DNA from: Nitratifractor salsuginis DSM 16511
GTDB lineage: Bacteria > Campylobacterota > Campylobacteria > Campylobacterales > Sulfurovaceae
DNA length: 64,000 nt
Reading direction: 5' to 3'
NCBI RefSeq assembly: GCF_000186245.1
Contig: NC_014935.1
Coordinates: 1,302,001-1,366,000 of the forward strand
Shown here: positions 1 through 64,000 of the stretch, piece by piece
Layout: each line of letters starts with the position of its first letter
Numbering within the stretch: the stretch's first letter is position 1
Made by a program: the position numbers and the translations under genes
Notes under the pieces: generated by a model
The model's database searches: none
What the model was told of the DNA's origin: nothing
What the model saw: the letters and a program-made list of their open reading frames with translations, nothing else

Positions 1-42
1 TTCTGAAAAAGTTAATGGGGATTTCGTATAGGAAAGCTTCAT
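1..42 (-). CDS. N-terminal fragment of a gene running off the window
   Basis: An ATG at position 42 overlaps the stop of the preceding small frame by 4 bp (ATGA). The frame stays open to the window edge and gives 14 residues beginning MKLSYTKSPLTF. By position after hsdM it could be hsdS or another restriction-modification gene, but 14 residues do not allow recognition. Existence rests on the translational-coupling geometry alone. Confidence 0.4.
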   Translation of the reverse strand, partial: MKLSYTKSPLTFSE

Positions 43-155
43 AAAATCTCCCCGATTTGCACATTGCCAAAGGCAAGAGGTGGAGGAGATATGTTGAGAC
101 TATTATACAATACCAGTGCACTAATGTCAAGTCCATTGACCTGATCAAGTCTCAT
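39..155 (-). CDS. small ORF (38 aa) coupled to hsdM
   Basis: A 38-residue frame starts with an ATG overlapping the hsdM stop by 4 bp (ATGA) and itself ends in an ATGA overlap with the next frame. The product (MRLDQVNGLD... NVQIGEIL) has no domain I recognise. Two successive ATGA junctions suggest genuine translation as part of the restriction-modification operon. It could instead be the remnant of a longer gene cut by a frameshift. No function is assigned. Confidence 0.4.
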   Translation of the reverse strand: MRLDQVNGLDISALVLYNSLNISPPPLAFGNVQIGEIL

Positions 156-1951
156 TGAAGCACCTGTCTCTCTAGTTCTCGACTACTCTCCTCCAGTGCC
201 AAAATATCAGCCCTGATAGCATCGAGTGAGCGTAAGGGTTTGAACTCGTAGAAATATTTGTCGAAGTTGATCTCATAGCCTATTTTTGTTTTGCTCTCAT
301 CGATCCATGCATCGGGCACATGAGGAAGCACTTCTCTTTCGAAATACTCCTCAATGCTCTGAGGCACCAAGTTCCCCTCTTCATCCTCGCGCAAAAAGGG
401 GATGTTTTCTGTATCTCGCAGCTCTTTGTCGGGCTTGGGTCTGCCCTTGGTATCTGTGACGATATTACCGGCTTCATCTCGCAAGGGTCGCTCTACCGTC
501 ACGCGCCAATACCCGAAATAGTCATTGGGGAAGATCTTGACAAACTCTCCTTCCTCAAACTCACCGTAGAGCTTCGTGATGTAGTTGATCCCCCGTTCAT
601 CATCATTAGTCGGGATCCGCTTTCGCTTGTCTCCCAAACTGCGAGGCATCTTCTCCCAAAAGCGGTTGAAGTCTCTTTTGCCCTCTTCCATCAGTGCTTC
701 ATCTTTGCTGCCTGTGGCGTTGATGAGTTGGATCTTTCCTCGGCACTTTGCATCTTTTTGGTTGTTTAGCACCCAGATGTAGGTTGCAATGCCGGTATTG
801 TAAAAGAGCTGATCTGGCAATGCCACGATCGCTTCGAGCCAGTCATTCTCGATAATCCATCGGCGGATGTTACTCTCTCCGCTTCCCGCCTGACCGGTAA
901 AGAGCGGCGAACCGTTAAAAACGATGCCTATACGGCTGCCTTCAGGCTTCATCTTGGAGATCATATGTTGTAAAAAGAGCAATGAACCGTCGTTGATCCT
1001 CGGCAGCCCGGCCCCAAAGCGACCGGCAAAGCCCAAATTTTCATACTCGGCTTTAATCGTCTTGGCTGCCTTTTTCCACTCAACCCCAAAAGGAGGATTG
1101 GAAAGCATATAATCAAACTTCTCGTCTCTGAGACCATCGACGGTAAAAGTGTTTCCAAATTTGATATTGGATGGATTCTCCCCCTTGATCAACGTATCAG
1201 ATTTGCAGATGGCATAAGACTCCGGATTGATCTCCTGCCCGAACAACTCCAACTTGGCATCGGGATTGAGCCTTTTGATGTGATTCTCCCCGATAGAAAG
1301 CATCCCGCCCGTTCCGCACGCAGGGTCGTAAAGTGTCTTGACGATACCCTCTTTGAATATCTCCCGATCACTGTTGAAAAGTAGATTGACCATCAGTTCA
1401 ATCACTTCTCTGGGTGTGAAGTGTTCACCGGCTGTCTCGTTGCTTTGCTCGGCGAATTTACGAATCAACTCCTCAAAAATATACCCCATCTGCATACTGT
1501 CCACATCGTCAAAAGGCATCTCGGCAAAGGCTTTGACCACCTGATAGAGTAGATCTGATTTTGGGTCATCCATCCGATCGATCTGATCGTCAAAATTGAA
1601 ATACTCGATGATCTCTCGAGCATTGGAAGAAAATCCATTGATATAATTACGCAGATTCATCGCTACATTATTGGGGTCAGCGACAATTTTCGCAAAGTCA
1701 AAACGGCTTCGATTGTGAAAGTTGTAGCCTGCAATCTTGTTGAGATAGAGATCTTTGGCATTCTCAGACATTTTCTCTACACGGGGCAATGCGGCAAGTA
1801 CCTTTTCTTTCGTAGGTGCCAGTACTGCATCGAGACGCCGCAGCACCGTCAGAGGCAGAATCACTTTACCATAGTCGGAACGTTTATAATCACCACGCAA
1901 CAACCCGGCAATATCCCAGATCAGGTCAGCTTTTTGTTTGAAATTCGTCAT
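152..1951 (-). CDS. hsdM: type I restriction-modification system methyltransferase subunit HsdM
   Basis: This 599-residue protein is the N6-adenine methyltransferase subunit of a type I restriction-modification enzyme. Residues about 1-140 form the helical HsdM N-terminal domain. The AdoMet fold follows, with the binding motif DPACGTGGML near residue 210 and catalytic motif IV NPPFG near residue 287. The length is normal for HsdM. The start ATG is preceded by a short AAGG and an AT-rich stretch (1952-2015) able to act as promoter. Modification needs an HsdS specificity subunit and cleavage needs HsdR; neither is identifiable here, and both may lie beyond the left edge, downstream in the same orientation. 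Confidence 0.95.
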   Translation of the reverse strand: MTNFKQKADLIWDIAGLLRGDYKRSDYGKVILPLTVLRRLDAVLAPTKEKVLAALPRVEKMSENAKDLYLNKIAGYNFHNRSRFDFAKIVADPNNVAMNLRNYINGFSSNAREIIEYFNFDDQIDRMDDPKSDLLYQVVKAFAEMPFDDVDSMQMGYIFEELIRKFAEQSNETAGEHFTPREVIELMVNLLFNSDREIFKEGIVKTLYDPACGTGGMLSIGENHIKRLNPDAKLELFGQEINPESYAICKSDTLIKGENPSNIKFGNTFTVDGLRDEKFDYMLSNPPFGVEWKKAAKTIKAEYENLGFAGRFGAGLPRINDGSLLFLQHMISKMKPEGSRIGIVFNGSPLFTGQAGSGESNIRRWIIENDWLEAIVALPDQLFYNTGIATYIWVLNNQKDAKCRGKIQLINATGSKDEALMEEGKRDFNRFWEKMPRSLGDKRKRIPTNDDERGINYITKLYGEFEEGEFVKIFPNDYFGYWRVTVERPLRDEAGNIVTDTKGRPKPDKELRDTENIPFLREDEEGNLVPQSIEEYFEREVLPHVPDAWIDESKTKIGYEINFDKYFYEFKPLRSLDAIRADILALEESSRELERQVLQ

Positions 1952-2015
1952 AAATGTACCTTAGTGAATTCAATATAATATAATTGGTTTTATAAACTAA
2001 AATTATTGCTAAAAG

Positions 2016-2609
2016 TCAAAGCTGCTTACTCAGCTCCACATTGACCGTCCCGCTCGAGCCGACACTAATCTCTTTGGCGACGCGGATATTCTGGGGGGTG
2101 TCATAACCGCACTCCTGACCGCAGCGGACCACACCGATGAGATAGTAGCGTCCTGCCGGCACACCGTAGAAGGCGAAGTGCCCCGTCGCGTCGGAAGTGG
2201 TGAAGCGGAGGTAATTGAAGAGCCGCGGATCGGCCTTGTCCATTTTCCGTCCGCCCAGGTAACTCTGCTCATACCACTGGCGGGAATAGCTGGTGACCGG
2301 ATTGAGATAGAGGCGGGTCTGTTTACCGACGATGCGCTGACCCGAGGCGGTCACGACATAGATCGTCCCGGAGACCGTCGCATTGCCGGTGCGTGCCAGG
2401 CGATTGTACTCTTCCTGGGGAAAGGGGATACGGGGAACCGTCCCCTCGCTCTGGACTGTCGTATTGAGGTCCGAAACATCCACGGTGCTCTGCTGCGTGC
2501 CACTTCCCGATTCGCCGTTGAAATTGGGAAGGATCAGCTCCTGATGCACACAGCCGCTGAGAGCCAAGGCAAAAAACAGCGCAGCCAGACTCTTGAGAAT
2601 TTTTGACAT
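2016..2609 (-). CDS. lipoprotein with carboxypeptidase-regulatory-like domain
   Basis: The 197-residue protein has a lipoprotein signal peptide ending in the lipobox LSGC near residue 19, so it should be anchored in the envelope. After a Ser/Thr/Gly-rich linker, residues about 75-195 resemble a transthyretin/carboxypeptidase-regulatory beta-sandwich (VSGTIYV, TTSDATGHFAFYGVPAGRYYLIG). Such domains are usually structural or binding modules. A Cys pair (RCGQEC) near residue 160 could form a disulfide. It is monocistronic, with its own AT-rich upstream region (2610-2722). The exact function is unknown. Confidence 0.75.
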   Translation of the reverse strand: MSKILKSLAALFFALALSGCVHQELILPNFNGESGSGTQQSTVDVSDLNTTVQSEGTVPRIPFPQEEYNRLARTGNATVSGTIYVVTASGQRIVGKQTRLYLNPVTSYSRQWYEQSYLGGRKMDKADPRLFNYLRFTTSDATGHFAFYGVPAGRYYLIGVVRCGQECGYDTPQNIRVAKEISVGSSGTVNVELSKQL

Positions 2610-2722
2610 CGGCTTTCCTTTTTTTTCAAATATATTGATAATAATCTATGTTTTTGACAAGATCGTGTAATGCGCATAATTATACCCCAAGAAGATTAGA
2701 GGGGATAAATGGAAAGAAATTT

Positions 2723-4063
2723 CTACTTCCCCAGACAGAATTCACCGAACATTCGGTCAAGTATCTGTTCACTCTCGTAGGGGCGTGTGATCCGGGAGAT
2801 AGCCTGGACCGCCTCCTGGATGTGATAACTGAAAAACTCCAACTCCCCCTGTTTCAGCGGTGCGACCGCTTCCCGAATCTGACGGGCGCACTCCTCCACC
2901 GCTTCGATCTGGCGTTCCGAAGCGAGCATGAGCTCCTCATCCTGCCCCAGCGCGTCCAAACGCCTCTGAAGCTCCTCCATCAAATGGCTGAAGTCGCGCC
3001 GGGCGCTGATCTCCAGCGGATGAAACTTCTCCAGACGCGGCTCCTCCAGACGCCGGGGCAAGTCGGTTTTGTTCAGAGCCACGATGAGCTCTTTGTCCCG
3101 GAGGGCTTCGATCCGCTCGAGAATCCGCTCATCTTCCCTCTCCCAGGGACGGGAAGCGTCGAAGAGGGCGATGACCACCTCCGCCTCTTCCAGGGAAGCC
3201 AGGGAGCGTTCCACTCCGATGCGCTCCACCCGGTCTTCGGTCTGGCGGATGCCTGCGGTGTCGATGATCCGCACGATATGCGAACCGATACGGATCTGCT
3301 CTTCGATGGTGTCCCGGGTCGTGCCGGCGACGTCACTGACGATCGCCCGCTCGTAACTGAGCATCGCATTGAGCAGAGAACTCTTGCCCACATTGGGCTT
3401 GCCCACGATCGCCACGCGAAAGCCTTCGATCAATCCCCGGCGCCTGCGGCTGCTCTGCACGATCCGCTCCAGGGAATCCTTCAACTCCACGAGCTGCGCC
3501 TCCAGGCCCCGGATCAGATCCTCGGGGATATCCTCCTCGGCATAATCGATCATCACCTCCGAATGGGCCAGGGCCCGCAGAAGCTTTTCGCGGCTCTCCT
3601 CGACAAAACGCCCCAGCTCCCCTTTGATCTGCCGAGCCAGAATCCGGGCCGCATCGGCACTCTTGGCTTCGATCATCTTGGCGATGGCTTCCGCTTCGCT
3701 CAAGTCGATCTTGCCGTTGAGAAAAGCCCGCTTGCTGAACTCTCCCGGTTCGGCGAGGCGTGCCCCATGACGACGCGCGCTCTCCAGGATCTGCTCCGCC
3801 ACCACCAGGCCGCCGTGGACCTGGAACTCCACGATCTCCTCCCCGGTGTAGGAGTGGGGAGCCTGAAAACGCAGGACGATCCCCCGGTCGATCAGAACCC
3901 CTTCGGCATCGAAGAGGTCACAGAGCTGGGCATATCGGGGGGTGAAGGTAGCTTTGGGAGCGATCTTGCGGGCGATGTCGAGGGATTGGGGGCCGCTGAG
4001 GCGGATGATGGAGATGGAGGCGACACCGTGAGCCGTGGCGATCGCCGCGATGGTGTCGTTCAT
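2723..4063 (-). CDS. mnmE: tRNA modification GTPase MnmE
   Basis: MnmE acts with MnmG to install the (carboxymethyl)aminomethyl group on U34 of certain tRNAs. The 446-residue product has the N-terminal tetrahydrofolate-binding domain (MNDTIAAIAT...), a helical domain, and a G domain with GKPNVGKSS near residue 220, DTAG and NKTD. It ends in the diagnostic FCLGK, carrying the catalytic C-terminal cysteine. The start ATG overlaps the jag stop by 4 bp, making it the last gene of the rpmH-rnpA-yidC-jag-mnmE run. Length and motifs are canonical. Confidence 0.97.
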   Translation of the reverse strand: MNDTIAAIATAHGVASISIIRLSGPQSLDIARKIAPKATFTPRYAQLCDLFDAEGVLIDRGIVLRFQAPHSYTGEEIVEFQVHGGLVVAEQILESARRHGARLAEPGEFSKRAFLNGKIDLSEAEAIAKMIEAKSADAARILARQIKGELGRFVEESREKLLRALAHSEVMIDYAEEDIPEDLIRGLEAQLVELKDSLERIVQSSRRRRGLIEGFRVAIVGKPNVGKSSLLNAMLSYERAIVSDVAGTTRDTIEEQIRIGSHIVRIIDTAGIRQTEDRVERIGVERSLASLEEAEVVIALFDASRPWEREDERILERIEALRDKELIVALNKTDLPRRLEEPRLEKFHPLEISARRDFSHLMEELQRRLDALGQDEELMLASERQIEAVEECARQIREAVAPLKQGELEFFSYHIQEAVQAISRITRPYESEQILDRMFGEFCLGK

Positions 4064-4935
4064 TTCCTGCGGCTGTTGAATTCGTTGATGAGGACGTAGC
4101 GTCCGCCGTCACGCTGCCGTTTGATGGCGACATACTTGTCGGGGAACTCCTCTCTCAGCTGCTCCAGGGCGATCTGCACCAGAATTCCGTCCAGAGGGCG
4201 GGTGCGTCCCCACCCCTCCTGACGGACATGCTCGATCACCGGCTGGATATGATGGCGGATCATCTCCTGCTGGGTCGAGAGGAACTGGGCAACCTCCAGT
4301 TTGACGAAGAGGCCGTAGCTGCTGTGGATCCAATTGTAGAGCAGATAGGAGAGCGCATTGTAGCGGTACCCCTCTTTGCCGATGAGCAGCGCCGCATCCT
4401 CTCCGTCGAGGAAGATGTAGGCAGTCCCCTCCATCACATCCACTTCGACGGTGTCGATATCGAAGCAGCTCTGCTCCATCATATCCCGGATCGTCTCCTC
4501 TATCTCCCGGGCCAGGGCCTCTTCACTCTTTTCCGTCTCGGATCCGGCTTCCTGAGCCGATCCTGCCGACTCTTCGGAGAAGAAACGGTCGAGGATCTCT
4601 TCGGAACTGTTCGCTTCCTCTTCGGTCTCCTCGACCTCTTCTACCGCCTCTTCGACGGCCGAAGGGGCTTCCTCCTCCTTCACACTTACCGGCTCTTCCC
4701 GTGCCGCTTTGGACTCTTGCTTTTCGGGAACAACTGAAGGTTCGGTGTACGGCGCAGCTTCGGATGCGCGGGGCTCCGCCATCGCGACGATGATCGCCGG
4801 CTTGGAAAAAAGTCCCAGAAATCCTTTGCTGGGATACTGGACGATCTCATATTTCAACTCGGTCATAGAACAACCGAACGTGTCACAGGCAATGCGGTAG
4901 GCGGCTTCGAGGGTGGGGGCTTCGATCTTTTTCAC
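4060..4935 (-). CDS. jag: Jag/KhpB RNA-binding protein
   Basis: A Jag (KhpB/EloR-like) protein of 291 residues. The N-terminal Jag_N domain (KKIEAPTLEAAYRIACDTFGCS) is followed by a long acidic Glu/Ala-rich linker (about residues 70-140), then a KH domain with the GKEG loop and an R3H-like C-terminal region. I chose the GTG start at 4935 because a GAGGAGG ribosome binding site lies 5 nt upstream; a longer in-frame extension would run into yidC. In other bacteria the protein binds RNA and is linked to envelope growth. It sits between yidC and mnmE, as in many phyla. Confidence 0.9.
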   Translation of the reverse strand: MKKIEAPTLEAAYRIACDTFGCSMTELKYEIVQYPSKGFLGLFSKPAIIVAMAEPRASEAAPYTEPSVVPEKQESKAAREEPVSVKEEEAPSAVEEAVEEVEETEEEANSSEEILDRFFSEESAGSAQEAGSETEKSEEALAREIEETIRDMMEQSCFDIDTVEVDVMEGTAYIFLDGEDAALLIGKEGYRYNALSYLLYNWIHSSYGLFVKLEVAQFLSTQQEMIRHHIQPVIEHVRQEGWGRTRPLDGILVQIALEQLREEFPDKYVAIKRQRDGGRYVLINEFNSRRK

Positions 4936-4945
4936 GACAGCCTCC

Positions 4946-6568
4946 TCAACTCTGTTTTTTCGCCGCTTTGAGCTTGGCCTTGTGCTTATCGTAGACCCGG
5001 TTGATGTAATACTGCTGGGCAATGGAGAGGATGTTGTTGGTCAACCAGTAGAGCACCAGACCCGCAGGGAAGGTCAGGAAGAAGAAGGTCATAATGACCG
5101 GGAACCATTTGAAGATCTTCTGCTGCATCGGATCGGTCATCGTGTTGGGAGTAATGTGCTGCTGGATAAACATCGTCACACCCATCAGGATCGGGAGAAT
5201 AAAATAGGGATCCTGCCGGGAGAGGTCGTGGATCCAGAGGATCCAGGGAGCCCCCTGGAGCTCGTCAGCATTGAGCAAAACTCGATAGAGGGCGAAGAAG
5301 ACCGGGATCTGCAGCAGCATCGGCAGACACCCGCCCATCGGGTTGGCACCGTGCTTCTTGTAAAGCGCCATCATCTGCTGATTCATTTTGGCGGGATCGC
5401 TTTTGTACTTCTCTTTGATCTCTTTCATCTTGGGCGCGAGATCCTTGAGCTTCTGCATCGAGAGGAGCCCTTTGTAAGAGAGGGGGAAGAGCACGAGCTT
5501 CACCAGCAGGGTAAAGAGAACGATCGCCCATCCCCAGTTGCCGACAAAATTGTAAATCGCCAGCATGATCCGGAAGAAGGGTTTGGCCAGGAAAGTAAAC
5601 CAGCCGAACTCGATGGCATCGGTCAAACGGGGATCGAGACTCTCGAAGAGTTTCCACTCTTTGGGGCCCACATAGCCGTGGAGTTGGAGGCTCGAGTCTG
5701 TCACGACAAAAGGAAGGGGATCTTTTTTCTCGTCGGGAGTGATGATGACGGAAAAAGGCTTTTTAAAATCGAAAAAGAGGGACGCGTAATAACGATCAAA
5801 CGAGGAGAGAATCGTCGCATCGGGGATTTTGACAGTCTGATCGGCCTTTCCATCCTCGACGGTCGTGATGACCCCCTTGGAGTTACGGACCAGTACACCC
5901 CGAACGATCATATAGCGGGAGTGATCGGCTTCGGGGCGGTGGCCGGTGGTGATGAAGTAGGGAACCTTGCGGCTGAGCTCGACCTTCAGGTCATAGTGCC
6001 CTTCGGGATAGAAGGTCAAAGTCTTCGTAAGGGTAAGTTGGGGAAGCTTCTGAGTCAGAGTCAGGACCGCTTTGCCTGAACGGGCATCGAGGGTGCCGGC
6101 AGAAGCGCTGTAGGGAACTTCGAAAGCCGCTTTGTTGATCGCAGGGTCTTTGAAACGCACTTCCAGGGGCCGGGTGCGCTTGGGATCGATGAGATCCAGA
6201 GGCTTCCCGTCATCCTGGCGATATTTGGGCTCTTTGAGCACGGCACTGACGATCCGGCCGAACTGGTCGAATTTCAGCGTATATTTTTTGGTTTCGACGG
6301 TGCTGATGACTTTGTCCACACTGACCGGCGCAGCGGTCTGGGCGGCGGGTGCGGTACCCGCCGAGGCTTCGGGGGCCGTACCGGAAGCGGCAGGTGCCGG
6401 GGCCTGGGGAGCCTGAGAGTGCTGAGCGGCCTGAGCGGAAGGGGCGGCGGTGCCGTTTTGATCCACCGTCGCTTTATGTTGGGGCATCAGATAGCTGAAG
6501 CCTATCAATATGACGAAGGAGAGTACGAGAGCGATCATCAACCGCTTATTCATATCCATCTGTTCCAA
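4946..6568 (-). CDS. yidC: membrane protein insertase YidC
   Basis: YidC inserts and folds inner-membrane proteins, alone or with SecYEG. The 540-residue protein has an N-terminal membrane anchor (LMIALVLSFVILIGFSYL), an Ala/Pro-rich linker, a large periplasmic beta-domain (about residues 90-330) and the conserved C-terminal membrane core (FAKPFFRIMLAIYNFVGNWG, GGCLPMLLQIPVFFALYRVL, NTMTDPMQQK). The TTG at 6568 has AAAGG 7 nt upstream; ATG codons at 6559 and 6553 are alternatives. It is followed by jag and preceded by rnpA, the usual order. Confidence 0.96.
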   Translation of the reverse strand: MEQMDMNKRLMIALVLSFVILIGFSYLMPQHKATVDQNGTAAPSAQAAQHSQAPQAPAPAASGTAPEASAGTAPAAQTAAPVSVDKVISTVETKKYTLKFDQFGRIVSAVLKEPKYRQDDGKPLDLIDPKRTRPLEVRFKDPAINKAAFEVPYSASAGTLDARSGKAVLTLTQKLPQLTLTKTLTFYPEGHYDLKVELSRKVPYFITTGHRPEADHSRYMIVRGVLVRNSKGVITTVEDGKADQTVKIPDATILSSFDRYYASLFFDFKKPFSVIITPDEKKDPLPFVVTDSSLQLHGYVGPKEWKLFESLDPRLTDAIEFGWFTFLAKPFFRIMLAIYNFVGNWGWAIVLFTLLVKLVLFPLSYKGLLSMQKLKDLAPKMKEIKEKYKSDPAKMNQQMMALYKKHGANPMGGCLPMLLQIPVFFALYRVLLNADELQGAPWILWIHDLSRQDPYFILPILMGVTMFIQQHITPNTMTDPMQQKIFKWFPVIMTFFFLTFPAGLVLYWLTNNILSIAQQYYINRVYDKHKAKLKAAKKQS

Positions 6569-6683
6569 AATAGTGCCTTTGAGAGTAATTTACGAATAGG
6601 GCGGGATTATACCCTCTTTTGGATTACAATTTTATGGAGGATCGAAGCTGAAATATGGGGAGGGTTTTAGAGTGGGAGGAAAT

Positions 6684-7049
6684 TCAGGAACGGACGGCAC
6701 GTCGCGCTGAAGGCTGAATAGCCCCGGAGCGTTCCAACGCCTTGCTCCACGCCTGTTGCAACTCTGCGTACTCTACGTCGAGGATCGCCGCTTTGGCCAC
6801 CAGAATGTAACTTCCGGGCCGATACTCGGCGATCCGTTCCTGAAAGAGCGCTCTAAGGCGGCGTTTGGCACGGTTGCGCGCGACCGCTTTGCCTACCTTT
6901 TTCCCGGCGACGAAGGCGACACTGTATCGCGAGCCCTTTTGGTAGAAAAGGACAAACCAGGGAGTGTGCCATACCTTGTCGGCGCGTCGGTAGACCCGGT
7001 CGAAATCACGCTGCTGCGTGATACGCTGGAATCGGTTTAGACGGCCAAT
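6684..7049 (-). CDS. rnpA: ribonuclease P protein component, non-canonical start
   Basis: Reading the minus strand gives a clear Rnp[22 protein letters not shown], then [26 protein letters not shown], which carries the family's basic RNR signature. It binds the M1 RNA for tRNA 5' maturation. The frame has no ATG, GTG or TTG between an in-frame TAG (7058-7056) and the conserved core. The first plausible initiator is ATT at 7049, 9 nt after an AAAGG and inside the last codons of rpmH; ATC codons lie further in. With ATT the product is 121 residues, a normal length. Translation probably depends on coupling to rpmH. Confidence 0.85.
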
Positions 7050-7171
7050 CTTTTTCTACCTTTGGCGCGGCGGGCATTGATAACCTTGCGGCCGTTCTTG
7101 GTTTTCATACGGGCACGGAAACCGTGGGTTCTTTTTCTGGGAGTGTTGTGAGGTTGATAGGTTCGTTTCAT
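7037..7171 (-). CDS. rpmH: 50S ribosomal protein L34
   Basis: The 44-residue basic protein [20 protein letters not shown]... RKRLAV is the canonical bacterial L34 of the large ribosomal subunit. The ATG at 7171 is preceded by an AAAGGATAT ribosome binding site. Its 3' end overlaps the rnpA frame. It is first in the rpmH-rnpA-yidC-jag-mnmE operon; the promoter should lie in 7172-7232, which it shares with the divergent Mut7-C gene. Confidence 0.97.
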
Positions 7172-7232
7172 TTGGATATCCTTTGAATAGTCATTTCTCC
7201 ATCCCTTCTCAAAGGGGAGGAGGGAGAAAAAT

Positions 7233-7757
7233 ATGGACGGGATTTTATCGGAAAAGAGCTTAATGAGAGATGATAGAGTCAGCAGGGCAAAACCCGCCTT
7301 CATCGCCGATGCCCACCTGGGGAAACTCGCCCGCCATCTGCGCTTCGGCGGTTGGGATACCCTCTACTTCCCCTCGATCGCCGACGGGGAATTGCTGAAC
7401 CTGGCACGAATACAGGAGCGGATCCTGCTGACCCGTGACCGGGGGATCCACCTCGGAAAGGGGGTTCGGCTTCATCGCCTCGAGGCCGAAGAGCTTCTCC
7501 CCGCGCTAATAGAGTTGGCCGAAACCTTCGACCTCGCGGATACCTACGATCCCTTCACCCGCTGTATGGTTTGCAACACTGAGCTCCAGCCCATCGAAGC
7601 CGATGCAGTAAGAGGCAAAGTCCCACCCCTTGTCAGCCGACATTTCCACACATTCAAAACCTGCCCCCATTGCCAGCGCATCTACTGGCCGGGCGACCAC
7701 TACCAAAGAATGCTCGAAGAGTGGAAAGAGATATTCACCCAAGTCCAAAACAAGTAA
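7233..7757 (+). CDS. Mut7-C RNase domain protein (PIN-like nuclease with zinc ribbon)
   Basis: The 174-residue protein matches the Mut7-C/DUF82 family. It has a PIN-like nuclease half with acidic residues in [15 protein letters not shown] and LLTRDRGI, followed by a zinc ribbon formed by CMVCN and CPHCQRIYW near the C-terminus. The family is predicted to be a ribonuclease; the substrate is unknown. The start at 7233 is chosen because a GGAGGAGGGAG tract lies just upstream; an ATG at 7263 is an alternative. It is divergent from rpmH and convergent with trmH, so probably a single-gene unit. Confidence 0.85.
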
Positions 7758-7784
7758 GCACCACCAAACTACCTATTCCCCCGA

Positions 7785-7868
7785 ACAGCTATTCTCCATT
7801 CTCAATTTTCAATTCTCCATTATCCGGTTACTCATTACTCATTACTCGGTTGCTCGGTTATTCAATTA
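7785..7868. repeat. low-complexity heptamer-like intergenic block
   Basis: Near-tandem permuted short words fill the gap between the Mut7-C gene and trmH: ATTCTCCATT/CAATTTTCAATT, then TTACTCATTACTCATTACTC and GGTTGCTCGGTTA. The same vocabulary, on either strand, recurs at 11208, 21330, 22209, 40058, 46119, 51925 and 63369. Confidence 0.7.
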
Positions 7869-8511
7869 CTCTAACCCTCCCCTTGCTCCGCCGCACCAGC
7901 GTGTCCCTTCGGAGCCACTCCTCCAGGAGCGCCCGGCGCTCCGGTTCGGGCATCCGCGCCTCTTCGTAATAGCCCGCCGCTTTGCGCTGGCGTTCCGCTT
8001 CGTAGAGGATCAGCGCCGCGGCGACGGAGATGTTGAGGCTCTGGACCATCCCGTGCATAGGGATGATGACCGAATGGCTGGCCTCCGCCAAAACTTCGGG
8101 AGAGACCCCTTCCCTCTCGTTACCGAGAACCAGCATCGTGGGACGGGTATAGTCGACATCACGAAAATCGAGGCTGGCCTCCTCCAGATGGGTCACGACG
8201 ATCTGCATCCCCTCCTCCCGTTTTTTCCTCAAAAATTCGGCACGCTCTTCATAAGGGATTCGGTGACGGCGGAGCCAACGATGGGCCCCCTGGGTCACCA
8301 GGGTATGGACGGGGACATGTTGGGGATTGTTGCGGGCATAGAAGATATCCAGCACTCCGACGGCATCGGCGGTGCGGATCACCGCCGACATATTGCGGCT
8401 GTCGTGGACATCATCGAGAAAAATTTGCAGGCAGGGTTGTTTGGCCGCCAAAAGCGCTTCGATCCGCGCCAGACGTTCGGGAGTAACCAATCGGGTAAGT
8501 CGCTCTTTCAC
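7858..8511 (-). CDS. trmH: tRNA (guanosine-2'-O)-methyltransferase TrmH
   Basis: A 217-residue SpoU/SPOUT-family methyltransferase. Motif 1 is DSRNMSAVIRTADAVG near residue 38, motif 2 LGNEREGVS and motif 3 IPMHGMVQSLNISVAAALILYEA, with the trefoil-knot AdoMet site at the last two. The length and the basic C-terminal tail after the SPOUT domain match TrmH, which methylates the 2'-O of G18 in tRNA. The C-terminus runs into the low-complexity block, so its last residues (RRSKGRVRVIE) may be locally derived. Exact tRNA specificity is inferred from family resemblance. Confidence 0.88.
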   Translation of the reverse strand: MKERLTRLVTPERLARIEALLAAKQPCLQIFLDDVHDSRNMSAVIRTADAVGVLDIFYARNNPQHVPVHTLVTQGAHRWLRRHRIPYEERAEFLRKKREEGMQIVVTHLEEASLDFRDVDYTRPTMLVLGNEREGVSPEVLAEASHSVIIPMHGMVQSLNISVAAALILYEAERQRKAAGYYEEARMPEPERRALLEEWLRRDTLVRRSKGRVRVIE

Positions 8512-8525
8512 CTAGGCTCCGATGC

Positions 8526-8554
8526 TTGATTTTTTCGAAGGAACGGAGTAAAAT
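8526..8554 (+). promoter_or_regulatory. sigma-70-type promoter of tRNA-Thr
   Basis: A TTGATT at 8526-8531 and a TAAAAT at 8549-8554, spaced by 17 nt, place a start site about 8 nt before the mature tRNA 5' end at 8569. The elements overlap the 5' side of trmH, which is divergent. Confidence 0.5.
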
Positions 8555-8568
8555 TGCGCTCCTTCTAC

Positions 8569-8645
8569 GCTGATATAGCTCAGCTGGCTAGAGCACTTGA
8601 TTCGTAATCAAGAGGTCGCGGGTTCGAGTCCCGCTATCAGCTCCA
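8569..8645 (+). tRNA. tRNA-Thr (anticodon CGT)
   Basis: The 77-nt sequence folds as a cloverleaf. The acceptor stem is GCTGATA/TATCAGC, the D arm contains AGCTCAGCTGGCTAGAGC, the anticodon stem is CTTGA/TCAAG around loop TTCGTAA (anticodon CGT, reading ACG Thr), and the T arm is GCGGG-TTCGAGT-CCCGC. The CCA end is encoded (8643-8645). It stands alone between divergent trmH and convergent purL. Confidence 0.96.
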
Positions 8646-8904
8646 CTTTCATCTTCTTTTATTACTCTAGCAATCATTAGACCATTATTTTTGTTATGGA
8701 GCTTTCATTCGATGGCGACAAAGGAGCACCCAACCCCACAGGGGCACTTTTTAGCCGTCTCCTTTGCCTTCGGCAAAAACGGAGCGTCGTGCGGAGCTAC
8801 CGACTCAAAGCAGTTTGAGTCGGCTTTACACTCCTCCTGTTTGCGACTGCCAGAGTTATCGAGTGAAAGCTCCACCTGATATGAAGAAAATTCCTACCAA
8901 TATA
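8646..8904. other. intergenic region with a perfect hairpin (8801-8824)
   Basis: I see no convincing gene in this 259-bp gap between tRNA-Thr and the 3' end of purL. It contains a perfect 10-bp stem, CCGACTCAAA at 8801-8810 and TTTGAGTCGG at 8815-8824, with loop GCAG. No U-tract follows on either strand, so it is not an obvious intrinsic terminator. A smaller complementary pair, GCCTT/CGGCAAA, lies at about 8767-8777. Confidence 0.5.
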
Positions 8905-11130
<2,226 letters not shown>

Positions 11131-11207
11131 TGGATTCCTTTGGCATCGTAGGTAAAAGTGGGGATATTTTACTCAAAAGGGGCTAAAGGGACAAAGGGGG
11201 AGTAAAT

Positions 11208-11296
11208 TGAGAATGGAGAATGGAGAATTTGGATCTTGAGAAATGAGCAACCGAGTAACCGAGCAACCGAGCAATTTAGTAACTAGTAATTTTTAT
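11208..11296. repeat. low-complexity intergenic block upstream of the 7-bp tandem array
   Basis: The gap 11131-11470 has no gene. Its middle consists of near-tandem words: GAGAATGGAGAATGGAGAATTT, then GAGCAACCGAGTAACCGAGCAACCGAGCAA, then AGTAACTAGTAATTTTT. The CCGAGTAACCGAG and CTAGTAACTAG words reappear at 46119-46167, and CTAGTAACTAG at 21330. Confidence 0.7.
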
Positions 11297-11306
11297 CCGC
11301 TGCCAT

Positions 11307-11412
11307 AACGACCAACGACCAACGACCAACGACCAACGACCAACGACCAACGACCAACGACCAACGACCAACGACCAACGACCAACGACCAACGACCAAC
11401 GACCAACGACCA
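11307..11412. repeat. tandem 7-bp repeat, about 15 copies of AACGACC
   Basis: A perfect uninterrupted array of the heptamer AACGACC (TTGGTCGTTGG on the other strand) occupies about 106 bp, directly before the short promoter region of the NtrC-like gene at 11471. Read as protein it gives a repeating WSLVVGR, which is spurious. Perfect identity of the copies suggests recent slippage expansion and probable length variation between strains. The last copy decays at CCACGCCGACG. Confidence 0.95.
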
Positions 11413-11470
11413 CGCCGACGATTTAATCCAAAGGCTGTATAATATTTCATCACAGCATCAGAGGAGACGC

Positions 11471-12211
11471 ATGGGTCGATCGTCCGTAGTTCCGTGCCGG
11501 AGTATGGCGGTGGAACAGATAAGGCACGGTTTGGAGTTGACGCAAAAGCTCCAGATCGCATCCATCCTCTGGGGGGAGCCCCATACCGGCAAGCGCACCC
11601 TGGTCTATGAGCTTTTCCCCGAGCTTCCCACCATATCGGGCCGTGACGAAAAGGGGCTCCTCGCGACACTGGAGCGGGAGCAGGCACTCATCATCACCGA
11701 GTTCGAAGCGGTCCACCGCCCCTCGGAGCTCGATTTCCAAAACAAGCGGATCATCGCCATCGCCGATCAAAGCATCGAAGCGGCTCTTCTGGATGAGAAG
11801 TTCGCCTTCATCTACCGTATGCCCCCGCTCCGTGAGCGGCCGGAGGATCTGGAGGTGCTTACGCGCCACTTCGCCGAAGAGGCCCGCCGGGATCTGATGC
11901 TCTCCGAAGCGATCGCCCCCCGGGAAGCCTATCTCGACCTTACCGAGAACCTCCGATCTCTACGGGCCTCGATCTACCGAGATATGCTCCTGCAATCCCT
12001 GGATGCCGAGGAGCTGGAGCGGGCTCTGGAACACCATTTCGACACAAACCTGGAGGGCAACAATGCCTATCGGGAGAATCTCGGACTCCTAGAGCGGCCT
12101 CTGCTTCGCGCCGGATTGAGGAAATACGGCTCCCAGCTCAAACTCGCCGAGGCCCTGGGGATCAATCGGAACACTTTGAGAAAGAAACTGCATGAGCATC
12201 GAATCGATTGA
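11471..12211 (+). CDS. minimal NtrC-family regulator (degenerate AAA+ plus Fis HTH)
   Basis: The 246-residue protein keeps pieces of a sigma-54 activator: a P-loop-like GEPHTGKRT near residue 36, a hydrophobic strand ending in ITEFEAV, and the hallmark MPPLRERPEDLEVLTRHF near residue 120. The C-terminal Fis-type helix-turn-helix is LAEALGINRNTLRKKL. It lacks the GAFTGA loop that contacts sigma-54 and the central AAA+ region is shortened. The Walker A has Arg where Ser/Thr should follow GK. A GAGGAG precedes the ATG. It overlaps the next gene by 20 bp. It probably binds DNA; whether it activates sigma-54 is doubtful. Confidence 0.7.
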   Translation: MGRSSVVPCRSMAVEQIRHGLELTQKLQIASILWGEPHTGKRTLVYELFPELPTISGRDEKGLLATLEREQALIITEFEAVHRPSELDFQNKRIIAIADQSIEAALLDEKFAFIYRMPPLRERPEDLEVLTRHFAEEARRDLMLSEAIAPREAYLDLTENLRSLRASIYRDMLLQSLDAEELERALEHHFDTNLEGNNAYRENLGLLERPLLRAGLRKYGSQLKLAEALGINRNTLRKKLHEHRID

Positions 12212-12893
12212 TTGGCAATTCATCCTCGAAAGCGACATCTCCCCCCTAATCGTCTTCGATCACAAGGGGCACATCCTCTGGCTCAACGAAGCAGCGGAGA
12301 TCCTGCTGGGTTACACCGACCACAAGGAGCTCTTCAAGCTGGCACTCACCCACGCCCCCAAAGATTTCGGCCATCAGACGATCCTGAGGGAGCTTCACTA
12401 CCGCCAGTTGAACTTTTACGCTTTTCAAGTCGCCTACAACTCCGAAGAGTGGATCGCCCTGCGTCTCTACTACCGGCCCAAAGCCCACGAAGAGCGCCAC
12501 ATCGACCCCGACAGGCTTCTTCCGACCAACCTCAACCTCCTGCTCGAAGCGGCCATCGGGATCTTCCGTATGGAGTATGACCGGCCCCTGAGTCTGCTGG
12601 TGGATCAGGAGCTTCCCGAGAGCCGCATTGACCAGAACGGCTTTTCCAAACTCCTGCGCAAAGTCCTGGAGAGCTTCCGGGAATCGGAGCGGATCGATGG
12701 CTCCTTCAAAATGACCCTGGGGGAATTTATCCGGATCGACGCCAAGCGCTATCCGGTGCTGCGGCTCATCCTCCGGGGAGATCATCGTCTCATCGAGGGG
12801 GATCCCGACATAGAGCGGCTGGCCGATTCCCTGCAGATCTCCGCCTTTCTGGAGCCCGATTCGGTAACGCTGGATATCCCTTTTATCCGATAA
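12192..12893 (+). CDS. PAS-domain protein with degenerate kinase-like C-terminus
   Basis: The 233-residue protein starts with a PAS domain (about residues 10-110; SPLIVFDHKGHILWLNEAAEILLGY). A C-terminal part follows that distantly resembles a GHKL ATPase (IDQNGFSKLLRKVLESF, later PVLRLILRGD and VTLDIPF). No phosphoacceptor His box or intact N, G1 or G2 boxes are visible, so kinase activity is unlikely. It overlaps the NtrC-like gene by 20 bp; the pair looks like a reduced NtrBC-type sensor/regulator. The ligand is unknown. The kinase resemblance is inference. Confidence 0.65.
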   Translation: MSIESIDWQFILESDISPLIVFDHKGHILWLNEAAEILLGYTDHKELFKLALTHAPKDFGHQTILRELHYRQLNFYAFQVAYNSEEWIALRLYYRPKAHEERHIDPDRLLPTNLNLLLEAAIGIFRMEYDRPLSLLVDQELPESRIDQNGFSKLLRKVLESFRESERIDGSFKMTLGEFIRIDAKRYPVLRLILRGDHRLIEGDPDIERLADSLQISAFLEPDSVTLDIPFIR

Positions 12894-12995
12894 GCGTTTC
12901 CCGAGAAGATGGGGCGTGCCATCGAGGAGCCGAAAATCGATGCCCCGGCAAACCCTTTCAAGGGAATATCTCCACACTCCGGTAGAATTTTATCT

Positions 12996-13175
12996 ATGAA
13001 AAGAAAAGTATTGATTCTCCTGGGCTCCGGCCTCTTTTGGATGCAGGGGTGTACCAGTATCGTCACCGCACCCATCGATGTGGCCAGCTCTGTCGTTGGG
13101 GCGGGCTTTCATATGGTCGGAGCGGCCGGCGGAGCCGTCGTCGATACCGTCAGCGGCGGCAAAGACGAGGAGTAA
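12996..13175 (+). CDS. small lipoprotein
   Basis: A 59-residue protein whose signal peptide (MKRKVLILLGSGLFWMQGC) ends in a lipobox, QGC, near residue 19. The mature part is about 40 residues, Val/Ala/Gly-rich (VASSVVGAGFHMVGAAGGAVVDTVSGG), and could form an amphipathic or glycine-zipper-like segment. An in-frame extension to 12909 exists, but it lacks a signal-like N-terminus. No promoter or partner was recognised; it follows the PAS gene by about 100 bp. Confidence 0.65.
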   Translation: MKRKVLILLGSGLFWMQGCTSIVTAPIDVASSVVGAGFHMVGAAGGAVVDTVSGGKDEE

Positions 13176-13248
13176 CAAAGGCTATATGAACCTGGTGAGG
13201 CGACTTTAGTCGTACAATAAACAGCCCTTGAATTGAAAAAGTGTTTTT

Positions 13249-13266
13249 CAGCGACTGAAGTCGCTG
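13249..13266 (-). terminator. terminator-like hairpin downstream of frdB
   Basis: CAGCGAC/GTCGCTG form a 7-bp stem around a 4-nt loop. Reading in the frd direction the stem is followed by AAAAACACTTTTTC, a partial U-tract. It lies about 40 bp after the frdB stop. Confidence 0.5.
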
Positions 13267-13302
13267 CCCCTCGATACGGTAGTTTTTCCGGGAAAGAGTC
13301 CC

Positions 13303-14058
13303 CTATTTCACCGAAGCCAGTTTTCGCCGCATATAGGCGATCTTCTCCTGCAGCGGCAGATTCTTCGGACAGTGGTCTTCACAGGAGAGAAGGCTCATAC
13401 AGCCGAAGATCCCCGCATCATCCCCCACCAGTTCATAGAAGTCTGCATCATTGCGCTCGTCGTGGGGGTCGGCCTCGAAGCGGGCGATCCGATTGAGCCC
13501 CACCGCGCCTACGAAATCCGGCCGCATCAGCGCCGTGGCGCAAGCGGCCACGCAGATCCCGCACTCGATACAGCGGTCCAATTCGAAGGTGGCATCGGCG
13601 CGATCGGGCTCCACCGGAGCTTCGATGCGACTGTAGTTTCGCTCCTCCTGCTTATGGACCCAGCTCTCCACCCGGCGGCTCATCCGATCCATCCATTGCC
13701 CGGTGATCACCGAGAGATCTTTGATGAGCTCGAAAGCCGGCATCGGCATCAGGCGGATCTTCCCCTCCGGGTAGTCGGCGGTGCGGGTCCGGCAGGCGAG
13801 CAGTGGTTTGCCATTGACCATCATCCCGCAACTGCCGCAGATGCCCGCCCGGCAGACAAAGTCGAAAGCCAGGTCCGGGTCCAGATCCTCCCGGATCATA
13901 TTCAGGGCCACGAAAAGGGTCATCCCGGGGGTTTCCCGGATCTTGTAGGTAGCCAGATGAGGCTTGGACTCGGGATCGGTGGGGTTGTATTTCAATATTT
14001 CAAAGGTCAGCTCCCGCCCCTCGCTCTGATCGCTCGTTATGATCTTGGTCTTAGGCAT
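13303..14058 (-). CDS. frdB: fumarate reductase iron-sulfur subunit
   Basis: FrdB passes electrons between the FrdC hemes and the FrdA flavin. The 251-residue protein carries ligands for the [2Fe-2S] cluster ([11 protein letters not shown] near residue 69, with a later Cys in LLACRT), the [4Fe-4S] cluster ([11 protein letters not shown] near residue 150) and the [3Fe-4S] cluster ([14 protein letters not shown] near residue 218). The last stretch is very close to the Wolinella sequence as I recall it. It overlaps frdA by 8 bp and is last in frdCAB. Confidence 0.95.
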
Positions 14059-16048
14059 ATCCCACCCCCAGGCGTTCGTTTTTGGCTTTGTAATCTTCCG
14101 GCAGCTCGAAGGGCATCAGCGCCTCCTGAATTTCGAAGCGATCTTTCCCTTCGGCCTCCAGTCTCTTGCGGATGGCTTCCACCTCCTCCTGACGCTTGGC
14201 CGAGAGGGGATTTTCGATGATCTGCCCCTTGCGCCCGTAGCCCCGGAAGGCGGGGGGCATCTCCATTTTCATAATCTCCAGAGCTTCATAGTCCACCTCG
14301 GGAAGGGTCGCTTCGGGATCCCTCCAGCGCACCAGGGTCCGTTTGAGCCAATGGAGATCGTCACGCTTGGTGTAATCCTCCCGGTAGTGGGCCCCGCGGC
14401 TCTCCGTGCGCAGCAGCGCTCCGTAGGCGACGCTGATGGCGATCTTGAGCATCCTGGGGACCCGGTAAGCCTGTTCCAGCTCGGGATTGGCTTTGGGGCA
14501 TTTGTAACGCACCGATACCTTTTGACTTATTTTGAGCAGCTCCTGCAGCTCATCCACCGCCTCTTGGAGCGTATCGCCACTGCGGAAGATCCCCACTTTT
14601 TCATCCATAATGACCTGCATTCTTCTTTTGATATCGAAGATGCTCATCCCGTTCCGCTCCGGGCGTGCCAGGATCGAACGCATCTGCGCCTCTTCCCGCT
14701 CCATAGACTCTCGGACCAGCCGGGTATTGATCCGCAGCTCTTCTCGGCGGCAATAGTCGGCCATATAGCTGCCGACGATCATTCCCGAGACCACCGTCTC
14801 CGCCACGGAATTGCCCCCCAGGCGGTTGAAGCCGTGCAGATCCCAGCAGGCCGCTTCCCCGCAGGAGAAGAGCCCGGCGATATCGGGGCTCTCTCCGGTG
14901 GGTTTAGTGTGGATGCCCCCCATACTGTAGTGTTGGGCCGGGCGCACCGGCAGCCACCCCTTGGGGCCGGGGTCGGCGGGGTCGATGCCGTTGAAGGTCA
15001 TCGCGATCTCCCGGACATCCCGGAGGTTCTTTTCGATATGCTCCCGCCCCAGGATGGAGATATCCAGCCAGAGATGCTCCCCGAAAGGCGAAGAGACCCC
15101 CTTGCCCTTGCGGATATGCTCCATCATCCGCCGACTCACCACATCGCGGCTGGCCAGATCCTTCTTCTCCGGTTCGTAATCGGGCATAAAGCGGTGGCCA
15201 TCCACATCCCGCAGCACCCCGCCGTCCCCCCGGCACCCTTCGGTGAGCAGAATGCCCGACGGGACGATGGGGGTGGGGTGAAACTGCACCGCCTCGGGGT
15301 TGCCCAGGGCCGCCAGACCCGTCTCCAGCACTGCCGCCTGGCCGGTCCCCTCACAGATGACCGCGTTGGTGGTGGTGCGGTAGATCCGCCCCCAGCCTCC
15401 GGTGGCGATGCAGGTCGCCTTGGCCACATAGGCTTCGATCTCCCCGCTGATAAGATCCCTCACGATCCCTCCGTAGCAGCGCCCCTCCTCCACGATCAGG
15501 CGCAGCAGTTCCTTGCGCTCGTGGATCTCCACCTCATCCCGGATCGCCCGGTTGGCCACCCCGTAGAGCATCGTATGCCCCGTCGCGTCGGCGGTATAGC
15601 AGGTGCGCCACTTCTTGGTCCCGCCGAAATCCCGGGCGTTGATCAGGCCGTGGGCCTCTTCCTTCTCCACGATCGTAGTGCGCTGGGCATTGATGACCAC
15701 TTCCCTGGGGCCTTTGCGCACCCGGGTCCAGGGCACCCCCCACTCCGCCAGCTGACGGGTCGCCTTGGGGGCGGTGGTGACGAACATCCGCGCGACGACC
15801 TGATCGCAGCCCCAGTCGCTCCCTTTGACCGTATCGGCGAAGTGGACATCCTCGTTGTCCCCCTCGCCCATCACGGTATTGGCCAGGCTCGATTGCATTC
15901 CCCCCTGCGCGGCGGCGGAGTGGGAGCGTTTGACGGGGACCAGGGAGAGGACGATGGTATTGAGCCCCTTTTCCTGCGTCTGCACCGCCACCCGCAGCCC
16001 TGCCAATCCCCCCCCGATCACCAGGGCGTCACAGTAATGGATCTTCAT
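14051..16048 (-). CDS. frdA: fumarate reductase flavoprotein subunit
   Basis: FrdA is the catalytic subunit interconverting fumarate and succinate on the cytoplasmic face. At 665 residues it has the FAD-binding GGGLAGLR near the N-terminus, the covalent-FAD histidine in [10 protein letters not shown] near residue 43, the substrate-site region (PTGIVPSGIL-like, then EGCRGDGG), and [16 protein letters not shown] near residue 370. The operon order C-A-B and the subunit lengths match Wolinella succinogenes menaquinol:fumarate reductase. It overlaps frdC by 4 bp (ATGA). Confidence 0.96.
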
Positions 16049-16818
16049 AATACATCTCCCCTATTCTGCATCGCGGATGGGGTGTAACGCTCTCCGTAGC
16101 TTCCCCGATGCTCCCGGCCGATCTGCCAATAGGTCGCCAGCGCGGCATAGGCCATCAGGGAAAAGAAGAGGATCGCTCCCCACATCATCTTTTTGTTGCG
16201 TCGTCGCCCCGCTCTGGGCCGGGGGCCTACGGCGATGCCCCATTTGACGCTCAAGCGGTAGAGACCCACCATCGCGTGGATCACCACCGCAGCGATCAGC
16301 AGGGCATAAAGCACTCCGTAATGTTCACTGTATATCCGGTCCGCCGAAGCGTAGGGGCCGATCTTGTCGGGGATCGCCACCATCGTCCAGAGATGGGCCG
16401 AACCGAGGAAAAACATAGCGAAACCTGTCCCGGCCTGAAGCATCCACAGAATCGTATCGGTATGCCCCATATGGGCGGCGTGGGTCTTGAGCATCTTGTA
16501 TTCGCGGTATTTGTAGGGGAATTTGCGCATCGCCAAACCTGCGTGGACGATGAAAACGAGAAAGATCAAGGCAGCGGCGATCGACACCAGTGCCGGTTCG
16601 GGTTTTTCCAGGAAGAGACTCCCCTCGAAGAGCTTCGTCTCTTTGTACATCGCCTCTTTGCCCAGGAGGATCGACGACGTGAAAAACATATGCCCGATGA
16701 TGAAAAGCCCCAGGATCAATCCCGTGATACTCTGCCACCGGTCCAGCAGCGCCGGCATACGGCTTTTGGTCCCATCCGCCCTCTTACCCAGATACCCTTC
16801 GATCAGATCGCTCACCAC
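16045..16818 (-). CDS. frdC: fumarate reductase diheme cytochrome b subunit
   Basis: FrdC anchors the complex in the inner membrane, binds two hemes and exchanges electrons with menaquinone. The 257-residue protein has five membrane spans. All four heme-ligand histidines of the Wolinella enzyme are present: [19 protein letters not shown] and [11 protein letters not shown]. The menaquinol-site glutamate (Wolinella E66) is kept in KLFEGSL. The E-pathway glutamate (Wolinella E180, in VELHGSVGLYRL) is Val here ([12 protein letters not shown]). The alignment is gap-free between the third and fourth ligands. An Arg/Lys-rich loop follows helix V. This is the first gene of frdCAB. Confidence 0.93.
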
Positions 16819-16895
16819 GGATCCTTCTCGTCAATTTATCTTATGAAAAAGTCTATCCTTCCTTATCTTGCACAGGTCTTAAATATTACGTGAAT

Positions 16896-16924
16896 TTTCA
16901 CAAGAGATGCTCTTAAGTTATAAT
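16896..16924 (+). promoter_or_regulatory. promoter upstream of the GluRS-like gene
   Basis: A TATAAT at 16919-16924 with a weak TTTCAC at 16896-16901, 17 nt apart, lies about 27 nt before the ATG at 16951. A CCGGAG ribosome binding site sits at 16939-16944. The region is shared with divergent frdC. Confidence 0.5.
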
Positions 16925-16950
16925 TCGCCAAATTTATCTCCGGAGAACCG

Positions 16951-18270
16951 ATGTTACGCTTTGCACCTCCCCTTGACAGGGATCTCAATGTCAACGATCT
17001 GCGGATCGCCCTGATCAACTATATCGTCTCCCGACAGCGCAATGAGGGTTTCATCCTCCGCTTCGAGGATCTGGACAGAACCCGGAACATCGAAGGCAAA
17101 GAGCAGGAACACGAACGCCTCCTACAAAAGTTCGCCCTGCAGCCCGATCAAACGGTTTACCAGAGCGGCCACCCGGCCCGCTATCAGCGTCTGGCCCTTC
17201 AGTTGCTTGAATCGAAAAAGGCCTTTCTCTGTATCTGCCGCGAAGAGGATCTGCAACAGGAGCGCCGGGAAGCGGCCCGGCAAAACCTTCCCCATAGCTA
17301 CAGAGGGCACTGCCTGGATCTTCCTCCCGAAGAGATCACCCGCATCAAAGAGGAACAAATCCCCTTCACGATCCGACTGCGCAAACCTGCCCGGCCCGTC
17401 ACATTCACTGACCTTTTACTCGGAGAGCAGCAAAGCGAGCCCCACGAAGTCGACCACTTTCTCCTCCAGCGTGCTGACGGAACCCCCACGGAGGATTTCG
17501 CCACGGCCGTGGACGATCTGATGGAGGGGGTCACCCTGGTGATCCGCGATGAGGGGCATCTGACCCCCCATACCGCCCGGGAGATTTACCTGCGTGAAGC
17601 ATTGGGAATGGAAAGTCAGATCGCCTACCTCCATCCGCCCACCCTTCGCGATGCGGAGGGCAAAAGGCTCTCCCCCCACGACCGGAGCGCAACCCTCTTC
17701 CATCTGCTCGAAGAGGGCTTCCTCCCTGACGCCATCATCAATTACCTCCTGACCCTGGGGATCGACGCTCCCGGGGAGATCTTCACCCTCCCCGAAGCGG
17801 TGGAGTGGTTCGATCCCAAACTCCTCATAGCGGAGCCGGCCCGCTTCGACATACAAGAGCTTCGGCGCATCAACCGTGAGCATCTGCAGCGAATGGACGA
17901 CCTGGCCCTCTCCCGCATCTTCCGCTTCGCCGACCGGGACATCGGGCGTCTGGCGAAGCTCTACCTGGATGAGTGTGCCACCGTCAAGGAGCTGGATGAA
18001 CGCATCAGTGCGATCTTTTCCCCAAAAAGATGCGATGGACCCCAGGGAGAAAGGATGCGGAAGCTCTCGGAGCTGATCCGGCGTGCTCCCATGATCGAAA
18101 GCTACGAAGATTTCGAAGCCTACCTGACGGCCCAGAGCGCTCTGGAGGGGGAAGAGCTTCGCACACCCCTGCGCCTGCTCATCACCGGTTCGCCAAAGGG
18201 CCCGAAACTGGATAAAATCTATGAAACTATAAATCCCTACATCACGGAGGTCGCGAAATGTCAGCCCTGA
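16951..18270 (+). CDS. glutamyl-tRNA synthetase-like protein with degenerate class I signatures
   Basis: The full-length (439 aa) frame is clearly GluRS-derived: MLRFAP at the N-terminus, then RFEDLDRTRNIEGK, HSYRGHC, TVDD-like ATAVDDLMEGVTLVIRDEGHL, and a helical anticodon-binding half. The catalytic signatures are altered together. HIG(N/H) after RFAPSPTG is LNVNDLRIA; KLSKR is RLSPH (EGKRLSPHDRS); the glutamate-site Tyr in TPTY-FA is Glu (TPTEDFATA); RGEDH is RDEGH. The nearest family is the second GluRS (GltX2) of this phylum, which charges tRNA-Gln. Charging by this copy is doubtful. The DNA shows no frameshift or stop. It overlaps yggT by 13 bp. Confidence 0.85.
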   Translation: MLRFAPPLDRDLNVNDLRIALINYIVSRQRNEGFILRFEDLDRTRNIEGKEQEHERLLQKFALQPDQTVYQSGHPARYQRLALQLLESKKAFLCICREEDLQQERREAARQNLPHSYRGHCLDLPPEEITRIKEEQIPFTIRLRKPARPVTFTDLLLGEQQSEPHEVDHFLLQRADGTPTEDFATAVDDLMEGVTLVIRDEGHLTPHTAREIYLREALGMESQIAYLHPPTLRDAEGKRLSPHDRSATLFHLLEEGFLPDAIINYLLTLGIDAPGEIFTLPEAVEWFDPKLLIAEPARFDIQELRRINREHLQRMDDLALSRIFRFADRDIGRLAKLYLDECATVKELDERISAIFSPKRCDGPQGERMRKLSELIRRAPMIESYEDFEAYLTAQSALEGEELRTPLRLLITGSPKGPKLDKIYETINPYITEVAKCQP

Positions 18271-18545
18271 TCTATGCTCTGGTACAGGTAATCCACACTG
18301 TCATCAATCTCTATATTTGGATGATCATCATCGCCGCGGTGCTGAGCTTCGTCCAGCCCAATCCCGCCAATCCCACCGTCCGCTCCCTCATTTTCGGGCT
18401 CTATCGCCTCACCGAGCCCGCCTTTGCCTGGGTTCGGCGCAAGATGCCCTTCGTGGTCGTGGGAGGGATCGACCTCTCCCCCATCGTGATCCTGCTGGCT
18501 CTGCAGTTTCTCGATGTCTTTCTCCTGAGGCTCGTCTTCGGATGA
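18258..18545 (+). CDS. YggT family membrane protein
   Basis: A 95-residue protein with two hydrophobic hairpins, ALVQVIHTVINLYIWMIIIAAVLSF and IDLSPIVILLALQFLDVFLLRLV. It carries the family signature region W-x-x-xxRxxxPFVVVGGIDLSPIVILL. YggT proteins are inner-membrane and linked to envelope or osmotic stress and, in some lineages, to cell division; the mechanism is unknown. It overlaps the genes on both sides (13 bp with the GluRS-like gene, 4 bp with the transglycosylase), so the three are probably co-translated. Confidence 0.9.
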   Translation: MSALIYALVQVIHTVINLYIWMIIIAAVLSFVQPNPANPTVRSLIFGLYRLTEPAFAWVRRKMPFVVVGGIDLSPIVILLALQFLDVFLLRLVFG

Positions 18546-20083
18546 GAGCGCTCTTCGCACTCTTTCTGCTGCTCCTGATCCCCCTGGGGGCCAAGAGTTT
18601 CAGCTACGCCCAGGTCCATTCCCTCCCCCAGGGTGTGGAGAAGGATTACTACATTTGGCGCTTCATCCGCCAAAAGAGTACCACCAAGGCCCAGGCGCGG
18701 CGAATCATCCGCGAAGCTTCACGGATCAATCCCAACCTCAAAAAGGCTTACCGCCGCAAGACCGGACACAACCCGCCGATCCCTCCCCGGCCCAAACCGA
18801 GCCTGAGCCCCCGACAGAAGCAGGAGTTGGAGCGCAAACTGGCGATCGCACGGCAGGTGCTACGATCCCCCGATCCTCTCTCGGCCTGGCAAAAGCTCGA
18901 CCCCGAGATGAAGCTCTTCGTCTTCAAGCACGCCGGAACCCGGGGGCGCCGCACCCTTGATTATAAGATAAGCGAAGAAGAGTGGCAGGAGCTGAGCCGC
19001 TATCCCGATGCCAACCTGATGCTCTATTATCTGCGCCGCGACCGGCTCAAAAAGCTCTCCCGCATCCTGCGCTACAAGCCCGCCCAGGACAACCGTCTCC
19101 GCTACGACTATCTGATGCGCCTGAGCTTCGAAGCGCTCCGACGCGGCGACGAGAGCCTGGCGGAGTACGACTTCGCCCAGGCCGCCCGACGCGCCCGCAA
19201 GCGGGAGTTGGCCGACCGGGCCCTCTTCTGGGCCTGGAAAGCGGACGATGACCGGGACTACCTCAAAAAATTGGCTAAGAGCTGGGATATCAACCTCTAC
19301 ACCCTTGCCGCCCGGGACGCCCTGAAGATGAAATACGACCTGGGGATCACCCCCGAGCTTCCCCGGGGGCATGTCCCCGGATTCGATATCCGCGACCCGA
19401 TCCAGTGGCACAGCCTCAAACAGAAGATCTTCGATCCCCACAGCGACCTCGAGGCCCTGGCTCAGCGTTTCAAAACCGACGAGACCGTCGGCCACTACTG
19501 CTACATTATGACCAAGGCCGGGCACGACAAGCCCCAATACTTCCCGATGCCCTACCGGGATTTTATGAAAAAGCTTCCCGTCAAGCGCCAGGCGATCCTC
19601 TATGCCATCGCCAGACAGGAGAGCCGCTTCGTCCCCGCCTCGGTCTCCGGCTCCTTCGCCCTGGGGATGATGCAGATTATGCCCTTTTTGGTCGACCATC
19701 TCCAAAAGGTGCGGCACGAGCGGATCGACTATGACGATCTCTTCGACCCCATCACCGCCCTCAAATACGCCAATACCCATATGGATTATCTGACGAGCTG
19801 GCTGCACCACCCTCTCTTCGTCGCCTACGCCTACAATGCCGGTATCGGCTTCACCAAGCGCCTGATCCGGCGCAAAGACCTCTTCGAGAACCGGAACAAA
19901 TACGACCCCTGGATCAGTCTGGAACGGGTCGCCAACTATCAGGCAAACGACTACGGCAAAAAAGTCCTCACCAATTACGTCATCTATCTCAACAAGCTGG
20001 GCTATCCCATCCGCCTCACAGACCTGGTCTCCGTGCTCCATCTGCCCCGTTATACCGACGAGTTTCGCAAAAGACGAAAATGA
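18542..20083 (+). CDS. slt: soluble lytic murein transglycosylase
   Basis: The 513-residue product has a signal peptide (MRALFALFLLLLIPLGAKS), a long helical superhelix of the Slt70 U-domain type, and a C-terminal lysozyme-like SLT domain. The catalytic Glu lies in AIARQESRF near residue 360; the family signature follows in GSFALGMMQIMPFLV and AYAYNAGIGFTKRL. It cleaves glycan strands in the periplasm to 1,6-anhydro products. The ATG overlaps the yggT stop (ATGA) and gives a proper signal peptide. The upstream in-frame extension is a shadow of yggT. Confidence 0.92.
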   Translation: MRALFALFLLLLIPLGAKSFSYAQVHSLPQGVEKDYYIWRFIRQKSTTKAQARRIIREASRINPNLKKAYRRKTGHNPPIPPRPKPSLSPRQKQELERKLAIARQVLRSPDPLSAWQKLDPEMKLFVFKHAGTRGRRTLDYKISEEEWQELSRYPDANLMLYYLRRDRLKKLSRILRYKPAQDNRLRYDYLMRLSFEALRRGDESLAEYDFAQAARRARKRELADRALFWAWKADDDRDYLKKLAKSWDINLYTLAARDALKMKYDLGITPELPRGHVPGFDIRDPIQWHSLKQKIFDPHSDLEALAQRFKTDETVGHYCYIMTKAGHDKPQYFPMPYRDFMKKLPVKRQAILYAIARQESRFVPASVSGSFALGMMQIMPFLVDHLQKVRHERIDYDDLFDPITALKYANTHMDYLTSWLHHPLFVAYAYNAGIGFTKRLIRRKDLFENRNKYDPWISLERVANYQANDYGKKVLTNYVIYLNKLGYPIRLTDLVSVLHLPRYTDEFRKRRK

Positions 20084-20412
20084 TACGGCGGCTCAAGGAC
20101 AGCACCCTCTCCCAGGGCCTCACCCTGCTCATCAACAGCCGCATAAAGAGCTACGGAAAAGTGCTCAATCTCAAAGTCGACAGTAAGCAAAAAAACATCG
20201 AACTCGAAATCCTGCTCAAAGGGGAGAAAGAACCGATCCAAGTGACGGTGAACGAATATGAAGTGATCGAAGAAAAGGGGCATTGGTATCTTCTGGCACA
20301 GGAGATCGTCACTTCCCGAGAGTGGATCAATATTGTCGCAGAAAATTTTCTCAAAGGGCAGCGTTTCGAGATTCCCGAGCAGTATGCGAAGATGTTGAAG
20401 TTAGTGCTCTGA
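20080..20412 (+). CDS. conserved hypothetical protein
   Basis: The 110-residue protein overlaps the transglycosylase stop by 4 bp (ATGA). It has an alternating beta-rich middle (VLNLKVDSKQKNIELEILLKGEKEPIQVTVNEYEV) and no signal peptide or membrane segment. I do not recognise a named domain. The tight coupling suggests it belongs to the same transcription unit as the GluRS-like, yggT and slt genes. Function unknown. Confidence 0.7.
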   Translation: MIRRLKDSTLSQGLTLLINSRIKSYGKVLNLKVDSKQKNIELEILLKGEKEPIQVTVNEYEVIEEKGHWYLLAQEIVTSREWINIVAENFLKGQRFEIPEQYAKMLKLVL

Positions 20413-20420
20413 AGATTTTT

Positions 20421-20834
20421 TTAGTTGTTGATCTCCAAAGCGCTGTGGTAGAGCCATTCGCCATCTTCCATAAGAAAAAGGCTCTTTTCCCGGATCACCC
20501 CGCCTGAGAGTGTCGCGACGAACTCCACCGTCGCGCGCTTCTCATCGATGGACGAAAAATCCAGGATCTCCAGGCCCAAAAAATCGTTGGCCCGGCAAAA
20601 ATTCAAAATCTCTTCCCGCCACGCCTTGCGATCTTCACTGTAATCGGGATTTTCCGGATGGGTGGTGCGGATGATGTAGCGGGCATCCCCCACGGCATAA
20701 GCGCTGTAGCGGGATTTCATCAGGCTCAGAGCGTCGGGAGCCAGGGCCCCTTTGTGAAAACGGGCGCAGCATTTTTTGTACTTGACCCCGCTGCCGCAGG
20801 GGCAGGGATCGTTGGAGCTGAGCTTTTTCATCAT
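20421..20834 (-). CDS. ychJ: YchJ family SEC-C motif protein
   Basis: The 137-residue protein begins with the zinc-binding SEC-C motif (CPCGSGVKYKKCC, residues about 11-23). The YchJ (UPF0225) NTF2-like domain follows, with LMKSRYSAYAVGDARYIIRTTHP. The molecular function of the family is unknown; the SEC-C motif resembles the SecB-binding tail of SecA. Its ATG lies directly at the stop of osmC upstream, so the two are co-transcribed. Confidence 0.88.
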   Translation of the reverse strand: MMKKLSSNDPCPCGSGVKYKKCCARFHKGALAPDALSLMKSRYSAYAVGDARYIIRTTHPENPDYSEDRKAWREEILNFCRANDFLGLEILDFSSIDEKRATVEFVATLSGGVIREKSLFLMEDGEWLYHSALEINN

Positions 20835-21311
20835 TCAGGAGCGGCAACAGACCCCGTCGAAGCCGTCTTCCAGATGGGGACGCTCCGTATCGCAGCCGGA
20901 GAGGATCTCCTCCTTCTCGACGATAGTCTCACCGTTGTAAATGATGGAGTAGCTGATTTTGACGCTGTCACGGATGGAGTTGACCGTCGTGCAGTAGCTC
21001 TCCAGCGAAGAGAGCACATAGCGCCGGGCCCGTACGGGATCGAAGCGGCCGGAGAATCGGTAGATGATATGGAGGGACTCGAACTTGACCGGCGGCTCCA
21101 TCCGCCGCTCAATCTCCCCCTCCACCGAATAATCGCGTAGCTCATAGCCATCCCGCTCGGCAAAAGCGGCGATATCGATCCCCGTACATCCCAGGATCCC
21201 CGCCGCGAAATACTCCACCGGCGTAATCTCATTGGCGTTGATCAAAAAGGCATACTCACCGGTTTTGGCCTTGAATTTATTGTCACCTAGATAGTCAAGG
21301 GAGATGGTCAT
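20835..21311 (-). CDS. OsmC family protein
   Basis: A 158-residue OsmC/Ohr-fold protein. The family core is visible (TPVEYFAAGILGCTGIDIAAFAER), with the first conserved Cys in LGCTGID near residue 41 and a second in ESYCTTVNSI near residue 105. OsmC proteins are thiol-dependent peroxidases. Two further Cys at the C-terminus (DGVCCRS) and one in SGCDTE are unusual and could coordinate metal or serve in thiol exchange. It is followed immediately by ychJ. Confidence 0.85.
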   Translation of the reverse strand: MTISLDYLGDNKFKAKTGEYAFLINANEITPVEYFAAGILGCTGIDIAAFAERDGYELRDYSVEGEIERRMEPPVKFESLHIIYRFSGRFDPVRARRYVLSSLESYCTTVNSIRDSVKISYSIIYNGETIVEKEEILSGCDTERPHLEDGFDGVCCRS

Positions 21312-21329
21312 AGAAATTGCCTTTTATAA

Positions 21330-21418
21330 AGTAACTAGTAACTAGAAATTATGGATGGCGTTGCGCAGCAACGCTTACCACAATTCCTCATTCCTAATTC
21401 CTCATTCCTCATTTACAA
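21330..21418. repeat. hairpin plus low-complexity block
   Basis: GTAACTAGTAACTAGAAATT is followed by a hairpin, GCGTTGC (21358-21364), loop GCA, GCAACGC (21368-21374), then ATTCCTCATTCCTAATTCCTCATTCCTCATT. The same three-part organisation recurs at 22209-22303 and 40058-40178. Confidence 0.7.
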
Positions 21419-21766
21419 TAGTCCTAGCTGCAATTTGGCTTCGTCGCTCATCTTGGACTGATCCCAGGGGGGATCGAAGACCAGCTCCACATCCACCTCT
21501 TCGATGGAGTGATCCTCGATGCGGCTGGGGATCGTCCTCACCAGGTCGACGAGCACTTCCGACATCGAACAGGTAGCGGAGGTCAGGGTCATCACCACTT
21601 TGCACTTGTTGAGCTTGCTGACAGGGTCTTTTTCGCATTTCACATCGTAGATGAGCCCCAGGTTGTAGATGTCCACGGGGATCTCGGGATCGTAGATCTT
21701 CTGCAGCTCCTCAATCAATCTCTTTTCCGACTCTTCGGGAGTTACTTCACGGGGATCTTTGCTCAT
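21413..21766 (-). CDS. SufT-like MIP18/DUF59 iron-sulfur assembly factor
   Basis: The 117-residue protein has the DUF59/MIP18 fold: IYDPEIPVDIYNLGLIYDV, then VVMTLTSATCSMSEVL with the conserved Cys near residue 78, and VELVFDPPWDQSKMSDEAK. Family members (SufT, Cia2) help deliver or mature Fe-S clusters. I place the start at 21766, where ATG overlaps the sufE stop by 4 bp; an upstream in-frame start would lie inside sufE. It is last in sufBCDE and presumably serves that machinery. Confidence 0.88.
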   Translation of the reverse strand: MSKDPREVTPEESEKRLIEELQKIYDPEIPVDIYNLGLIYDVKCEKDPVSKLNKCKVVMTLTSATCSMSEVLVDLVRTIPSRIEDHSIEEVDVELVFDPPWDQSKMSDEAKLQLGLL

Positions 21767-22188
21767 TGGTTCTGCTCCTTGCATCGTTTGGCATAAGTAT
21801 AGACTTTTTCCAGGAAGGCTTGCAGACTTTTCTGACGGACCGGGGAGAGATGCTCGATGATCCCCAGATCGTTCAATTTTTTGGGATCGAAGTCGAGGAT
21901 CTCATCGGGCGTACGGTTGTTGAAGATGTCCAACAGCAGGGTCAGCATCCCCTTGGCCATTTCGCTGCTTCCCTCTCCCCGCAGGATCAGCTTGCCGTCT
22001 TTGCACTCTCCCACCAGCCAGGCGGGAGAGGCGCACCCTTCGATGAAGGTAGCGTCGTTCTTCTCCCCCTCGGGAAGGGTCGTATGCTTCTTTCCCAGGT
22101 CGAAAATGTATTCGAATTTTTCATTTGGCGTCTCGAAGAGGTCGAAATCCTCTTTATAACGCGCCAGAGTTTCGTCGATGGAACCCAT
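21763..22188 (-). CDS. sufE: SufE cysteine desulfurase activator
   Basis: The 141-residue protein matches SufE. The acceptor cysteine is in FIEGCASPAWLVGE near residue 51, and the flanking fold is visible (NEKFEYIFDLGKK, GMLTLLLDIFNNRTPDEIL). SufE takes persulfide from the SufS desulfurase and passes it to SufB. SufS is not in this window, so the desulfurase partner must lie elsewhere (NifS-type enzymes are usual in this phylum). It is separated from sufD by a repeat-bearing gap of 115 bp. Confidence 0.92.
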   Translation of the reverse strand: MGSIDETLARYKEDFDLFETPNEKFEYIFDLGKKHTTLPEGEKNDATFIEGCASPAWLVGECKDGKLILRGEGSSEMAKGMLTLLLDIFNNRTPDEILDFDPKKLNDLGIIEHLSPVRQKSLQAFLEKVYTYAKRCKEQNQ

Positions 22189-22208
22189 AATGTTTTCCTT
22201 TGGAAAAA

Positions 22209-22303
22209 ATTAGAAATTAGAAGATAGAAAATAGAAACTATTGTAAGCGTTGCATCGCAACGCTCTCCATAATTTCTCATTTCTCATTTCTATTTTCTCA
22301 TTA
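22209..22303. repeat. hairpin plus low-complexity block
   Basis: AATTAGAAATTAGAAGATAGAAAATAGAAAC is followed by an 8-bp hairpin AGCGTTGC-ATC-GCAACGCT (22246-22264) and then AATTTCTCATTTCTCATTTCTATTTTCTCATT. It lies between sufD and sufE within the suf operon. The hairpin is nearly identical to the one at 21358-21374. Confidence 0.7.
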
Positions 22304-23551
22304 TTATGAAGACGCAGCTGCGTCTTCGCAACCGTGGCAAGTCTCCATACAGCTCACACTCGTCTGCCCCCAGTAGGCGGTCTCGAAGCTGGCGTGGATA
22401 CGCTCTCTGAGCCCCTCGTCTTCCAGCGCGTCGATCAGCTCGTTAGCAAAGCCCAAAATCAGCATCTTGCGCGCTTCATCCTTGGAGATCCCCCGGCTGC
22501 GAAGGTAAAAGAGCTGCGCTTCGTCGAGCTGTCCGGTGGTGGAACCGTGGCTCGCCTCCAGGTCGTCGATGTAGATCTCCAGCTGGGGCTTGCTGGCCAT
22601 ATAGGCACCGTCGTTGAGGAGGATCGCCTTGGAGTTTTGGTGGGCTTTGGTGTATTTGCCGGTATGCTCCACCTTGATCAGCGCATCGAAGATCCCCCGT
22701 GCCTTCTCGGCCAGGATATTCTTGGCCCGCTGATTGCTCAGAGAGCTCTGGCCGATATGGACGATCTGACTCACAGTGCCCCGGCGGGCATGGTCCGCGG
22801 CATAAAGCAGATGATCCGCGTCGATGCCAGCATGCTTGTGCAGTTCGGCCCGGATCAGCTGAAGTCCGCTTCCCTGGCCGAAGTCGAAGGTGTGCAGGCC
22901 GCAGTGGGCCTGGGAATCGACTTTGATCCGGTGGGAGAGGATCGGTGTGTAATCCCCTACTTTCAGGGTCTGATCTTTGATCAGCCTCAGATCGGCATCC
23001 CGGGCGATGAAAGCATCATAGCCGCCGAGCACCAAAGCGCCGCAGGCTTCGGCCCCCTCATAGCGCTCATCGACCTGCACCCGGACATTGGCATCGACAT
23101 AGAGGGCTGTCCGATAGGCCAGCAATTTGCCCGGCCGGGTGAAGCGGTGGACGATCGTCACTTTGGCATCCTGTTTGAAGCGGATGGAGATGATCTCCTT
23201 GCTCATCAGATGGCCGAGATAATAGAGGGGATCGAAATGGTCCCCGTCGATCTCTACGGCATCGCTGCACCCCACGACGATCTCAGCGCTTTCAGGCATA
23301 GCGGTCACCACACCGTCGGTGATGACGATCTCTTTGCGACTCCGGGCGATCTCCCCTGTCGGGGCGATCTGCACCACCTCCCAGTCGTGCTCCATCAAAG
23401 GCTCGATGTCGAAATAGCGGTAGGCTTCGCTTTTACGGGTGGGCATCCCCAGCTCGGCCAATCGGCGGGCCGCCAAAAGCCGTGTCGGGTTGGCTCCCAG
23501 CTCCTCGATGAGGGTTTCGGGGCTCATCTCCCCCAGCAGCATCGGTCTCAT
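22304..23551 (-). CDS. sufD: Fe-S cluster assembly protein SufD
   Basis: SufD pairs with SufB and SufC in the SufBC2D scaffold that assembles Fe-S clusters. The 415-residue protein has the SufD/SufB beta-helix core (DLRLIKDQTLKVGDYTPILSHRIKVDSQAHCGLHTFDFG) and the typical end ASHGSTTGQLDEAQLFYLRSRGISKDEARKMLILGFANELI. I prefer the ATG at 23551 (TGATG overlap with sufC, GGAGG 4 nt upstream) over GTG at 23554. The C-terminal tail contains two CxxxC-spaced Cys (CMETC then GCE). Confidence 0.93.
   Translation of the reverse strand: MRPMLLGEMSPETLIEELGANPTRLLAARRLAELGMPTRKSEAYRYFDIEPLMEHDWEVVQIAPTGEIARSRKEIVITDGVVTAMPESAEIVVGCSDAVEIDGDHFDPLYYLGHLMSKEIISIRFKQDAKVTIVHRFTRPGKLLAYRTALYVDANVRVQVDERYEGAEACGALVLGGYDAFIARDADLRLIKDQTLKVGDYTPILSHRIKVDSQAHCGLHTFDFGQGSGLQLIRAELHKHAGIDADHLLYAADHARRGTVSQIVHIGQSSLSNQRAKNILAEKARGIFDALIKVEHTGKYTKAHQNSKAILLNDGAYMASKPQLEIYIDDLEASHGSTTGQLDEAQLFYLRSRGISKDEARKMLILGFANELIDALEDEGLRERIHASFETAYWGQTSVSCMETCHGCEDAAASS
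22308..22327 (-). terminator. 20-bp perfect palindrome at the sufD 3' end
   Basis: GAAGACGCAG-CTGCGTCTTC is a perfect 20-bp palindrome overlapping the last sufD codons. In the gene direction it is followed by ATAATAATGAG, not a U-tract. It may attenuate or stabilise the mRNA between sufD and sufE rather than terminate transcription. Confidence 0.4.
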
Positions 23552-24306
23552 CACGCCTCCTCGATGGCGCCGTAACCCTTCTCCTCGAGCTCGGCGACCA
23601 GCTCGGGGCCGGCGGTTTTGACGATCCTGCCGTCTTTGAGGACGTGGATATAGTCGGGCTCAATGTAATCCAGGATCCGGCTGTAGTGGGTGATGACCAG
23701 GAAGCTGCGCTTGCCGTCCTTCATCTTGTTGATCCCTTCACTGACGGCGCGCAGCGCATCGATATCCAGGCCGGAGTCGATCTCGTCGAGGATGATCAAA
23801 TCGGGCTGGAGCATCATCATCTGCAGGATCTCGTTGCGCTTCTTCTCTCCGCCGGAGAAGCCTTCGTTGAGGGAACGGTTGATCATCTCGGGCTTCATCC
23901 CCAGCTCGGTCACCAGGCGCTTCATCTCCCGCAGGAACTCCGCAGCATTAAGCTCGGGCAGGCCCAGGTGTTTGCGCTTGGCGTTGACGGCGGTGCGCAG
24001 GAAGTAGGCGTTGTTGACGCCGGGGATCTCCACCGGGTTCTGGAAACTGAGGAAGATCCCCTCCAGCGCCCGATCCTCGGGTTCCCAGTCGACGATATCC
24101 TGCCCTTTGTAATTGATTGCTCCGTCAGTCACTTCCACATCATAATGGCCGGTGATCGCCTTGGAGAGGGTCGATTTCCCCGCTCCGTTGGGCCCCATAA
24201 TGGCATGGACCTTCCCCTCCTCCATCTGGAGGTTCAATCCCTTGAGAATCTCCTTTTCGCCGATCCGGGCATGGAGATTTTCGATATTCATCACAACGTT
24301 ACTCAT
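23551..24306 (-). CDS. sufC: Fe-S cluster assembly ATPase SufC
   Basis: SufC is the ABC-type ATPase of the SufBCD scaffold. The 251-residue protein has Walker [12 protein letters not shown] near residue 39, the signature [11 protein letters not shown], and Walker [18 protein letters not shown], where the Asp following the catalytic Glu is typical of SufC. It is coupled by 4-bp overlap to sufB and by TGATG to sufD. Confidence 0.97.
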
Positions 24307-25739
24307 CCTACACTTCCTTCCAATGTCAAATTCAACAGTGCTTTCGCTTCGACCGCATACTCCATAGGCAGCTGGCTGAAGACCTCTTTACAAAAACCAT
24401 GAACGATCATACTCACCGCATCCTCTTCGGTGATCCCCCGCTGGCGGAGATAGAAGAGCTGCTCGTCGCTGATCTTGGTCGTCGTCGCTTCGTGCTCCAC
24501 CTGTCCGTGGGCGTCCTTACTCTCCAGATAGGGGAAGGTGTGGGCCCCGCACTTGTCGCCGATGAGCAGGGAGTCACATTCGCTGTAGTTGCGGGCCCCT
24601 TCGGCATTGGCGCCGATCTTGACCAGTCCCCGATAGGTGTTTTGCCCCTTCATGGCGCTGATCCCTTTGGAGATGATCGTGGAGCTGGTATTTTTGCCCA
24701 GGTGGATCATCTTGGTTCCCGTATCGGCCTGCTGGGCCAGAGTGGTCACGGCAACGGAGTAGAATTCACCGACGCTGTTGTCCCCTTTGAGGATACAGCT
24801 GGGGTATTTCCAGGTGATCGCCGAACCGGTCTCCACCTGGGTCCAGGAGATCTTGGCGTTCTCTTCGCAAAGCCCGCGCTTGGTCACGAAGTTGTAGATC
24901 CCCCCTTTGCCCTCTTCATCACCGGGGTACCAGTTTTGGATCGTGGAGTATTTGATCTCCGCATCTTTCAGGGCGATCAGCTCCACCACGGCGGCGTGAA
25001 GCTGGTTTTCGTCCCGCATCGGCGCGGAGCATCCTTCGTTGTAGCTGACATAGCTCCCCTCATCCGCTACGATCAATGTCCGCTCGAACTGCCCGGTATT
25101 GAGGGCATTGATCCTAAAATAGGTGCTCAGCTCCATCGGGCAGCGGACCCCCTTGGGGATGTAGACGAAGGTTCCGTCGGTAAAGACCGCCGAGTTCAGC
25201 GCCGCGAAGTAGTTGTCATTCATCGGAACGACGCTGAACATATACTTTTTGATCAGCTCGGGGTAATCCCGAATCGCTTCGGAGATGGAGCAGAAGATGA
25301 TCCCCTTCTCGGCCAGCTCCTCCTGGTAGGTGGTTTTGACCGAAACGGAGTCGACGACGGCATCGACGGCCACTTTGACGCCGGCGAGCTGCTTTTGCTC
25401 CTCCAGGGGGATCCCCAGCTTCTCGTAAGCCTCCAGAATCTTGGGATCGACCTCATCCAGGCTCTCAGGCCCCTTCTTGGGCGCGGCGAAGTAGGAGATG
25501 GATTGATAATCGATCGGTTCATACTCCAGGTGCCCCCAGTGGGGCTCCTCCATCTCTAGCCACTTCCGGTAGGCTTTGAGGCGAAGCTCCGTCATCCAAT
25601 CGGGCTCGTCTTTCTTTTTGGAGATGTAACGGATCACCTCTTCGCTGAGCCCGGGAGGGACCTTGTCCTCCTCGATATCGATCTCGAAGCCGAGGGCATA
25701 CTCGCCCGAGACCGCTTTGTCCAGCTCTTCTTGTGCCAT
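24303..25739 (-). CDS. sufB: Fe-S cluster assembly protein SufB
   Basis: SufB is the core scaffold receiving sulfur from SufE. The 478-residue protein has the family stretches [63 protein letters not shown] and [23 protein letters not shown]. First gene of the suf operon, read from the sigma-70-type promoter at 25768-25797; AAGGA lies 6 nt upstream of its ATG. I see no IscR-like operator with confidence. Confidence 0.96.
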
Positions 25740-25767
25740 GACAATCCTTTTTCAACTCTTTTCCGGT

Positions 25768-25797
25768 GTTATAGCCTAAGCGAAACACCCATGTCAA
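25768..25797 (-). promoter_or_regulatory. promoter of the suf operon
   Basis: Reading the minus strand, a perfect TTGACA (25797-25792) is followed after 18 nt by TATAAC (25773-25768), about 30 nt before the sufB ATG. This is the best consensus-like promoter I see in the window. Confidence 0.65.
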
Positions 25798-25864
25798 GCC
25801 ATTTTAGCAGAAAAAGTTTTAAATCGGAGGAAATTTGTCTTATTTTGGGAAAAAGTTGGGAAAG

Positions 25865-25885
25865 AATGCCCGATTTTCGGGCATT
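25865..25885 (-). terminator. intrinsic terminator after the chorismate mutase gene
   Basis: AATGCCCGA / TCGGGCATT form a perfect 9-bp stem with a 3-nt loop, 11 bp downstream of the gene end at 25897. In the minus direction CTTTCCCAACTTTTT follows. It should separate the five-gene run starting at 29286 from the suf promoter. Confidence 0.75.
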
Positions 25886-25896
25886 GTAAAGGTAAA

Positions 25897-26196
25897 TTAA
25901 AAATTTTTGGCGTTTTTGAACTCGGCCACTTCCGTATCGACCATCGCATCGATCATCCGCAGATAGAGGTCGTTGATGAGATTGGGCGAGAGATCCAGTT
26001 CGATGGCTTTGGATCGGACATGGTTGATTACGTCGGCGATCCGGTCTTCGGCTTTGATCTCATCCACCGAATCCTTGAAGTGGGCCAGTTGACGGATGTA
26101 CGCGTTACGCGCAGCGATGAGCTCCACGATCTGATCGTCGAGCTTGTCGATCTCTTTGCGGGCCTCTTCGAGAGAACTGCACTCTTTGATCTCCAT
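25897..26196 (-). CDS. chorismate mutase (AroQ fold)
   Basis: A 99-residue all-helical chorismate mutase domain. R (in EEARKEIDKLDDQIVELIAARNAYIRQLAHFK) and the later KAEDRIADVINHVR match the AroQ active-site pattern. It converts chorismate to prephenate for Phe/Tyr synthesis; the short form also resembles isochorismate-pyruvate lyase (PchB), and the sequence alone cannot separate these. I place the start at 26196, where GGAGGTG lies 5 nt upstream. Last gene before the terminator at 25865-25885. Confidence 0.85.
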   Translation of the reverse strand: MEIKECSSLEEARKEIDKLDDQIVELIAARNAYIRQLAHFKDSVDEIKAEDRIADVINHVRSKAIELDLSPNLINDLYLRMIDAMVDTEVAEFKNAKNF

Positions 26197-26251
26197 CCTA
26201 CACCTCCCTCTGGTAAATCTGGAAGCCATTATAGCATACGCCCGTACCCTT

Positions 26252-27094
26252 TCAGAGCTTTGACGGCCGAAGGATCTCCTCTTCGAGAAAGCGGGCGACG
26301 GCATCCTCGTCGTTGCTGTAGGGCAGTACGATATCGGCCAGCTCTTTGAGCTCCTCGATGGCGTTGGCCACAGCGATCCTCCGCCCCGCCATCTCAAAAA
26401 GGCCGATATCGTTGTGACTGTCGCCGAAAACCGTAGTGTGGTCCTTGTCCACCCCTTCGAGTCTTTCGAGCTTGCTCAGGGCGTGGGCCTTGTCCCCTTC
26501 GGGGTGGAGCACCGTTAGGAACCAGCAGTCGATGTAGGGGTCGGCGGAGCATTTGATCTCGATGGCATCGCCGAAATGACGGCGAAGGAGCCGCTCCAGT
26601 TCGGCCGTTTTGGCCTCACTCTCCATATAGACGATCTTGAGGTTCCGCTCCATCGCCCGCATCCTGGGCACATCCTTGACCCGGCGGTCATTGTGCATAG
26701 TCCTCAGAAGCTCCTCCTGATAGGGGTTGGGATGGGCTGGGTAGATGAAGCTCTCCTGCCCATCAGCCTCCATCCCCACCAACAAAGGCTCCATATCCAA
26801 CTCCTCACGGGCCAGCTCGATGATCCCGTCACCGATTTCCCGATCCAACGCCGCCACGTCGATGAGCTTCCCGTCGATCGTAGCGATCACCACCCCGTCC
26901 AGCAGGATCAGCGGCTCCCGAAGTTCCAATCCCTCGAGCAGCTTGCGCACTCCGGTCAAGCTCCGGGCCGTGGCGACGGAGAGCCTGGCCCCCTGCTTGA
27001 TGGATTCGTTCCAGACCCGCCGGCTGTAGGCGGAGATGCTCAGATCGCTGCGCAGAAAGGTCTTGTCCAGGTCGGTGAGGTAGAAAGGTTTCAT
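26252..27094 (-). CDS. HAD-superfamily (Cof-type) phosphatase
   Basis: The 280-residue protein is a Cof/SPP-type HAD hydrolase. The nucleophile motif is YLTDLDKTFLRSD at the N-terminus (DLD), motif II is VATARS, a large cap domain lies in the middle, and motif IV is FGDSHNDIGLFEMAG near residue 230, followed by AVANAIEELKELAD. Such enzymes dephosphorylate sugar phosphates or cofactors; substrate not predictable. The start at 27094 is preferred because it puts motif I at the N-terminus. It follows the GNAT gene by 26 bp. Confidence 0.85.
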   Translation of the reverse strand: MKPFYLTDLDKTFLRSDLSISAYSRRVWNESIKQGARLSVATARSLTGVRKLLEGLELREPLILLDGVVIATIDGKLIDVAALDREIGDGIIELAREELDMEPLLVGMEADGQESFIYPAHPNPYQEELLRTMHNDRRVKDVPRMRAMERNLKIVYMESEAKTAELERLLRRHFGDAIEIKCSADPYIDCWFLTVLHPEGDKAHALSKLERLEGVDKDHTTVFGDSHNDIGLFEMAGRRIAVANAIEELKELADIVLPYSNDEDAVARFLEEEILRPSKL

Positions 27095-27120
27095 AGGAAG
27101 AGGACCCTTTTTGAAAAGAA

Positions 27121-27579
27121 TTATAGCGGGCAGCGCCAAACCTGCCATTTATCGACCGGATTGAAACCGGCCTTTTGCAAAACCTCTTCACCGAGATTGA
27201 AGCGTTTCAACACACGCATTTCGACCCGTACATATCCCTCACTACGGAATTTCTCGCAAAGACCGGATAAGACCCTGAGACGTGACTCACCGTGACACAA
27301 TCCCGTACGTAGATAGAGATCCTCGATGTAAGCCGTTTCCCTCCCGAGATAGGTAGCGAACTTGCGCAGGATCACGGCGAAACCGATCGGCTCCCTATCG
27401 GCATAGATCACGATGCCTTCCGCCACAGGAGACTCTCCGAGAAAGGTTTGCAAATACTGATCGAAGGTCGCGACGAAGAGCTCTGTCTGCCCTTCTGTCT
27501 CTGCCAATTCCTTCACCATTTCGTAAAGCAGATGCAGTTCTTCTTCGGTATCCACTCTACGAAATTGAAAAGATTTCAT
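27121..27579 (-). CDS. GNAT family N-acetyltransferase
   Basis: A 152-residue GNAT protein with the central strand GIVIYADREPIGFAVIL, YIEDLYLRTG and the helix after a degenerate acetyl-CoA loop (RLRVLSGLCEKFRSEGYVRVEMRV). The usual (R/Q)xxGx(G/A) pyrophosphate loop is not clear (GLCHGESRLRV), which weakens the prediction of catalysis. It overlaps the NosD-like gene by 4 bp (ATGA). Substrate unknown. Confidence 0.75.
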   Translation of the reverse strand: MKSFQFRRVDTEEELHLLYEMVKELAETEGQTELFVATFDQYLQTFLGESPVAEGIVIYADREPIGFAVILRKFATYLGRETAYIEDLYLRTGLCHGESRLRVLSGLCEKFRSEGYVRVEMRVLKRFNLGEEVLQKAGFNPVDKWQVWRCPL

Positions 27580-28838
27580 TTTACCTCAATTGCCGTTGAA
27601 TGGATATTCCGCTGCATTCGGGGCCGGGGATCTTTGAGCAGCTCCTCCGGCGCGTCGAAGGGAGCCAAACGTTCGATGAAATCGACCAGCGAGAGGATCG
27701 GCGTTGCGTAGAAAAACTTCAGCCGATGATCATCCTGCCAAAGCTTGTCGGCGTAGATAAGTACCCGGTAGGGGGTATCCCCCACTCCGTCTCTATCACG
27801 GTCGAAGCCTTCGTAACGGTCCCAGTAGTTCAGAGCGATATCATTGTGCTCCCGTTTGGCTTTGGGGATGTCCCGCTCCACGTCGTGGAGATTGCCCACG
27901 AAGTCGTTGTCGCGGATGGTATTGTTGCGCAGGGCGGCGTGAAAGTGCAGCGCGGTTACGTTGTCAACAACGGCGTTGTGGTATATGTAACGGCGCATCC
28001 CGATCTCCACGGGCGAAGCGTCGATGTAGAGAGCCTGGGCACAGGCCATCAATAGATTGTCCGAGATATGGATATTCCTGCCGTGTGCCAGCAATATACC
28101 CGTCCCCGTGGCGGTGCGGGTATCGAAGACGGTATTGCCGGTGGCATTGAGGTCTCGACCGCCCCGGATAAAAAAACCGGCATAAATGTTCCGAATATCG
28201 TTGCCTCGGGCCGTGAGGTTGGTATCCATCGAGGCCAGGATTCCGTAGCGGGCTTCTCGGATGCGGTTATCGGCAAGGAGGACATTGTGCGAACGGGTTA
28301 CGGAGAGATCCCGCCCGTGCTCCAAGCGGTTGCCCCGCACTTTGATGTCGTGGCTGCCCCAGAGCCGGATGAAATCCCCGCGGTTATCGACTACCTTCTC
28401 AGGATAAGAGCGAATACTATTTCTTGAAAATTCCAGATGGGCACTCCGCTCCGCGATGATCCCAAAGAGGCTTTTCTCAATTTTGCACCCTTTGATGCTT
28501 ACATCCGACACCCCGTCCATCTTCACCGCCGCATCCAGCCTCTCCCTCCGACGGCCGCTTCCTTGGATCGTCAAACCTTCCAAATGCACATGAGAAGAGC
28601 CGATTGTCACTACCGTTCCCCTGCCGGGTCCCTGAAGCAAAGTTTTGCCTTCCACTCCTTTGAGAGTCAGCGGCTTGTCGATGGTGACGCTCTCTTCGAT
28701 CACGCCAGATCCCAGCTCGATCATCGCCCCGGGCTCCACCCGGTCAATGGCCTGCTGCAAGGCCCCTGCCTGTGCGATCACCGCCCCGAGCCAAAGAGAT
28801 GGAAACAGCTTTCTAATTCCTAAAGCAACAGTTCGCAT
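27576..28838 (-). CDS. NosD-like periplasmic right-handed beta-helix protein
   Basis: A 420-residue exported protein with a signal peptide (IRKLFPSLWLGAVIAQAGA) and successive CASH/PbH1 repeats spaced about 22 residues apart (SHVHLEGLTIQG, SDVSIKGCKIE, HDIKVRGNRLE, NLTARGNDIRN, RNIHISDN). It ends with the NosD-type end HNDIALNYWDRYEGFDRDRDGVGDTPY. NosD takes part in copper-site maturation of nitrous oxide reductase, but no nosZ or other nos gene is nearby, so copper delivery is only a family-based guess. ATG at 28838 or 28856. It overlaps the preceding gene by about 26 bp. Confidence 0.85.
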   Translation of the reverse strand: MRTVALGIRKLFPSLWLGAVIAQAGALQQAIDRVEPGAMIELGSGVIEESVTIDKPLTLKGVEGKTLLQGPGRGTVVTIGSSHVHLEGLTIQGSGRRRERLDAAVKMDGVSDVSIKGCKIEKSLFGIIAERSAHLEFSRNSIRSYPEKVVDNRGDFIRLWGSHDIKVRGNRLEHGRDLSVTRSHNVLLADNRIREARYGILASMDTNLTARGNDIRNIYAGFFIRGGRDLNATGNTVFDTRTATGTGILLAHGRNIHISDNLLMACAQALYIDASPVEIGMRRYIYHNAVVDNVTALHFHAALRNNTIRDNDFVGNLHDVERDIPKAKREHNDIALNYWDRYEGFDRDRDGVGDTPYRVLIYADKLWQDDHRLKFFYATPILSLVDFIERLAPFDAPEELLKDPRPRMQRNIHSTAIEVK

Positions 28839-29286
28839 AAGCTCTCTCGGGATCACCGATTTTCAGAGGATAGAACCACATCGCCGGGCACTGCTTGCCG
28901 TCTTTTCTCAATCGTTTGATGAGTCTGCCCGTAGAATCGAAATAGCTGCGAACCTCGCTCTCGCAGCCGTGAACGCTCCCTCCCCGGACGAAACTGAAAA
29001 AGATCGTCCCGTCCTTGCGGAAGTAGTAATCTCCCGATCCGGCACTGTCTTCGGTGCCGCCTTCGCAATGGAGCTTGCGCACCCTCCCCTTTTCGTCGAT
29101 GTAGATCACCGCCTGGGAAACTTCGTATCCATCATATCGCTCTTTTTTCTTATAGAGAAATGCCTGATCTTTGACCTGAGCCTCGATCTGCCGAAAGATC
29201 TTGCGGATCCGGGCGATACGGGGGTCGGCTTCGCCGGCGTTGATGGTGAGAGAAAGGAATGGAAGGATGAGAATCAGGCGAGTCAT
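28813..29286 (-). CDS. secreted hypothetical protein
   Basis: A 157-residue protein with a signal peptide (MTRLILILPFLSLTINAGEA) and four Cys in the mature part (LHCEGG, HGCESE, KQCPAMW, NCCFRN). The central part looks like a beta-rich YD/MORN-like sequence (AVIYIDEKGRVRKLHCEGG, YFDSTGRLIKRLRKDGK), which is inference. GGAAG precedes the ATG at 29286. First gene of the minus-strand run ending at 25897. Not recognised. Confidence 0.7.
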   Translation of the reverse strand: MTRLILILPFLSLTINAGEADPRIARIRKIFRQIEAQVKDQAFLYKKKERYDGYEVSQAVIYIDEKGRVRKLHCEGGTEDSAGSGDYYFRKDGTIFFSFVRGGSVHGCESEVRSYFDSTGRLIKRLRKDGKQCPAMWFYPLKIGDPERAYANCCFRN

Positions 29287-29546
29287 AGAACTTCCTACTT
29301 TTGTTTCTGTCTGTTTCAATGATACCACAGAGCGGATGCGGGTTGTTTGACCCTTGTCATATTCTCGGTTTATGGCATCATAAAGATGATAAAAATTTCG
29401 TAGAAGATCACGAAAAGGCAAAATACTATTCGGAAGATAATAATTTCCTGCTGGAGAGAAGGTGTTGCATTACCAAATGTTCTCTGAAAACCTTCAGGCT
29501 CGTCAGCAGGAATAATCCCCACGATAAAATCGAAAGAAATGGATCG

Positions 29547-30266
29547 ATGATGCGCCTATTTCCCAAGTTGATCTTTTTTCTGATGTTCACAGCCCTCGCA
29601 TGGACATCACAGACAAAGCCCGGCGATTTTATTCCCAAGGGCTATCGGGAAGTTGAGCGGTACAAAGGTGACCTGAACGGTGACGGGAGGGATGATCTGG
29701 TACTGATCATAAAAAGAATCGACAAAAGAAACATTGTCACCGATTTCGCCGGTCAGAAGGTCGACAGAAATCGGCGTGGGATCATCATCCTCTTCAAAAG
29801 CAGAAACGGCTACAGACTCGCCGCCAGGAATACCGACTGCTTCAGTTCCGAAAACGAAGAAGGCGGAATCTATTTTCCTCCGGAATTGTGGATCGAGATC
29901 AAAAAGGGGAAACTCTACATCGAGTATCTCCACGGTCGATATGGATACTGGCAATATGTCTTTCGCTATCACCATTCGCATTTTGAACTGATCGGATACG
30001 ACGCAAGTATCAACCATGGCCCCGTAGTGGAGAAATTTATCAGCATCAATTTCCTGACAAAAAAGAAACTCATCCGGATCAATACCAACAAAAACGCACA
30101 AGGCGGAGACGAAAGGTTCATCGAGAGATGGAGCTGTATCAAATGGGGTCAACTGATCACGCTCTCCGAGATCAAGGACTTCGACAAACTGGACTGGAAG
30201 TTCCAAAAGCTTTTTTATGAAGATTTAGTAGAATCTGTCGGTAAGAAGAAGGAGCTAGATAGATGA
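29547..30266 (+). CDS. secreted protein with FG-GAP/EF-hand-like repeat
   Basis: A 239-residue exported protein: signal peptide MMRLFPKLIFFLMFTALAWTS, then near residue 38 the calcium-loop-like DLNGDGRDDLVLII. The rest is beta-rich (KLYIEYLHGRYGYWQYVFRY) without a named domain. A longer in-frame start at 29301 would mask the signal peptide, so I use 29547. It overlaps the LprI-like gene by 4 bp, which suggests a joint role in the periplasm. Confidence 0.7.
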   Translation: MMRLFPKLIFFLMFTALAWTSQTKPGDFIPKGYREVERYKGDLNGDGRDDLVLIIKRIDKRNIVTDFAGQKVDRNRRGIIILFKSRNGYRLAARNTDCFSSENEEGGIYFPPELWIEIKKGKLYIEYLHGRYGYWQYVFRYHHSHFELIGYDASINHGPVVEKFISINFLTKKKLIRINTNKNAQGGDERFIERWSCIKWGQLITLSEIKDFDKLDWKFQKLFYEDLVESVGKKKELDR

Positions 30267-30736
30267 ACCGTCTCAACATCAAGGTAAAAACGGCTCTCGC
30301 AGCGAGTCTGATCCTTGCGAGTTCCCTCCAGGCAAGCAAACCCAAAAGCTGTATGGAGAGAGCCTCGACCCAGGGAGCGATGAATCGATGCGCACTCGAG
30401 TCTTATCGAAAGGCCGATGCGGAATTGAACAGAGTTTACAAGAGAATAAAGGCTCTTTACAAAGATGACAAACTCTTTCTCGAGAAACTCAAAAGGGCAC
30501 AACAGACATGGATAAAACTACGAGATGCCGACCTCCTGCTGAAGTTTCCCCATAAAGGCCAACCCGGTTATTATGGCAGTGATTTTCCCATGTGTGAGGC
30601 GATGTTCAAAAGAGAGCTGACTCTCGAAAGAATCAGATTTTTGAAGCAGTGGCTGTGGGGAGCGGAAGAAGGCGATCTCTGTAGCGGCTCACAAAAGATC
30701 CGCCCACAAAATAACCAACCGGAGGATATGCCATGA
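30263..30736 (+). CDS. LprI/DUF1311 family exported protein
   Basis: The 157-residue protein has a signal peptide (LAASLILASSLQA) and the LprI domain pattern: CMERASTQGAMNRCALESYRKADAELNRVYKRI, then LKRAQQTWIKLRDADLL. It carries four Cys, likely disulfide-paired. LprI of Mycobacterium inhibits lysozyme; most homologues are uncharacterised. The ATG overlaps the gene upstream (ATGA) and its stop overlaps the racemase ATG, so the three genes form one unit. Confidence 0.82.
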   Translation: MNRLNIKVKTALAASLILASSLQASKPKSCMERASTQGAMNRCALESYRKADAELNRVYKRIKALYKDDKLFLEKLKRAQQTWIKLRDADLLLKFPHKGQPGYYGSDFPMCEAMFKRELTLERIRFLKQWLWGAEEGDLCSGSQKIRPQNNQPEDMP

Positions 30737-31434
30737 AAACCATCGGCATACTCGGCGGGATGAGTTGGGAGAGCAGCGCACTCTACTATGAGATCATCAA
30801 TGAAGAGGTCAAAAAACGCCTGGGCGGGCTCCACTCCGCCCGATGCGTAATGCTCAGCGTCGATTTCCAGGAGATTGAAAAGCTGCAGCATAGAGGCGAC
30901 TGGGATGCCACGGGGGAACTGCTGGCCGCTGACGCCCGGCGTATCGAAGCCGCGGGAGCCGACTTGCTCCTCATCGCCACCAACACGATGCACAAGGTGG
31001 CTCCCCGGATCGAAGAGGCCCTCTCCATCCCTCTCCTTCACATCGCCGATGCCACCGCCAAAGCGATCCGTGACCGGGGGACCCGGACTATTGGGCTGCT
31101 GGGAACCCGCTTTACGATGGAAGAGGAGTTCTATGCCGGACGTTTACGGCAAAAATGGGGACTCGAGGTACTGACCCCCCAGAAGCGGGATCGGGAGATC
31201 GTCCACCGCATCATCTACGAAGAGCTGGTCCTCGGGATCGTGCGGGAAGAGTCGCGGGCCGAATTTCTTCGGATCATAAACAAACTTGCCGACCGGGGGG
31301 CCGAAGGGATCATCGAGGGGTGTACGGAGATCGGTATGCTCGTCAAAACCGAACATACCGGCATCCCCCTCTTCGACACAACACATATCCACGCCCAAAA
31401 GGCGGTGGATCTGGCCTTGCGCGATTTGACATAG
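30733..31434 (+). CDS. aspartate/glutamate racemase family protein (Thr/Cys type)
   Basis: The 233-residue protein fits the PLP-independent Asp/Glu racemase family: IGILGGMSWESSALYYEIIN at the N-terminus and two acid/base sites, IATNTMHKV near residue 82 and EGCTEIGMLV near residue 196. The first site carries Thr rather than Cys. As I recall, E. coli YgeA has the same Thr/Cys pair and racemises several amino acids, so this copy may too. It could supply D-amino acids to the wall; the coupled LprI-like gene fits an envelope role. Confidence 0.87.
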   Translation: MKTIGILGGMSWESSALYYEIINEEVKKRLGGLHSARCVMLSVDFQEIEKLQHRGDWDATGELLAADARRIEAAGADLLLIATNTMHKVAPRIEEALSIPLLHIADATAKAIRDRGTRTIGLLGTRFTMEEEFYAGRLRQKWGLEVLTPQKRDREIVHRIIYEELVLGIVREESRAEFLRIINKLADRGAEGIIEGCTEIGMLVKTEHTGIPLFDTTHIHAQKAVDLALRDLT

Positions 31435-31517
31435 CACACCTCCTTTCCCCCACGATTTCGTCCCTTCGGAACAAACCGGATACAATGGTTTTGAAAGCAG
31501 GTACATAAGGAGAGCGG

Positions 31518-32312
31518 ATGGGTAGTGCGGAACAGAATTGGTGGGAGGGAAAGACCCTTTTTATCACCGGTGGGGCGAAAGGGATCGGTGCAGCGACCGT
31601 CCAGGCCTTTCTCGGAAAAGGAGCCTCCGTCTGCTTCGTCGATCGCGACGAGTCCGCTGCGAAGGCCTTTCTCCGGAAACAGGGAAACTCCGAACGGTTG
31701 CTCTACATAGCGGGGGATACCCGGGATGCCCGGAGGATGGAGGAAGCGGCGGAAGAAGCCGTCGAAAGATTTGGCGGATTGGATTTCGTTGTCTCCAATG
31801 CAGGGATTCACCGGCTCGGCACCATTTTGGAAACCGATCCCCAAGTTTGGCAGGAACTCCTCGATATCAATCTCACCGGAACCTACAATACCCTCCGTGC
31901 AACCCTGCCGCATCTCATCGCACGACACGGGGGCTGCATGACCCTCATCGGTTCCGACCAGAGCTTTATCGGGAAACGCCGTAGTTTCGCCTATGGGGCT
32001 ACCAAGGGGGCCATCGGCCAGATGGCGGCATCTCTGGCACTGGATTACGCCCCGGAAAAGATCCGGGTCAATTGTGTCTGTCCCGGGACCATCGACACCG
32101 ACCTCTATCGCCAGGCCATTGCACAGATCGCCGCCGAAGAATACGGCGGCGACCTCCGGGAAGCCGAAAGACACTCAGCTCTTCAGCAGCCTCTGGGCCG
32201 CATCGGGACTCCGCAGGAGGTCGCGGCGATGGTGCTCTTCCTCGCTTCTCCGGAAGCGGGATTCATCACAGGGGCCCGGATTCCCGTAGACGGCGGCTAT
32301 ACCGCTCAGTGA
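31518..32312 (+). CDS. SDR family oxidoreductase
   Basis: A classical short-chain dehydrogenase/reductase of 264 residues: cofactor motif TGGAKGIG near residue 18, the NAD(H)-favouring Asp in CFVDRDE, NAGI near residue 94, catalytic Ser in LIGSDQSF, and YGATK near residue 157. The tail GRIGTPQEVAAMVLFLASPEAGFITGARIPVDGGYTAQ is typical. The substrate is unknown. AAGGAGAG precedes the ATG. Its 3' end overlaps the convergent ATP-grasp gene by 7 bp. Confidence 0.9.
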   Translation: MGSAEQNWWEGKTLFITGGAKGIGAATVQAFLGKGASVCFVDRDESAAKAFLRKQGNSERLLYIAGDTRDARRMEEAAEEAVERFGGLDFVVSNAGIHRLGTILETDPQVWQELLDINLTGTYNTLRATLPHLIARHGGCMTLIGSDQSFIGKRRSFAYGATKGAIGQMAASLALDYAPEKIRVNCVCPGTIDTDLYRQAIAQIAAEEYGGDLREAERHSALQQPLGRIGTPQEVAAMVLFLASPEAGFITGARIPVDGGYTAQ

Positions 32313-33298
32313 CCGATCGCCCTGCGGCGCATCATCGCAAAGATCGACTGGCGGATCTCATCGCTCCGTCGGTTGTGATAGTCAAACGGCGCGGGATGGG
32401 TTCCGCCTCCCAGAACATTCATACAGGCATTGAGCTCGAAGGGCACCAGCTGTCCCTCCCGATTGATCCCGAAATCGAGCCCGAAAAAGTCAAGTCCGAC
32501 ACGGTGCCCGATCTCCGCACACAGATGAGCGAATTTTTCGGACCCTTCAGTCAGGAACTCCTCCTCTTCTCTGCGCAGTGACGCCACGTTTGCCATCAAT
32601 TCCCGCCGGCTTCCGACGTGGACCATCCACTCTCTCGAAGCGATCATATGCCTCGGCCAGGGCTCTCCGTCGATGAAGACCATCCGGTACTTACGATACA
32701 ACCCGTCCTCTCCCCGGGTCTCTACGAAGGAAGAGAGATAATAGGCTCTCCCATCGAACGGAAAGCAATGCAGTTTCCACTCCTCGGAAGGACGGTCGAT
32801 CTTCAGGAACGTTTTTCCCCCGTGTTTCCCCGCTTCACGGACCAGAAAGGGGTATCTGACGGAACGTTCCGCCGCTTCGATCAACTCGTTTGCACTTCGG
32901 GCTACTGTCCTGATCACTGACGGAAGGCGCACCCCTTCCACACCCTCCAGAAGTCTGACAACATTTTCCCTGCCGCTGCGCACGATCCAGCGGGGATCGT
33001 TGATCACCGGCTTCTCCAGCGCTTCGATAACTTCTGCGGCCACGTTCAAGGCGTGTGCGTTGATGTCGGGATCGCAGATGGAATTGAAAATGAGGTCCGT
33101 CGGACCTACCCGTATCTCCGAGCTTTTCAACCCGCCCAGCAGCAGCGTGACCACTTCCAACGCACCGGTGCGGCCCAGATACTCCAAGAGAGGAAGATTC
33201 CCCGGAAAATGAAAATCACTCCGAAAGAGATCACCCCGGTTCTGCAGGACCCGGATCTTGCCGCTGTCAGGGATTCCGACGAGATTCAGAAGCCTCAT
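32306..33298 (-). CDS. ATP-grasp ligase A (RimK/GshB-like)
   Basis: The 330-residue protein has an N-terminal domain ending in LIFNSICDPDINAHAL. An ATP-grasp fold follows: nucleotide-binding Lys in REAGKHGGKTFLKID, then YYLSSFVETRGEDGLYRKYRMVFIDGEPWPRHMIASREW, and metal ligands in LDFFGLDFGINREGQLVPFELNACMNVL. A similar C-terminal domain occurs, as I recall it, at the end of TPR proteins in alphaproteobacteria. ATP-grasp ligases join a carboxylate to an amine or thiol. It is a paralogue of the upstream gene and overlaps it by 4 bp. Substrate unknown; neighbours point to the repeat lipoprotein. Start 33298 aligns with its paralogue. Confidence 0.8.
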   Translation of the reverse strand: MRLLNLVGIPDSGKIRVLQNRGDLFRSDFHFPGNLPLLEYLGRTGALEVVTLLLGGLKSSEIRVGPTDLIFNSICDPDINAHALNVAAEVIEALEKPVINDPRWIVRSGRENVVRLLEGVEGVRLPSVIRTVARSANELIEAAERSVRYPFLVREAGKHGGKTFLKIDRPSEEWKLHCFPFDGRAYYLSSFVETRGEDGLYRKYRMVFIDGEPWPRHMIASREWMVHVGSRRELMANVASLRREEEEFLTEGSEKFAHLCAEIGHRVGLDFFGLDFGINREGQLVPFELNACMNVLGGGTHPAPFDYHNRRSDEIRQSIFAMMRRRAIGH

Positions 33299-34296
33299 CG
33301 TTTGACACTTTTTACTGTAGAGATTTTGGCATCCATCAGGCTCTCCAGAGCGGTGACGATCCGCTTCCGCCAAGCTTCGGTGTAGTAGCCGGGTTCCTTC
33401 TCTTCGGAGAAGGGATTCATACATGCATTGGCTTCGAAGAGAAGGATCTTCCCGTCCGCCAGGAACGAACAATCGACCCCCATAAAATCGAGACCGATCT
33501 TTTCGGCAAGCACCCCAAGCGAAGCCACCCCCTCTTCCTCACTGAAAGAGAGAAAGTCGACGGCCTCTCTCTTCAGGGCCGGCGGGAGCTCTGCGATCGT
33601 GTCTCTCTGGATCTTCCAGTGTTTGGAATAGATCACATGTCCCGGAAGTATCTTCCCTGCGATGATGAAAAACCGGTACTTTCTGTAGTATCCGTCGGAC
33701 GAACGAAAATCGACGAATTCACTCAGATAGAATTCCCGTCCGTCCAGGGCATAGGCTTCCAGCTTCCCGGACTCTTCCGCGCTGTCGATCCGGATCAGGG
33801 CTCTCCCCTCCTGGCCTCCCACGGGACGAAACAACACCGGGAACTCCATGCCATACTTTTCCACCCATTCCGGAAGCTCAGCGGAGGACAGGGGAGCAAT
33901 CCGCACCGTTTTGGGCACCCGCAGCCCCGCAATACCAACCGCCAGAGAGGCTAGGCGTTCCCTGGAGCTGTTTCGCACCGCTCCGGGAGGATTGACGACC
34001 CGGACACCGGGATAAGCCCCGATCACCCGTTCCGCCGCTTCGAGCCCCTCTCGGTTGCTGTCGGGATCACATATACTGTTGCAGATCAGGGCGGGAGTGA
34101 ATCCCGGAGTGGGCGAACCGGCAGAAGGACTGCCAAGTACCAGAACACGACGGGGATATTTTTGAGGATCCAGAAGCTGCAGTATCGGCATCAGACCCTC
34201 CAGATGCAATTCCGGGTGTCCCCCCTCTCCATAGGCACGCACCACGGTCACCTCCTCCGCATCCCCGATGCTCCAGAGATCCAGGATCGTGCTCAT
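33295..34296 (-). CDS. ATP-grasp ligase B (paralogue of A)
   Basis: The 333-residue protein shares the whole layout of its downstream neighbour: ALICNSICDPDSNREGLEAAERVI in the N-terminal domain, VLFRPVGGQEGRALIRID, YYRKYRFFIIAGKILPGHVIYSKHWKI, and GLDFMGVDCSFLADGKILLFEANACMNPF with the two metal-binding acidic residues and Asn. Identity between A and B is only moderate, so the duplication is old. It starts 32 bp after the lipoprotein stop, in the same direction. The tandem pair may act in sequence or as a heterodimer (inference). Confidence 0.8.
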   Translation of the reverse strand: MSTILDLWSIGDAEEVTVVRAYGEGGHPELHLEGLMPILQLLDPQKYPRRVLVLGSPSAGSPTPGFTPALICNSICDPDSNREGLEAAERVIGAYPGVRVVNPPGAVRNSSRERLASLAVGIAGLRVPKTVRIAPLSSAELPEWVEKYGMEFPVLFRPVGGQEGRALIRIDSAEESGKLEAYALDGREFYLSEFVDFRSSDGYYRKYRFFIIAGKILPGHVIYSKHWKIQRDTIAELPPALKREAVDFLSFSEEEGVASLGVLAEKIGLDFMGVDCSFLADGKILLFEANACMNPFSEEKEPGYYTEAWRKRIVTALESLMDAKISTVKSVKR

Positions 34297-34328
34297 CTTT
34301 GTGTCACCCAGGAAGCGTGTTGCACCAG

Positions 34329-36194
34329 TTACCCATCACACTCATTCACAATTCTCCCGGCACTGCCGGGCGCTCCGCTTCCTCCCGTTCCCGGAGAGAG
34401 CGTGACATCGACATTGGACGTGAAGTTTCCATCTACATCTTCATGGAAACAGTAGGTGAGCGTTCCACCGTCACTGTTGTTGGCATCACCCCAGGAGTCT
34501 CCGCCATAGAGATAGATATTCCCGCTATTGGTAACGGTCATCGCTACATCGGCATAGAGATAGAGCCATCCTCCATTGCCACCCTTTGCACCGCTGAAAT
34601 CTTCCTGATCTTCCGCTTCATTGGCATCCGCACCATAAAGGTAGAGATCCGCTTCATTGACGAATACCTGGGGGACATCACTTTTATTGCCGAAGTCAAA
34701 ATCGATCTCGCCGTGATCATCTCCGATCCGTCCGGCCACATCTGTTCCCGCTCCTCCATTGGCTGCGATATAGGTATAGCCCTTCAGAAGAACATCGGGA
34801 ACTGCACTCGGATCGTCCCGATTCTCGTAGGAAAGTTCGATGGAGAGCTCTCCTCCATCCCCTCCGATACGGCCGTCCCCTCCGTTGACGCTCAGCGGAC
34901 CGCCCAACTGCGCGATCTCTTTCTTATCTCCAATCGCATGGATATCGATCCGTAGTTCCCCGCCCCGACCGGCTTGGCCTTCCGGGGCATCCCCACCTTC
35001 GGCTTCTACCGTGGCGAAGCCTTTGAAATCATTCTCAGATCGGAAACCCAAAGCGATAGATCCACCATCACCGCCTCTTCGTAAGTCAGGCCGTTTCCCC
35101 AAAGTGCCGGGAGCGTCTGATACATCCTCCCTCAGGTACTTCCCGCCATTTGCCGTGATTTTCCCTGCGAGGATAAACGGAAAACCATCCCTGTCGCTGA
35201 GATATATTCGACCGCCATCGCCAGCATCATCATCAGCCATATCACCCCCGTTGGCCGAAATGGTCCCGGCTGTATAGAGGCCGCCGTAACTGGTGATATG
35301 GATATCGCCGCCATCATAGCCGTTGAGAGCGTCTGCCTGCAGTCGTGCTGTCTGTGTTATGTAGATTGCGGCTTGATTCTCTGTGTTCAAATAAATATCC
35401 GCCTGACGTCCTCCATGCTTCCCACGTGCATCGATCGTTCCTGCGATTACCAGAGCCCGTTGCTCATTATTGTCTGTATCTGCAGTTTCCTGGTCCTCAA
35501 TATACAAATCAAGATGTCCCGATTCCTGTGGATCGCTGACGTCATGGCTTCCGAGATCGATCTTTCCCTCTTCACTGATAATAATCCAACCGCCTTCCGT
35601 TGTAATGCTCAGGTTAGCGGGCCTATTCTCTGCAACGAGTTTTCCGGCTTCGTCTTCTTCCTGCCTCACAACCTTCAACACACCATCGATCACCACATCC
35701 GAAACGAAGCTGTATCGGGTCGAGTCATCCCCCTCTGCCAGCACGGTAACACCGTGATCGATGCGAAGGCCGGTCGCATTCCGATCGTTGGAAGTGTCGG
35801 CATCCTCTCCGACATTCACCATCAGCTTTGTATCCTGAGAATAGAAAGGAACACCGATCAGATGGCTGTCATTACTGTCCCGAATGGGGATCACCGTATC
35901 TGCGCTGATCTCCGCCGGGATTTGACCGAAATCGGGGGTATGTGTCGGCACTTCGAACGTGGTATCCACTTTACCACTTTTTGTAATCTTCAGATTGACG
36001 CCACTATCGATCTCTATCGAGCCGCCCTTTGATCCTGCGATTTCTCCGCTTCCTCCATTTGCATTGATGCCGACCCCAGAGTTTCCGGATTCGACGGGAG
36101 CGCTTTTCCTCGCTCCGCTTCCTCCACCTCCGCAACCGCTCAAAATCAAAACCGACACCGCCGCCATCGACAGCATTATATTTCTTTGTAACAT
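34329..36194 (-). CDS. acidic Gly-rich repeat lipoprotein, candidate ATP-grasp substrate
   Basis: The 621-residue protein starts with a lipoprotein signal peptide whose lipobox is ILSGC (Cys near residue 21), then GGGGSG. The body is beta-rich and dominated by about eight irregular repeats pairing an NGGD-type turn with GGDGG(S/R/E)I: ANGGDMADDDAGDGGRIYL, AEGGDAPEGQAGRGGELRI and VNGGDGRIGGDGGELSI are examples. Asp, Glu, Asn and Gly are abundant. Two Cys lie near the C-terminus (TYCFHED, NECDG). The periodicity suggests a right-handed beta-helix or adhesin-like surface protein. First gene of the lipoprotein-ATP-grasp operon; start at 36194 gives the signal peptide. Confidence 0.8.
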   Translation of the reverse strand: MLQRNIMLSMAAVSVLILSGCGGGGSGARKSAPVESGNSGVGINANGGSGEIAGSKGGSIEIDSGVNLKITKSGKVDTTFEVPTHTPDFGQIPAEISADTVIPIRDSNDSHLIGVPFYSQDTKLMVNVGEDADTSNDRNATGLRIDHGVTVLAEGDDSTRYSFVSDVVIDGVLKVVRQEEDEAGKLVAENRPANLSITTEGGWIIISEEGKIDLGSHDVSDPQESGHLDLYIEDQETADTDNNEQRALVIAGTIDARGKHGGRQADIYLNTENQAAIYITQTARLQADALNGYDGGDIHITSYGGLYTAGTISANGGDMADDDAGDGGRIYLSDRDGFPFILAGKITANGGKYLREDVSDAPGTLGKRPDLRRGGDGGSIALGFRSENDFKGFATVEAEGGDAPEGQAGRGGELRIDIHAIGDKKEIAQLGGPLSVNGGDGRIGGDGGELSIELSYENRDDPSAVPDVLLKGYTYIAANGGAGTDVAGRIGDDHGEIDFDFGNKSDVPQVFVNEADLYLYGADANEAEDQEDFSGAKGGNGGWLYLYADVAMTVTNSGNIYLYGGDSWGDANNSDGGTLTYCFHEDVDGNFTSNVDVTLSPGTGGSGAPGSAGRIVNECDG

Positions 36195-36276
36195 TTTTTT
36201 CTCCTTTTCTCCGCAACCGGTCTGCTCACAGACGACTCAATCACCTCATACATTTTATTGTCACTTTAATAGATGT

Positions 36277-36305
36277 CTTAAAAATTAATTTTTGAAAATT
36301 TTAAG
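36277..36305. promoter_or_regulatory. palindromic AT-rich element between divergent genes
   Basis: Between the lipoprotein and the divergent regulator lies CTTAAAA (36277-36283) ... TTTTAAG (36299-36305), an inverted repeat. It contains a perfect 14-bp palindrome AAAAATTAATTTTT (36280-36293). TAGAAT follows at 36307-36312 and may be a -10 box for the regulator. A regulator operator serving both genes is inference. Confidence 0.4.
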
Positions 36306-36319
36306 ATAGAATTATCCGT

Positions 36320-37021
36320 ATGAGAGTCTTGTTACTGAGTTCCAGTAGTCGCCATTACAATTCACTTGTGAAAGAGGGGGCTCTGCTGGGCATCCGCTTC
36401 CGGATCAAAAAGAGAGAAGAGTTGACAGAAAAGGACCTGCAGGAAAGCAGGTATGAAGCCGTCATCGTCTCCATGACAACGCCGGGTACCGTACAGAATT
36501 ATCTCGAGACAATCCGCAAAATCCGCCGATATCGCAGTCGGGTCCCAATCATTGCCATCGATCATTTCGACAGCAGTTCCAAGATCGGAAACTGCCTCGA
36601 AGCGGGCTGCTCGGATTACATCAAACCCCCGGTGACCAATAAAGAGATTTTGATGAAACTCACCTTCTGGATCGAGTGGGAGACACCGGATCGTGGCCGA
36701 ATCGTAACACTGAGAAACGGATACAGTTTTGATCTCTACAAAAACGAACTGACTCACCGACAGGTCCCGGTAACCCTCAGCCGTCAGGAGGGTCTTTTCC
36801 TCCATCTTCTCGCTCGCTATAGAGGATCCTTTATTTCGGCAGAGACCCTGATCGACTATATCTGGGGCTACGGCGGTGATAAAAACCGTCTGAGAGTGCT
36901 CGTCTATAAACTCCGCAAGAAAATCGCCACCCCTTTGATCATTGCCATGAGAGGAGTGGGCTACAAACTCGAAAATCTCTCCGGTGAACTCTCTCCCCAC
37001 TGCCCGGTGCCCGGCAATTGA
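36320..37021 (+). CDS. OmpR-type regulator with non-phosphorylatable receiver
   Basis: A 233-residue protein: receiver-like domain (about residues 1-115) and an OmpR winged helix (VTLSRQEGLFLHLLARYRGSFISAETLIDYIWG, RLRVLVYKLRKKI, MRGVGYKLE). The receiver has lost its key residues. The acidic pair is SS in LLLSSSSRH, and the phosphoacceptor Asp is Ser in AVIVSMTTPG; the conserved Lys (DYIKPP) remains. It therefore cannot be switched by Asp phosphorylation in the usual way. No histidine kinase is nearby. It is divergent from the lipoprotein/ATP-grasp operon and is its likely regulator (inference). Confidence 0.88.
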   Translation: MRVLLLSSSSRHYNSLVKEGALLGIRFRIKKREELTEKDLQESRYEAVIVSMTTPGTVQNYLETIRKIRRYRSRVPIIAIDHFDSSSKIGNCLEAGCSDYIKPPVTNKEILMKLTFWIEWETPDRGRIVTLRNGYSFDLYKNELTHRQVPVTLSRQEGLFLHLLARYRGSFISAETLIDYIWGYGGDKNRLRVLVYKLRKKIATPLIIAMRGVGYKLENLSGELSPHCPVPGN

Positions 37022-37097
37022 AAAAAACGTCTCCGACAGCAACTTTTGGCTAAAATAACTCCAACTCATTTCACACTATCCACGAAGGAAGCGTTCC

Positions 37098-39053
37098 ATG
37101 TCCGAGCATTGCAAAAAAGCCTATATCACCACTCCGATCTATTATGTCAACGACATTCCCCACATCGGCCATGCCTATACCACCATCATCGCCGATACCC
37201 TGGCGATCTACTCCCGCATGGCCGGCCTGGAGACCTTTTTCCTCACCGGGACCGACGAACACGGGCAAAAGATCGAAGAGGCCGCCAAAAAGCGGGGCAA
37301 ATCCCCCAAGGAGTATGCCGACGAGATCAGCGGACGCTTCAAAGCCCTCTGGGACGAATTTGACATCAGTTACGACAAGTTCATCCGTACCACCGATGAA
37401 GACCACAAACTGGGGGTCCAGGCGGCTTTTAAAAAGATGTATGAGAAGGGGGACATTTACAAAGATGTCTACCGGGGCCACTACTGCATCAGCTGCGAAG
37501 CCTTCTTCACCGAGACCCAGCTCGTCGACGGCGAATTCTGTCCCGAATGCGGCAAGCCGACCCAGATCGTTGAGGAGGAGAGCTACTTTTTCCGGCTGAG
37601 CAAATACCAGGACAAGCTCCTGGAGTGGTATCGGGAGAATGAAAAGTGCATCCTCCCCAAGACCCGCCGCAACGAAGTGATGCGCTTCGTCGAAGGAGGG
37701 CTCGATGACCTCTCCATCACCCGCACCAGCTTCGACTGGGGGGTCAAGCTCCCGCCGGAGATCAACGACCCCAAACACGTCATGTATGTCTGGCTCGATG
37801 CGCTGATGAATTACCTGACCGCACTGGGCTACGGCACCGACGAGAAGCTCCTCGATTTCTGGCCCGCCCGCGTGCATCTCATCGGCAAGGATATCCTCCG
37901 CTTCCACGCCGTCTACTGGCCCGCTTTTCTGATGAGCCTCGATATGCCCCTGCCCAAGCACATCGCGGCCCACGGCTGGTGGACCCGCAACGGGGAGAAG
38001 ATGTCCAAATCCAAGGGCAACGTCATCAACCCCAAAGAGGTGGCCGACGCCTATGGCCTGGAGAACTTCCGCTACTTTATGCTCCGGGAGGTCCCCTTCG
38101 GCGGTGATGGAGATTTCAGCCAAAAGGCCCTCATCGACCGGATCAACTCCGACCTGGGCAACGATCTGGGCAACCTCCTCAACCGCCTCATCGGTATGAG
38201 CGGCAAATACAGCGAAGGCTCCGTCAGCAGCGCCAAAGTGGCCGAACTCTACGGCGACGAGCTGGCGGAAGTCCACGACTCCCTGGACAAGCTAGAGCCG
38301 CTGCTCTTTGAAATGCAGTTGCACCGCTACCTCGAAGAGCTCTGGAAGCCCCTCTCCATCGCCAACAAATCGATTGACAAATACCAACCCTGGGTGCTGA
38401 TGAAAGAGGGCAAAACCGAAGAGGCCCTGGCCCTGCTGGGGCTCATCGCCAACATCCTGGCCAAGGTCTCCGTGATGCTCCACCCCGTCATGCCCAAGAC
38501 CACCGATACCATCGCCCGGGCCCTGGGCTTCACGATCAACCAGACCGCCTATGAAGACCTGATCAAGCGCAAAGACCTCCTCAGCGACTTCACCATCGAA
38601 AAGGTCCCACCCCTCTTCCCCCGCATCGAAGAGCAGCTGCTCAAAGAAGCGACTCCCGCCGAAGAGAAAGCCGCTCCCAAGAAGGAGGCATCCAAAAAAG
38701 AGAAGGCCAAGAGCGAAGAGCCCCAGGGGCTCATCACCATCGACCAGTTTTTCCAAACCAGCCTCAAAGTCGGCACCGTGCTCGAAGCCGAAGAGGTCCC
38801 CAAGAGCAAAAAGCTCCTGCTTCTCCAGGTGGACCTGGGCGAAGAGCAGCCGCGCCAGATCGTCGCCGGGATCAAAGAGTGGTATGCCCCGGCGGACCTG
38901 GTCGGCACCCAGGTCTGCGTCGTGGCCAACCTCAAACCCGCCAAACTGATGGGCCTGCGCTCGGAGGGGATGCTTCTGGCCGCCAAAGATGAGGAGGGCT
39001 TGGCCCTGATCCGCCCCGAAAAGCCCAAAAAACCTGGCACACCGATCGGGTGA
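37098..39053 (+). CDS. metG: methionyl-tRNA synthetase
   Basis: MetG charges tRNA-Met and tRNA-fMet. The 651-residue class I enzyme has the HIGH-region PHIGHAYTTI near residue 22, a CxxC/CxxC zinc knuckle (CISCEAFFTE, CPECGKP), KMSKSKGN near residue 300, a helical anticodon domain, a Lys/Glu/Ala-rich linker near residues 520-545, and the C-terminal Trbp111-like tRNA-binding domain (VGTVLEAEEVPKSKKLLLLQVDLG). The normal signatures here contrast with the GluRS-like gene. It overlaps the next gene by 4 bp. Confidence 0.97.
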   Translation: MSEHCKKAYITTPIYYVNDIPHIGHAYTTIIADTLAIYSRMAGLETFFLTGTDEHGQKIEEAAKKRGKSPKEYADEISGRFKALWDEFDISYDKFIRTTDEDHKLGVQAAFKKMYEKGDIYKDVYRGHYCISCEAFFTETQLVDGEFCPECGKPTQIVEEESYFFRLSKYQDKLLEWYRENEKCILPKTRRNEVMRFVEGGLDDLSITRTSFDWGVKLPPEINDPKHVMYVWLDALMNYLTALGYGTDEKLLDFWPARVHLIGKDILRFHAVYWPAFLMSLDMPLPKHIAAHGWWTRNGEKMSKSKGNVINPKEVADAYGLENFRYFMLREVPFGGDGDFSQKALIDRINSDLGNDLGNLLNRLIGMSGKYSEGSVSSAKVAELYGDELAEVHDSLDKLEPLLFEMQLHRYLEELWKPLSIANKSIDKYQPWVLMKEGKTEEALALLGLIANILAKVSVMLHPVMPKTTDTIARALGFTINQTAYEDLIKRKDLLSDFTIEKVPPLFPRIEEQLLKEATPAEEKAAPKKEASKKEKAKSEEPQGLITIDQFFQTSLKVGTVLEAEEVPKSKKLLLLQVDLGEEQPRQIVAGIKEWYAPADLVGTQVCVVANLKPAKLMGLRSEGMLLAAKDEEGLALIRPEKPKKPGTPIG

Positions 39054-40036
39054 AAATGAAAATATCCGACCTCATCAACATCACCGGCGGCACCCTGGAC
39101 AACGAGCCTCAGGTCCAGGCGATCGAGAGCGCGACCGTCTTCCCCTCCAAGGTCGAAAGAGGTGATCTCTTTTTCGCCGCACGCAACGAGGACATCCCCG
39201 CGGCGGTGGAGCGGGGAGCCTACGCCGTCATCTACGCGGGAGAGCGTCCCAGAGACCTCGACGAAGAGATCGCCTGGATCGAAGTCGATTCGGTCAAAGA
39301 GGCGGCCTTCAGGCTCCTGCGCTACGTGATGCTGCGCAAAGAGGCCGAAGTGGTCCTGCTGCGCCCCCACGAGGAGAGCTTCCTCAAGATGATCCTCACC
39401 CACAAGAGCAACATCGCCTTTCTGCCGAGAGAGTGGACCAAAGCCTTCGAAATGATCCTCAACAGCGATCAGCGGCTCTTCGTCGGCAGTGACCGGGAAC
39501 TGCTCGAGACCATCACCCCCGAACCGATACGCCTGGAAGAGGAGGCCGAGGGGCAGATGATCAGCGACACCCTCTTTCGCTCCACCTTCAAAGTCCACGG
39601 CTACATTTACCAGCAAAAGGAGATGGCCCCTTTCCATTTGAGCCATCTGCTGCGTGTGGTGGACTTCTGCGACCGCGAAGAGCTCCCCTACTCCCTGGAC
39701 AAGATTCACTACACCCGCCACTTCCAGCCTGTCTTCGTGGATGGAAAGCTCGAGAGCATCCCCAAGGGAAGCTCCGACCGTGTGGTAATCTTCGTCGACA
39801 ATCTCCCCGACATCGTCCAGGCACGGGAGTATGTCCGCTACCAGAGCAGCTGGGCCAGGAGCATCGTCCTCACCCCGCCCAAAACCAAGGTGGAAAACGT
39901 GGAGCGCCCCTATTGGTTCCACACCCCCGAAGAGGCGAGAGAGATCCTCAAAAACACCCACTTCAACTACGCCTTCGTCTACTCCCTCGACCGGGAGATG
40001 CTCAAACAGATGCGGGAAGAGCGAACGTTGTTCTAA
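39050..40036 (+). CDS. Mur ligase N-terminal-domain-like protein
   Basis: The 328-residue protein opens like the N-terminal substrate-binding domain of MurE/MurF (ISDLINITGGTL, FPSKVERGDLFFAARN, AVERGAYAVIY, IEVDSVKEAAFRLLRY). The rest lacks the GTNGKT P-loop of Mur ligases, so it should not be a ligase. The C-terminal half (VVIFVDNLPDIVQAREYV) is unrecognised. It starts at GTG 39050 overlapping the metG stop, or at ATG 39056. A role in wall precursor binding is inference. Confidence 0.7.
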   Translation: MKMKISDLINITGGTLDNEPQVQAIESATVFPSKVERGDLFFAARNEDIPAAVERGAYAVIYAGERPRDLDEEIAWIEVDSVKEAAFRLLRYVMLRKEAEVVLLRPHEESFLKMILTHKSNIAFLPREWTKAFEMILNSDQRLFVGSDRELLETITPEPIRLEEEAEGQMISDTLFRSTFKVHGYIYQQKEMAPFHLSHLLRVVDFCDREELPYSLDKIHYTRHFQPVFVDGKLESIPKGSSDRVVIFVDNLPDIVQAREYVRYQSSWARSIVLTPPKTKVENVERPYWFHTPEEAREILKNTHFNYAFVYSLDREMLKQMREERTLF

Positions 40037-40057
40037 CGCGTGTACCACGCGTGTCAT

Positions 40058-40178
40058 TAGTCATTGGTCATTGGTTATTAGGGAAAGGTGGGGGCTTCGC
40101 CCTCTTTTAAGAGAAAGCGTCGCAAGGCGACGCCAACCAAAATTCCTAGTTACTAGTTTCTAGTTTCTAGTTACTCAA
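40058..40178. repeat. low-complexity block with hairpin
   Basis: GTCATTAGTCATTGGTCATTGGTTATTAG is followed by GGGGGCTTCGCCCTC and then a 7-bp hairpin GCGTCGC-AAG-GCGACGC (40117-40133). CTAGTTACTAGTTTCTAGTTTCTAGTTACTC then runs up to the dUTPase ribosome binding site. The organisation matches 21330-21418 and 22209-22303. Confidence 0.7.
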
Positions 40179-40187
40179 AGGATTCCC

Positions 40188-40865
40188 ATGCTCGAAACCA
40201 TGCTCCGACTCCAACAACAACTCAACGACGAAACCAACGGCCCCGGCTGGGAAGAGGGCCTCACCAACCGCGGCAAAAAGATCGACTGGCGGCGCTGCAT
40301 CTGGCTCGAAGCGGCGGAGCTGGTGGAGAGCTACCCCTGGAAACACTGGAAAAACATCGACGCGGCGCCCGATTACGATAATATCCGCATCGAAGCGGTC
40401 GACATTTGGCACTTTGTGATGAGTGAAGCGCTGCGTTTGAACCGGCTCGAGGGAGACGGGGATATCTCCAAACTGGCCCGACGCATCGCCGAGACGGAGA
40501 GCTACTGCGATTTCGCCCGGGGAGCGCTCAAGCGGCCCGAAGATATCTACAAACAGATCGCTACCGTCGAATCCTTCGTCGCCGCCCTCTTCGCCCAGGC
40601 ACCCATCGAGGAACTTACCGCCCGTTTCTTCGATGTGGCGGCGTTGGGGGAGCTGGATCTAAATACACTCTACAGCCTCTACGTGGGCAAGAACATCCTC
40701 AACCGCTTCCGCCAGGATCACGGCTACAAAGAGGGAAGCTATCTCAAAGAGTGGGAGGGGCGTGAAGACAATGTTGTGATGCAGGAGATCCTCGCCCAAA
40801 ACCGAGGCATCGGGCCCGAAGAGCTCTATGCCAAACTCGAAGCCGCCTACCCCGGAGCAAAATAA
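40188..40865 (+). CDS. dut: dimeric dUTP diphosphatase
   Basis: The 225-residue protein belongs to the all-alpha dimeric dUTPase family typical of Campylobacterota. The Mg-binding EExxE/ExxD pattern is visible: EAAELVES at about residue 44 and EAVDIWHF at about residue 74. The lineage-typical GYKEGSYLKEWEGREDN lies near the C-terminus. It hydrolyses dUTP to dUMP, which keeps uracil out of DNA and feeds thymidylate synthesis. It overlaps the asparaginase-like gene by 1 bp (TAATG). Confidence 0.92.
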   Translation: MLETMLRLQQQLNDETNGPGWEEGLTNRGKKIDWRRCIWLEAAELVESYPWKHWKNIDAAPDYDNIRIEAVDIWHFVMSEALRLNRLEGDGDISKLARRIAETESYCDFARGALKRPEDIYKQIATVESFVAALFAQAPIEELTARFFDVAALGELDLNTLYSLYVGKNILNRFRQDHGYKEGSYLKEWEGREDNVVMQEILAQNRGIGPEELYAKLEAAYPGAK

Positions 40866-41380
40866 TGCCCCGGCTCAGCAATCCCCTTGAAGGAATCGCC
40901 ATTCTCTCCACCGGCGGGACTTTCAACAAGATCTACGATCCGATCGCCGGGGAGCTCAGAGTCGATCCCCACTCCCAAGCCGTCCAAGAGCTTTTGAAGC
41001 ACTGGAAGTGCCAAGCGCCCCTCATCAATATCATCGGCAAGGACAGTCTGGAGATGAACGAAGAGGACCGCCGACTCCTGGCGCAGACCGTTCAAGAGCG
41101 GCCGGAGCGAAAGATCCTCATCGTCCACGGCACCGACACAATGGACCTCAGTGGCGCCCATCTAGCCCGGCACTGCCCCGATCGGCAGATCGTACTTGCC
41201 GGTGCGATGATCCCCTACTCCATCGACCCGGTGGAAGCCACCGCCAACTTCGCCTCGGCGATCGGCTGGCTGCTTGGCAATGATGCTCCGGGAGTCTTTA
41301 TCGCGATGCACGGCCTGGTCCTTCCCTATGATCGGATCGTCAAGGATCGTGAAAAAGGGATTTTCGTCCACAAGGCATAA
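40865..41380 (+). CDS. half-size asparaginase-domain protein
   Basis: The 171-residue protein corresponds to the N-terminal domain of L-asparaginases: ILSTGGTFNKIYD near residue 14 with the nucleophile Thr, and ILIVHGTDTMDLSG with the second catalytic Thr/Asp pair. Full enzymes are about 330 residues; the C-terminal domain is absent with no frameshift evident, because translation stops cleanly in EKGIFVHKA. Short single-domain members exist in proteobacteria. Activity and substrate are uncertain. It is translationally coupled to dut. Confidence 0.85.
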   Translation: MPRLSNPLEGIAILSTGGTFNKIYDPIAGELRVDPHSQAVQELLKHWKCQAPLINIIGKDSLEMNEEDRRLLAQTVQERPERKILIVHGTDTMDLSGAHLARHCPDRQIVLAGAMIPYSIDPVEATANFASAIGWLLGNDAPGVFIAMHGLVLPYDRIVKDREKGIFVHKA

Positions 41381-41428
41381 TTTTTATCGAGCGTCTAACA
41401 CTCGTGCTTCAACTGCGAAACACGGGAC

Positions 41429-42451
41429 TCAGAGAATCTCCCCGCCTCCCAGCAATCTCTCTCCATCATAAAAAACGGCGAACTGTCCCCTCGCCAAGCC
41501 GTAGACCGGTTCACCCAGCTCTACCCGGCCCCGCTCTCCGTCGATAACGACGTGGGCGGGGATGGCCCGGGTGCGGTAGCGGACTTTGACCTGGCAGTCA
41601 AACTCCGTCAAATCCTCGAAGAGGTTGATCCGACTAATCTCGAAGCTTCGCTCCTCCAGCTTCTCCCGCGTCCCGACGACGATGCGGTTGCGCTCGGGGT
41701 CGACGGAGAGGACATAGTGGGGATCATGAGCCCCCCGCACGGTAAAGCCCCGGCGCTTGCCGATGGTGTAGTGCATATAGCCCTTGTGGGTGCCCACCAC
41801 TTCACCCGCTTCGTTGAGCACCTCTCCTTCCCGGTCGATCTCCATATGGCGCTGGAGCACTTCGGTGTAATCGTTCTCGACGAAACAGATTTCACTGCTC
41901 TCCTTTTGGGTGGCCAGGTCCTGCAGCACCGGGATCTCGGCGGCGTAGGCTTTGACCTCCTCTTTGAGCCACTCTCCCAGCGGGAAGAGAAGTCGAGGGA
42001 TCACTTCTTTGCGTACCTGGGCCAGGAAGTAGCTCTGATCCTTGCTCCGGTCCCTCGCCATATAGATATAGCGGCCGTCGCTTCGGACGTAGTGACCCGT
42101 GGCGACCTTTTCGATCCCCAGGGAGTCGGCGAACTCCAGCATCCGGCCGAATTTGATCTGACGGTTACAGACCACGCAGGGGTTGGGGGTGCGGCCGGTG
42201 CGGTACTCCTCGACGAAATAGTCGTAGACCTCCTGCCGGAAATCACCCGAGATATCGAGGAAATGGACCTCCACGCCCAGATACTCCCCCACCCTTCGGG
42301 CCTTGGCGTAATTCTCCCGGTGGTAAGCCTCGTTGTCGTGGAGCTTCATATAGACGCCGACAACCTCGTAGCCCTCTTTTTGCAGGAGCAGCGCCGCTAC
42401 GGTGGAGTCCACCCCGCCGCTCATTCCTACCAGAACCTTCTTCTCAGCCAT
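41429..42451 (-). CDS. mnmA: tRNA-specific 2-thiouridylase MnmA
   Basis: MnmA thiolates U34 of tRNA-Lys, -Glu and -Gln. The 340-residue protein has the PP-loop GMSGGVDST at the N-terminus and the catalytic Cys pair in [13 protein letters not shown] near residue 97 and [11 protein letters not shown] near residue 190. The C-terminal beta-domain is complete. The start at 42451 ([13 protein letters not shown]) matches the family; upstream in-frame sequence belongs to the preceding gene. It complements mnmE at the other end of the window in modifying the same wobble base. Confidence 0.96.
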
Positions 42452-42905
42452 CGATCCGCTCCCTGATCTCCAGGGCGTAGTGCCCGTTGCCGCCTCGTAC
42501 CAGCCGGGCGATCGCCAGAGGCTCTTCGCCCACGAAGAGGAGGATCTGTTCCAGCACCGGATCGGGAAGCTCCAGGCGCCCCCCTTCCCGAACTTCACTT
42601 TCGGGCACTACCGCGATACGACTCTCCACAAGAACACGCTTGCGCTCCGGGATCTCCGCCTCCCCGTCACACAATCGGCTCACGAAACACTCGCTTCCCT
42701 CGCACCGGACCTCGGCGACCCTGCGCCCTGCCCTGCGGATCTGAAGCCTGGGCAGATGCTCCCCCAGATCGATCCAATCCCCCGCCCTCAATTTGGCCAG
42801 ATGCTTCTCCTTGAGGCTCAGAGGCTCCAGAGCCAGACAGGGCTCCAGGACTTTGCTGTGCAAGAGTCGGGAACGGTTCAGCCGCCTTGCCTGGGTCTCA
42901 AGCAT
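42444..42905 (-). CDS. conserved hypothetical protein, possible SpoA/FliN-like fold
   Basis: The 153-residue protein overlaps flhF (8 bp) and mnmA (8 bp). Its second half ([33 protein letters not shown]) resembles the SpoA domain of FliN/FliM, and the first half [28 protein letters not shown] resembles a second copy. Weight is added by linkage to flhF, a flagellar gene. The resemblance is by eye and weak. There is no signal peptide or membrane segment. Confidence 0.6.
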
Positions 42906-43959
42906 GGAGCTCCCCCGTGAAGGCTTCGAGTATCCGCTCTTTGCTCGCCGGAAGTAGGTCGTCGGGGACCTTCTGCCCCGTGCTGATGTAACTCACCGGC
43001 AGATGCTTTTCGGTCAAAAAGGCGATGAGATCCCCCACCCGTTGGGTCTCGTCGAATTTGGTGACGATGGCATTGTCTACCCGGATGAAGTTGAAATGTT
43101 CATAGATCTCCCGGATGTCTTCGTACTTGGCCGTCGCAGAGATCACCAGGCTCGTCGTAATTTCCCGGTTCTGCACACTTTTGAGAAATTCAATGGTTTT
43201 GATGAGCCGGTCGGTATCGTAAGGAGAGATCCCCGCCGTATCCACCAGCACCACATCGTAATCTTTCAACGCGTCGAGATGCTGAGCGAACTCTTCGATC
43301 CGCTCCGCTCTGCGATGCTCCAGGTGGAGGATCCTCGCGAAATTGTCCAGTTGTTCATAGGCCCCCGCCCGCCAGGTGTCCAGGTTGATCAGCGCCACCT
43401 TGTATTCCCGATCCAGCAAATAACTGTATCGGGCGGCCAGTTTGGCGATGGTGGTGGTCTTGCCCACGCCGGTGGGCCCCACCATCATCATCACCCGGGG
43501 AGTCGAAAGCTCTTCGGGGACCACCTCCAGGCCCTCGTCGATCTCTTCGAGGAGATAGCTCAGCAGCAGTGCTTCGTCGGCGGCCACCGGAGTCCCCAGC
43601 ACCGGCTCCAGATGCGCTTCGAGCCACTCCCGGCGCAAGCCTTTGGACTCCAAAAGGCTCAGGACCTTTTGGACCTTTTCATCTTCAGCCGTCGTCAGGC
43701 CCGCCGCCGCTTTCATCCGATGCATCTGATCCTGAAGCTCCTGGATCTCCCGGATCAGCTCCTCCTCTTCACTCATCCCCAGGCTCTCCAGATAAGCCTC
43801 TTCGGGCACGGCGACCGTAATCTCAGCCGAGAGCTTGCCGTCACGGTCTTCGCGTTGACGCGCCTGCAGAAGCTCCAGACGCTCCAAGTGGGGATATTTG
43901 GCCTTCGCCAGGGCATAAGCCTCTTTGGGGGTAGGGGCTTCAAAGGTCTCTTCTACCAT
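42898..43959 (-). CDS. flhF: flagellar biosynthesis GTPase FlhF
   Basis: FlhF is the SRP-type GTPase that sets polar flagellum placement and, in this phylum, expression of flagellar genes. The 353-residue protein has an N-terminal B domain (VEETFEAPTPKEAYALAKAKYP), a helical N domain, and a G domain with GPTGVGKTTT near residue 162, DTAGISPYDTDR and VTKFDETQRVGDL. It is shorter than many FlhF (about 450), mainly in the B domain. It follows folK by 18 bp. No other flagellar genes are in the window. Confidence 0.95.
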   Translation of the reverse strand: MVEETFEAPTPKEAYALAKAKYPHLERLELLQARQREDRDGKLSAEITVAVPEEAYLESLGMSEEEELIREIQELQDQMHRMKAAAGLTTAEDEKVQKVLSLLESKGLRREWLEAHLEPVLGTPVAADEALLLSYLLEEIDEGLEVVPEELSTPRVMMMVGPTGVGKTTTIAKLAARYSYLLDREYKVALINLDTWRAGAYEQLDNFARILHLEHRRAERIEEFAQHLDALKDYDVVLVDTAGISPYDTDRLIKTIEFLKSVQNREITTSLVISATAKYEDIREIYEHFNFIRVDNAIVTKFDETQRVGDLIAFLTEKHLPVSYISTGQKVPDDLLPASKERILEAFTGELHA

Positions 43960-43977
43960 CTTCTCTTTTCCTTTCTG

Positions 43978-44538
43978 CTAGGGGGCCGTATCGGCCTCGC
44001 CTCTTCTCCTTTTCAGCTTCCTGATCGCTCGCAGGGGGAGCCTGCTTCTCATCCAGCTTAGCGGCAAGCGCACCGAATCCCGATCCTGCCAGTGTGGGTG
44101 GGGGATCTGAAGATCGGGAAGGTCGACCCGTTGCTCCCCGTAAAAGAGGATATCCAGGTCCAGGGTCCTCGGCGCATCCTTGAAAGTTCGGACACGTCCG
44201 AAACGGCGTTCGATCCCCTGAAGCCGCCGCAGAAGCTCCATCGGGCTCAGCGTCGTGGCGATGCGCAGCACCGCATTGTAAAAATCGGGTTGTTCCAGGT
44301 ATCCGAAGGGGGGATTGATCAGAATCGGAGAACACTCCAGCACCCTGATCCCGGACGAGCGGGCCAGGGCATGCCGGAGATGCTCGAAACGCCGCGGCAC
44401 ATCCCCCAGGTTCCCCCCGATCCCGATCCAGGCTTCCCGTTCACCGCGGCGGAGCGTTTGGGCCGGGAGGCGGCAGGGAAAAAGCTCGGTGCGCAAAAGG
44501 GTCAGCCCGGGGCCGATTCTCTTGCGCAGAACCGCCAT
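43978..44538 (-). CDS. folK: 2-amino-4-hydroxy-6-hydroxymethyldihydropteridine pyrophosphokinase
   Basis: FolK transfers pyrophosphate from ATP to the pterin alcohol in folate synthesis. The 186-residue protein shows WIGIGGNLGD near residue 38, NPPFGYLEQPDFYNAVL, and the Mg/ATP motif PRTLDLDILFYG near residue 123, followed by IPHPHWQDR. It is a little longer than E. coli FolK (159) because of extended N- and C-termini. It lies 3 bp from the peptidase gene upstream. Confidence 0.93.
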   Translation of the reverse strand: MAVLRKRIGPGLTLLRTELFPCRLPAQTLRRGEREAWIGIGGNLGDVPRRFEHLRHALARSSGIRVLECSPILINPPFGYLEQPDFYNAVLRIATTLSPMELLRRLQGIERRFGRVRTFKDAPRTLDLDILFYGEQRVDLPDLQIPHPHWQDRDSVRLPLSWMRSRLPLRAIRKLKRRRGEADTAP

Positions 44539-44541
44539 CGC

Positions 44542-45564
44542 CTAGAGGATCTCCGCCCGGCCGTGGCGCATCACCACCATATCCTCGATCCGGATCCCGA
44601 ACGCTCCGGGCAGGTAGATCCCCGGCTCGACGGTAAAAACCATCCCATCCTCGATCCGGGTGCGGCTCCGGGAGGAGATGTAGGGCATCTCGTGGATATC
44701 CAGACCCACGCCGTGGCCGGTGGAGTGGACGAAATACTCCCCGAAGCCCGCCTTTTCGATCACGTCGCGGGCCAGAGCGTCCACTTTGCGGGCTTCCATC
44801 CCGCTGCGGGCCTTTTCAATCGCCTTGTCATGGGCTTTGAGGACCGTATCGTAAGCCCTTTGCATCTTCCGGGATTTGAATCTCTGGAGGGTCCCGAAAT
44901 CGAAACCTTTGACCACCCGGGCGGTCCGGGTGCGGTCGGAGCAGTAGCGCTTGTATTTGATCCCGGCGTCCACCAGGAGCAGGTCGCCTTTTTTGAGCTT
45001 GCGCCTGGTGGGCAGGGCGTGGGGTTTGGCAGCGTTGGGGCCGATGGCGACGATGGGGTCGAAGCTCAACTCCCGTTTGCCCTCCTTGCGCAAGATCCGC
45101 TCCGCCAGGAAATGGAGGCTCCGTTCATCTTCGCCGAAGCCTTCTTTGCTGAAGGCTTTGGCGATTTTGTCGAAGGATTTGGCCCCCAGACGGGCCGCTT
45201 TGGCCAGCAGCTCGATCTCTTCGGGGCGTTTGATGATCCGTTTGCGGTGGGACCAGTCCGGCTCGGCTTTCCAGCGGATATCGCCGGCAGCCTGCAGACG
45301 CCCGAAAGCGTAGCAATCCCACTCTTTAGGATCGTAGGCACAGCGTTTGACCTTCGATCTCTTCAAACGCTTGGCCGCGGCAGCCAGGATATCCCAGGCG
45401 ACGACCACCTCGGCCCCCCGAACCGCCTCCCTGGCTTCGACGCCGTAGCGGCCGTCGGTGAAAAACCATGCTTCATCCCCCAGCTGCAGATAGATCGCGT
45501 TGTCGCAGCTGTAGCCGCACTCGTAGTAGAGAGCGCTCTCATCACGCAGGAGGATGTTTTTCAC
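44542..45564 (-). CDS. pepP: M24 family aminopeptidase P-like (Xaa-Pro) peptidase
   Basis: The 340-residue protein is a two-domain pita-bread metallopeptidase. The N-terminal creatinase-like domain (FTDGRYGVEAREAV) is followed by the catalytic domain with metal ligands in LLVDAGIKYKRYCSDRTRT (two Asp), HSTGHGVGLDIHE (His), VEPGIYLPG (Glu) and IRIEDMV (Glu). Cleavage of X-Pro N-termini is the family activity. Position between aroQ and folK is conserved in the phylum. It lies 4 bp after aroQ. Confidence 0.92.
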   Translation of the reverse strand: MKNILLRDESALYYECGYSCDNAIYLQLGDEAWFFTDGRYGVEAREAVRGAEVVVAWDILAAAAKRLKRSKVKRCAYDPKEWDCYAFGRLQAAGDIRWKAEPDWSHRKRIIKRPEEIELLAKAARLGAKSFDKIAKAFSKEGFGEDERSLHFLAERILRKEGKRELSFDPIVAIGPNAAKPHALPTRRKLKKGDLLLVDAGIKYKRYCSDRTRTARVVKGFDFGTLQRFKSRKMQRAYDTVLKAHDKAIEKARSGMEARKVDALARDVIEKAGFGEYFVHSTGHGVGLDIHEMPYISSRSRTRIEDGMVFTVEPGIYLPGAFGIRIEDMVVMRHGRAEIL

Positions 45565-45568
45565 CGCT

Positions 45569-46048
45569 TCAGCCCTGCTGCTGCATCTGCTTCTGGGCCT
45601 CCTGGGCCGCTTTGATCTCGTTCATGATCTGGGTGATCCCGATCATAGCCAGATGGTAGCCGAAGGGCCCCATACCGGCGATCACTCCGGCGCAGACCTC
45701 CGCCGTAATCGACTTGCGGCGGAACTCTTCGCGGGCGTGGATGTTGGTCAGATGGACTTCGATCGCCGGGATCTGTACCGCCGCCAGGGCGTCACGGATG
45801 GCGATGGAAGTGTGGCTGTAGGCAGCAGGGTTGATGATGATCCCCTGGGCATCCCCCATACATTCCTGGATCCGGTCGACGATTTCCCCTTCGAGATTGC
45901 TCTGGAAAAACTCGATCTCCAGGCCGTTCTCCTGGGCGAAACGTTTCATCTGCTCGTGGATCTGCTCCAGTTTCATGGGACCGTAGATGTGCTGCTCTCT
46001 GACACCGAGCATATTGAGATTGGGACCTTGAATGACGACAACTTTCAT
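45569..46048 (-). CDS. aroQ: type II 3-dehydroquinate dehydratase
   Basis: AroQ converts 3-dehydroquinate to 3-dehydroshikimate in the shikimate pathway. The 159-residue protein contains [11 protein letters not shown] with the catalytic-loop Arg, the Tyr of [33 protein letters not shown] and [14 protein letters not shown]. It is first in aroQ-pepP-folK-flhF-unknown-mnmA; a promoter should lie in 46049-46120. A short Gln-rich tail (AQKQMQQQG) extends the usual 145 residues. Confidence 0.96.
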
Positions 46049-46118
46049 ACTGTTCGTTCCTTTTCGATAAATCTAAAATGGTCAATATTCTAGTAGAAAT
46101 GGGGTTAAGCGGCGTTGA

Positions 46119-46167
46119 AAACGACTCGACAACCGAGTAACCGAGAAACTAGTAACTAGCAATTTTT
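46119..46167. repeat. low-complexity intergenic block
   Basis: CGACTCGACAACCGAGTAACCGAGAAACTAGTAACTAGCAATTTTT shares the CCGAGTAACCGAG and CTAGTAACTAG words with the block at 11208-11296. It lies between divergent aroQ and mqnX. Confidence 0.65.
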
Positions 46168-46229
46168 TTCCTGCGGTCTCAACGCTCAATGCCGATATAA
46201 TTGCATCAAAACTTCCAAAAGGAGCCCTG

Positions 46230-47453
46230 ATGGTTACGATCCTCCAGGCTGAATACATTTATACCCCTGACGGGTACCGCAAAGAGGCGGCGGTGGCTTT
46301 CGATGAAAAGATCCTGGCGCTCGATACCCCGCAGGCTCTCCGGGAGCGCTATCCCGAAGCCTCCTTCATCGATGCGGGAAGCGACACGATCCTCTATCCC
46401 GGCTTCATCAATGTCCATACCCACCTGGAATACTCTGCCAACAAAACGCGGCTGGAGTACGGGGAATTCATGCGCTGGCTCGAGAGCGTGATCCGGGAAC
46501 GCGACGAGCTGGTCAACGAAGCGGACAACGCCCTGATGGAAGCCGCCTGCCGTCAAATGCTCCGCGACGGGATCACCTCTTTCGGGGCGGTCTCCACCTT
46601 CGGGACCGACCTGGAGGTCTGCCGCCGGGTTCCCCAGCGGGTGGTCTATTTCAACGAGATCATCGGCTCCAACCCCGCCGCTATCGACGTGCTCTACGAG
46701 GATTTCCTCCAGCGTCTGGCCGCCTCCCGTGACACCCGGCCCGAAGAGCGCATCACTCCGGCCGTAGCGATCCATGCCCCCCACTCCGTCCACCCCGTCG
46801 CCGTCCGCCGCGCCGTCGGGATCGCCAGGGAGGATGGGCTGCCCCTTTCGTGCCATTTTCTCGAATCTCCCGAGGAGCGCGAGTGGCTCGAAAAAGCGGA
46901 AGGGGGCTTCAAACCCTTCTTCAAAAACTATCTCAAAAGCGAGCGGCCCGTCACCGGTATCGAGGAGTTTCTCTCCCATTTCGACGGTTACCCCAGTCTT
47001 TTCGTCCATGCGGTACAGACCACCGAAGAGGAGCGGGGATACCTGGCCGAACAGGGGCACCATGTGGCTCACTGCCCCCGCTCCAACCGGCTGCTGGGTT
47101 GCGGCCGCTATCCTCTGGAGGACCGCCGGGTCCCTGTGGCCCTGGCTACCGATGGGCTGAGCTCCAACTGGTCGCTGAGCCTCTTTGACGAGATGCGCGC
47201 GGCGTTGATGCTCCACCACCAGGCCCCTCTTCGTGAACTCTCGGAGCTTCTGATCCGCGCCGTCACCTCCGAAGCGGCCCGATCCGTCCGAAGCGACGCC
47301 GGCCGCATCACCCCCGATGCCCCTGCCGATTTCGCCCTGATCCGTCTCCCCCAGCGTTTGGAGCGAATGGAAGATTTGGCCCTTCAAACCATCCTCCACA
47401 CCCAAAACGCCGAACGGGTCTGGATCGCCGGGGAAGAACAGATCCTCGATTGA
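46230..47453 (+). CDS. mqnX: aminofutalosine deaminase family hydrolase
   Basis: The 407-residue amidohydrolase has the metal-binding PGFINVHTHLEYS near residue 62, a His in AVAIHAPHSV, a His in LSCHFLES, one in FVHAVQTTEEE, and the catalytic Asp in LATDGLSSNWSLSLFDEM. This protein type in Campylobacterota (HP0267, Nis_0429) deaminates 6-amino-6-deoxyfutalosine in the futalosine route to menaquinone, the quinone expected for the FrdCAB and cytochromes here. AAAGGAG precedes the ATG; a TATAAT lies near 46195. Related chlorohydrolases are the alternative. Confidence 0.88.
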   Translation: MVTILQAEYIYTPDGYRKEAAVAFDEKILALDTPQALRERYPEASFIDAGSDTILYPGFINVHTHLEYSANKTRLEYGEFMRWLESVIRERDELVNEADNALMEAACRQMLRDGITSFGAVSTFGTDLEVCRRVPQRVVYFNEIIGSNPAAIDVLYEDFLQRLAASRDTRPEERITPAVAIHAPHSVHPVAVRRAVGIAREDGLPLSCHFLESPEEREWLEKAEGGFKPFFKNYLKSERPVTGIEEFLSHFDGYPSLFVHAVQTTEEERGYLAEQGHHVAHCPRSNRLLGCGRYPLEDRRVPVALATDGLSSNWSLSLFDEMRAALMLHHQAPLRELSELLIRAVTSEAARSVRSDAGRITPDAPADFALIRLPQRLERMEDLALQTILHTQNAERVWIAGEEQILD

Positions 47454-47482
47454 GGCCCGGGATCACCTCCACTGATGAGTTT

Positions 47483-47528
47483 AATAAATATAAATAATAT
47501 TTATTGTAAGGCTTTATTTATATAAATA
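47483..47528. promoter_or_regulatory. two AT-rich palindromes upstream of the YeeE-like pair
   Basis: AATAAATAT (47483-47491) and ATATTTATT (47497-47505) form a perfect 9+9 inverted repeat with a 5-nt spacer. Ten bp further on, TATTTATATAAATA (47515-47528) is a perfect 14-bp palindrome. They lie 48-93 bp before the first YeeE ATG and overlap where the promoter must be. The layout fits a dimeric winged-helix repressor of ArsR type, but no such gene is in the window. Confidence 0.5.
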
Positions 47529-47575
47529 CAATAGAATTACACTTACATAAGCCATACAATAAAGGAGTCCTTATC

Positions 47576-48103
47576 ATGGAGAAAAAATATTGGAATCCCT
47601 ACTTTGGCGGGGTCGTTCTGGGCACGCTGCTCTTTCTGACCTTCGCCATCGCTTCCCAGGGGTTCGGCGCCAGCGGGACCTTTTCCCGGGCGACGGCCCA
47701 GCTGCTGGTCGACAGCGACAAGAGCTGGCTTCATAACGCCTACATCGCCAGCTACTTCCGCCACGGAGACAATGCCCTGCTCAACTGGACGGTCGTGGAG
47801 ACTATCGGAATCTTCCTCGGCGGTTTTGTTAGCGCCCTGCTGGCAGGCCGTCTGATGATCCGCCCCGACAAGGCGCACAACTACCCTCTCGCCAAACGCT
47901 TTCTCTGGGCCCTGGTCGGAGGCATGATCATCGAATTCGCCACCCGGATCACCCGGGGCTGCACCAGCGGCCAGGGGCTCGACGGAATGGCTACCTTCTC
48001 GGTAGGGACCTGGATCTTCATGTTCTCCGTTTTCGGTGCGGCACTGATCTTCTCACCCTTTTTCCGCAAACAATGGGTCGACGATTCCCAGGGAGGTGAG
48101 TGA
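47576..48103 (+). CDS. YeeE/YedE family transporter, first half
   Basis: The 175-residue protein has four or five membrane spans and the hallmark Cys motif ITRGCTSGQGLDG near residue 128. In full-length YeeE, conserved cysteines like this relay thiosulfate-derived sulfur through the membrane. Here it is half-size; the second half is the next gene, as in two-gene members of the family. The start has AAAGGAG upstream. Import of thiosulfate or another sulfur anion is the family-based prediction. Confidence 0.9.
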   Translation: MEKKYWNPYFGGVVLGTLLFLTFAIASQGFGASGTFSRATAQLLVDSDKSWLHNAYIASYFRHGDNALLNWTVVETIGIFLGGFVSALLAGRLMIRPDKAHNYPLAKRFLWALVGGMIIEFATRITRGCTSGQGLDGMATFSVGTWIFMFSVFGAALIFSPFFRKQWVDDSQGGE

Positions 48104-48705
48104 TGAACGATCTGATCCTTCCTCTCTATAAAAACGGCTTTCTCACACCGGAAGCCAACTTCTTTTTCGCCATCGTCATGGGCTTCGCCTTCGGTTTTGT
48201 CCTGGAGCGCACCGGCTTCACCCGCGCCCAGCACATCGCCGACACCTTCTACTTCAGAAACCTGGCGGTGCCCAAGATCATGGGGGTCACCGTCATTACG
48301 GCGACGACCTGGTTCATCCTCTTCGCCTGGATGGGATGGATCGATCTCAACGCCCTCTTCACCCCCTCTACCTATGTCTGGCCCTATGTCGTGGGCGGCA
48401 TCATTTTCGGCTTCGGAATGGTGATGTCGGGGTACTGTCCGGGAACCGCTGTCGCAGGCCTGGGAAGCGGCAAGAGCGATGCCCTGGTCTTCCTGCTGGG
48501 TCTCTTTGGAGGAGCTTTCATCTATTTCCTCCTCTATCCCCTGATCTCGGGCTTCGTCAGCTCGGGCAACCTCGGTGTCCTGAAGCTCCACGATCTCTTC
48601 GGAGGCAACGAATACACCTCCTACATCCTGACCGTAGCCCTGGAGACAGGAATCATCGGCTTCCTGATGCTTTTGCAAACATTGACCAACAAAGGAGAGA
48701 AATAA
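48103..48705 (+). CDS. YeeE/YedE family transporter, second half
   Basis: The 200-residue protein has about five membrane spans and the second conserved Cys motif MVMSGYCPGTAVAGLGSGK near residue 108. The ATG at 48103 overlaps the stop of the first half (TGATG) with GGGAGG 6 nt upstream; GTG at 48100 is possible. With its partner it should make a full YeeE-like sulfur transporter. It is coupled to the downstream Cys-tailed protein by TAATG. Confidence 0.9.
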   Translation: MNDLILPLYKNGFLTPEANFFFAIVMGFAFGFVLERTGFTRAQHIADTFYFRNLAVPKIMGVTVITATTWFILFAWMGWIDLNALFTPSTYVWPYVVGGIIFGFGMVMSGYCPGTAVAGLGSGKSDALVFLLGLFGGAFIYFLLYPLISGFVSSGNLGVLKLHDLFGGNEYTSYILTVALETGIIGFLMLLQTLTNKGEK

Positions 48706-49109
48706 TGACTACAAGTAAAGTGGCCGTCGCCGGCGGCATCCTGATCCTCATCGGTGGGCTGGCCCTGGCCTTCTACACCGGAACCAACGGAGCGGCCCTC
48801 GTCGCCGCCAAAGCCAAAGCGGTAGAGAAGTACGTCGCCCTGGCAGAGAAATCTCTCAGCTCCGGGGATCTCTCCAAGGCGGAGAAATATGCCAAAGAGG
48901 CCCTGGTCGTCGACCCCAAAAACAAGAAGGCGCTGAGCGAATTCAAAAAGATCGCCCTCGCCTCCTGCCCCAAAGTCGCGGCAGCGCCGGCAGCAAACAA
49001 CGGCGCCGCAGAAGGCACTAAAGCAAAGGCGGCTCCCGCTGCTGCAACTCCCGCCGCCAAACCCGCCGCTCCCCAGGCGGAGGAAGACGAAGAGATGGGC
49101 TGCATCTAA
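48705..49109 (+). CDS. membrane-anchored TPR-like protein with C-terminal Cys
   Basis: The 134-residue protein has an N-terminal membrane anchor (VAVAGGILILIGGLALAFY) and a single TPR-like helix pair (YVALAEKSLSSGDLSKAEKYAKEALVVDPKNKKAL). An Ala/Pro/Lys-rich spacer follows, and the protein ends EDEEMGCI. Two Cys are present, in LASCPKV and at the third residue from the end. It starts in a TAATG overlap with the YeeE second half. A terminal Cys on a flexible arm next to a sulfur transporter suggests a sulfur carrier or acceptor; this is inference. No family was recognised. Confidence 0.75.
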   Translation: MTTSKVAVAGGILILIGGLALAFYTGTNGAALVAAKAKAVEKYVALAEKSLSSGDLSKAEKYAKEALVVDPKNKKALSEFKKIALASCPKVAAAPAANNGAAEGTKAKAAPAAATPAAKPAAPQAEEDEEMGCI

Positions 49110-49145
49110 GCCCCTCCGCTCTCATTAAACTTACTGACTTAACCT

Positions 49146-51911
49146 TTAAACTTCTTTCCCAAACCTTTCCGGCGATTTTATAGACGACCCTCCCCTCAGT
49201 ACAGGTCCCAGATCCCTTTTGGGCCAGGCCAACAGGATGGTTACGATGGCGGCAACGGTGACCGCATAGACCCAGCCGGGAATGGGCACCGGTTCACCCG
49301 AGGCATAAGAGTGCATTCCGCTGAGATAGAAATTAACCCCGAAATAGGTCATGATCACCGAAGCGAAAGCGAGGAAGGAGGCAGTCGCCAGGATAAAGGG
49401 ACGGTCCCATCGGCGGATCAGGCGTAGATGAACGACGATGGTATAGACGATGATACTGACATAGGCCCAGGTCTCCTTGGGGTCCCAGCCCCAGTAGCGG
49501 CCCCAGGATTCGTTGGCCCAGACACCGCCGATGAAGTTGCCCACCGTCAACATCGAGAGGCCGAGGATCAGCGCGGCCTCATCCACGGCGACCAGCCGGC
49601 GGATCGCCCGGTCGATTTGGGGACGCTTGGCCGGGTTGCGCAGGATAAAAAGCCAGAGCACGATGTAGCCGACCAGCGCCCCCAGCCCCAGGAAGCCGTA
49701 GCTGGCGGTGATCACCGAGACGTGGAGCGTCAGCCAGTAGGATTTGAGCACCGGGACGAGGTTGGTGATCTGGGGATTGATGTTGCTCAGATGCGCCGTG
49801 AAGAGAAAAATCCCCGCCACCATCACCGTCGCGCCCAATACCAGCAGCGAATGGCGGAAGAAGATCAGCCCCGCCAGCATCGCCGACCAGGAGATGTAGA
49901 GAAGCGACTCGTAGGCATCACTCCAGGGAGCGTGCCCGGCGATGTACCAGCGCAGCCCCAGGCCGAAGGTGTGCAGGGCAAAGAGAAGGATCAACACCGC
50001 CCCGGCACCCAACCGGATCCTCCGGAACCAGGGTCCGGGGTTCTCCCGCAATATCTCGGCGAAGCCCGCCAGGATCAGCACCAGCCCCAGCAGCAGATAA
50101 AGGCCCACCAGCCGAGGAAAGAGATGGAGCCGGTTGTAAAGAAGCTCTGCGTCAATCTTCTCTTTGGGCGGGATGAGGGAGGCTCCGTAGCGCTGCTGGT
50201 AGTGGCGGATCTGCCCGACCATCCGGTCGGCCGCCTGCCAATCCCCCGCTGCCGCAGCGTCGATGAAATGGCGGGTGAGCGCCTCCACTGTGGCACGCTC
50301 TTTTCCGGCGAATTTCTGCATTGCCTCCAGGGGATTGTACCAGGTGTTGTGGGGATCGCCCGGCATCGGGAAGATCCGGTAGAGGTTGCCGTAAAAGACC
50401 ATATAGATGACGTTGAGCTTCTCGTCCAAGGCAATCACTTCCCGCTCGAAGGTCCCCCGCTCCCCCGGCTTGATCCGGTTGGCCTCTTCCACATATTTCT
50501 TGAGTTTGTAACCCTTTTTCCCCTCGAAAGCATCGGCGAAGGCGGCGTATTTCTCTCCGTCGGGAAGCCCCAGGACTTTACGGAGTTTCGGTGATTTGAC
50601 CTTGAGGAGTCTGGCGTAGCGCCAAAGTTCGGGGCGGCTGAGCATCCCCATCAACACCTGGTCCTGATCCATCCCCTTCCAGGAGAGGCTGCCGTGGAGT
50701 TTGTAGAGCAGCTGGGTATCGAGGGAGTTGACCGGCTCCATCCTCCCCATAGGGGACTGGACGATCAGCCGGCCGAAGTTCCCAGCCGTCGCCGCGGAGC
50801 CCTGACGATAGCCCGGCAGGTAGCGCTCGAAATCGGACGGAGTCGCCGCCTCGACAGGCAAAAAACCTGTGCCCAGGATCACCAAAAGTGCCAGAAACGG
50901 TGCCGTCGCTCTCAGGTAGCGGACCAGCTTTCCGAAACGGGACGTAGGATCGAAGAGGTTCCATAGCAGCCCCAGGGCCAGGAGAATGTATCCCAGATAG
51001 GTGGGCCATTTGCCCGGATCGTCGTTGACGCTGAGGATCGTCCCCCGCTCATCCTGATCGTAGGAGCTCTGGAAAAACTTGTAGCCCCGATGGTCCAGGG
51101 TATGGTTCATATAGATCCGGTAGTCGAAATTTCCCGATTTCGGATCGATCACCGTCACTTCGCTGGCGTAGGAGCTGGGTGCCATCGAACCGGGATAGCG
51201 CTCCAGCTGAAAATCCCGCAACTTCAGGGCAAAGGGAAGATGAACCACTTTGGAGCCGAACTCCACGGTTACCTTCACGTCGCCGAAATCGAGGGTCTTG
51301 GGAAAACCTTTGCCTCCCCGCCGCCCCACCAACCGGGTCACTTTGCAATCTCCCTCATAGCAGACCTTCACGCTCAGCAGCCCCATCGTCGCACGCCCCT
51401 TTTTGGCGAACTTGTAGTCGACAAATTGGACCGTCAGCTCTTTGCCCCCGTCAAAGAGGATGATCTCCCTGAAACTGTTGTCGCCGATAGCGGAGAAATC
51501 CTTTTGAAACTCCTGGTACCAGCTCCCCCTGGGTGTATGGATCGTTACCTGCAGATAGGGCTCGGCAGTCAGCATCCGATTTTCGCTTTTGCCCTCGCGA
51601 ATGTGGAGAATCCCCTCCTGGCCGAAGTAGTGAGTCGTCGCCGCCCCGATCCCGATGAGCAAAAAGGCGGAATGGAAGAGAAAACGGGGCGGATGCCGCC
51701 ACATCCTGTAGCGCCAGATGACCCCGGCTAGGTTGATCCCGGCCAGAAAGAGCGCCCCGATATACCACCAGCTGTAGTAGACCAGCACCCGGGCGGTGGA
51801 GGTCCCGTAATCGTTCTCGATAAAGGTCGCCGCCGCGGCACCGATCCCGAGGATCGCCAGCAGCAGCAAGGTGGTCTTGATGGAAAAAAGAAAGTTAAAA
51901 ACAGGTCTCAT
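49146..51911 (-). CDS. ccsBA: fused cytochrome c biogenesis protein CcsBA
   Basis: This 921-residue System II cytochrome c synthetase exports heme and attaches it to CxxCH sites. The N-terminal third is CcsB/ResB (membrane spans and a large periplasmic domain). A middle periplasmic domain (about residues 350-580) follows, then the CcsA/ResC half with the heme-handling WWD motif GGVWANESWGRYWGWDPKETWAY near residue 810, flanked by His-bearing spans. The fused form is typical of Campylobacterota. It lies downstream of two thioredoxin-fold genes and the 12-heme cytochrome gene on the same strand; a dedicated role for that cytochrome is likely. Confidence 0.95.
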   Translation of the reverse strand: MRPVFNFLFSIKTTLLLLAILGIGAAAATFIENDYGTSTARVLVYYSWWYIGALFLAGINLAGVIWRYRMWRHPPRFLFHSAFLLIGIGAATTHYFGQEGILHIREGKSENRMLTAEPYLQVTIHTPRGSWYQEFQKDFSAIGDNSFREIILFDGGKELTVQFVDYKFAKKGRATMGLLSVKVCYEGDCKVTRLVGRRGGKGFPKTLDFGDVKVTVEFGSKVVHLPFALKLRDFQLERYPGSMAPSSYASEVTVIDPKSGNFDYRIYMNHTLDHRGYKFFQSSYDQDERGTILSVNDDPGKWPTYLGYILLALGLLWNLFDPTSRFGKLVRYLRATAPFLALLVILGTGFLPVEAATPSDFERYLPGYRQGSAATAGNFGRLIVQSPMGRMEPVNSLDTQLLYKLHGSLSWKGMDQDQVLMGMLSRPELWRYARLLKVKSPKLRKVLGLPDGEKYAAFADAFEGKKGYKLKKYVEEANRIKPGERGTFEREVIALDEKLNVIYMVFYGNLYRIFPMPGDPHNTWYNPLEAMQKFAGKERATVEALTRHFIDAAAAGDWQAADRMVGQIRHYQQRYGASLIPPKEKIDAELLYNRLHLFPRLVGLYLLLGLVLILAGFAEILRENPGPWFRRIRLGAGAVLILLFALHTFGLGLRWYIAGHAPWSDAYESLLYISWSAMLAGLIFFRHSLLVLGATVMVAGIFLFTAHLSNINPQITNLVPVLKSYWLTLHVSVITASYGFLGLGALVGYIVLWLFILRNPAKRPQIDRAIRRLVAVDEAALILGLSMLTVGNFIGGVWANESWGRYWGWDPKETWAYVSIIVYTIVVHLRLIRRWDRPFILATASFLAFASVIMTYFGVNFYLSGMHSYASGEPVPIPGWVYAVTVAAIVTILLAWPKRDLGPVLRGGSSIKSPERFGKEV

Positions 51912-51924
51912 AAAGACTCTTTTT

Positions 51925-52005
51925 TGTTATTGGTGTATTGGTTATTAGTGTATTGGAAATTGTAGTCCTCTCCCCAATAGACCAATACACGAATAACCAA
52001 TAACA
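51925..52005. repeat. low-complexity words arranged as a long imperfect inverted repeat
   Basis: TGTTATTGGTGTATTGG... (51925-51956) and its counterpart ending in CCAATAACA (51974-52005) are 32-nt arms matching at 24 positions. The spacer is 17 nt. The arms are built from TTATTGG, GTATTGG and TTATTAG words, the vocabulary of the other low-complexity blocks. They lie between ccsBA and the thioredoxin gene upstream of it. Confidence 0.65.
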
Positions 52006-52006
52006 G

Positions 52007-52035
52007 ATAATCTGAGGCTCTGAGCTTCAGATTAT
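52007..52035 (-). terminator. hairpin overlapping the stop of the thioredoxin-like gene
   Basis: ATAATCTGAGGC (52007-52018) and GCTTCAGATTAT (52024-52035) make a 12-bp stem with one mismatch and a 5-nt loop, covering the stop codon at 52027-52029. No clear U-tract follows, so it may be a processing or attenuation site between the thioredoxin gene and ccsBA. Confidence 0.4.
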
Positions 52036-52539
52036 TCCATTTTTCCGCAGATACTCTTTCCACTGCTCTTTTTTATACGTCCCTTTGTCGACCCCTTCGA
52101 CAAACTCCATAATCTTTCCCAGAACGTAGGGTTTGACGTAACCGGGAAGCTTCCACATCGTTTTGCCTTTGGGGTTGAGGAGGACCACGTAGGGGGTCAC
52201 TTTGACCTTGTAGAGCATCTGGAGGTTTTGGGTCGTCGTGGGAACGCCGAGGACCGTATAGGCGAATTGATCGTCGCGGGGGATGCGGTAGATATCGAAA
52301 TCCTGGGCGATCCTGTTCAGCGTCGGATCCTCGTTGAGCTCCCGTTTCATCTTATCGCAGTAGGGGCAGGTGTGTGAATCGAAGATCAGCATGATCGGAC
52401 GGCCGGTATAGGGGATCGTCTTGGAGAATTTGACGATTCCTTCCGATTTTTCCGGAGTCGCCGCCGTCGTGTTACTCTCGCTTCCCCCGGCAAAAAGGAG
52501 GGATGAGGCTAGAAAGAGAAGTGCGAAGAACTTTTTCAT
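52027..52539 (-). CDS. periplasmic thioredoxin-fold protein (SoxW/DsbC-like)
   Basis: The 170-residue protein has a signal peptide (MKKFFALLFLASSLLFAG) and a thioredoxin fold with the redox site DSHTCPYCDKMKREL near residue 59 and the cis-Pro loop in VKVTPYVVLL. Such proteins keep heme-binding cysteines reduced before CcsBA attaches heme, or act in sulfur oxidation (SoxW). Placement between a degenerate thioredoxin and ccsBA favours cytochrome maturation. Its ATG overlaps the upstream gene by 4 bp. Confidence 0.87.
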   Translation of the reverse strand: MKKFFALLFLASSLLFAGGSESNTTAATPEKSEGIVKFSKTIPYTGRPIMLIFDSHTCPYCDKMKRELNEDPTLNRIAQDFDIYRIPRDDQFAYTVLGVPTTTQNLQMLYKVKVTPYVVLLNPKGKTMWKLPGYVKPYVLGKIMEFVEGVDKGTYKKEQWKEYLRKNGII

Positions 52540-53207
52540 TTTTTTGGACCTCCCACTTTGATGCCGTGGGCATCGTAATAGGCTTTCAGCGCTTTATAGA
52601 CCTCTCCGTTTTTTCGGTCTTTTCCCTTCCAGGCCCCCTCTTTGACGAATTGCAGGGTCACTTCGAACTGCTTGGGAGGCATATAGCCGGGGACGATGAA
52701 GATCGAGCGACCCTTTTCATCGGTGAAGATCAGTGTCGGTGTCGCATCGATGTGGTAGATGCCGACCAGGGTCTTGGTATCCACCTCCATCGCTTCGCCG
52801 TTGTGCATAAACTTGTGCCGTTTCTGTGCCAGGGCATCGATATAGATCGGGGTCACATCCTCCCGGATCGCTTCGGCCAATTCGGGATGCTCCACCACAT
52901 CTGCCTGGAGCTTCTGCGTATAGGGGTCGGCAGGCTGGCCGAAAACCAGCAGCATCGGTTTGCCCTCCGGCGCGATCTTGGCCCCGTCTTTGAAGATTCG
53001 ATAGAACTTCGAGAGCCGGGCTTTGGGAGCCTCCGCCTTTTGCATTTTCGATTTGGGCGACGTCTTTTGCTGCGTCTCAGAAGGCATAGCGGGCTCCTGG
53101 AGAGTCGGTGCCGGCGCCTCCTTGAGTACTTTGGCTTCACTCTTGTGTTCACCGCAGCCGGAGAGCAACAGTGCGGATAGGGAAAGGGCGATGGCTATCG
53201 TTTTCAC
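52536..53207 (-). CDS. thioredoxin-fold lipoprotein lacking the CxxC motif
   Basis: The 223-residue protein has a lipoprotein signal ending in LLLSGC near residue 18, a Pro/Lys/Glu-rich linker, then a thioredoxin-like domain (GKPMLLVFGQPADPYTQKLQADVV; YHIDATPTLIFTDEKGRSIFIVPGYMPPKQF). Where CPYC stands in the neighbouring protein, this one has ADPY, so it cannot do thiol-disulfide exchange there; the cis-Pro (ATPT) is kept. It may bind a client or partner. GTG at 53207 has AGAAGGA 8 nt upstream; an in-frame TTG at 53228 is less likely. It is coupled to the CPYC protein. Confidence 0.8.
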   Translation of the reverse strand: MKTIAIALSLSALLLSGCGEHKSEAKVLKEAPAPTLQEPAMPSETQQKTSPKSKMQKAEAPKARLSKFYRIFKDGAKIAPEGKPMLLVFGQPADPYTQKLQADVVEHPELAEAIREDVTPIYIDALAQKRHKFMHNGEAMEVDTKTLVGIYHIDATPTLIFTDEKGRSIFIVPGYMPPKQFEVTLQFVKEGAWKGKDRKNGEVYKALKAYYDAHGIKVGGPKK

Positions 53208-53334
53208 GGTCTGGATCCTTCTCTTCAAATGGGATAAATTGTAGGGTCAATCCTTTAAATCTGGGCAGCGGAGGTTTGAACTGCCCATAGCTAAAGAATC
53301 GGATCGGTGCGGAGCCGGGCTCCACATCTACCCG

Positions 53335-55734
53335 TTACTTCATACCTGCTTTCGCTCCGGCGTGGAGGAGCTTGTCCATCACCTCCTGGTGCTGCTTGTC
53401 GCTCAGGATGCCGGGAGTCTTGTTGACCTTCTCCCAGAGTTTCCGGTTGGTCATATTCTTGTGGCAGCCCATGCAGACGCCGGTACGCTCCATATTATCA
53501 CGTATATCTTTGTCCAATGCGCGGGAAGCCGGCCAGTGGGAGCCCACGTTGACCAGCTGCTTGCCGGTCTTGCGGTCGACCACCTTGGACCAGTCGAAGT
53601 TCATACCGGGGATCGCCTTGATCTGGATCGTCGTATGCTTGGAGGCGAACTTGCCGGTCGCCAGATCCTGGAGATCCACTTTCAGATCCTTGTCCTGGTC
53701 GGTCAGGAACTGTCCATCCTGGATCCCGTAGCCCAGGGCCTTGGGATTGCTGTGGCAGCTCTCACAGGTCCTTGCTTTGCGGCCGGTGGTGTGGGGCTGG
53801 ACCGGCGACATATCGATGGCGTCGACGATCTGGCCATTGTCCTTGACCCGTGCCTGCTTGTTCAGGGTCACGGTGGAGCCGTCAGGCCCGATGATGGTGT
53901 AGGTCACCTGGCATCCGGGGATGATCGGCGTTACGAGCCCTTCGCCGTTGATTCCAAGGATCGGATCTTCCCAGCGCAGATAGCTGCGGGTCTCGTGGGC
54001 TTTGCCGATCTGCTTCTTCCCTTTGGTTCCCAGGACCGATTCGCTGGTCTCACCGTTGGCGAAGTGGGTACTGCCGCTGGCGATCCAGTCGATCTTGGTC
54101 TTGCCTTTGGTGTAGTCGACCTTCACGTGGCAGCCGTAGCACTGGGGCGCCCAATCGCTGTGGCAGCTGTAGCACTCCAGCTTGTCCATATGCGCCTGGA
54201 TCTCATCCATGGCGACCTTGCCGGCCTCGGACTTGTAGGAGTTTTTCATATGCTTCTCTTTGAGCAGCGGAACCTCCAGATCCTTGCCGCTGGCGAGGTG
54301 GACGATGACCTTGTTGCCTTTTTTGACGACGTTGCCGAAGGGGTTGCCCCGGGCCGTCAGCAGGTAGCCGTCCATCGGCTTGTAGACCGTTCCCTGCCGC
54401 ATCCAGGCGGGGAGCTTCTTGCTCAGTCCGCGAGGGCCTTTCTTGGCGCCCATGGCAAACTCTTTCTCTCCGTAACCCATCTGCAGCTCCCAGGGGAACT
54501 TGCGGGTCGTTCCGTGGCAGTCGCTACACTCGATCTCCACCTGTCCGAGGGTCGAACCGTAGAGCGTGCCGTCTCCGTGCATATCGATGGAGGTGTGGCA
54601 ATCCTGGCAGGTCATGCCGGCTTTGAAGTGCAGATCCTCCTTGATGTGCTTATAGCGCTTGCCGTGAGTCTTGAGCTGGGCCTTGCCGCCGGGCATCAGC
54701 GGCGAACTGTAGGGCTGCTCCATCAGACCCATATAGCTGACACCGATCCGCTTGCCGCGGTTGTGGCAGGAGTTGCAGGTCTCGGGATGGATCCCGCTGA
54801 AGGTCACCCCGGTACTGGGGACATGGACCTTGGCTTTGCGGGTTCCCTGGATCTCGTGCACGAGCAGGTGGCCGTGCTCTTTTTTATCGATGGTGGGATC
54901 ACCCCCCTCGTAGAGCCCCTCGTTCCCGTAGGGGATATGGCATGCCGAACAGCCCATGCCGCGCCAGTCCCCCCGGCCTTTGCGGCCGCGGACCCCGATG
55001 TGGCAGCGCTGACAGTCACTGCGCTGGTAGGTGATCGAAGCGTGATAAGCCACCCGGGCCTGATATGCCTCTTCGCTCTCTCCCGGTTTCCGGGTGAGAT
55101 CGGCCTCACTCTTGGGAGGCATGGGGAGCTGCTTGAGCTCCGTGGGGAACTGGTCGGGATACTTGTCGATCATCGCGACCATGTACTTCTTGTACTCCTT
55201 GGTTCCCCAGGCGGGTTTTTTGCCATCCTCGTCTTTGATGTCATAGTTGGCGAACTTCACCTTCATCGTCGGCTCGGTTCCCCAGGTATGCAGGTTCCCC
55301 TGGATCTTTCCGGCCTCGGTGGCCATCAACGCCTTTTTCATATTGGCGACGGTATCGGCGTGGCAAATCCCGCAAGTCTTGTCCATGATCCAATAACTGC
55401 CCGGATCACGAACAAAGGCGGTCAACGAGCCCGGATGGGCCTTCGGGGCGCCTTTGTGGGCCTCTTCGGCCGTGCCGGCCTTGGGATTTCCTCCGTGACA
55501 GACGACACATCCGCCGCTGTCACCCATCCCTTTGCCCATGGCCACGATCTGTTTCATCATATCCGACTTGGGATCGCGGATCGACTCGATCCCCTGGTGA
55601 CATTTCACACAGCTGTCTCCGCCCGACACACTTTTCGGAGGCGTCATCGTCCCCTTCTCGTGCATCGCGGCGGAGAGCATCATCGTACTCCCTGCGATCG
55701 CGGCTATCAGCGCGATCTTCACATTGCCAACCAT
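53335..55734 (-). CDS. periplasmic dodecaheme cytochrome c
   Basis: The 799-residue protein has a signal peptide (MVGNVKIALIAAIAGSTMMLSAAM) and twelve CxxCH heme sites: CVKCH near residue 42, CVVCH, CGICH, CQRCH, CSACH, CNSCH, CQDCH, CSDCH, the close pair CYSCH/CYGCH, CESCH and CMGCH near the C-terminus. No CX15CH-type site is seen. Heme pairs are separated by long heme-free stretches, one beta-rich (GCQVTYTIIGPDGSTVTLNKQARV). I do not recognise it as NrfA, Hao, MccA or OTR. The start at 55734 has AAAGGAGG upstream. It probably donates or accepts electrons in a periplasmic respiration; the substrate is unknown. Confidence 0.9.
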   Translation of the reverse strand: MVGNVKIALIAAIAGSTMMLSAAMHEKGTMTPPKSVSGGDSCVKCHQGIESIRDPKSDMMKQIVAMGKGMGDSGGCVVCHGGNPKAGTAEEAHKGAPKAHPGSLTAFVRDPGSYWIMDKTCGICHADTVANMKKALMATEAGKIQGNLHTWGTEPTMKVKFANYDIKDEDGKKPAWGTKEYKKYMVAMIDKYPDQFPTELKQLPMPPKSEADLTRKPGESEEAYQARVAYHASITYQRSDCQRCHIGVRGRKGRGDWRGMGCSACHIPYGNEGLYEGGDPTIDKKEHGHLLVHEIQGTRKAKVHVPSTGVTFSGIHPETCNSCHNRGKRIGVSYMGLMEQPYSSPLMPGGKAQLKTHGKRYKHIKEDLHFKAGMTCQDCHTSIDMHGDGTLYGSTLGQVEIECSDCHGTTRKFPWELQMGYGEKEFAMGAKKGPRGLSKKLPAWMRQGTVYKPMDGYLLTARGNPFGNVVKKGNKVIVHLASGKDLEVPLLKEKHMKNSYKSEAGKVAMDEIQAHMDKLECYSCHSDWAPQCYGCHVKVDYTKGKTKIDWIASGSTHFANGETSESVLGTKGKKQIGKAHETRSYLRWEDPILGINGEGLVTPIIPGCQVTYTIIGPDGSTVTLNKQARVKDNGQIVDAIDMSPVQPHTTGRKARTCESCHSNPKALGYGIQDGQFLTDQDKDLKVDLQDLATGKFASKHTTIQIKAIPGMNFDWSKVVDRKTGKQLVNVGSHWPASRALDKDIRDNMERTGVCMGCHKNMTNRKLWEKVNKTPGILSDKQHQEVMDKLLHAGAKAGMK

Positions 55735-55874
55735 CTTTTCCTCCTTTTGGGCTTGAGGACGGAATCCTCTACCCGCCATCATACGTTGATAAAGTGCCCC
55801 CAAAGTGCCGGATCGTTCTAAGAATCGCTTAAAAAAAAACACCTACAATTTGTGGGAAGAGGGGGAAAAGTGAA

Positions 55875-56378
55875 ATGAAACGGATCGTGTTTGCATTGAT
55901 CTTCTGTCTCTACCTGGCAACGGGAGTGGCAAAGGGGGGAGAACTCGCCTGGATGAGCAATCTCGACGATGCCAAAGAGCTGGCACTCCAGGAGAAAAAA
56001 CCGATCATCCTCTTTCTCCACTCCCGACGCTGTTTCTACTGTCCCAAGATGATCGAAGAGGTTTTCCCCGATCCCCAATTGCAGAAATTCCTGAAAGAGA
56101 ATTTCATCCTCCTCTCTTTGGATACCGCCACCGGAAGTGACAGTATTGAAGAGGAGACCGCCGACCAGGCGCCTGAGCGTTTCATCGTGACGATGACACC
56201 GGCTTTTGTCTTCATGGGCCCCAGGGAGGAGAAACTCTACCGCAAAGGGAAAAAACACATGATCATTTACGGATATTGGAAAGCGGACGAATTGATCAAA
56301 TGGGGCAAAGAGGCCCTCAAACGTTTTGACAAACTCTACGGTGATCGCTATGGGAGGAAAAGCAATGAAAAGCCTTGA
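55875..56378 (+). CDS. exported thioredoxin-fold protein (CFYC)
   Basis: The 167-residue protein has a signal peptide (MKRIVFALIFCLYLATGVAKGG) and a thioredoxin fold of DUF255/thioredoxin-7 type: KKPIILFLHSRRCFYCPKMIEEVF with the CFYC redox pair near residue 53, and VTMTPAFVFM with the cis-Pro. It is divergent from the dodecaheme gene across a 140-bp region and overlaps the monoheme cytochrome gene by 14 bp. A role in heme-site reduction for the cluster is inferred from context. Confidence 0.85.
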   Translation: MKRIVFALIFCLYLATGVAKGGELAWMSNLDDAKELALQEKKPIILFLHSRRCFYCPKMIEEVFPDPQLQKFLKENFILLSLDTATGSDSIEEETADQAPERFIVTMTPAFVFMGPREEKLYRKGKKHMIIYGYWKADELIKWGKEALKRFDKLYGDRYGRKSNEKP

Positions 56379-56748
56379 GGGTTTTCCCGCCGGACGATTC
56401 TTACCGGCTGTGTCACTGGCCCTTTTGCTGACCGGCACGATCACCCAGGCCCGCCCCCGAGGAACACATGTCGTCAAAGAGAAGATCGGGCAACAGTATT
56501 ACCTCAAAGCCTGCTCCGCCTGCCACGGTGCCGGCAAGCTCGGCGGCAATATGGCGACACAGGCGGAGTGGAAAGAACTCCTGGACCATCACGCCAAAGA
56601 GCTGATCGAGCTCCACGAGGGTGAAGAGAATACGACGGAGGTCATCAAATACCTCAAAAGCCCCCGATTCGGGAAAGAGCATGATCGTCTTTTGAAATTT
56701 CTGCAGGAGTTCGCCAATGATTCGGAGAGCATTCCTACCTGTTATTAG
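56365..56748 (+). CDS. small monoheme cytochrome c
   Basis: A 127-residue exported protein with a signal peptide (FLPAVSLALLLTGTITQA) and one heme site in YYLKACSACHGAGKLGGNMATQAEW near residue 50. It resembles small class I cytochromes of Campylobacterota in which a Met further on is the sixth ligand (candidate in GGNMAT). The ATG at 56365 gives the signal peptide; GGGAGGAAAAGC lies upstream. It overlaps both neighbouring genes, so is translated as part of the operon. It may shuttle electrons to or from the dodecaheme protein. Confidence 0.85.
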   Translation: MKSLEGFPAGRFLPAVSLALLLTGTITQARPRGTHVVKEKIGQQYYLKACSACHGAGKLGGNMATQAEWKELLDHHAKELIELHEGEENTTEVIKYLKSPRFGKEHDRLLKFLQEFANDSESIPTCY

Positions 56749-57325
56749 CGCTCTTCTCCTCCAGGCTGGGGGGAGGGGCGAGTGCCCGGACGATTACACT
56801 CCGGCCTCTTTCGAAGAGGCCTCCGATGAACTGCTCGACTTCGTCGATGAATATTTCACCGATGCCAAACTCCCTTTTCTCCCCAGCAAAAGCGACCTGA
56901 AACGGCTGGGACTCGTCCGAATCAAACCCGGCCTTTACCAGCGGCCCGATGCCATGATCCAAAGCGGCCGCAGGAGGTATCCCTACCGCTCCGGTATCTG
57001 GCGGGTGGAATTCCCCGGTGAGGGGATCACGATCGTGCATCTGCTTCTGAAAGAACCGCGGCAGCTCTCTGAGAGCGAAGCCTTCAATACCATCAACGAC
57101 AGTGTCGGAGACCTGTTTGCGGATTATGACAACCGGGCATACATCCTGCGGATGCTGCCTGAAGATGTGCGACAAAAAGTCGGTGACAAATACATCACTC
57201 TGAACGTCCACGTTTACGGCGTGCGCGACGATGCCACCGAGCTCAATACGACGGTGGCGGATTATATCCTGACCGATTACAGTAAACTGGTCGGAAAATA
57301 TTTGGAGTGTGTGAAAAAACCATGA
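56717..57325 (+). CDS. exported hypothetical protein
   Basis: The 202-residue protein has a weak signal peptide (MIRRAFLPVISALLLQAGG), then a globular domain with no name I know. Conserved-looking stretches are GLVRIKPGLYQRPDAMIQSGRRRYPYRSGIWRVEF and DVRQKVGDKYITLNVHVYGVRDD. Two Cys (GECPDDY, LECVKKP) bracket the mature chain and could pair. It overlaps the cytochrome gene by 32 bp and the response regulator by 4 bp. Its position suggests a sensor accessory or cytochrome partner. Confidence 0.65.
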   Translation: MIRRAFLPVISALLLQAGGRGECPDDYTPASFEEASDELLDFVDEYFTDAKLPFLPSKSDLKRLGLVRIKPGLYQRPDAMIQSGRRRYPYRSGIWRVEFPGEGITIVHLLLKEPRQLSESEAFNTINDSVGDLFADYDNRAYILRMLPEDVRQKVGDKYITLNVHVYGVRDDATELNTTVADYILTDYSKLVGKYLECVKKP

Positions 57326-57972
57326 AACTTTTGCTTTTGGAAGACGACCCCATCATCGCCGAACAGATCCGGAATTATTTCGAGCTCTTCGATCATCGCG
57401 TCGATCACTACAGCGACGGGGCACAGCTCCTCGACGAAGCCAACCCCGCCCATTACGACATCATGCTGCTGGATATCAACACCCCGGGTCTCAACGGCAT
57501 CGAAGTGCTCCGAAGCTTCCGGGATCTTTCCATCGACACTCCGGCCATCTTCATTACCGCGATGAGCGACCTGGATTACCTCAAGCAGGCTTACCGTTTC
57601 GGCTGCAACGATTACGTCCGCAAACCCTTCGACATCGAGGAGCTGGAGATCCGCATCGAACACCTGGTCAAGGGGCGAACCGAGCGCTGGATCGCCGTCA
57701 CCGAGCGCTACCGCTTCGATATGAAGAACGAGCGTCTTTTCGACGGTGAGCGCGAAGTTCCCCTGGGACGCAAAGAGCGGCAGCTACTTCATCTCCTGCT
57801 CAAAAACCGTGGCCATATCGTCAGCAAAGAGCGTATCAAAGATTATCTCTGGGAAGATCAGGAGGTCTGCGACAATACCCTGCGCACGACCATGAAAAAA
57901 CTGCGCGACAAGCTGGAAGAGAATTTCATCGACAACCTTCGCGGAGTCGGCTACCGGATCCGCCATGCCTGA
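57322..57972 (+). CDS. OmpR-type response regulator
   Basis: The 216-residue regulator has a complete receiver: acidic EDD near residue 8, phosphoacceptor Asp in IMLLDINTPG near residue 51, Thr in ITAMS and Lys in VRKPFD. A winged helix follows (LGRKERQLLHLLLKNRGHIVSKERI, TLRTTMKKLRDKL, GVGYRIR). The ATG at 57322 overlaps the preceding stop. It overlaps the kinase gene by 8 bp. It probably controls the divergent cytochrome/CcsBA operons around 55735-55874. Confidence 0.95.
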   Translation: MKLLLLEDDPIIAEQIRNYFELFDHRVDHYSDGAQLLDEANPAHYDIMLLDINTPGLNGIEVLRSFRDLSIDTPAIFITAMSDLDYLKQAYRFGCNDYVRKPFDIEELEIRIEHLVKGRTERWIAVTERYRFDMKNERLFDGEREVPLGRKERQLLHLLLKNRGHIVSKERIKDYLWEDQEVCDNTLRTTMKKLRDKLEENFIDNLRGVGYRIRHA

Positions 57973-59776
57973 GCCCCGCCCCATCAGCCGCCGGAAGTTC
58001 ACGACCGTTCTGGCCCTCTCATTTTTCATCTACGGCATCCTGCTGATGCTGAGTTTCTACCTTTTCAGCCACTGGCTCATCGACAAAAAGGAGCGGGAGA
58101 AATTCCGATCCGAGGTGACGCTCGAGGCAGCCAACAAAGAGCGTTTCCTCAATCTCTACCTGACCCATCTCTCCCGCAGCCTTCGCTCCATCGCCTACAA
58201 TCCCTATTTTATGAGCTACGTCGTCGATCCGAAATACCTCAACTCGGCGGAGTTCCTCTTCCTCACCATTATGCTCGAGCACGATGACTATATGCAGCTG
58301 CGTTTTCTCGGGGCCGACGGCAAAGAGCGCCTGCGTTTCGACCGGGACAGTCCGGAGGGCTACCCCTACAAAGTCGGCAAACTCCAGGACAAATCCAAAC
58401 GCTACTATTTCTATGAGACCGCCAGGCTCAAAGAGGGCGAAATCCATACCTCCAAGATCGATTACAACATCGAGAACGGCAAAGTCGTCCACCCCATCGT
58501 TCCGGTCTTCCGGGTCTCCACTCCCATCTATTTCGAAGGAAAATTCAAAGGGGTGCTGACCATCAACACCTTTGCCCAGAAGATCATCGAGCTTTTCACC
58601 AGCTCCCCCATCTTCGATACGATCATCTTCGACAAAGACGGCTACGTCATCTACGCCGAAGGGAAATTCTACGACAGAAAATACCAACCCAAAAAGCTCA
58701 CAGAGATCCTCCCCCTACCTCCCGGGAAACTTCCCCGAAAACTCTCCGACGAATACCTCTCGGAGAAGCACCGCTTCTACGTCAAAGCGATGCCGATGGG
58801 AACCCGCACCCTCTATGTCGCCTACCGACTCAAACCCGGCACCGCCCTGACCCTGAAAAAAGAGGATTACCAGGCGGCGGGGATTATGCTCCTCCTCCTG
58901 ATCCTTCTCGCTCTGCCTCTCTCCTGGCTCCTGGCCCGCCCCACGGAGCATATGTTCGAGATCGTCGCCCGGCAGCGTCAGGAGCTCGAAGAGTTCAGCC
59001 ACACCCTCGAAGATCGGGTCCGGGAAAAGACCGAGGAAAATGCCCGCAAAGACCGTCTCATCATCCACCAGGCCCGCCTGGCCGAGCTGGGAGAGATGAT
59101 CGGCAACATCGCCCACCAGTGGCGCCACCCCCTCACCCGCCTGAGCCTGATCCTCCAGAATCTCAAAGCGCTCAACAAAAAAGACCGCCTGGACAAAGAG
59201 CAGCTCGAAAAAATGTTGAGCATCGCCAACGAACAGATCTTTTTTATGTCCGACACCATCGAGAATTTCCGCAACTTCTACCGACCGGCTACCGAAGCGG
59301 AGAACTTCAGCGTCAAAGAGGCTTATACCAAGGTTATGGAGATCGTCGGCTATGACCTGAAGCATAAGAACATCTCTATAGAGTACCTGGAGAATGAAAG
59401 AGTCGAGCTTCACGGAATGATGACCCAGTTCGCCCAGGTCTTTCTCAATCTCATTGTCAATGCCCGAGACGCTCTGATGGAGCGGGAGATCCCCGACCCG
59501 CGAATCCGCATCGAGGTCCGATGTGAAAAGGATGAACTGAAGATCGAACTCTCCGACAATGCAGGAGGGATCCCGGAGGAGCACCTGGAGAAGATCTTCG
59601 AACCCTATTTCAGTACCAAGCGGGAAAAAGGAACCGGAGTCGGTCTCTACATGGTCAAAACCATCATCGAAGAGAAATACGGCGGCAGTGTGAAGGTGGA
59701 AAATACGAGGGAGGGAGCACGCTTTACTCTGACGATCCCCCTCCCGCAAAAAGGACGGGGAGCATCCGACGAATGA
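57965..59776 (+). CDS. Cache-type sensor histidine kinase
   Basis: The 603-residue inner-membrane kinase has a first span (TTVLALSFFIYGILLMLSFYLF), a long periplasmic Cache-like sensor (about residues 40-290), a second span (GIMLLLLILLALPLSWLLA), a coiled-coil stretch, and the kinase core. The phosphoacceptor is GNIAHQWRHPLTRLSLI near residue 382, a form common in Campylobacterota. ATP-lid motifs follow: NLIVNARDAL (N), DNAGGIP (G1), GTGVGLYMVK (G2). It pairs with the upstream regulator. The signal is unknown. Confidence 0.94.
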   Translation: MPEPRPISRRKFTTVLALSFFIYGILLMLSFYLFSHWLIDKKEREKFRSEVTLEAANKERFLNLYLTHLSRSLRSIAYNPYFMSYVVDPKYLNSAEFLFLTIMLEHDDYMQLRFLGADGKERLRFDRDSPEGYPYKVGKLQDKSKRYYFYETARLKEGEIHTSKIDYNIENGKVVHPIVPVFRVSTPIYFEGKFKGVLTINTFAQKIIELFTSSPIFDTIIFDKDGYVIYAEGKFYDRKYQPKKLTEILPLPPGKLPRKLSDEYLSEKHRFYVKAMPMGTRTLYVAYRLKPGTALTLKKEDYQAAGIMLLLLILLALPLSWLLARPTEHMFEIVARQRQELEEFSHTLEDRVREKTEENARKDRLIIHQARLAELGEMIGNIAHQWRHPLTRLSLILQNLKALNKKDRLDKEQLEKMLSIANEQIFFMSDTIENFRNFYRPATEAENFSVKEAYTKVMEIVGYDLKHKNISIEYLENERVELHGMMTQFAQVFLNLIVNARDALMEREIPDPRIRIEVRCEKDELKIELSDNAGGIPEEHLEKIFEPYFSTKREKGTGVGLYMVKTIIEEKYGGSVKVENTREGARFTLTIPLPQKGRGASDE

Positions 59777-59786
59777 TCTGAATGGA

Positions 59787-61085
59787 CTATTTTTCCTCCA
59801 GGCGGATCCGCACGCTGGCCTCGTGAGCCGTCAATCCTTCGGTATGGGCCAAGAGAGCACAGGCATCGCCGAGCTCCCGCACCCCCGCTTCGGTCATCAT
59901 AATCAGAGAGGATTTTTTGAGGAAATGCTCCACGCTCAGAGGTGAATAGAACTTCGCCGTGCCTCCGGTGGGCAGGGTATGGTTGGGCCCGGCGATGTAG
60001 TCGCCGATGGGTTCGGGGGTGTAGTGGCCCAGAAAGATGGCGCCGGCGTGTTTGATGCTCCCCAGAAGCTCCATAGGCGAGGCGGTCATCACCTCCAGGT
60101 GCTCCGGGGCGATCTGGTTCATCAGGTCTATGGCTTCGGCCATATCGGAGGTGACGATAATGGCTCCCCGCTCCTCGATCGATTTGCGCGCGATCGCTTC
60201 ACGCTCCAGCTTCGAGAGCGCTTTTTCCACTTCGTCCACGACCCTCTTGGCCAGCTCCGCATCGTCGGTGATGAGAATGGAGCTGGCCATCTCGTCGTGC
60301 TCGGCCTGGCTGAGCAGGTCCATCGCCACCCAATCGGGACGGGCACTGCCATCGGCCAGGATCCCGATTTCGCTGGGGCCGGCGATCATATCGATATTGA
60401 CTTCGCCGTAGACCAGCTTTTTGGCCGTCGCCACGAAGATATTGCCGGGGCCGGTGATCACATCTACCTTGGGGATGGTTTCGGTGCCGTAAGCCATCGC
60501 CCCGATGGCCGAAGCGCCGCCGACTTTGAAGACCTTTTTGATGCCGCAGAGATGACAGGCCGCCAGCAGGAGCACATTGATCTCGTTATCGGGTGTGGGG
60601 GTGCAGACCACGATCTCTTCGACCCCCGCCACGATCGCCGGCACGGCATTCATCAGCAGAGAGCTGGGATAAGCCGCCTTGCCGCCGGGGATATAGAGCC
60701 CTGCCCGGTCTACCGGTGTGACCTTCTGCCCCAGCATCGAGCCGTTTTTCTCATACTCGAACCAGGATTTGGGCAGGAGTTTCTCGTGATAAGCCTTGAT
60801 CCGATCATAGGCCAGGTGCAGGGCATCGCGAAGCTCGGGGGCGATCGCTTCGTAGGCCATAGCCATCTCCGCGGGATCGACCTGCAAGGCCGCGTCGTCG
60901 GCAGGCTCCCAGCGGTCAAACCGGGCGATATGCCGGCGCAGAGCGGCGTTGCCCTCCTCGCGGATCTCTTTGAGCAGAGCGGCCACCGTCTCGGTCACCT
61001 GGTCGATATCCATGGCTCCGCGTCCCAGCAACTCTTCGAAAATCTCCGGGAAACGCTCATCCTTGCTGTTATAAATCTTCATCAC
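59787..61085 (-). CDS. hisD: histidinol dehydrogenase
   Basis: HisD oxidises histidinol to histidine in two NAD steps. The 432-residue enzyme contains TPVDRAGLYIPGGKAAYPSS near residue 120, NAD/Zn region GPGNIFVATAKK, the Zn-binding LLSQAEHDEMA near residue 257, and GPNHTLPTGGTAKFYSPLSVEHF near residue 365. It is convergent with the kinase gene (10 bp apart) and coupled by ATGA to the upstream PLP gene. Other his genes are absent here, as is usual for dispersed his genes in this group. Confidence 0.96.
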   Translation of the reverse strand: MMKIYNSKDERFPEIFEELLGRGAMDIDQVTETVAALLKEIREEGNAALRRHIARFDRWEPADDAALQVDPAEMAMAYEAIAPELRDALHLAYDRIKAYHEKLLPKSWFEYEKNGSMLGQKVTPVDRAGLYIPGGKAAYPSSLLMNAVPAIVAGVEEIVVCTPTPDNEINVLLLAACHLCGIKKVFKVGGASAIGAMAYGTETIPKVDVITGPGNIFVATAKKLVYGEVNIDMIAGPSEIGILADGSARPDWVAMDLLSQAEHDEMASSILITDDAELAKRVVDEVEKALSKLEREAIARKSIEERGAIIVTSDMAEAIDLMNQIAPEHLEVMTASPMELLGSIKHAGAIFLGHYTPEPIGDYIAGPNHTLPTGGTAKFYSPLSVEHFLKKSSLIMMTEAGVRELGDACALLAHTEGLTAHEASVRIRLEEK

Positions 61086-62008
61086 TTCTCTCCACAGTTT
61101 TCTTTTTCAAGATCGGGGAATTTTCTCCGGTAGCGCGGCAGCATACTTTCGTTGCCTTTGAGCCCGCCCTGATGGAGATAGAGCAGCGCCCCATCCAGGT
61201 CCTCACGGTATTGCAACAACGTCTGCCATCCTTTGGGATCGTAGAGCAGGTCGAAGACCACCCCCGTCTGTCGATACAATTCTAGCCAAAGTTGGTAAAA
61301 CTCCCGGTAGAGCTTGCCGAAGTGATATTTCCTGGGCAGATCAACGATCCGGGGCCACAAATCCTCATCCGGCTCAAGCATGGCAAACTGTTTGCGCAGA
61401 TATCGGGCATCTCCCACACAGGGAACGGTGACGACTTTCGTCGTCAGATCTGAGCGTTGAGTGTTGAGCGTTGAGAAAGATTTATTGAGATAGAGTGCGG
61501 TGGTGCCGGTGCCGGAGGGGAGAAAGACGGTCAGCTTTTCAATGCCGTTTTCACGCTGCCACTGCGATATCTCCCCCGCCAGAAGGGCGATCCCTTCCTC
61601 GGCTTCGGGCTGACGCCCTCCCTCTTCGACAAAGAGTGTCTCTTCCCCGAATTTCTCATTTCTCATTTCTATTTTCTCATTAAAAACTGCTCCGTTCTCC
61701 AGCGCCGCCCGGTAATTCCCCACGGGATGCTCCCGCAAATACCCGGGGATGTGATCGACATAGTAGTGAAATTCCCAACCCCGCATCTTCGCCAGGACCG
61801 AGAGGGAGTACATCGCGTTGGATTGTACGGAGCCGTAGGAGACCACACGCTTTATCCGGGGCAGATCGGCCCGGAGCCAGTGATGAAACTTGCGAGCTTT
61901 GTTCCCGGAAAAATCGGGATGGATCAGATCATCCCGCTTCAGGTAGAAATGCTTTCCCTCAATGACAATCGATTCAACCGGAGTGGGTGCAGCAAGTTCC
62001 AACTCCAT
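61082..62008 (-). CDS. PLP-dependent ACC deaminase/D-cysteine desulfhydrase family protein
   Basis: The 308-residue protein is a fold-type II PLP enzyme: the Schiff-base Lys is in PDFSGNKARKFHHW near residue 38, then SYGSVQSNAMYSLS, and the phosphate loop FLPSGTGTTALY. It resembles 1-aminocyclopropane-1-carboxylate deaminase and D-cysteine desulfhydrase; which reaction occurs is not clear. Two segments look repeat-derived: NEKIEMRNEKF near residue 111 and STLNTQRSDLT near residue 177. Their DNA matches the intergenic low-complexity vocabulary in frame. It overlaps hisD by 4 bp. Confidence 0.85.
   Translation of the reverse strand: MELELAAPTPVESIVIEGKHFYLKRDDLIHPDFSGNKARKFHHWLRADLPRIKRVVSYGSVQSNAMYSLSVLAKMRGWEFHYYVDHIPGYLREHPVGNYRAALENGAVFNEKIEMRNEKFGEETLFVEEGGRQPEAEEGIALLAGEISQWQRENGIEKLTVFLPSGTGTTALYLNKSFSTLNTQRSDLTTKVVTVPCVGDARYLRKQFAMLEPDEDLWPRIVDLPRKYHFGKLYREFYQLWLELYRQTGVVFDLLYDPKGWQTLLQYREDLDGALLYLHQGGLKGNESMLPRYRRKFPDLEKENCGEK
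61440..61485. repeat. in-frame low-complexity block (GAGCGTTGAGTGTT words)
   Basis: TCTGAGCGTTGAGTGTTGAGCGTTGAG lies inside the PLP gene and encodes the Ser/Thr/Gln-rich insert after TTALYLNK. It uses near-tandem permuted words like the intergenic blocks and keeps the frame. Confidence 0.6.
61645..61685. repeat. in-frame low-complexity block (CATTTCT words)
   Basis: TTCTCATTTCTCATTTCTATTTTCTCATT lies inside the PLP gene. The same string of words is found between sufD and sufE at about 22271-22302. It encodes NEKIEMRNEKF. Confidence 0.65.
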
Positions 62009-62115
62009 ACAAATCCCCCCACACTGGGCACTATGAAAGGACCCGACCTATACTTTAGATTTCTGTCGTATAATACCTCATTTTCCAGACTATAAAAGAG
62101 AAGGATAAGCAACAG

Positions 62116-63129
62116 ATGAAACCCGAACATTATTACAATCCCAACGGTGAGCCGATCCTCGATGAGAAGATCTACGGTGGAAATCCGACGGGCTTCGTCG
62201 ATTTCAACCGTCCCCGCTACAAATGGAGCGTCAACCTCTACGACCTGATGAATGCCAATACATGGTTCCCCTCGGAGGTCAACACCGCCAACGAGAAGAA
62301 ACACTTCGACCTGCTCACCGACAATGAGCAGGCGATCTACAAACTCACCTTCGCCCAGCTCAGCTTCAACGACAGCGCCCAGGAGGAGTACTTAAGCGAT
62401 TTCCGCCGCCTGGCCAACAACCGCCTGGTCAAAGCAGCCCTGAGCCTGCAGATTATGCAGGAGGTCAACCACTCCAAGAGCTACGCTGTCCTCCTCGATG
62501 CCGCCGGCAACTCCGACGAAGTCTTCGACCTCTACAAACACGATGCGGCCCTCAACCGCAAAAACCAGCGCATCGCCAACCAGTTCGCCCGCTACATCGA
62601 CGGCAACTCCGCCGAAGAGATGCTGCTTAGTGCTATGGCCAGCGTCAACCTGGAGGGGATCTACTTCCTGCTGGGCTTCAGCTACATCTATGTCCTGGGC
62701 GACAAGGTCCCCGGCGCCCGGGATATGATCAAATTCATCGCCCGGGACGAGATCAACACTCACCTGCCGCTTTTTGCCAACATTTTCAAAACGATTTACA
62801 AAGAGAACAAGATCCCCGCTTCCATCGTCGACAAAGCTTATGAGATGATCCAGGAAGCGGTGGATATCGAACTGGAATACGGGAAATACCTGTTGGAGAA
62901 CTACCCTATTATGGGCTTGACCGATGAGCTGATGGAAAAGACTGTCTACAACTATGCCAACGACCGGCTCAACAAAATCGGCCTGGAACCCATCTTCGAA
63001 GAGACCCCCCAGACCTACCTTCAGAAGCTCGTAGAAAAACACCTGAAGATGAACGATGTCCGCAGCAACTTCTTCGAGAGCAACGTAGCCAACTACGCCA
63101 AAAACAGCCTCGACCTGGACGACTTCTGA
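62116..63129 (+). CDS. nrdB: class Ia ribonucleoside-diphosphate reductase beta subunit
   Basis: NrdB houses the diiron-tyrosyl radical that NrdA needs to reduce ribonucleotides. The 337-residue protein shows the metal/radical segment IMQEVNHSKSYAV, where Glu, His (+3) and radical Tyr (+7) are spaced as in E. coli E115, H118 and Y122. VNLEGIYF and RDEINTHL hold the second set of ligands. The C-terminus ends SLDLDDF, the tail that docks on NrdA. A TATAAT at 62069-62074 and an AGAAGGA ribosome binding site lie upstream. nrdA is not in the window. Confidence 0.96.
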   Translation: MKPEHYYNPNGEPILDEKIYGGNPTGFVDFNRPRYKWSVNLYDLMNANTWFPSEVNTANEKKHFDLLTDNEQAIYKLTFAQLSFNDSAQEEYLSDFRRLANNRLVKAALSLQIMQEVNHSKSYAVLLDAAGNSDEVFDLYKHDAALNRKNQRIANQFARYIDGNSAEEMLLSAMASVNLEGIYFLLGFSYIYVLGDKVPGARDMIKFIARDEINTHLPLFANIFKTIYKENKIPASIVDKAYEMIQEAVDIELEYGKYLLENYPIMGLTDELMEKTVYNYANDRLNKIGLEPIFEETPQTYLQKLVEKHLKMNDVRSNFFESNVANYAKNSLDLDDF

Positions 63130-63480
63130 TCCCAGGGGGCTGGAAAAGCCTCTTCGCTCTCCCATTCTTTCATAAAATCTAGATTTTTTCTTACTGAAAG
63201 CCTAAAAAAGTTCACCCTTTTTTCCTGGAGAACTTTTCCAGTGGGAGCCCTTCAGTGACATCAGTCCCTCGCCCTTTCTTCTTTCTTTGGGTTCGTTTCT
63301 CTTCTTCTTTGGGGCGAAACAAAGAAGAAAGAAAGGAACAGAAACGCATAGATATCTGGAGAAAAAGAAGATTGAAGATTAATCGAGAATTGAAAATGGA
63401 GAATTTTTGATTGCCGATTTTACACCGGATTGAAATTACTTGCGACGTGAGGGACGAAGCCCCGTGCCTGGGACTTGCGG
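63130..63480. other. intergenic region with hairpin and low-complexity tail
   Basis: No gene is supported in this 351-bp gap between convergent nrdB and the aldolase. It contains a 10-bp stem TTCTTCTTTG (63302-63311) / CAAAGAAGAA (63320-63329) with loop GGGCGAAA, inside a longer pyrimidine-then-purine tract, which may end transcription from both sides. Positions 63369-63410 carry AGATTGAAGATTAATCGAGAATTGAAAATGGAGAATTTTT, another low-complexity block. Confidence 0.6.
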
Positions 63481-64000
63481 CTAATACCGATCGATACAGT
63501 TGAGCTCTTCAAAAGCTTTGACCACCCGGTCCCGCATCGACTCTTCACCGGCACGGAGCCATTTGCGGGGGTCGTAATACTTCTTGTTGGGTTTGTCCTC
63601 CCCTTCGGGATTGCCGATCTGGCTCTGGAGATAGTCATGGTATTTCGCCACATAACCCCGCACGCCGTCCCAGAAGGCCCACTGGGTATCGGTATCGATA
63701 TTCATCTTGACCACGCCGTAGCTGATCGCCTCTTTGATCTCCTCGGGGCTGGAGCCGCTGCCGCCATGGAAAACGAAACTGACCGGCTTGGGGCCGGTGC
63801 CGAGTTTCTTCTGAATGTACTCCTGGGAGTTGCGCAGGATCTTGGGCTCCAGATGGACATTCCCAGGCTTGTAGACCCCGTGGACGTTTCCGAAGCTGGC
63901 GGCGATGGTGAAGCGGGGGCTGATGGCGCTGAGACGTTCGTAAGCTTCGCAGACCTCTTCGGGCTGGGTGTAAAGCGCGGCGTTGTCGACGTTGGTATTG
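63481..64000 (-). CDS. fbaA: class II fructose-bisphosphate aldolase, C-terminal part
   Basis: The minus-strand frame is open from the window edge to a TAG at 63483-63481. It encodes the last 172 residues of a class II aldolase of the E. coli FbaA type. Visible are TNVDNAALYTQPEEV, IAASFGNVHGVYKPGNV (Zn-site His), VSFVFHGGSGSSPEEI (Zn-site His and phosphate loop) and VVKMNIDTDTQWAFWDGVR. It cleaves or forms fructose-1,6-bisphosphate; in an autotrophic Campylobacterota it would serve gluconeogenesis. The N-terminus lies beyond the right edge. Confidence 0.95.
   Translation of the reverse strand, partial: NTNVDNAALYTQPEEVCEAYERLSAISPRFTIAASFGNVHGVYKPGNVHLEPKILRNSQEYIQKKLGTGPKPVSFVFHGGSGSSPEEIKEAISYGVVKMNIDTDTQWAFWDGVRGYVAKYHDYLQSQIGNPEGEDKPNKKYYDPRKWLRAGEESMRDRVVKAFEELNCIDRY

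Follow-up and report, generated by a model that had tools for sequence, protein, structure and literature searches.

The GluRS2 (GltX2) proteins of Helicobacter pylori and other Campylobacterota, which are tRNA(Gln)-specific, are the closest described systems for the gene analysed here, and the specificity of the H. pylori enzyme is summarised in the available part of PMC9976931. The accessible portion of PMC3927822 (2014) gives H-phi-G-N as the motif of epsilonproteobacterial GluRS2 and names six epsilonproteobacteria, including Nitratifractor salsuginis, in which GluRS2 and GlnRS co-occur; GlnRS was suggested there to be possibly non-functional, since GluRS2 is always present. The same portion describes Thermotoga maritima GluRS2 as an inactive second GluRS that charges neither tRNA(Glu) nor tRNA(Gln). 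DALRD3, according to the available part of PMC7237682, is an arginyl-synthetase-like protein that lacks the catalytic motif and directs METTL2 to tRNA(Arg) for m3C formation.

The gltX2 gene of N. salsuginis DSM 16511 was analysed within a window, the whole stretch of 64,000 nucleotides under study. It encodes the same two-domain protein as the GluRS2 of Campylobacterota, with GltX2-type residues and in the gltX2-yggT-slt cluster of intact relatives, but all the catalytic signatures are lost and GlnRS is present in the genome. HisZ, a regulatory paralogue akin to HisRS, offers a parallel as a synthetase paralogue without catalytic activity that is retained for its protein partner; it differs in its class II fold and in that partner, HisG. 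The likeness to T. maritima GluRS2 is that of a second GluRS which, judged here from its sequence, presumably does not charge; the T. maritima protein, as presented in the available part of PMC3927822, is of a gene-duplicate type with the same H-phi-G-G motif as GluRS1, whereas here the signatures are gone and their loss is tied to GlnRS. DALRD3 may be taken by analogy as a precedent for an anticodon-binding half kept without catalysis as a tRNA adaptor; it is a vertebrate protein derived from another synthetase and has a known partner (PMC7237682, available part), and the analogy is functional only. The openly licensed PMC literature on GluRS2 and GlnRS of the phylum, the transamidosome and inactive synthetases, within the portions of those sources that were available, gave no account of these GluRS2 proteins losing their signatures.

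Signature loss and gene context at the gltX2 locus

The original prediction described an intact 439-codon frame from which every class I catalytic signature had gone, and the alignment with GltX1 of the same genome and 22 intact GltX2 proteins confirmed this. HIGN is replaced by NVND and K(M/L)SKR by RLSPH (Table 1), APSP by APPL at residues 5–8, PTYNF by PTEDF (Y181E) and RGEDH by RDEGH, all in an unbroken frame. The metG gene of the window (37059–39050) carries HIGH and KMSKS, as had been noted. For the promoter and ribosome binding site that had been proposed, a promoter-like TTCACA-16-TATAAT (consensus only) and a GGAG 5' of the gltX2 ATG were seen; the region 16600–17200 contains two promoter-like sites with one −10 common to both, against a mean of 0.4 in shuffled sequences. 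The genes at the locus follow the order gltX2-yggT-slt, where yggT is the name used here for the second gene, whose frame gave no NCBIfam match. The genes for the iron-sulfur, flavoprotein and cytochrome b components of fumarate reductase lie at 13303–16818 on the minus strand, divergent from gltX2.

Table 1. Features of the gltX2 locus of N. salsuginis DSM 16511 (positions in the window).
Feature	Position	Strand	Basis
gltX2, putative GluRS2-type pseudo-synthetase without catalytic signatures, 439 aa	16951–18270 (ATG at 16951, stop codon ending at 18270)	+	Frame, profile, alignment, structure prediction
gltX2 catalytic half, residues 1–250, without signatures	16951–17700	+	Alignment
gltX2 stem-contact and anticodon-binding half, residues 251–439	17701–18267	+	More constrained half in dead copies
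HIGH position, NVND, residues 13–16	16987–16998	+	Alignment
KMSKS position, RLSPH, residues 239–243	17665–17679	+	Alignment
Promoter-like site, TTCACA-16 nt-TATAAT	16897–16924	+	11/12 consensus matches; consensus only
GGAGG for yggT, within the gltX2 frame, covering the E433 codon	18246–18250	+	Sequence
yggT-like membrane protein gene, overlapping the gltX2 3' end	18258–18545	+	Homologue placed at 147/151 loci
Soluble lytic transglycosylase (slt-like) gene, third of the cluster	18551–20083	+	Profile match

The gltX2 product scored 281.3 bits with the TIGR00464 (gltX_bact) profile, slightly below its cut-off of 289.95, and among the hallmarks of a bacterial GluRS it has neither HIGH nor KMSKS and is predicted to keep the full fold. 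Its closest relatives are the GltX2 copies at gltX2-yggT-slt, as expected for a member of the Campylobacterota GltX2 orthologue group. GluQRS was rejected as an identity, since the TIGR03838 score (146.7 bits) is below the cut-off of 276.7 and the C-terminal half is full-length, whereas GluQRS is without the anticodon half. The AlphaFold2 model built with 116 family sequences (pLDDT 95.8, pTM 0.92) predicted the complete GluRS fold, comprising the Rossmann and the helical anticodon half; GluRS structures were its top matches across the whole length, the best being 7k86_B (Z 37.5, 428 residues, rmsd 4.4). This common fold says nothing on function. The far-decayed GltX2 copy of G031, folded without other sequences, gave a pLDDT of 34.9. 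As the protein lies near the GluRS models, pipelines may annotate it as glutamate--tRNA ligase, which would mislead translation models.

GltX2 signatures and GlnRS across related genomes

The N. salsuginis genome (2.10 Mb, one contig) contains only three genes found by the PF00749 search, which are GlnRS-YqeY (L001; 758 aa, PHIGH and MSKR intact), GltX1 (L002; 465 aa, LHIGG and KLSKR intact) and gltX2; the search of the whole genome found no second GltX2. The count of gltX genes that had been called for thus returned gltX2 as the sole GltX2-type gene, and the refuting condition named beforehand, a sole GltX2-type gene that proves active, was too simple, as GlnRS covers tRNA(Gln). Because GltX1 and GlnRS-YqeY with intact motifs are encoded in the same genome, GltX2 of N. 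salsuginis would no longer be needed for Glu-tRNA(Gln). GatB is present and no AsnRS over the family cut-off of 342.6 bits was found in the genome (best matches, 101.3 and 90.6 bits); therefore, Asn-tRNA(Asn) presumably still depends on GatCAB, and Gln-tRNA(Gln) could be made by GlnRS. Of 44 tRNA matches in the genome, 39 genes were scanned and included one for tRNA(Gln) (TTG), with a U-A first pair that says nothing on function.

From a first set of 60 relatives, 50 GltX2 copies including that of the window were aligned. The HIGH and KMSKR-type motifs were found in all 22 copies from GlnRS-less genomes and in only 1 of 28 (G025) from GlnRS-bearing genomes. A catalytic score counting H13, G15, Y181, G200, S241, K242 and R243 was then applied to a wider set made of the family (175 genomes) and a sample of the order (109 genomes), and copies with three or fewer of the seven residues were termed dead. 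Among the matches listed, 213 genomes had a scored GltX2; three with a partial GlnRS were set apart and the 210 with clear GlnRS status were compared. The GlnRS-positive genomes (n = 114) comprised 93 with a score of 0–3, 13 with 4–6 and 8 with 7, and the GlnRS-negative ones (n = 96) comprised 85 with 7, 3 with 6 and 8 lower, which makes 88/96 at 6–7, all among the matches listed (Fisher p 1.6e-35, kinship ignored). In families other than that of the window, 15/15 GlnRS-positive genomes scored 0–3 and 59/61 GlnRS-negative genomes scored 7 among the matches listed.

Seven of the eight low-scoring GlnRS-negative genomes are drafts (G080, G082, G104, G110, G127, G181 and G273), for which the absence of GlnRS may be false. 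The eighth, G212, has its GltX2 in two frames of 218 and 236 aa (L239, G212:C1:1539345-1542639), which may be a sequencing error or a real break. In the family search, 117 of 175 genomes had GlnRS over the cut-off among the matches listed and 99 of these gave a scored GltX2 frame; the 18 outside the alignment include contig-end fragments, a few open frames (e.g., G078, 389 aa), the deletion in G183 and genomes without a match. The GltX2 of G017, a draft without detected GlnRS, is in fragments, one of them with an in-frame TAG, and was left out of the scores.

The signature loss is not due to chance, because it recurs systematically in related genomes, and a sequencing error or local pseudogene was rejected on finding the same loss in many independent genomes. 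Normal motifs at this locus in close relatives had been named beforehand as a sign of such an error; they do occur in G008 and G009, but both are without GlnRS and the normal motifs therefore belong to the biological pattern. The reading as a pseudo-synthetase is thus well supported, since the signature loss is genuine, recurs across many relatives and goes with the presence of GlnRS. Judged by these motifs, the suggestion of an idle GlnRS in the available part of PMC3927822 looks reversed, as GlnRS keeps its motifs and GluRS2 decays in the lineages studied.

Among the eight GlnRS-positive genomes whose GltX2 scores 7/7, some look recent or special. GlnRS adjoins gltX2 in two of them, G025 and G109. 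The GlnRS match of G159 contains a stop and is in two pieces (G159:C77:18790-20350) with an intact GltX2 (7/7), and the GlnRS of G166 looks broken (G166:C28:4861-6488) with a nearly intact GltX2 (5/7); it is possible that in both the newcomer GlnRS was lost instead of GltX2. GlnRS lies directly beside gltX2, divergently or in tandem, in G025, G034, G051, G055, G103, G105, G108, G124 and others, which suggests that it was inserted at the gltX2 site in those genomes. No GlnRS over the cut-off and no clear GltX2 were found among the matches listed in f14 (G049, G205, G219, G232, G244, G256, G268), f17 (G052, G208, G222), g47 (G231, G243) and G056, where GltX1 may be non-discriminating.

In each of the family genera g1, g2, g4, g5, g7 and g9, species with an intact GltX2 and no GlnRS occur alongside species with a dead GltX2 and a GlnRS. 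A tree built from yggT and the start of slt at 136 loci gave 23 changes between dead and live, which we read as about a dozen or more GltX2 inactivations because these markers are short and it is a quick tree; it is implausible that a dead copy became live again. When 18 independent pairs differing in GlnRS were drawn on supported branches, GltX2 followed GlnRS in a mean of 12.2, opposed it in 0.1 and was the same in 5.7 (sign test, median p 0.0005). These lineages offer a replicated natural experiment on what remains of an aminoacyl-tRNA synthetase after another enzyme has taken over its reaction.

Selection on the dead copies

The dN/dS ratios were estimated by NG86 with each sequence used in one pair only, at identities of 0.70–0.985 for all pairs and 0.60–0.985 for pairs with a loop deletion. 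The median was 0.19 in 24 independent dead pairs and 0.067 in 16 intact pairs, and the median ratio of dN in the catalytic half to dN in the C-terminal half was 1.59 in the dead and 0.77 in the intact pairs. Pairs that share a deletion of the KMSKS loop very probably had a common ancestor that was already dead. In 19 independent pairs of this kind, the median dN/dS was 0.21 for residues 1–250 (maximum 0.35) and 0.16 for residues 251–425 (maximum 0.29), whereas neutral simulations with the same estimator gave a mean of 0.76 (range 0.66–0.87). The dead GltX2 copies thus still evolve under purifying selection. A pseudogene was rejected for gltX2, as the frame is intact and dN/dS among dead relatives is far below the neutral control.

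The dead set comprised 83 family copies spanning 31.4 substitutions per site, and the 34 intact copies span 6.4; three later copies stand outside this set, and 86 were used for the charge comparison. The relative rate of residues 321–439 falls from 1.27 in intact to 0.91 in dead copies and that of residues 166–250 rises from 0.70 to 1.17. The near-invariant residues of the dead copies are mostly outside the active site, with S321, D328, G332 and T344 present in 83/83 and K60, D260, N308, H311, K336, K359, P380, Y424 and Y430 in 82/83. At several of them N. salsuginis GltX1 has another residue (K60/W, H311/Y, D328/G, Y424/M and Y430/T). E433, also in 83/83, was set aside, as the GGAGG of yggT covers its codon. 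K60, D260 and P281 are kept in both intact and dead family copies and occur in 3, 0 and 0 of 14 intact copies from other families, which hints at a family-specific constraint older than the inactivation.

Outright loss or truncation occurs in some lineages, so the role of the dead GltX2 is not universally essential and in places is dispensable. In G183, a GlnRS-positive member of the window's family, gltX2 is reduced to a scar of about 15 codons directly before yggT (L181, G183:C120:5100-6767, reverse strand, about 1135–1200), and the frame upstream of it is, as recognised by eye, presumably kdsA-like. In G041 and G044, GlnRS-positive genomes from other families, yggT-slt is present and gltX2 is absent, and no GltX2-level match was found among the matches listed in further GlnRS-positive genomes of f6 and f9. 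The dead GltX2 of G210 is truncated at 313 aa, lacks the whole anticodon domain and is followed directly by yggT (L238, G210:C1:932645-936577); this one lineage has dropped the half called most constrained.

Candidate roles of the retained protein

We consider it likely that gltX2 encodes a synthetase that is dead but retained for a non-catalytic role of some kind. The ancestral GluRS2 would have placed Glu onto tRNA(Gln) for GatCAB; because direct charging of tRNA(Gln) is possible with GlnRS-YqeY, decay would have set in at the ATP, glutamate and KMSKS sites and aminoacylation would have been lost, many times over among relatives. Purifying selection still maintains the folded protein, above all in its stem-contact and anticodon half and at certain GltX2-type polar residues, and the protein would most likely act as a non-catalytic adaptor, that is, a binding or scaffold protein. 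Such an adaptor might present one of the tRNAs for Gln, Glu or Asn, or engage a partner protein, in the setting of the still-needed GatCAB or of tRNA-maturation machinery. We infer that the gltX2 product has no enzyme activity, is a functional protein and acts as an adaptor. The 'new role' of the original prediction stands as far as selection after inactivation is concerned; the role itself, and the choice between a new and an old second function, go beyond that. The case seems evenly balanced for GluRS2 having been a two-job protein, so that the takeover by GlnRS would erase catalysis, the second job alone would keep the gene, and a dozen or more independent pseudo-synthetases would converge on one function, mainly of the stem-contact and anticodon half. 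The dead copies provide a candidate for a second, hidden function of GluRS2 in the phylum to which Helicobacter and Campylobacter belong.

That the adaptor binds tRNA is proposed tentatively. The mean net charge is −9.2 in dead against −2.8 in intact copies for the catalytic half and −8.1 against −4.3 for the C-terminal half, and many conserved basic residues (R105, R116, K157, K239) are lost in dead copies; this weakens a tRNA-binding role, although GltX1 of the same genome is acidic too (−6 and −7). E341 and G417, which we take to be anticodon-reading residues, are relaxed (64/83 and 68/83), and this also speaks against tRNA binding. The loss of basic residues with rising acidity would fit a form of the preferred reading in which the C-terminal half binds a protein (e.g., GlnRS, GatCAB or AspRS) and tRNA contact is lost as well, and so would the invariance of the family-specific K60, D260 and P281 before inactivation. 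This protein-only adaptor is possible but doubtful, as the cysteines presumed to be of zinc type are mostly kept (C94 in 76/83, C96 and C121 each in 74/83), along with K336, K359 and R318, and no partner is known.

A slow decay, in which a redundant, still expressed enzyme is held back by selection against misfolding alone, is unlikely. The scores in GlnRS-positive genomes run continuously from 7 to 0, constraint is relaxed in the dead pairs, full loss or truncation occurs in some lineages, and dN/dS could be lowered if a useless but expressed protein is selected not to misfold. Against it, the frames of the dead copies stay intact over their whole 31.4 substitutions per site, where about 4.7 stop changes are possible per 100 missense changes, polar residues are invariant, and the anticodon half is relatively slower, not faster.

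It is improbable that the frame is kept only through translational coupling to yggT by a protein that itself does nothing. In 81/82 dead loci placed, yggT starts no more than two bases past the gltX2 stop or overlaps with it, the E433 codon falls within the yggT GGAGG, and the G183 scar retains the region directly before yggT. Coupling, however, needs an open frame and not a particular sequence, whereas dN/dS is far below the neutral control in both halves even with the last 14 residues omitted; near-invariant residues lie far from the gltX2 3' end, and yggT persists without gltX2 in G041, G044 and G183. Coupling accounts for the open frame and the last residues, not for the protein-level constraint.

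The very divergent active enzyme of the original prediction is strongly disfavoured, as is a hydrolase of Glu-tRNA(Gln) such as H. pylori GluRS2 is reportedly able to be when Glu-tRNA(Gln) is in excess: the fold and the presumed zinc-type subdomain are kept, but HIGH, KMSKS, RGEDH and the glutamate-site residues are lost, in ways that vary between lineages, and many dead copies carry a deletion of the KMSKS loop.

Follow-up and report, generated by a model that had tools for sequence, protein, structure and literature searches.

Layout of the locus and the lipoprotein

Here, we describe a locus of Nitratifractor salsuginis DSM 16511 (genome G000 below) in which the gene for a repeat-bearing lipoprotein is followed by genes for two ATP-grasp ligases; positions refer to the window, the whole stretch of 64,000 nucleotides that was analysed. 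All three genes lie on the minus strand, in the order lipoprotein precursor (621 aa by ORF reading, 34329-36194), ligase A (333 aa, 33295-34296) and ligase B (330 aa, 32306-33298). The gap between lipoprotein and ligase A is 32 bp (34297-34328) and the ligase genes overlap by 4 bp (ATGA, 33295-33298), so that the coordinates confirm the three-gene arrangement given in an earlier note on this DNA. Ligase B is read from the ATG at 33298, and a 388-aa frame from a TTG at 33472 was discarded as an over-extension. ORF reading of the operon leaves no room for a further gene and finds no small precursor and no biosynthetic enzyme. The earlier note did not include the divergent OmpR-type response regulator on the plus strand (36320-37021), whose closest homologues adjoin the same lipoprotein family. 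Regulator and lipoprotein genes have in common a 125-bp intergenic region (36195-36319, no strand assigned), and an 11-nt inverted repeat within it (36276-36306) is a candidate element only. Across the 2.10-Mb genome, ligases A and B are the only members of their family, and apart from one negligible match no paralogue of the lipoprotein was seen. In an empty-site comparison, no close orthologue of the flanking SDR gene was found in the genus. A role in anti-phage defence was rejected, as none of the four proteins has a PADLOC match.

Translation of the precursor gives a signal peptide (36132-36194, minus strand) with lipobox LSGC and Cys21; by the lipobox test, MLQRNIMLSMAAVSVLILSGC marks a bacterial-lipoprotein signal peptide, and the lipobox Cys is kept in the homologues of genomes G118 and G141. 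The protein is rich in Gly (16%) and Asp (11%) and contains 19 Lys, and the mature form has 102 Asp plus Glu against 43 Lys plus Arg (pI 4.2), which bears out the acidity noted earlier. The previous count of about eight NGGD/GGDGG-type repeats was roughly right: seven units of the [NESRK]GG[DNAK] type match, above shuffled expectation, with GGDGG occurring twice (shuffle mean 0.03, maximum 1) and GGD seven times (mean 1.7, maximum 6). Strands dominate the predicted model, whose confidence is low (pLDDT 56.5, pTM 0.67), and in it the NGGD/GGDGG-type turns fall between predicted beta strands. Its Foldseek matches are mostly beta-helical and not significant (best E 0.023), the top ones being mostly beta-helical adhesins, tailspikes or antifreeze proteins. 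The lipoprotein is thus probably, at low confidence, a beta-solenoid surface protein. Its likeness to beta-helical surface proteins of the Ag43, HMW1/EtpA and FHA type lies in these leading model matches (E>=0.023); unlike them, it has a lipobox, no beta-barrel and no sequence match in Pfam or the PDB.

The ligases and their family

Both ligases contain NSICDPD, YRKYR and FE(L/A)NACMN, as the motif reading of the earlier note had it, and are 33% identical to each other in alignment. Neither reaches any curated cut-off in Pfam or NCBIfam. Ligase A shows weak MptN/RimK/LysX similarity, including rimK_fam TIGR00768 (E 4.7e-8; 32.7 bits against a cut-off of 143.4), which ligase B does not match, and its best PDB sequence match is the LysX-type chain 3vpd (E 1e-5). 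The AlphaFold2 model of ligase A, of good confidence (pLDDT 87.6, pTM 0.87), has 629 PDB structure matches at E<=0.001, the top ones ATP-grasp enzymes, which supports the predicted fold. Among solved structures it comes closest to LysX/ArgX and RimK (5k2m, 3vpb, 7qys) and to Ddl, and the graspetide ligase PsnB stands at rank 13; because all of these lie near, the fold cannot discriminate between their reactions. The Asp/Glu/Asn metal site is intact in ligase A (D275, E288, N290) and its equivalents are present in ligase B, and judged by these residues both enzymes look active. By sequence, the pair is placed as distant relatives of RimK and LysX. No signal peptide was seen on inspection in either ligase, and both should therefore act in the cytosol.

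The target of RimK is ribosomal protein S6, to which it adds Glu; that of LysX/ArgX is the carrier protein LysW. The window ligases resemble these enzymes in the best sequence and structure matches of ligase A and in the D-E-N metal site. They differ in a score far below the RimK family cut-off, in a conserved FEANACMN signature, and in Arg157 at what we take to be the position usually held by the second ATP lysine of RimK-type enzymes. They differ further in forming a tandem pair that adjoins an exported protein, and that protein has no conserved acidic C-terminal target. A LysW-like carrier role was rejected for the lipoproteins, whose C-termini are without a conserved acidic tail.

Ligase family members were found in 18 of the 399 genomes of the order sample, which was drawn evenly and is not exhaustive; genes were called with a longest-ORF caller, signal peptides and lipoboxes by simple rules, and the family search and tree rest on a 15-row alignment. 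The ligases are scattered and accessory, being absent from 12 other genomes of the genus. One clade of the tree (support 92/78) unites the window pair, the G118 pair, the pairs of genus g70 and the ligases of G380/G368 and G183. Within it, the A genes of the window, G118 and g70 form one group (100/97) and the B genes of G118 and g70 another (96/87); window B falls close by, in a placement that is not firm. From these groupings, the tandem order A-B looks old. In all four g70 genomes, ligase A lacks the Asp and Glu of the metal site, lost in this lineage, and in three of them the Asn as well; ligase B of G118 has Glu for the metal-site Asp and Ser for the Asn, and the G380/G368 ligases carry Thr in place of the Asn. 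Loss of metal-binding residues in one member thus affects two of the three pair lineages, which suggests that the tandem pairs may be ligase/pseudoligase partners. Catalytically inactive, truncated ATP-grasp partners are described from graspetide branch 8 (PMC8939145), and partner-dependent synthetases exist (PMC13097080). A literature search found nothing on the window ligase family beside autotransporters, beside BKACE or in Sulfurovum.

Recurrence of the cassette and neighbours of the ligases

The lipoprotein family, sought in the order and family samples, was found in only three genomes of the order sample (G000, G118 and G141). Regulator and lipoprotein are together in all three, and the ligase pair adjoins the lipoprotein in two (G000 and G118). 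The full cassette of regulator, lipoprotein, ligase A and ligase B is thus present also in another genus, G118, at a different chromosomal place. The closest matches of the regulator are those of G118 and G141 (E 3e-38 and 6e-38; the next is 1e-21), each adjoining a lipoprotein gene. G141 has regulator and lipoprotein, the latter 63% identical to that of G118, and no ligase of the window family anywhere in its genome. Flanking genes differ among G000, G118 and G141, which implies either movement of the cassette as a whole or more than one insertion. At the G118 locus, a membrane-anchored Lys/Glu-rich protein stands between lipoprotein and ligase A; this conserved protein of ~180 aa lies directly downstream of the lipoprotein in G118 (L023, about 8799-9360) and G141 (L081, 5932-6486) and is not in the window. 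A further candidate homologue of the lipoprotein, in G278 (E 1e-4), was dismissed since the matching protein is unrelated and aligns by its N-terminal signal region alone. Comparison of G118, which has the ligases, with G141, which has none, gave no residue-level footprint of modification, and acidic residues of the lipoprotein were not preferentially retained where ligases are present (Asp 7 vs 7 in the two comparisons).

Within the window clade, a large same-strand lipoprotein lies no more than two genes away in four of five lineages (G000, G118, g70 and G380/G368), against 1/93 focal control genes (naive P ~1e-6, with the clade picked after inspection and lineages only roughly independent); in the fifth, G183, an autotransporter stands beside the ligase. 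Large lipoproteins make up 2/357 genes in 20 control stretches, and the control rate for a directly adjacent large secreted same-strand neighbour is 10/97. Over all ligase loci taken together, signal-peptide neighbours were not enriched in a crude test (28/93 vs 37/162, p=0.23), and among the neighbour classes tested only large lipoproteins stand out. The lipoproteins of the clade belong to unrelated families: a predicted beta-solenoid in G000 and G118, a Ser/Tyr-rich lipoprotein adjoining the g70 pairs, where the opposite strand encodes a subtilase P-domain lipoprotein, and a subtilase lipoprotein in G380 and G368. For the Ser/Tyr-rich lipoproteins of g70 and G380/G368, hhalign points to a possible distant relationship (probability 88), the signal peptide being part of the aligned stretch. 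As the g70 pairs are orthologous to the window pair and adjoin an unrelated lipoprotein, a common substrate motif is not evident. A subtilisin-like partner acting in trans was considered and rejected, the P-domain proteins of G000/G118 not being BLASTP homologues of the S8 lipoproteins that adjoin ligases in G192, G380 and G368.

Two further arrangements recur. In two families of the order, a subtilase P-domain lipoprotein, a small secreted protein of ~150 aa and a Tyr/Ser-rich lipoprotein are found close to ligases, either single or in pairs (L067, 3280-7925; L068, 2278-6496; L024, 4552-8848). The neighbours in G183 are the autotransporter and a DUF4915-TPR protein, and an autotransporter also stands beside the ligase in G223/G109 of the sister clade; ligase, DUF4915-TPR-type protein and homologous autotransporter are kept together in two genera with ligases of different clades (L025, 8236-14158, G183; L073, 3475-9083, G223).

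Outside the window clade, ligase neighbours are mostly metabolic. They include a GNAT-BKACE fusion, a GCS2-like ligase, OMP barrels, an ornithine-cyclodeaminase-like protein and, on inspection, proteins reading as alanine racemase and P450; an Alteromonas relative has a methyltransferase neighbour, a Lentisphaera relative a 2OG-Fe(II) oxygenase, and plasmid relatives from Rhizobium and Paraburkholderia a PLP decarboxylase or SerC. GNAT-BKACE occurs in 9/18 ligase genomes vs 5/381 others (Fisher p ~1e-10, uncorrected for kinship). It was rejected as an in-trans partner of the window pair, as no BKACE gene is present anywhere in G000 or G118. In G296 (L061, 3600-13800) and G230 (L063, 6200-11700; L062, 6900-10300), two to four ATP-grasp ligases of the family are clustered with the GNAT-BKACE fusion and with genes for a GCS2-like ligase, P450-like proteins and OMP barrels, in a candidate biosynthetic or modification locus. 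On Rhizobium tumorigenes plasmid NZ_CP117265.1 (L089, 8533-13284), a TPR-annotated protein spans a distant ligase homologue, with a hypothetical protein and then a PLP-dependent decarboxylase behind it.

Candidate substrates of the ligase pair

Modification of the exported lipoprotein by the ATP-grasp pair is the leading explanation, with a probability of about 0.4, and a small-molecule ligase follows closely. The locus would be a surface-protein cassette in which the response regulator controls the beta-solenoid lipoprotein, and the two cytosolic RimK/LysX-like ligases probably work together, perhaps as a complex. With ATP, they would activate carboxylate groups, either on the unfolded pre-lipoprotein or on a small donor, and join them to an amine; the likeliest outcome would be the attachment of small amino acids or amines to Asp/Glu side chains before Sec export. 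Addition is favoured over crosslinks because of the sequence similarity to LysX/RimK and because the product presumably must pass Sec, which large internal crosslinks would hinder. The lipoprotein is a plausible substrate, and this is the simplest reading, since the operon of two ligases and one lipoprotein recurs in another genus, with different flanks; large exported proteins recur beside the clade, and LysX/ArgX and RimK, the best PDB matches of the ligase A model, act on proteins or carrier proteins. The reading is weakened by G141, by the differing lipoproteins beside orthologous pairs and by the metabolic neighbours elsewhere.

It is possible instead that the pair uses free amino acids to build a small amide or dipeptide-like metabolite and that the lipoprotein is a surface protein co-regulated without being a substrate. 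Relatives of the ligases adjoin amino-acid enzymes (GNAT-BKACE, GCS2-like, ornithine-cyclodeaminase-like, methyltransferase, PLP decarboxylase, SerC), and the lipoprotein of G141 does without ligases; however, the window operon has no biosynthetic partner, G000 and G118 lack BKACE, and the repeated position of the clade beside large lipoproteins would be left unexplained. That position also argues against chance neighbours, in which the ligases would have joined a regulator-lipoprotein cassette by transfer with an unrelated role. We consider this improbable: three lineages have A then B behind a same-strand lipoprotein (in two of them, one lipoprotein family at differing sites), and large lipoproteins are rare in the controls, even though G141 has regulator and lipoprotein alone, the ligases are scattered, and the crude signal-peptide test was negative.

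Least probable of all is that the ligases install graspetide-like lactone or lactam side-chain crosslinks within the Asp/Gly-rich repeats. Graspetide (microviridin-type) systems share with this locus the ATP-grasp fold, a ligase beside a repeat-bearing putative substrate and, sometimes, two ligase genes; the repeats are rich in Asp, Ser and Asn, and PsnB is among the structural neighbours of ligase A. The candidate substrate here differs in being a 621-aa lipoprotein. The large graspetide survey considered only candidate precursors <=150 aa (PMC8939145), so a substrate of this size would have escaped it, and an engineered graspetide enzyme cyclises whole proteins in constructs up to 258 aa (PMC12291112), which makes protein-size substrates chemically possible. 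Against it, neither ligase A nor ligase B has a match at E<=1 to a graspetide ligase model of NCBIfam or Pfam, no short precursor (<=150 aa), leader or core motif was found at the window locus, Lys residues are few, and crosslinked chains would pass Sec poorly. A canonical graspetide system was rejected on the missing model match and precursor, with only the lipoprotein beside the ligases.

We return to modification of the lipoprotein, which the earlier note had proposed. What stands is the cassette in a second genus and a clade enriched for large exported lipoproteins; a residue-level trace was not seen, and G141 is free of ligases of this family. Co-occurrence of the pair with a repeat lipoprotein, which the note suggested looking for, holds in G000 and G118 and fails for the g70 pairs. 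The note would have counted homologous pairs without such a lipoprotein against its proposal; the g70 pairs and the metabolic neighbours of the wider family are of that kind, and G118 is not. The pairing is real and recurrent, and the proposal that the lipoprotein may be the substrate is partly supported.

A whole class of cytosolic ATP-grasp ligases, often in active/dead tandem pairs and dedicated to modifying large exported lipoproteins and autotransporters, is rather unlikely; searches limited to precursors of <=150 aa could not have found it. To our knowledge, the targets of the ATP-grasp protein modifiers described so far are short peptides, ribosomal protein S6 or small carrier proteins. 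If the clade does modify surface proteins of 400-1100 aa before export, this would be a new bacterial surface-protein chemistry, and the tandem pair, in which now one and now the other member has lost catalytic residues, would be a clear enzyme/pseudoenzyme partnership.
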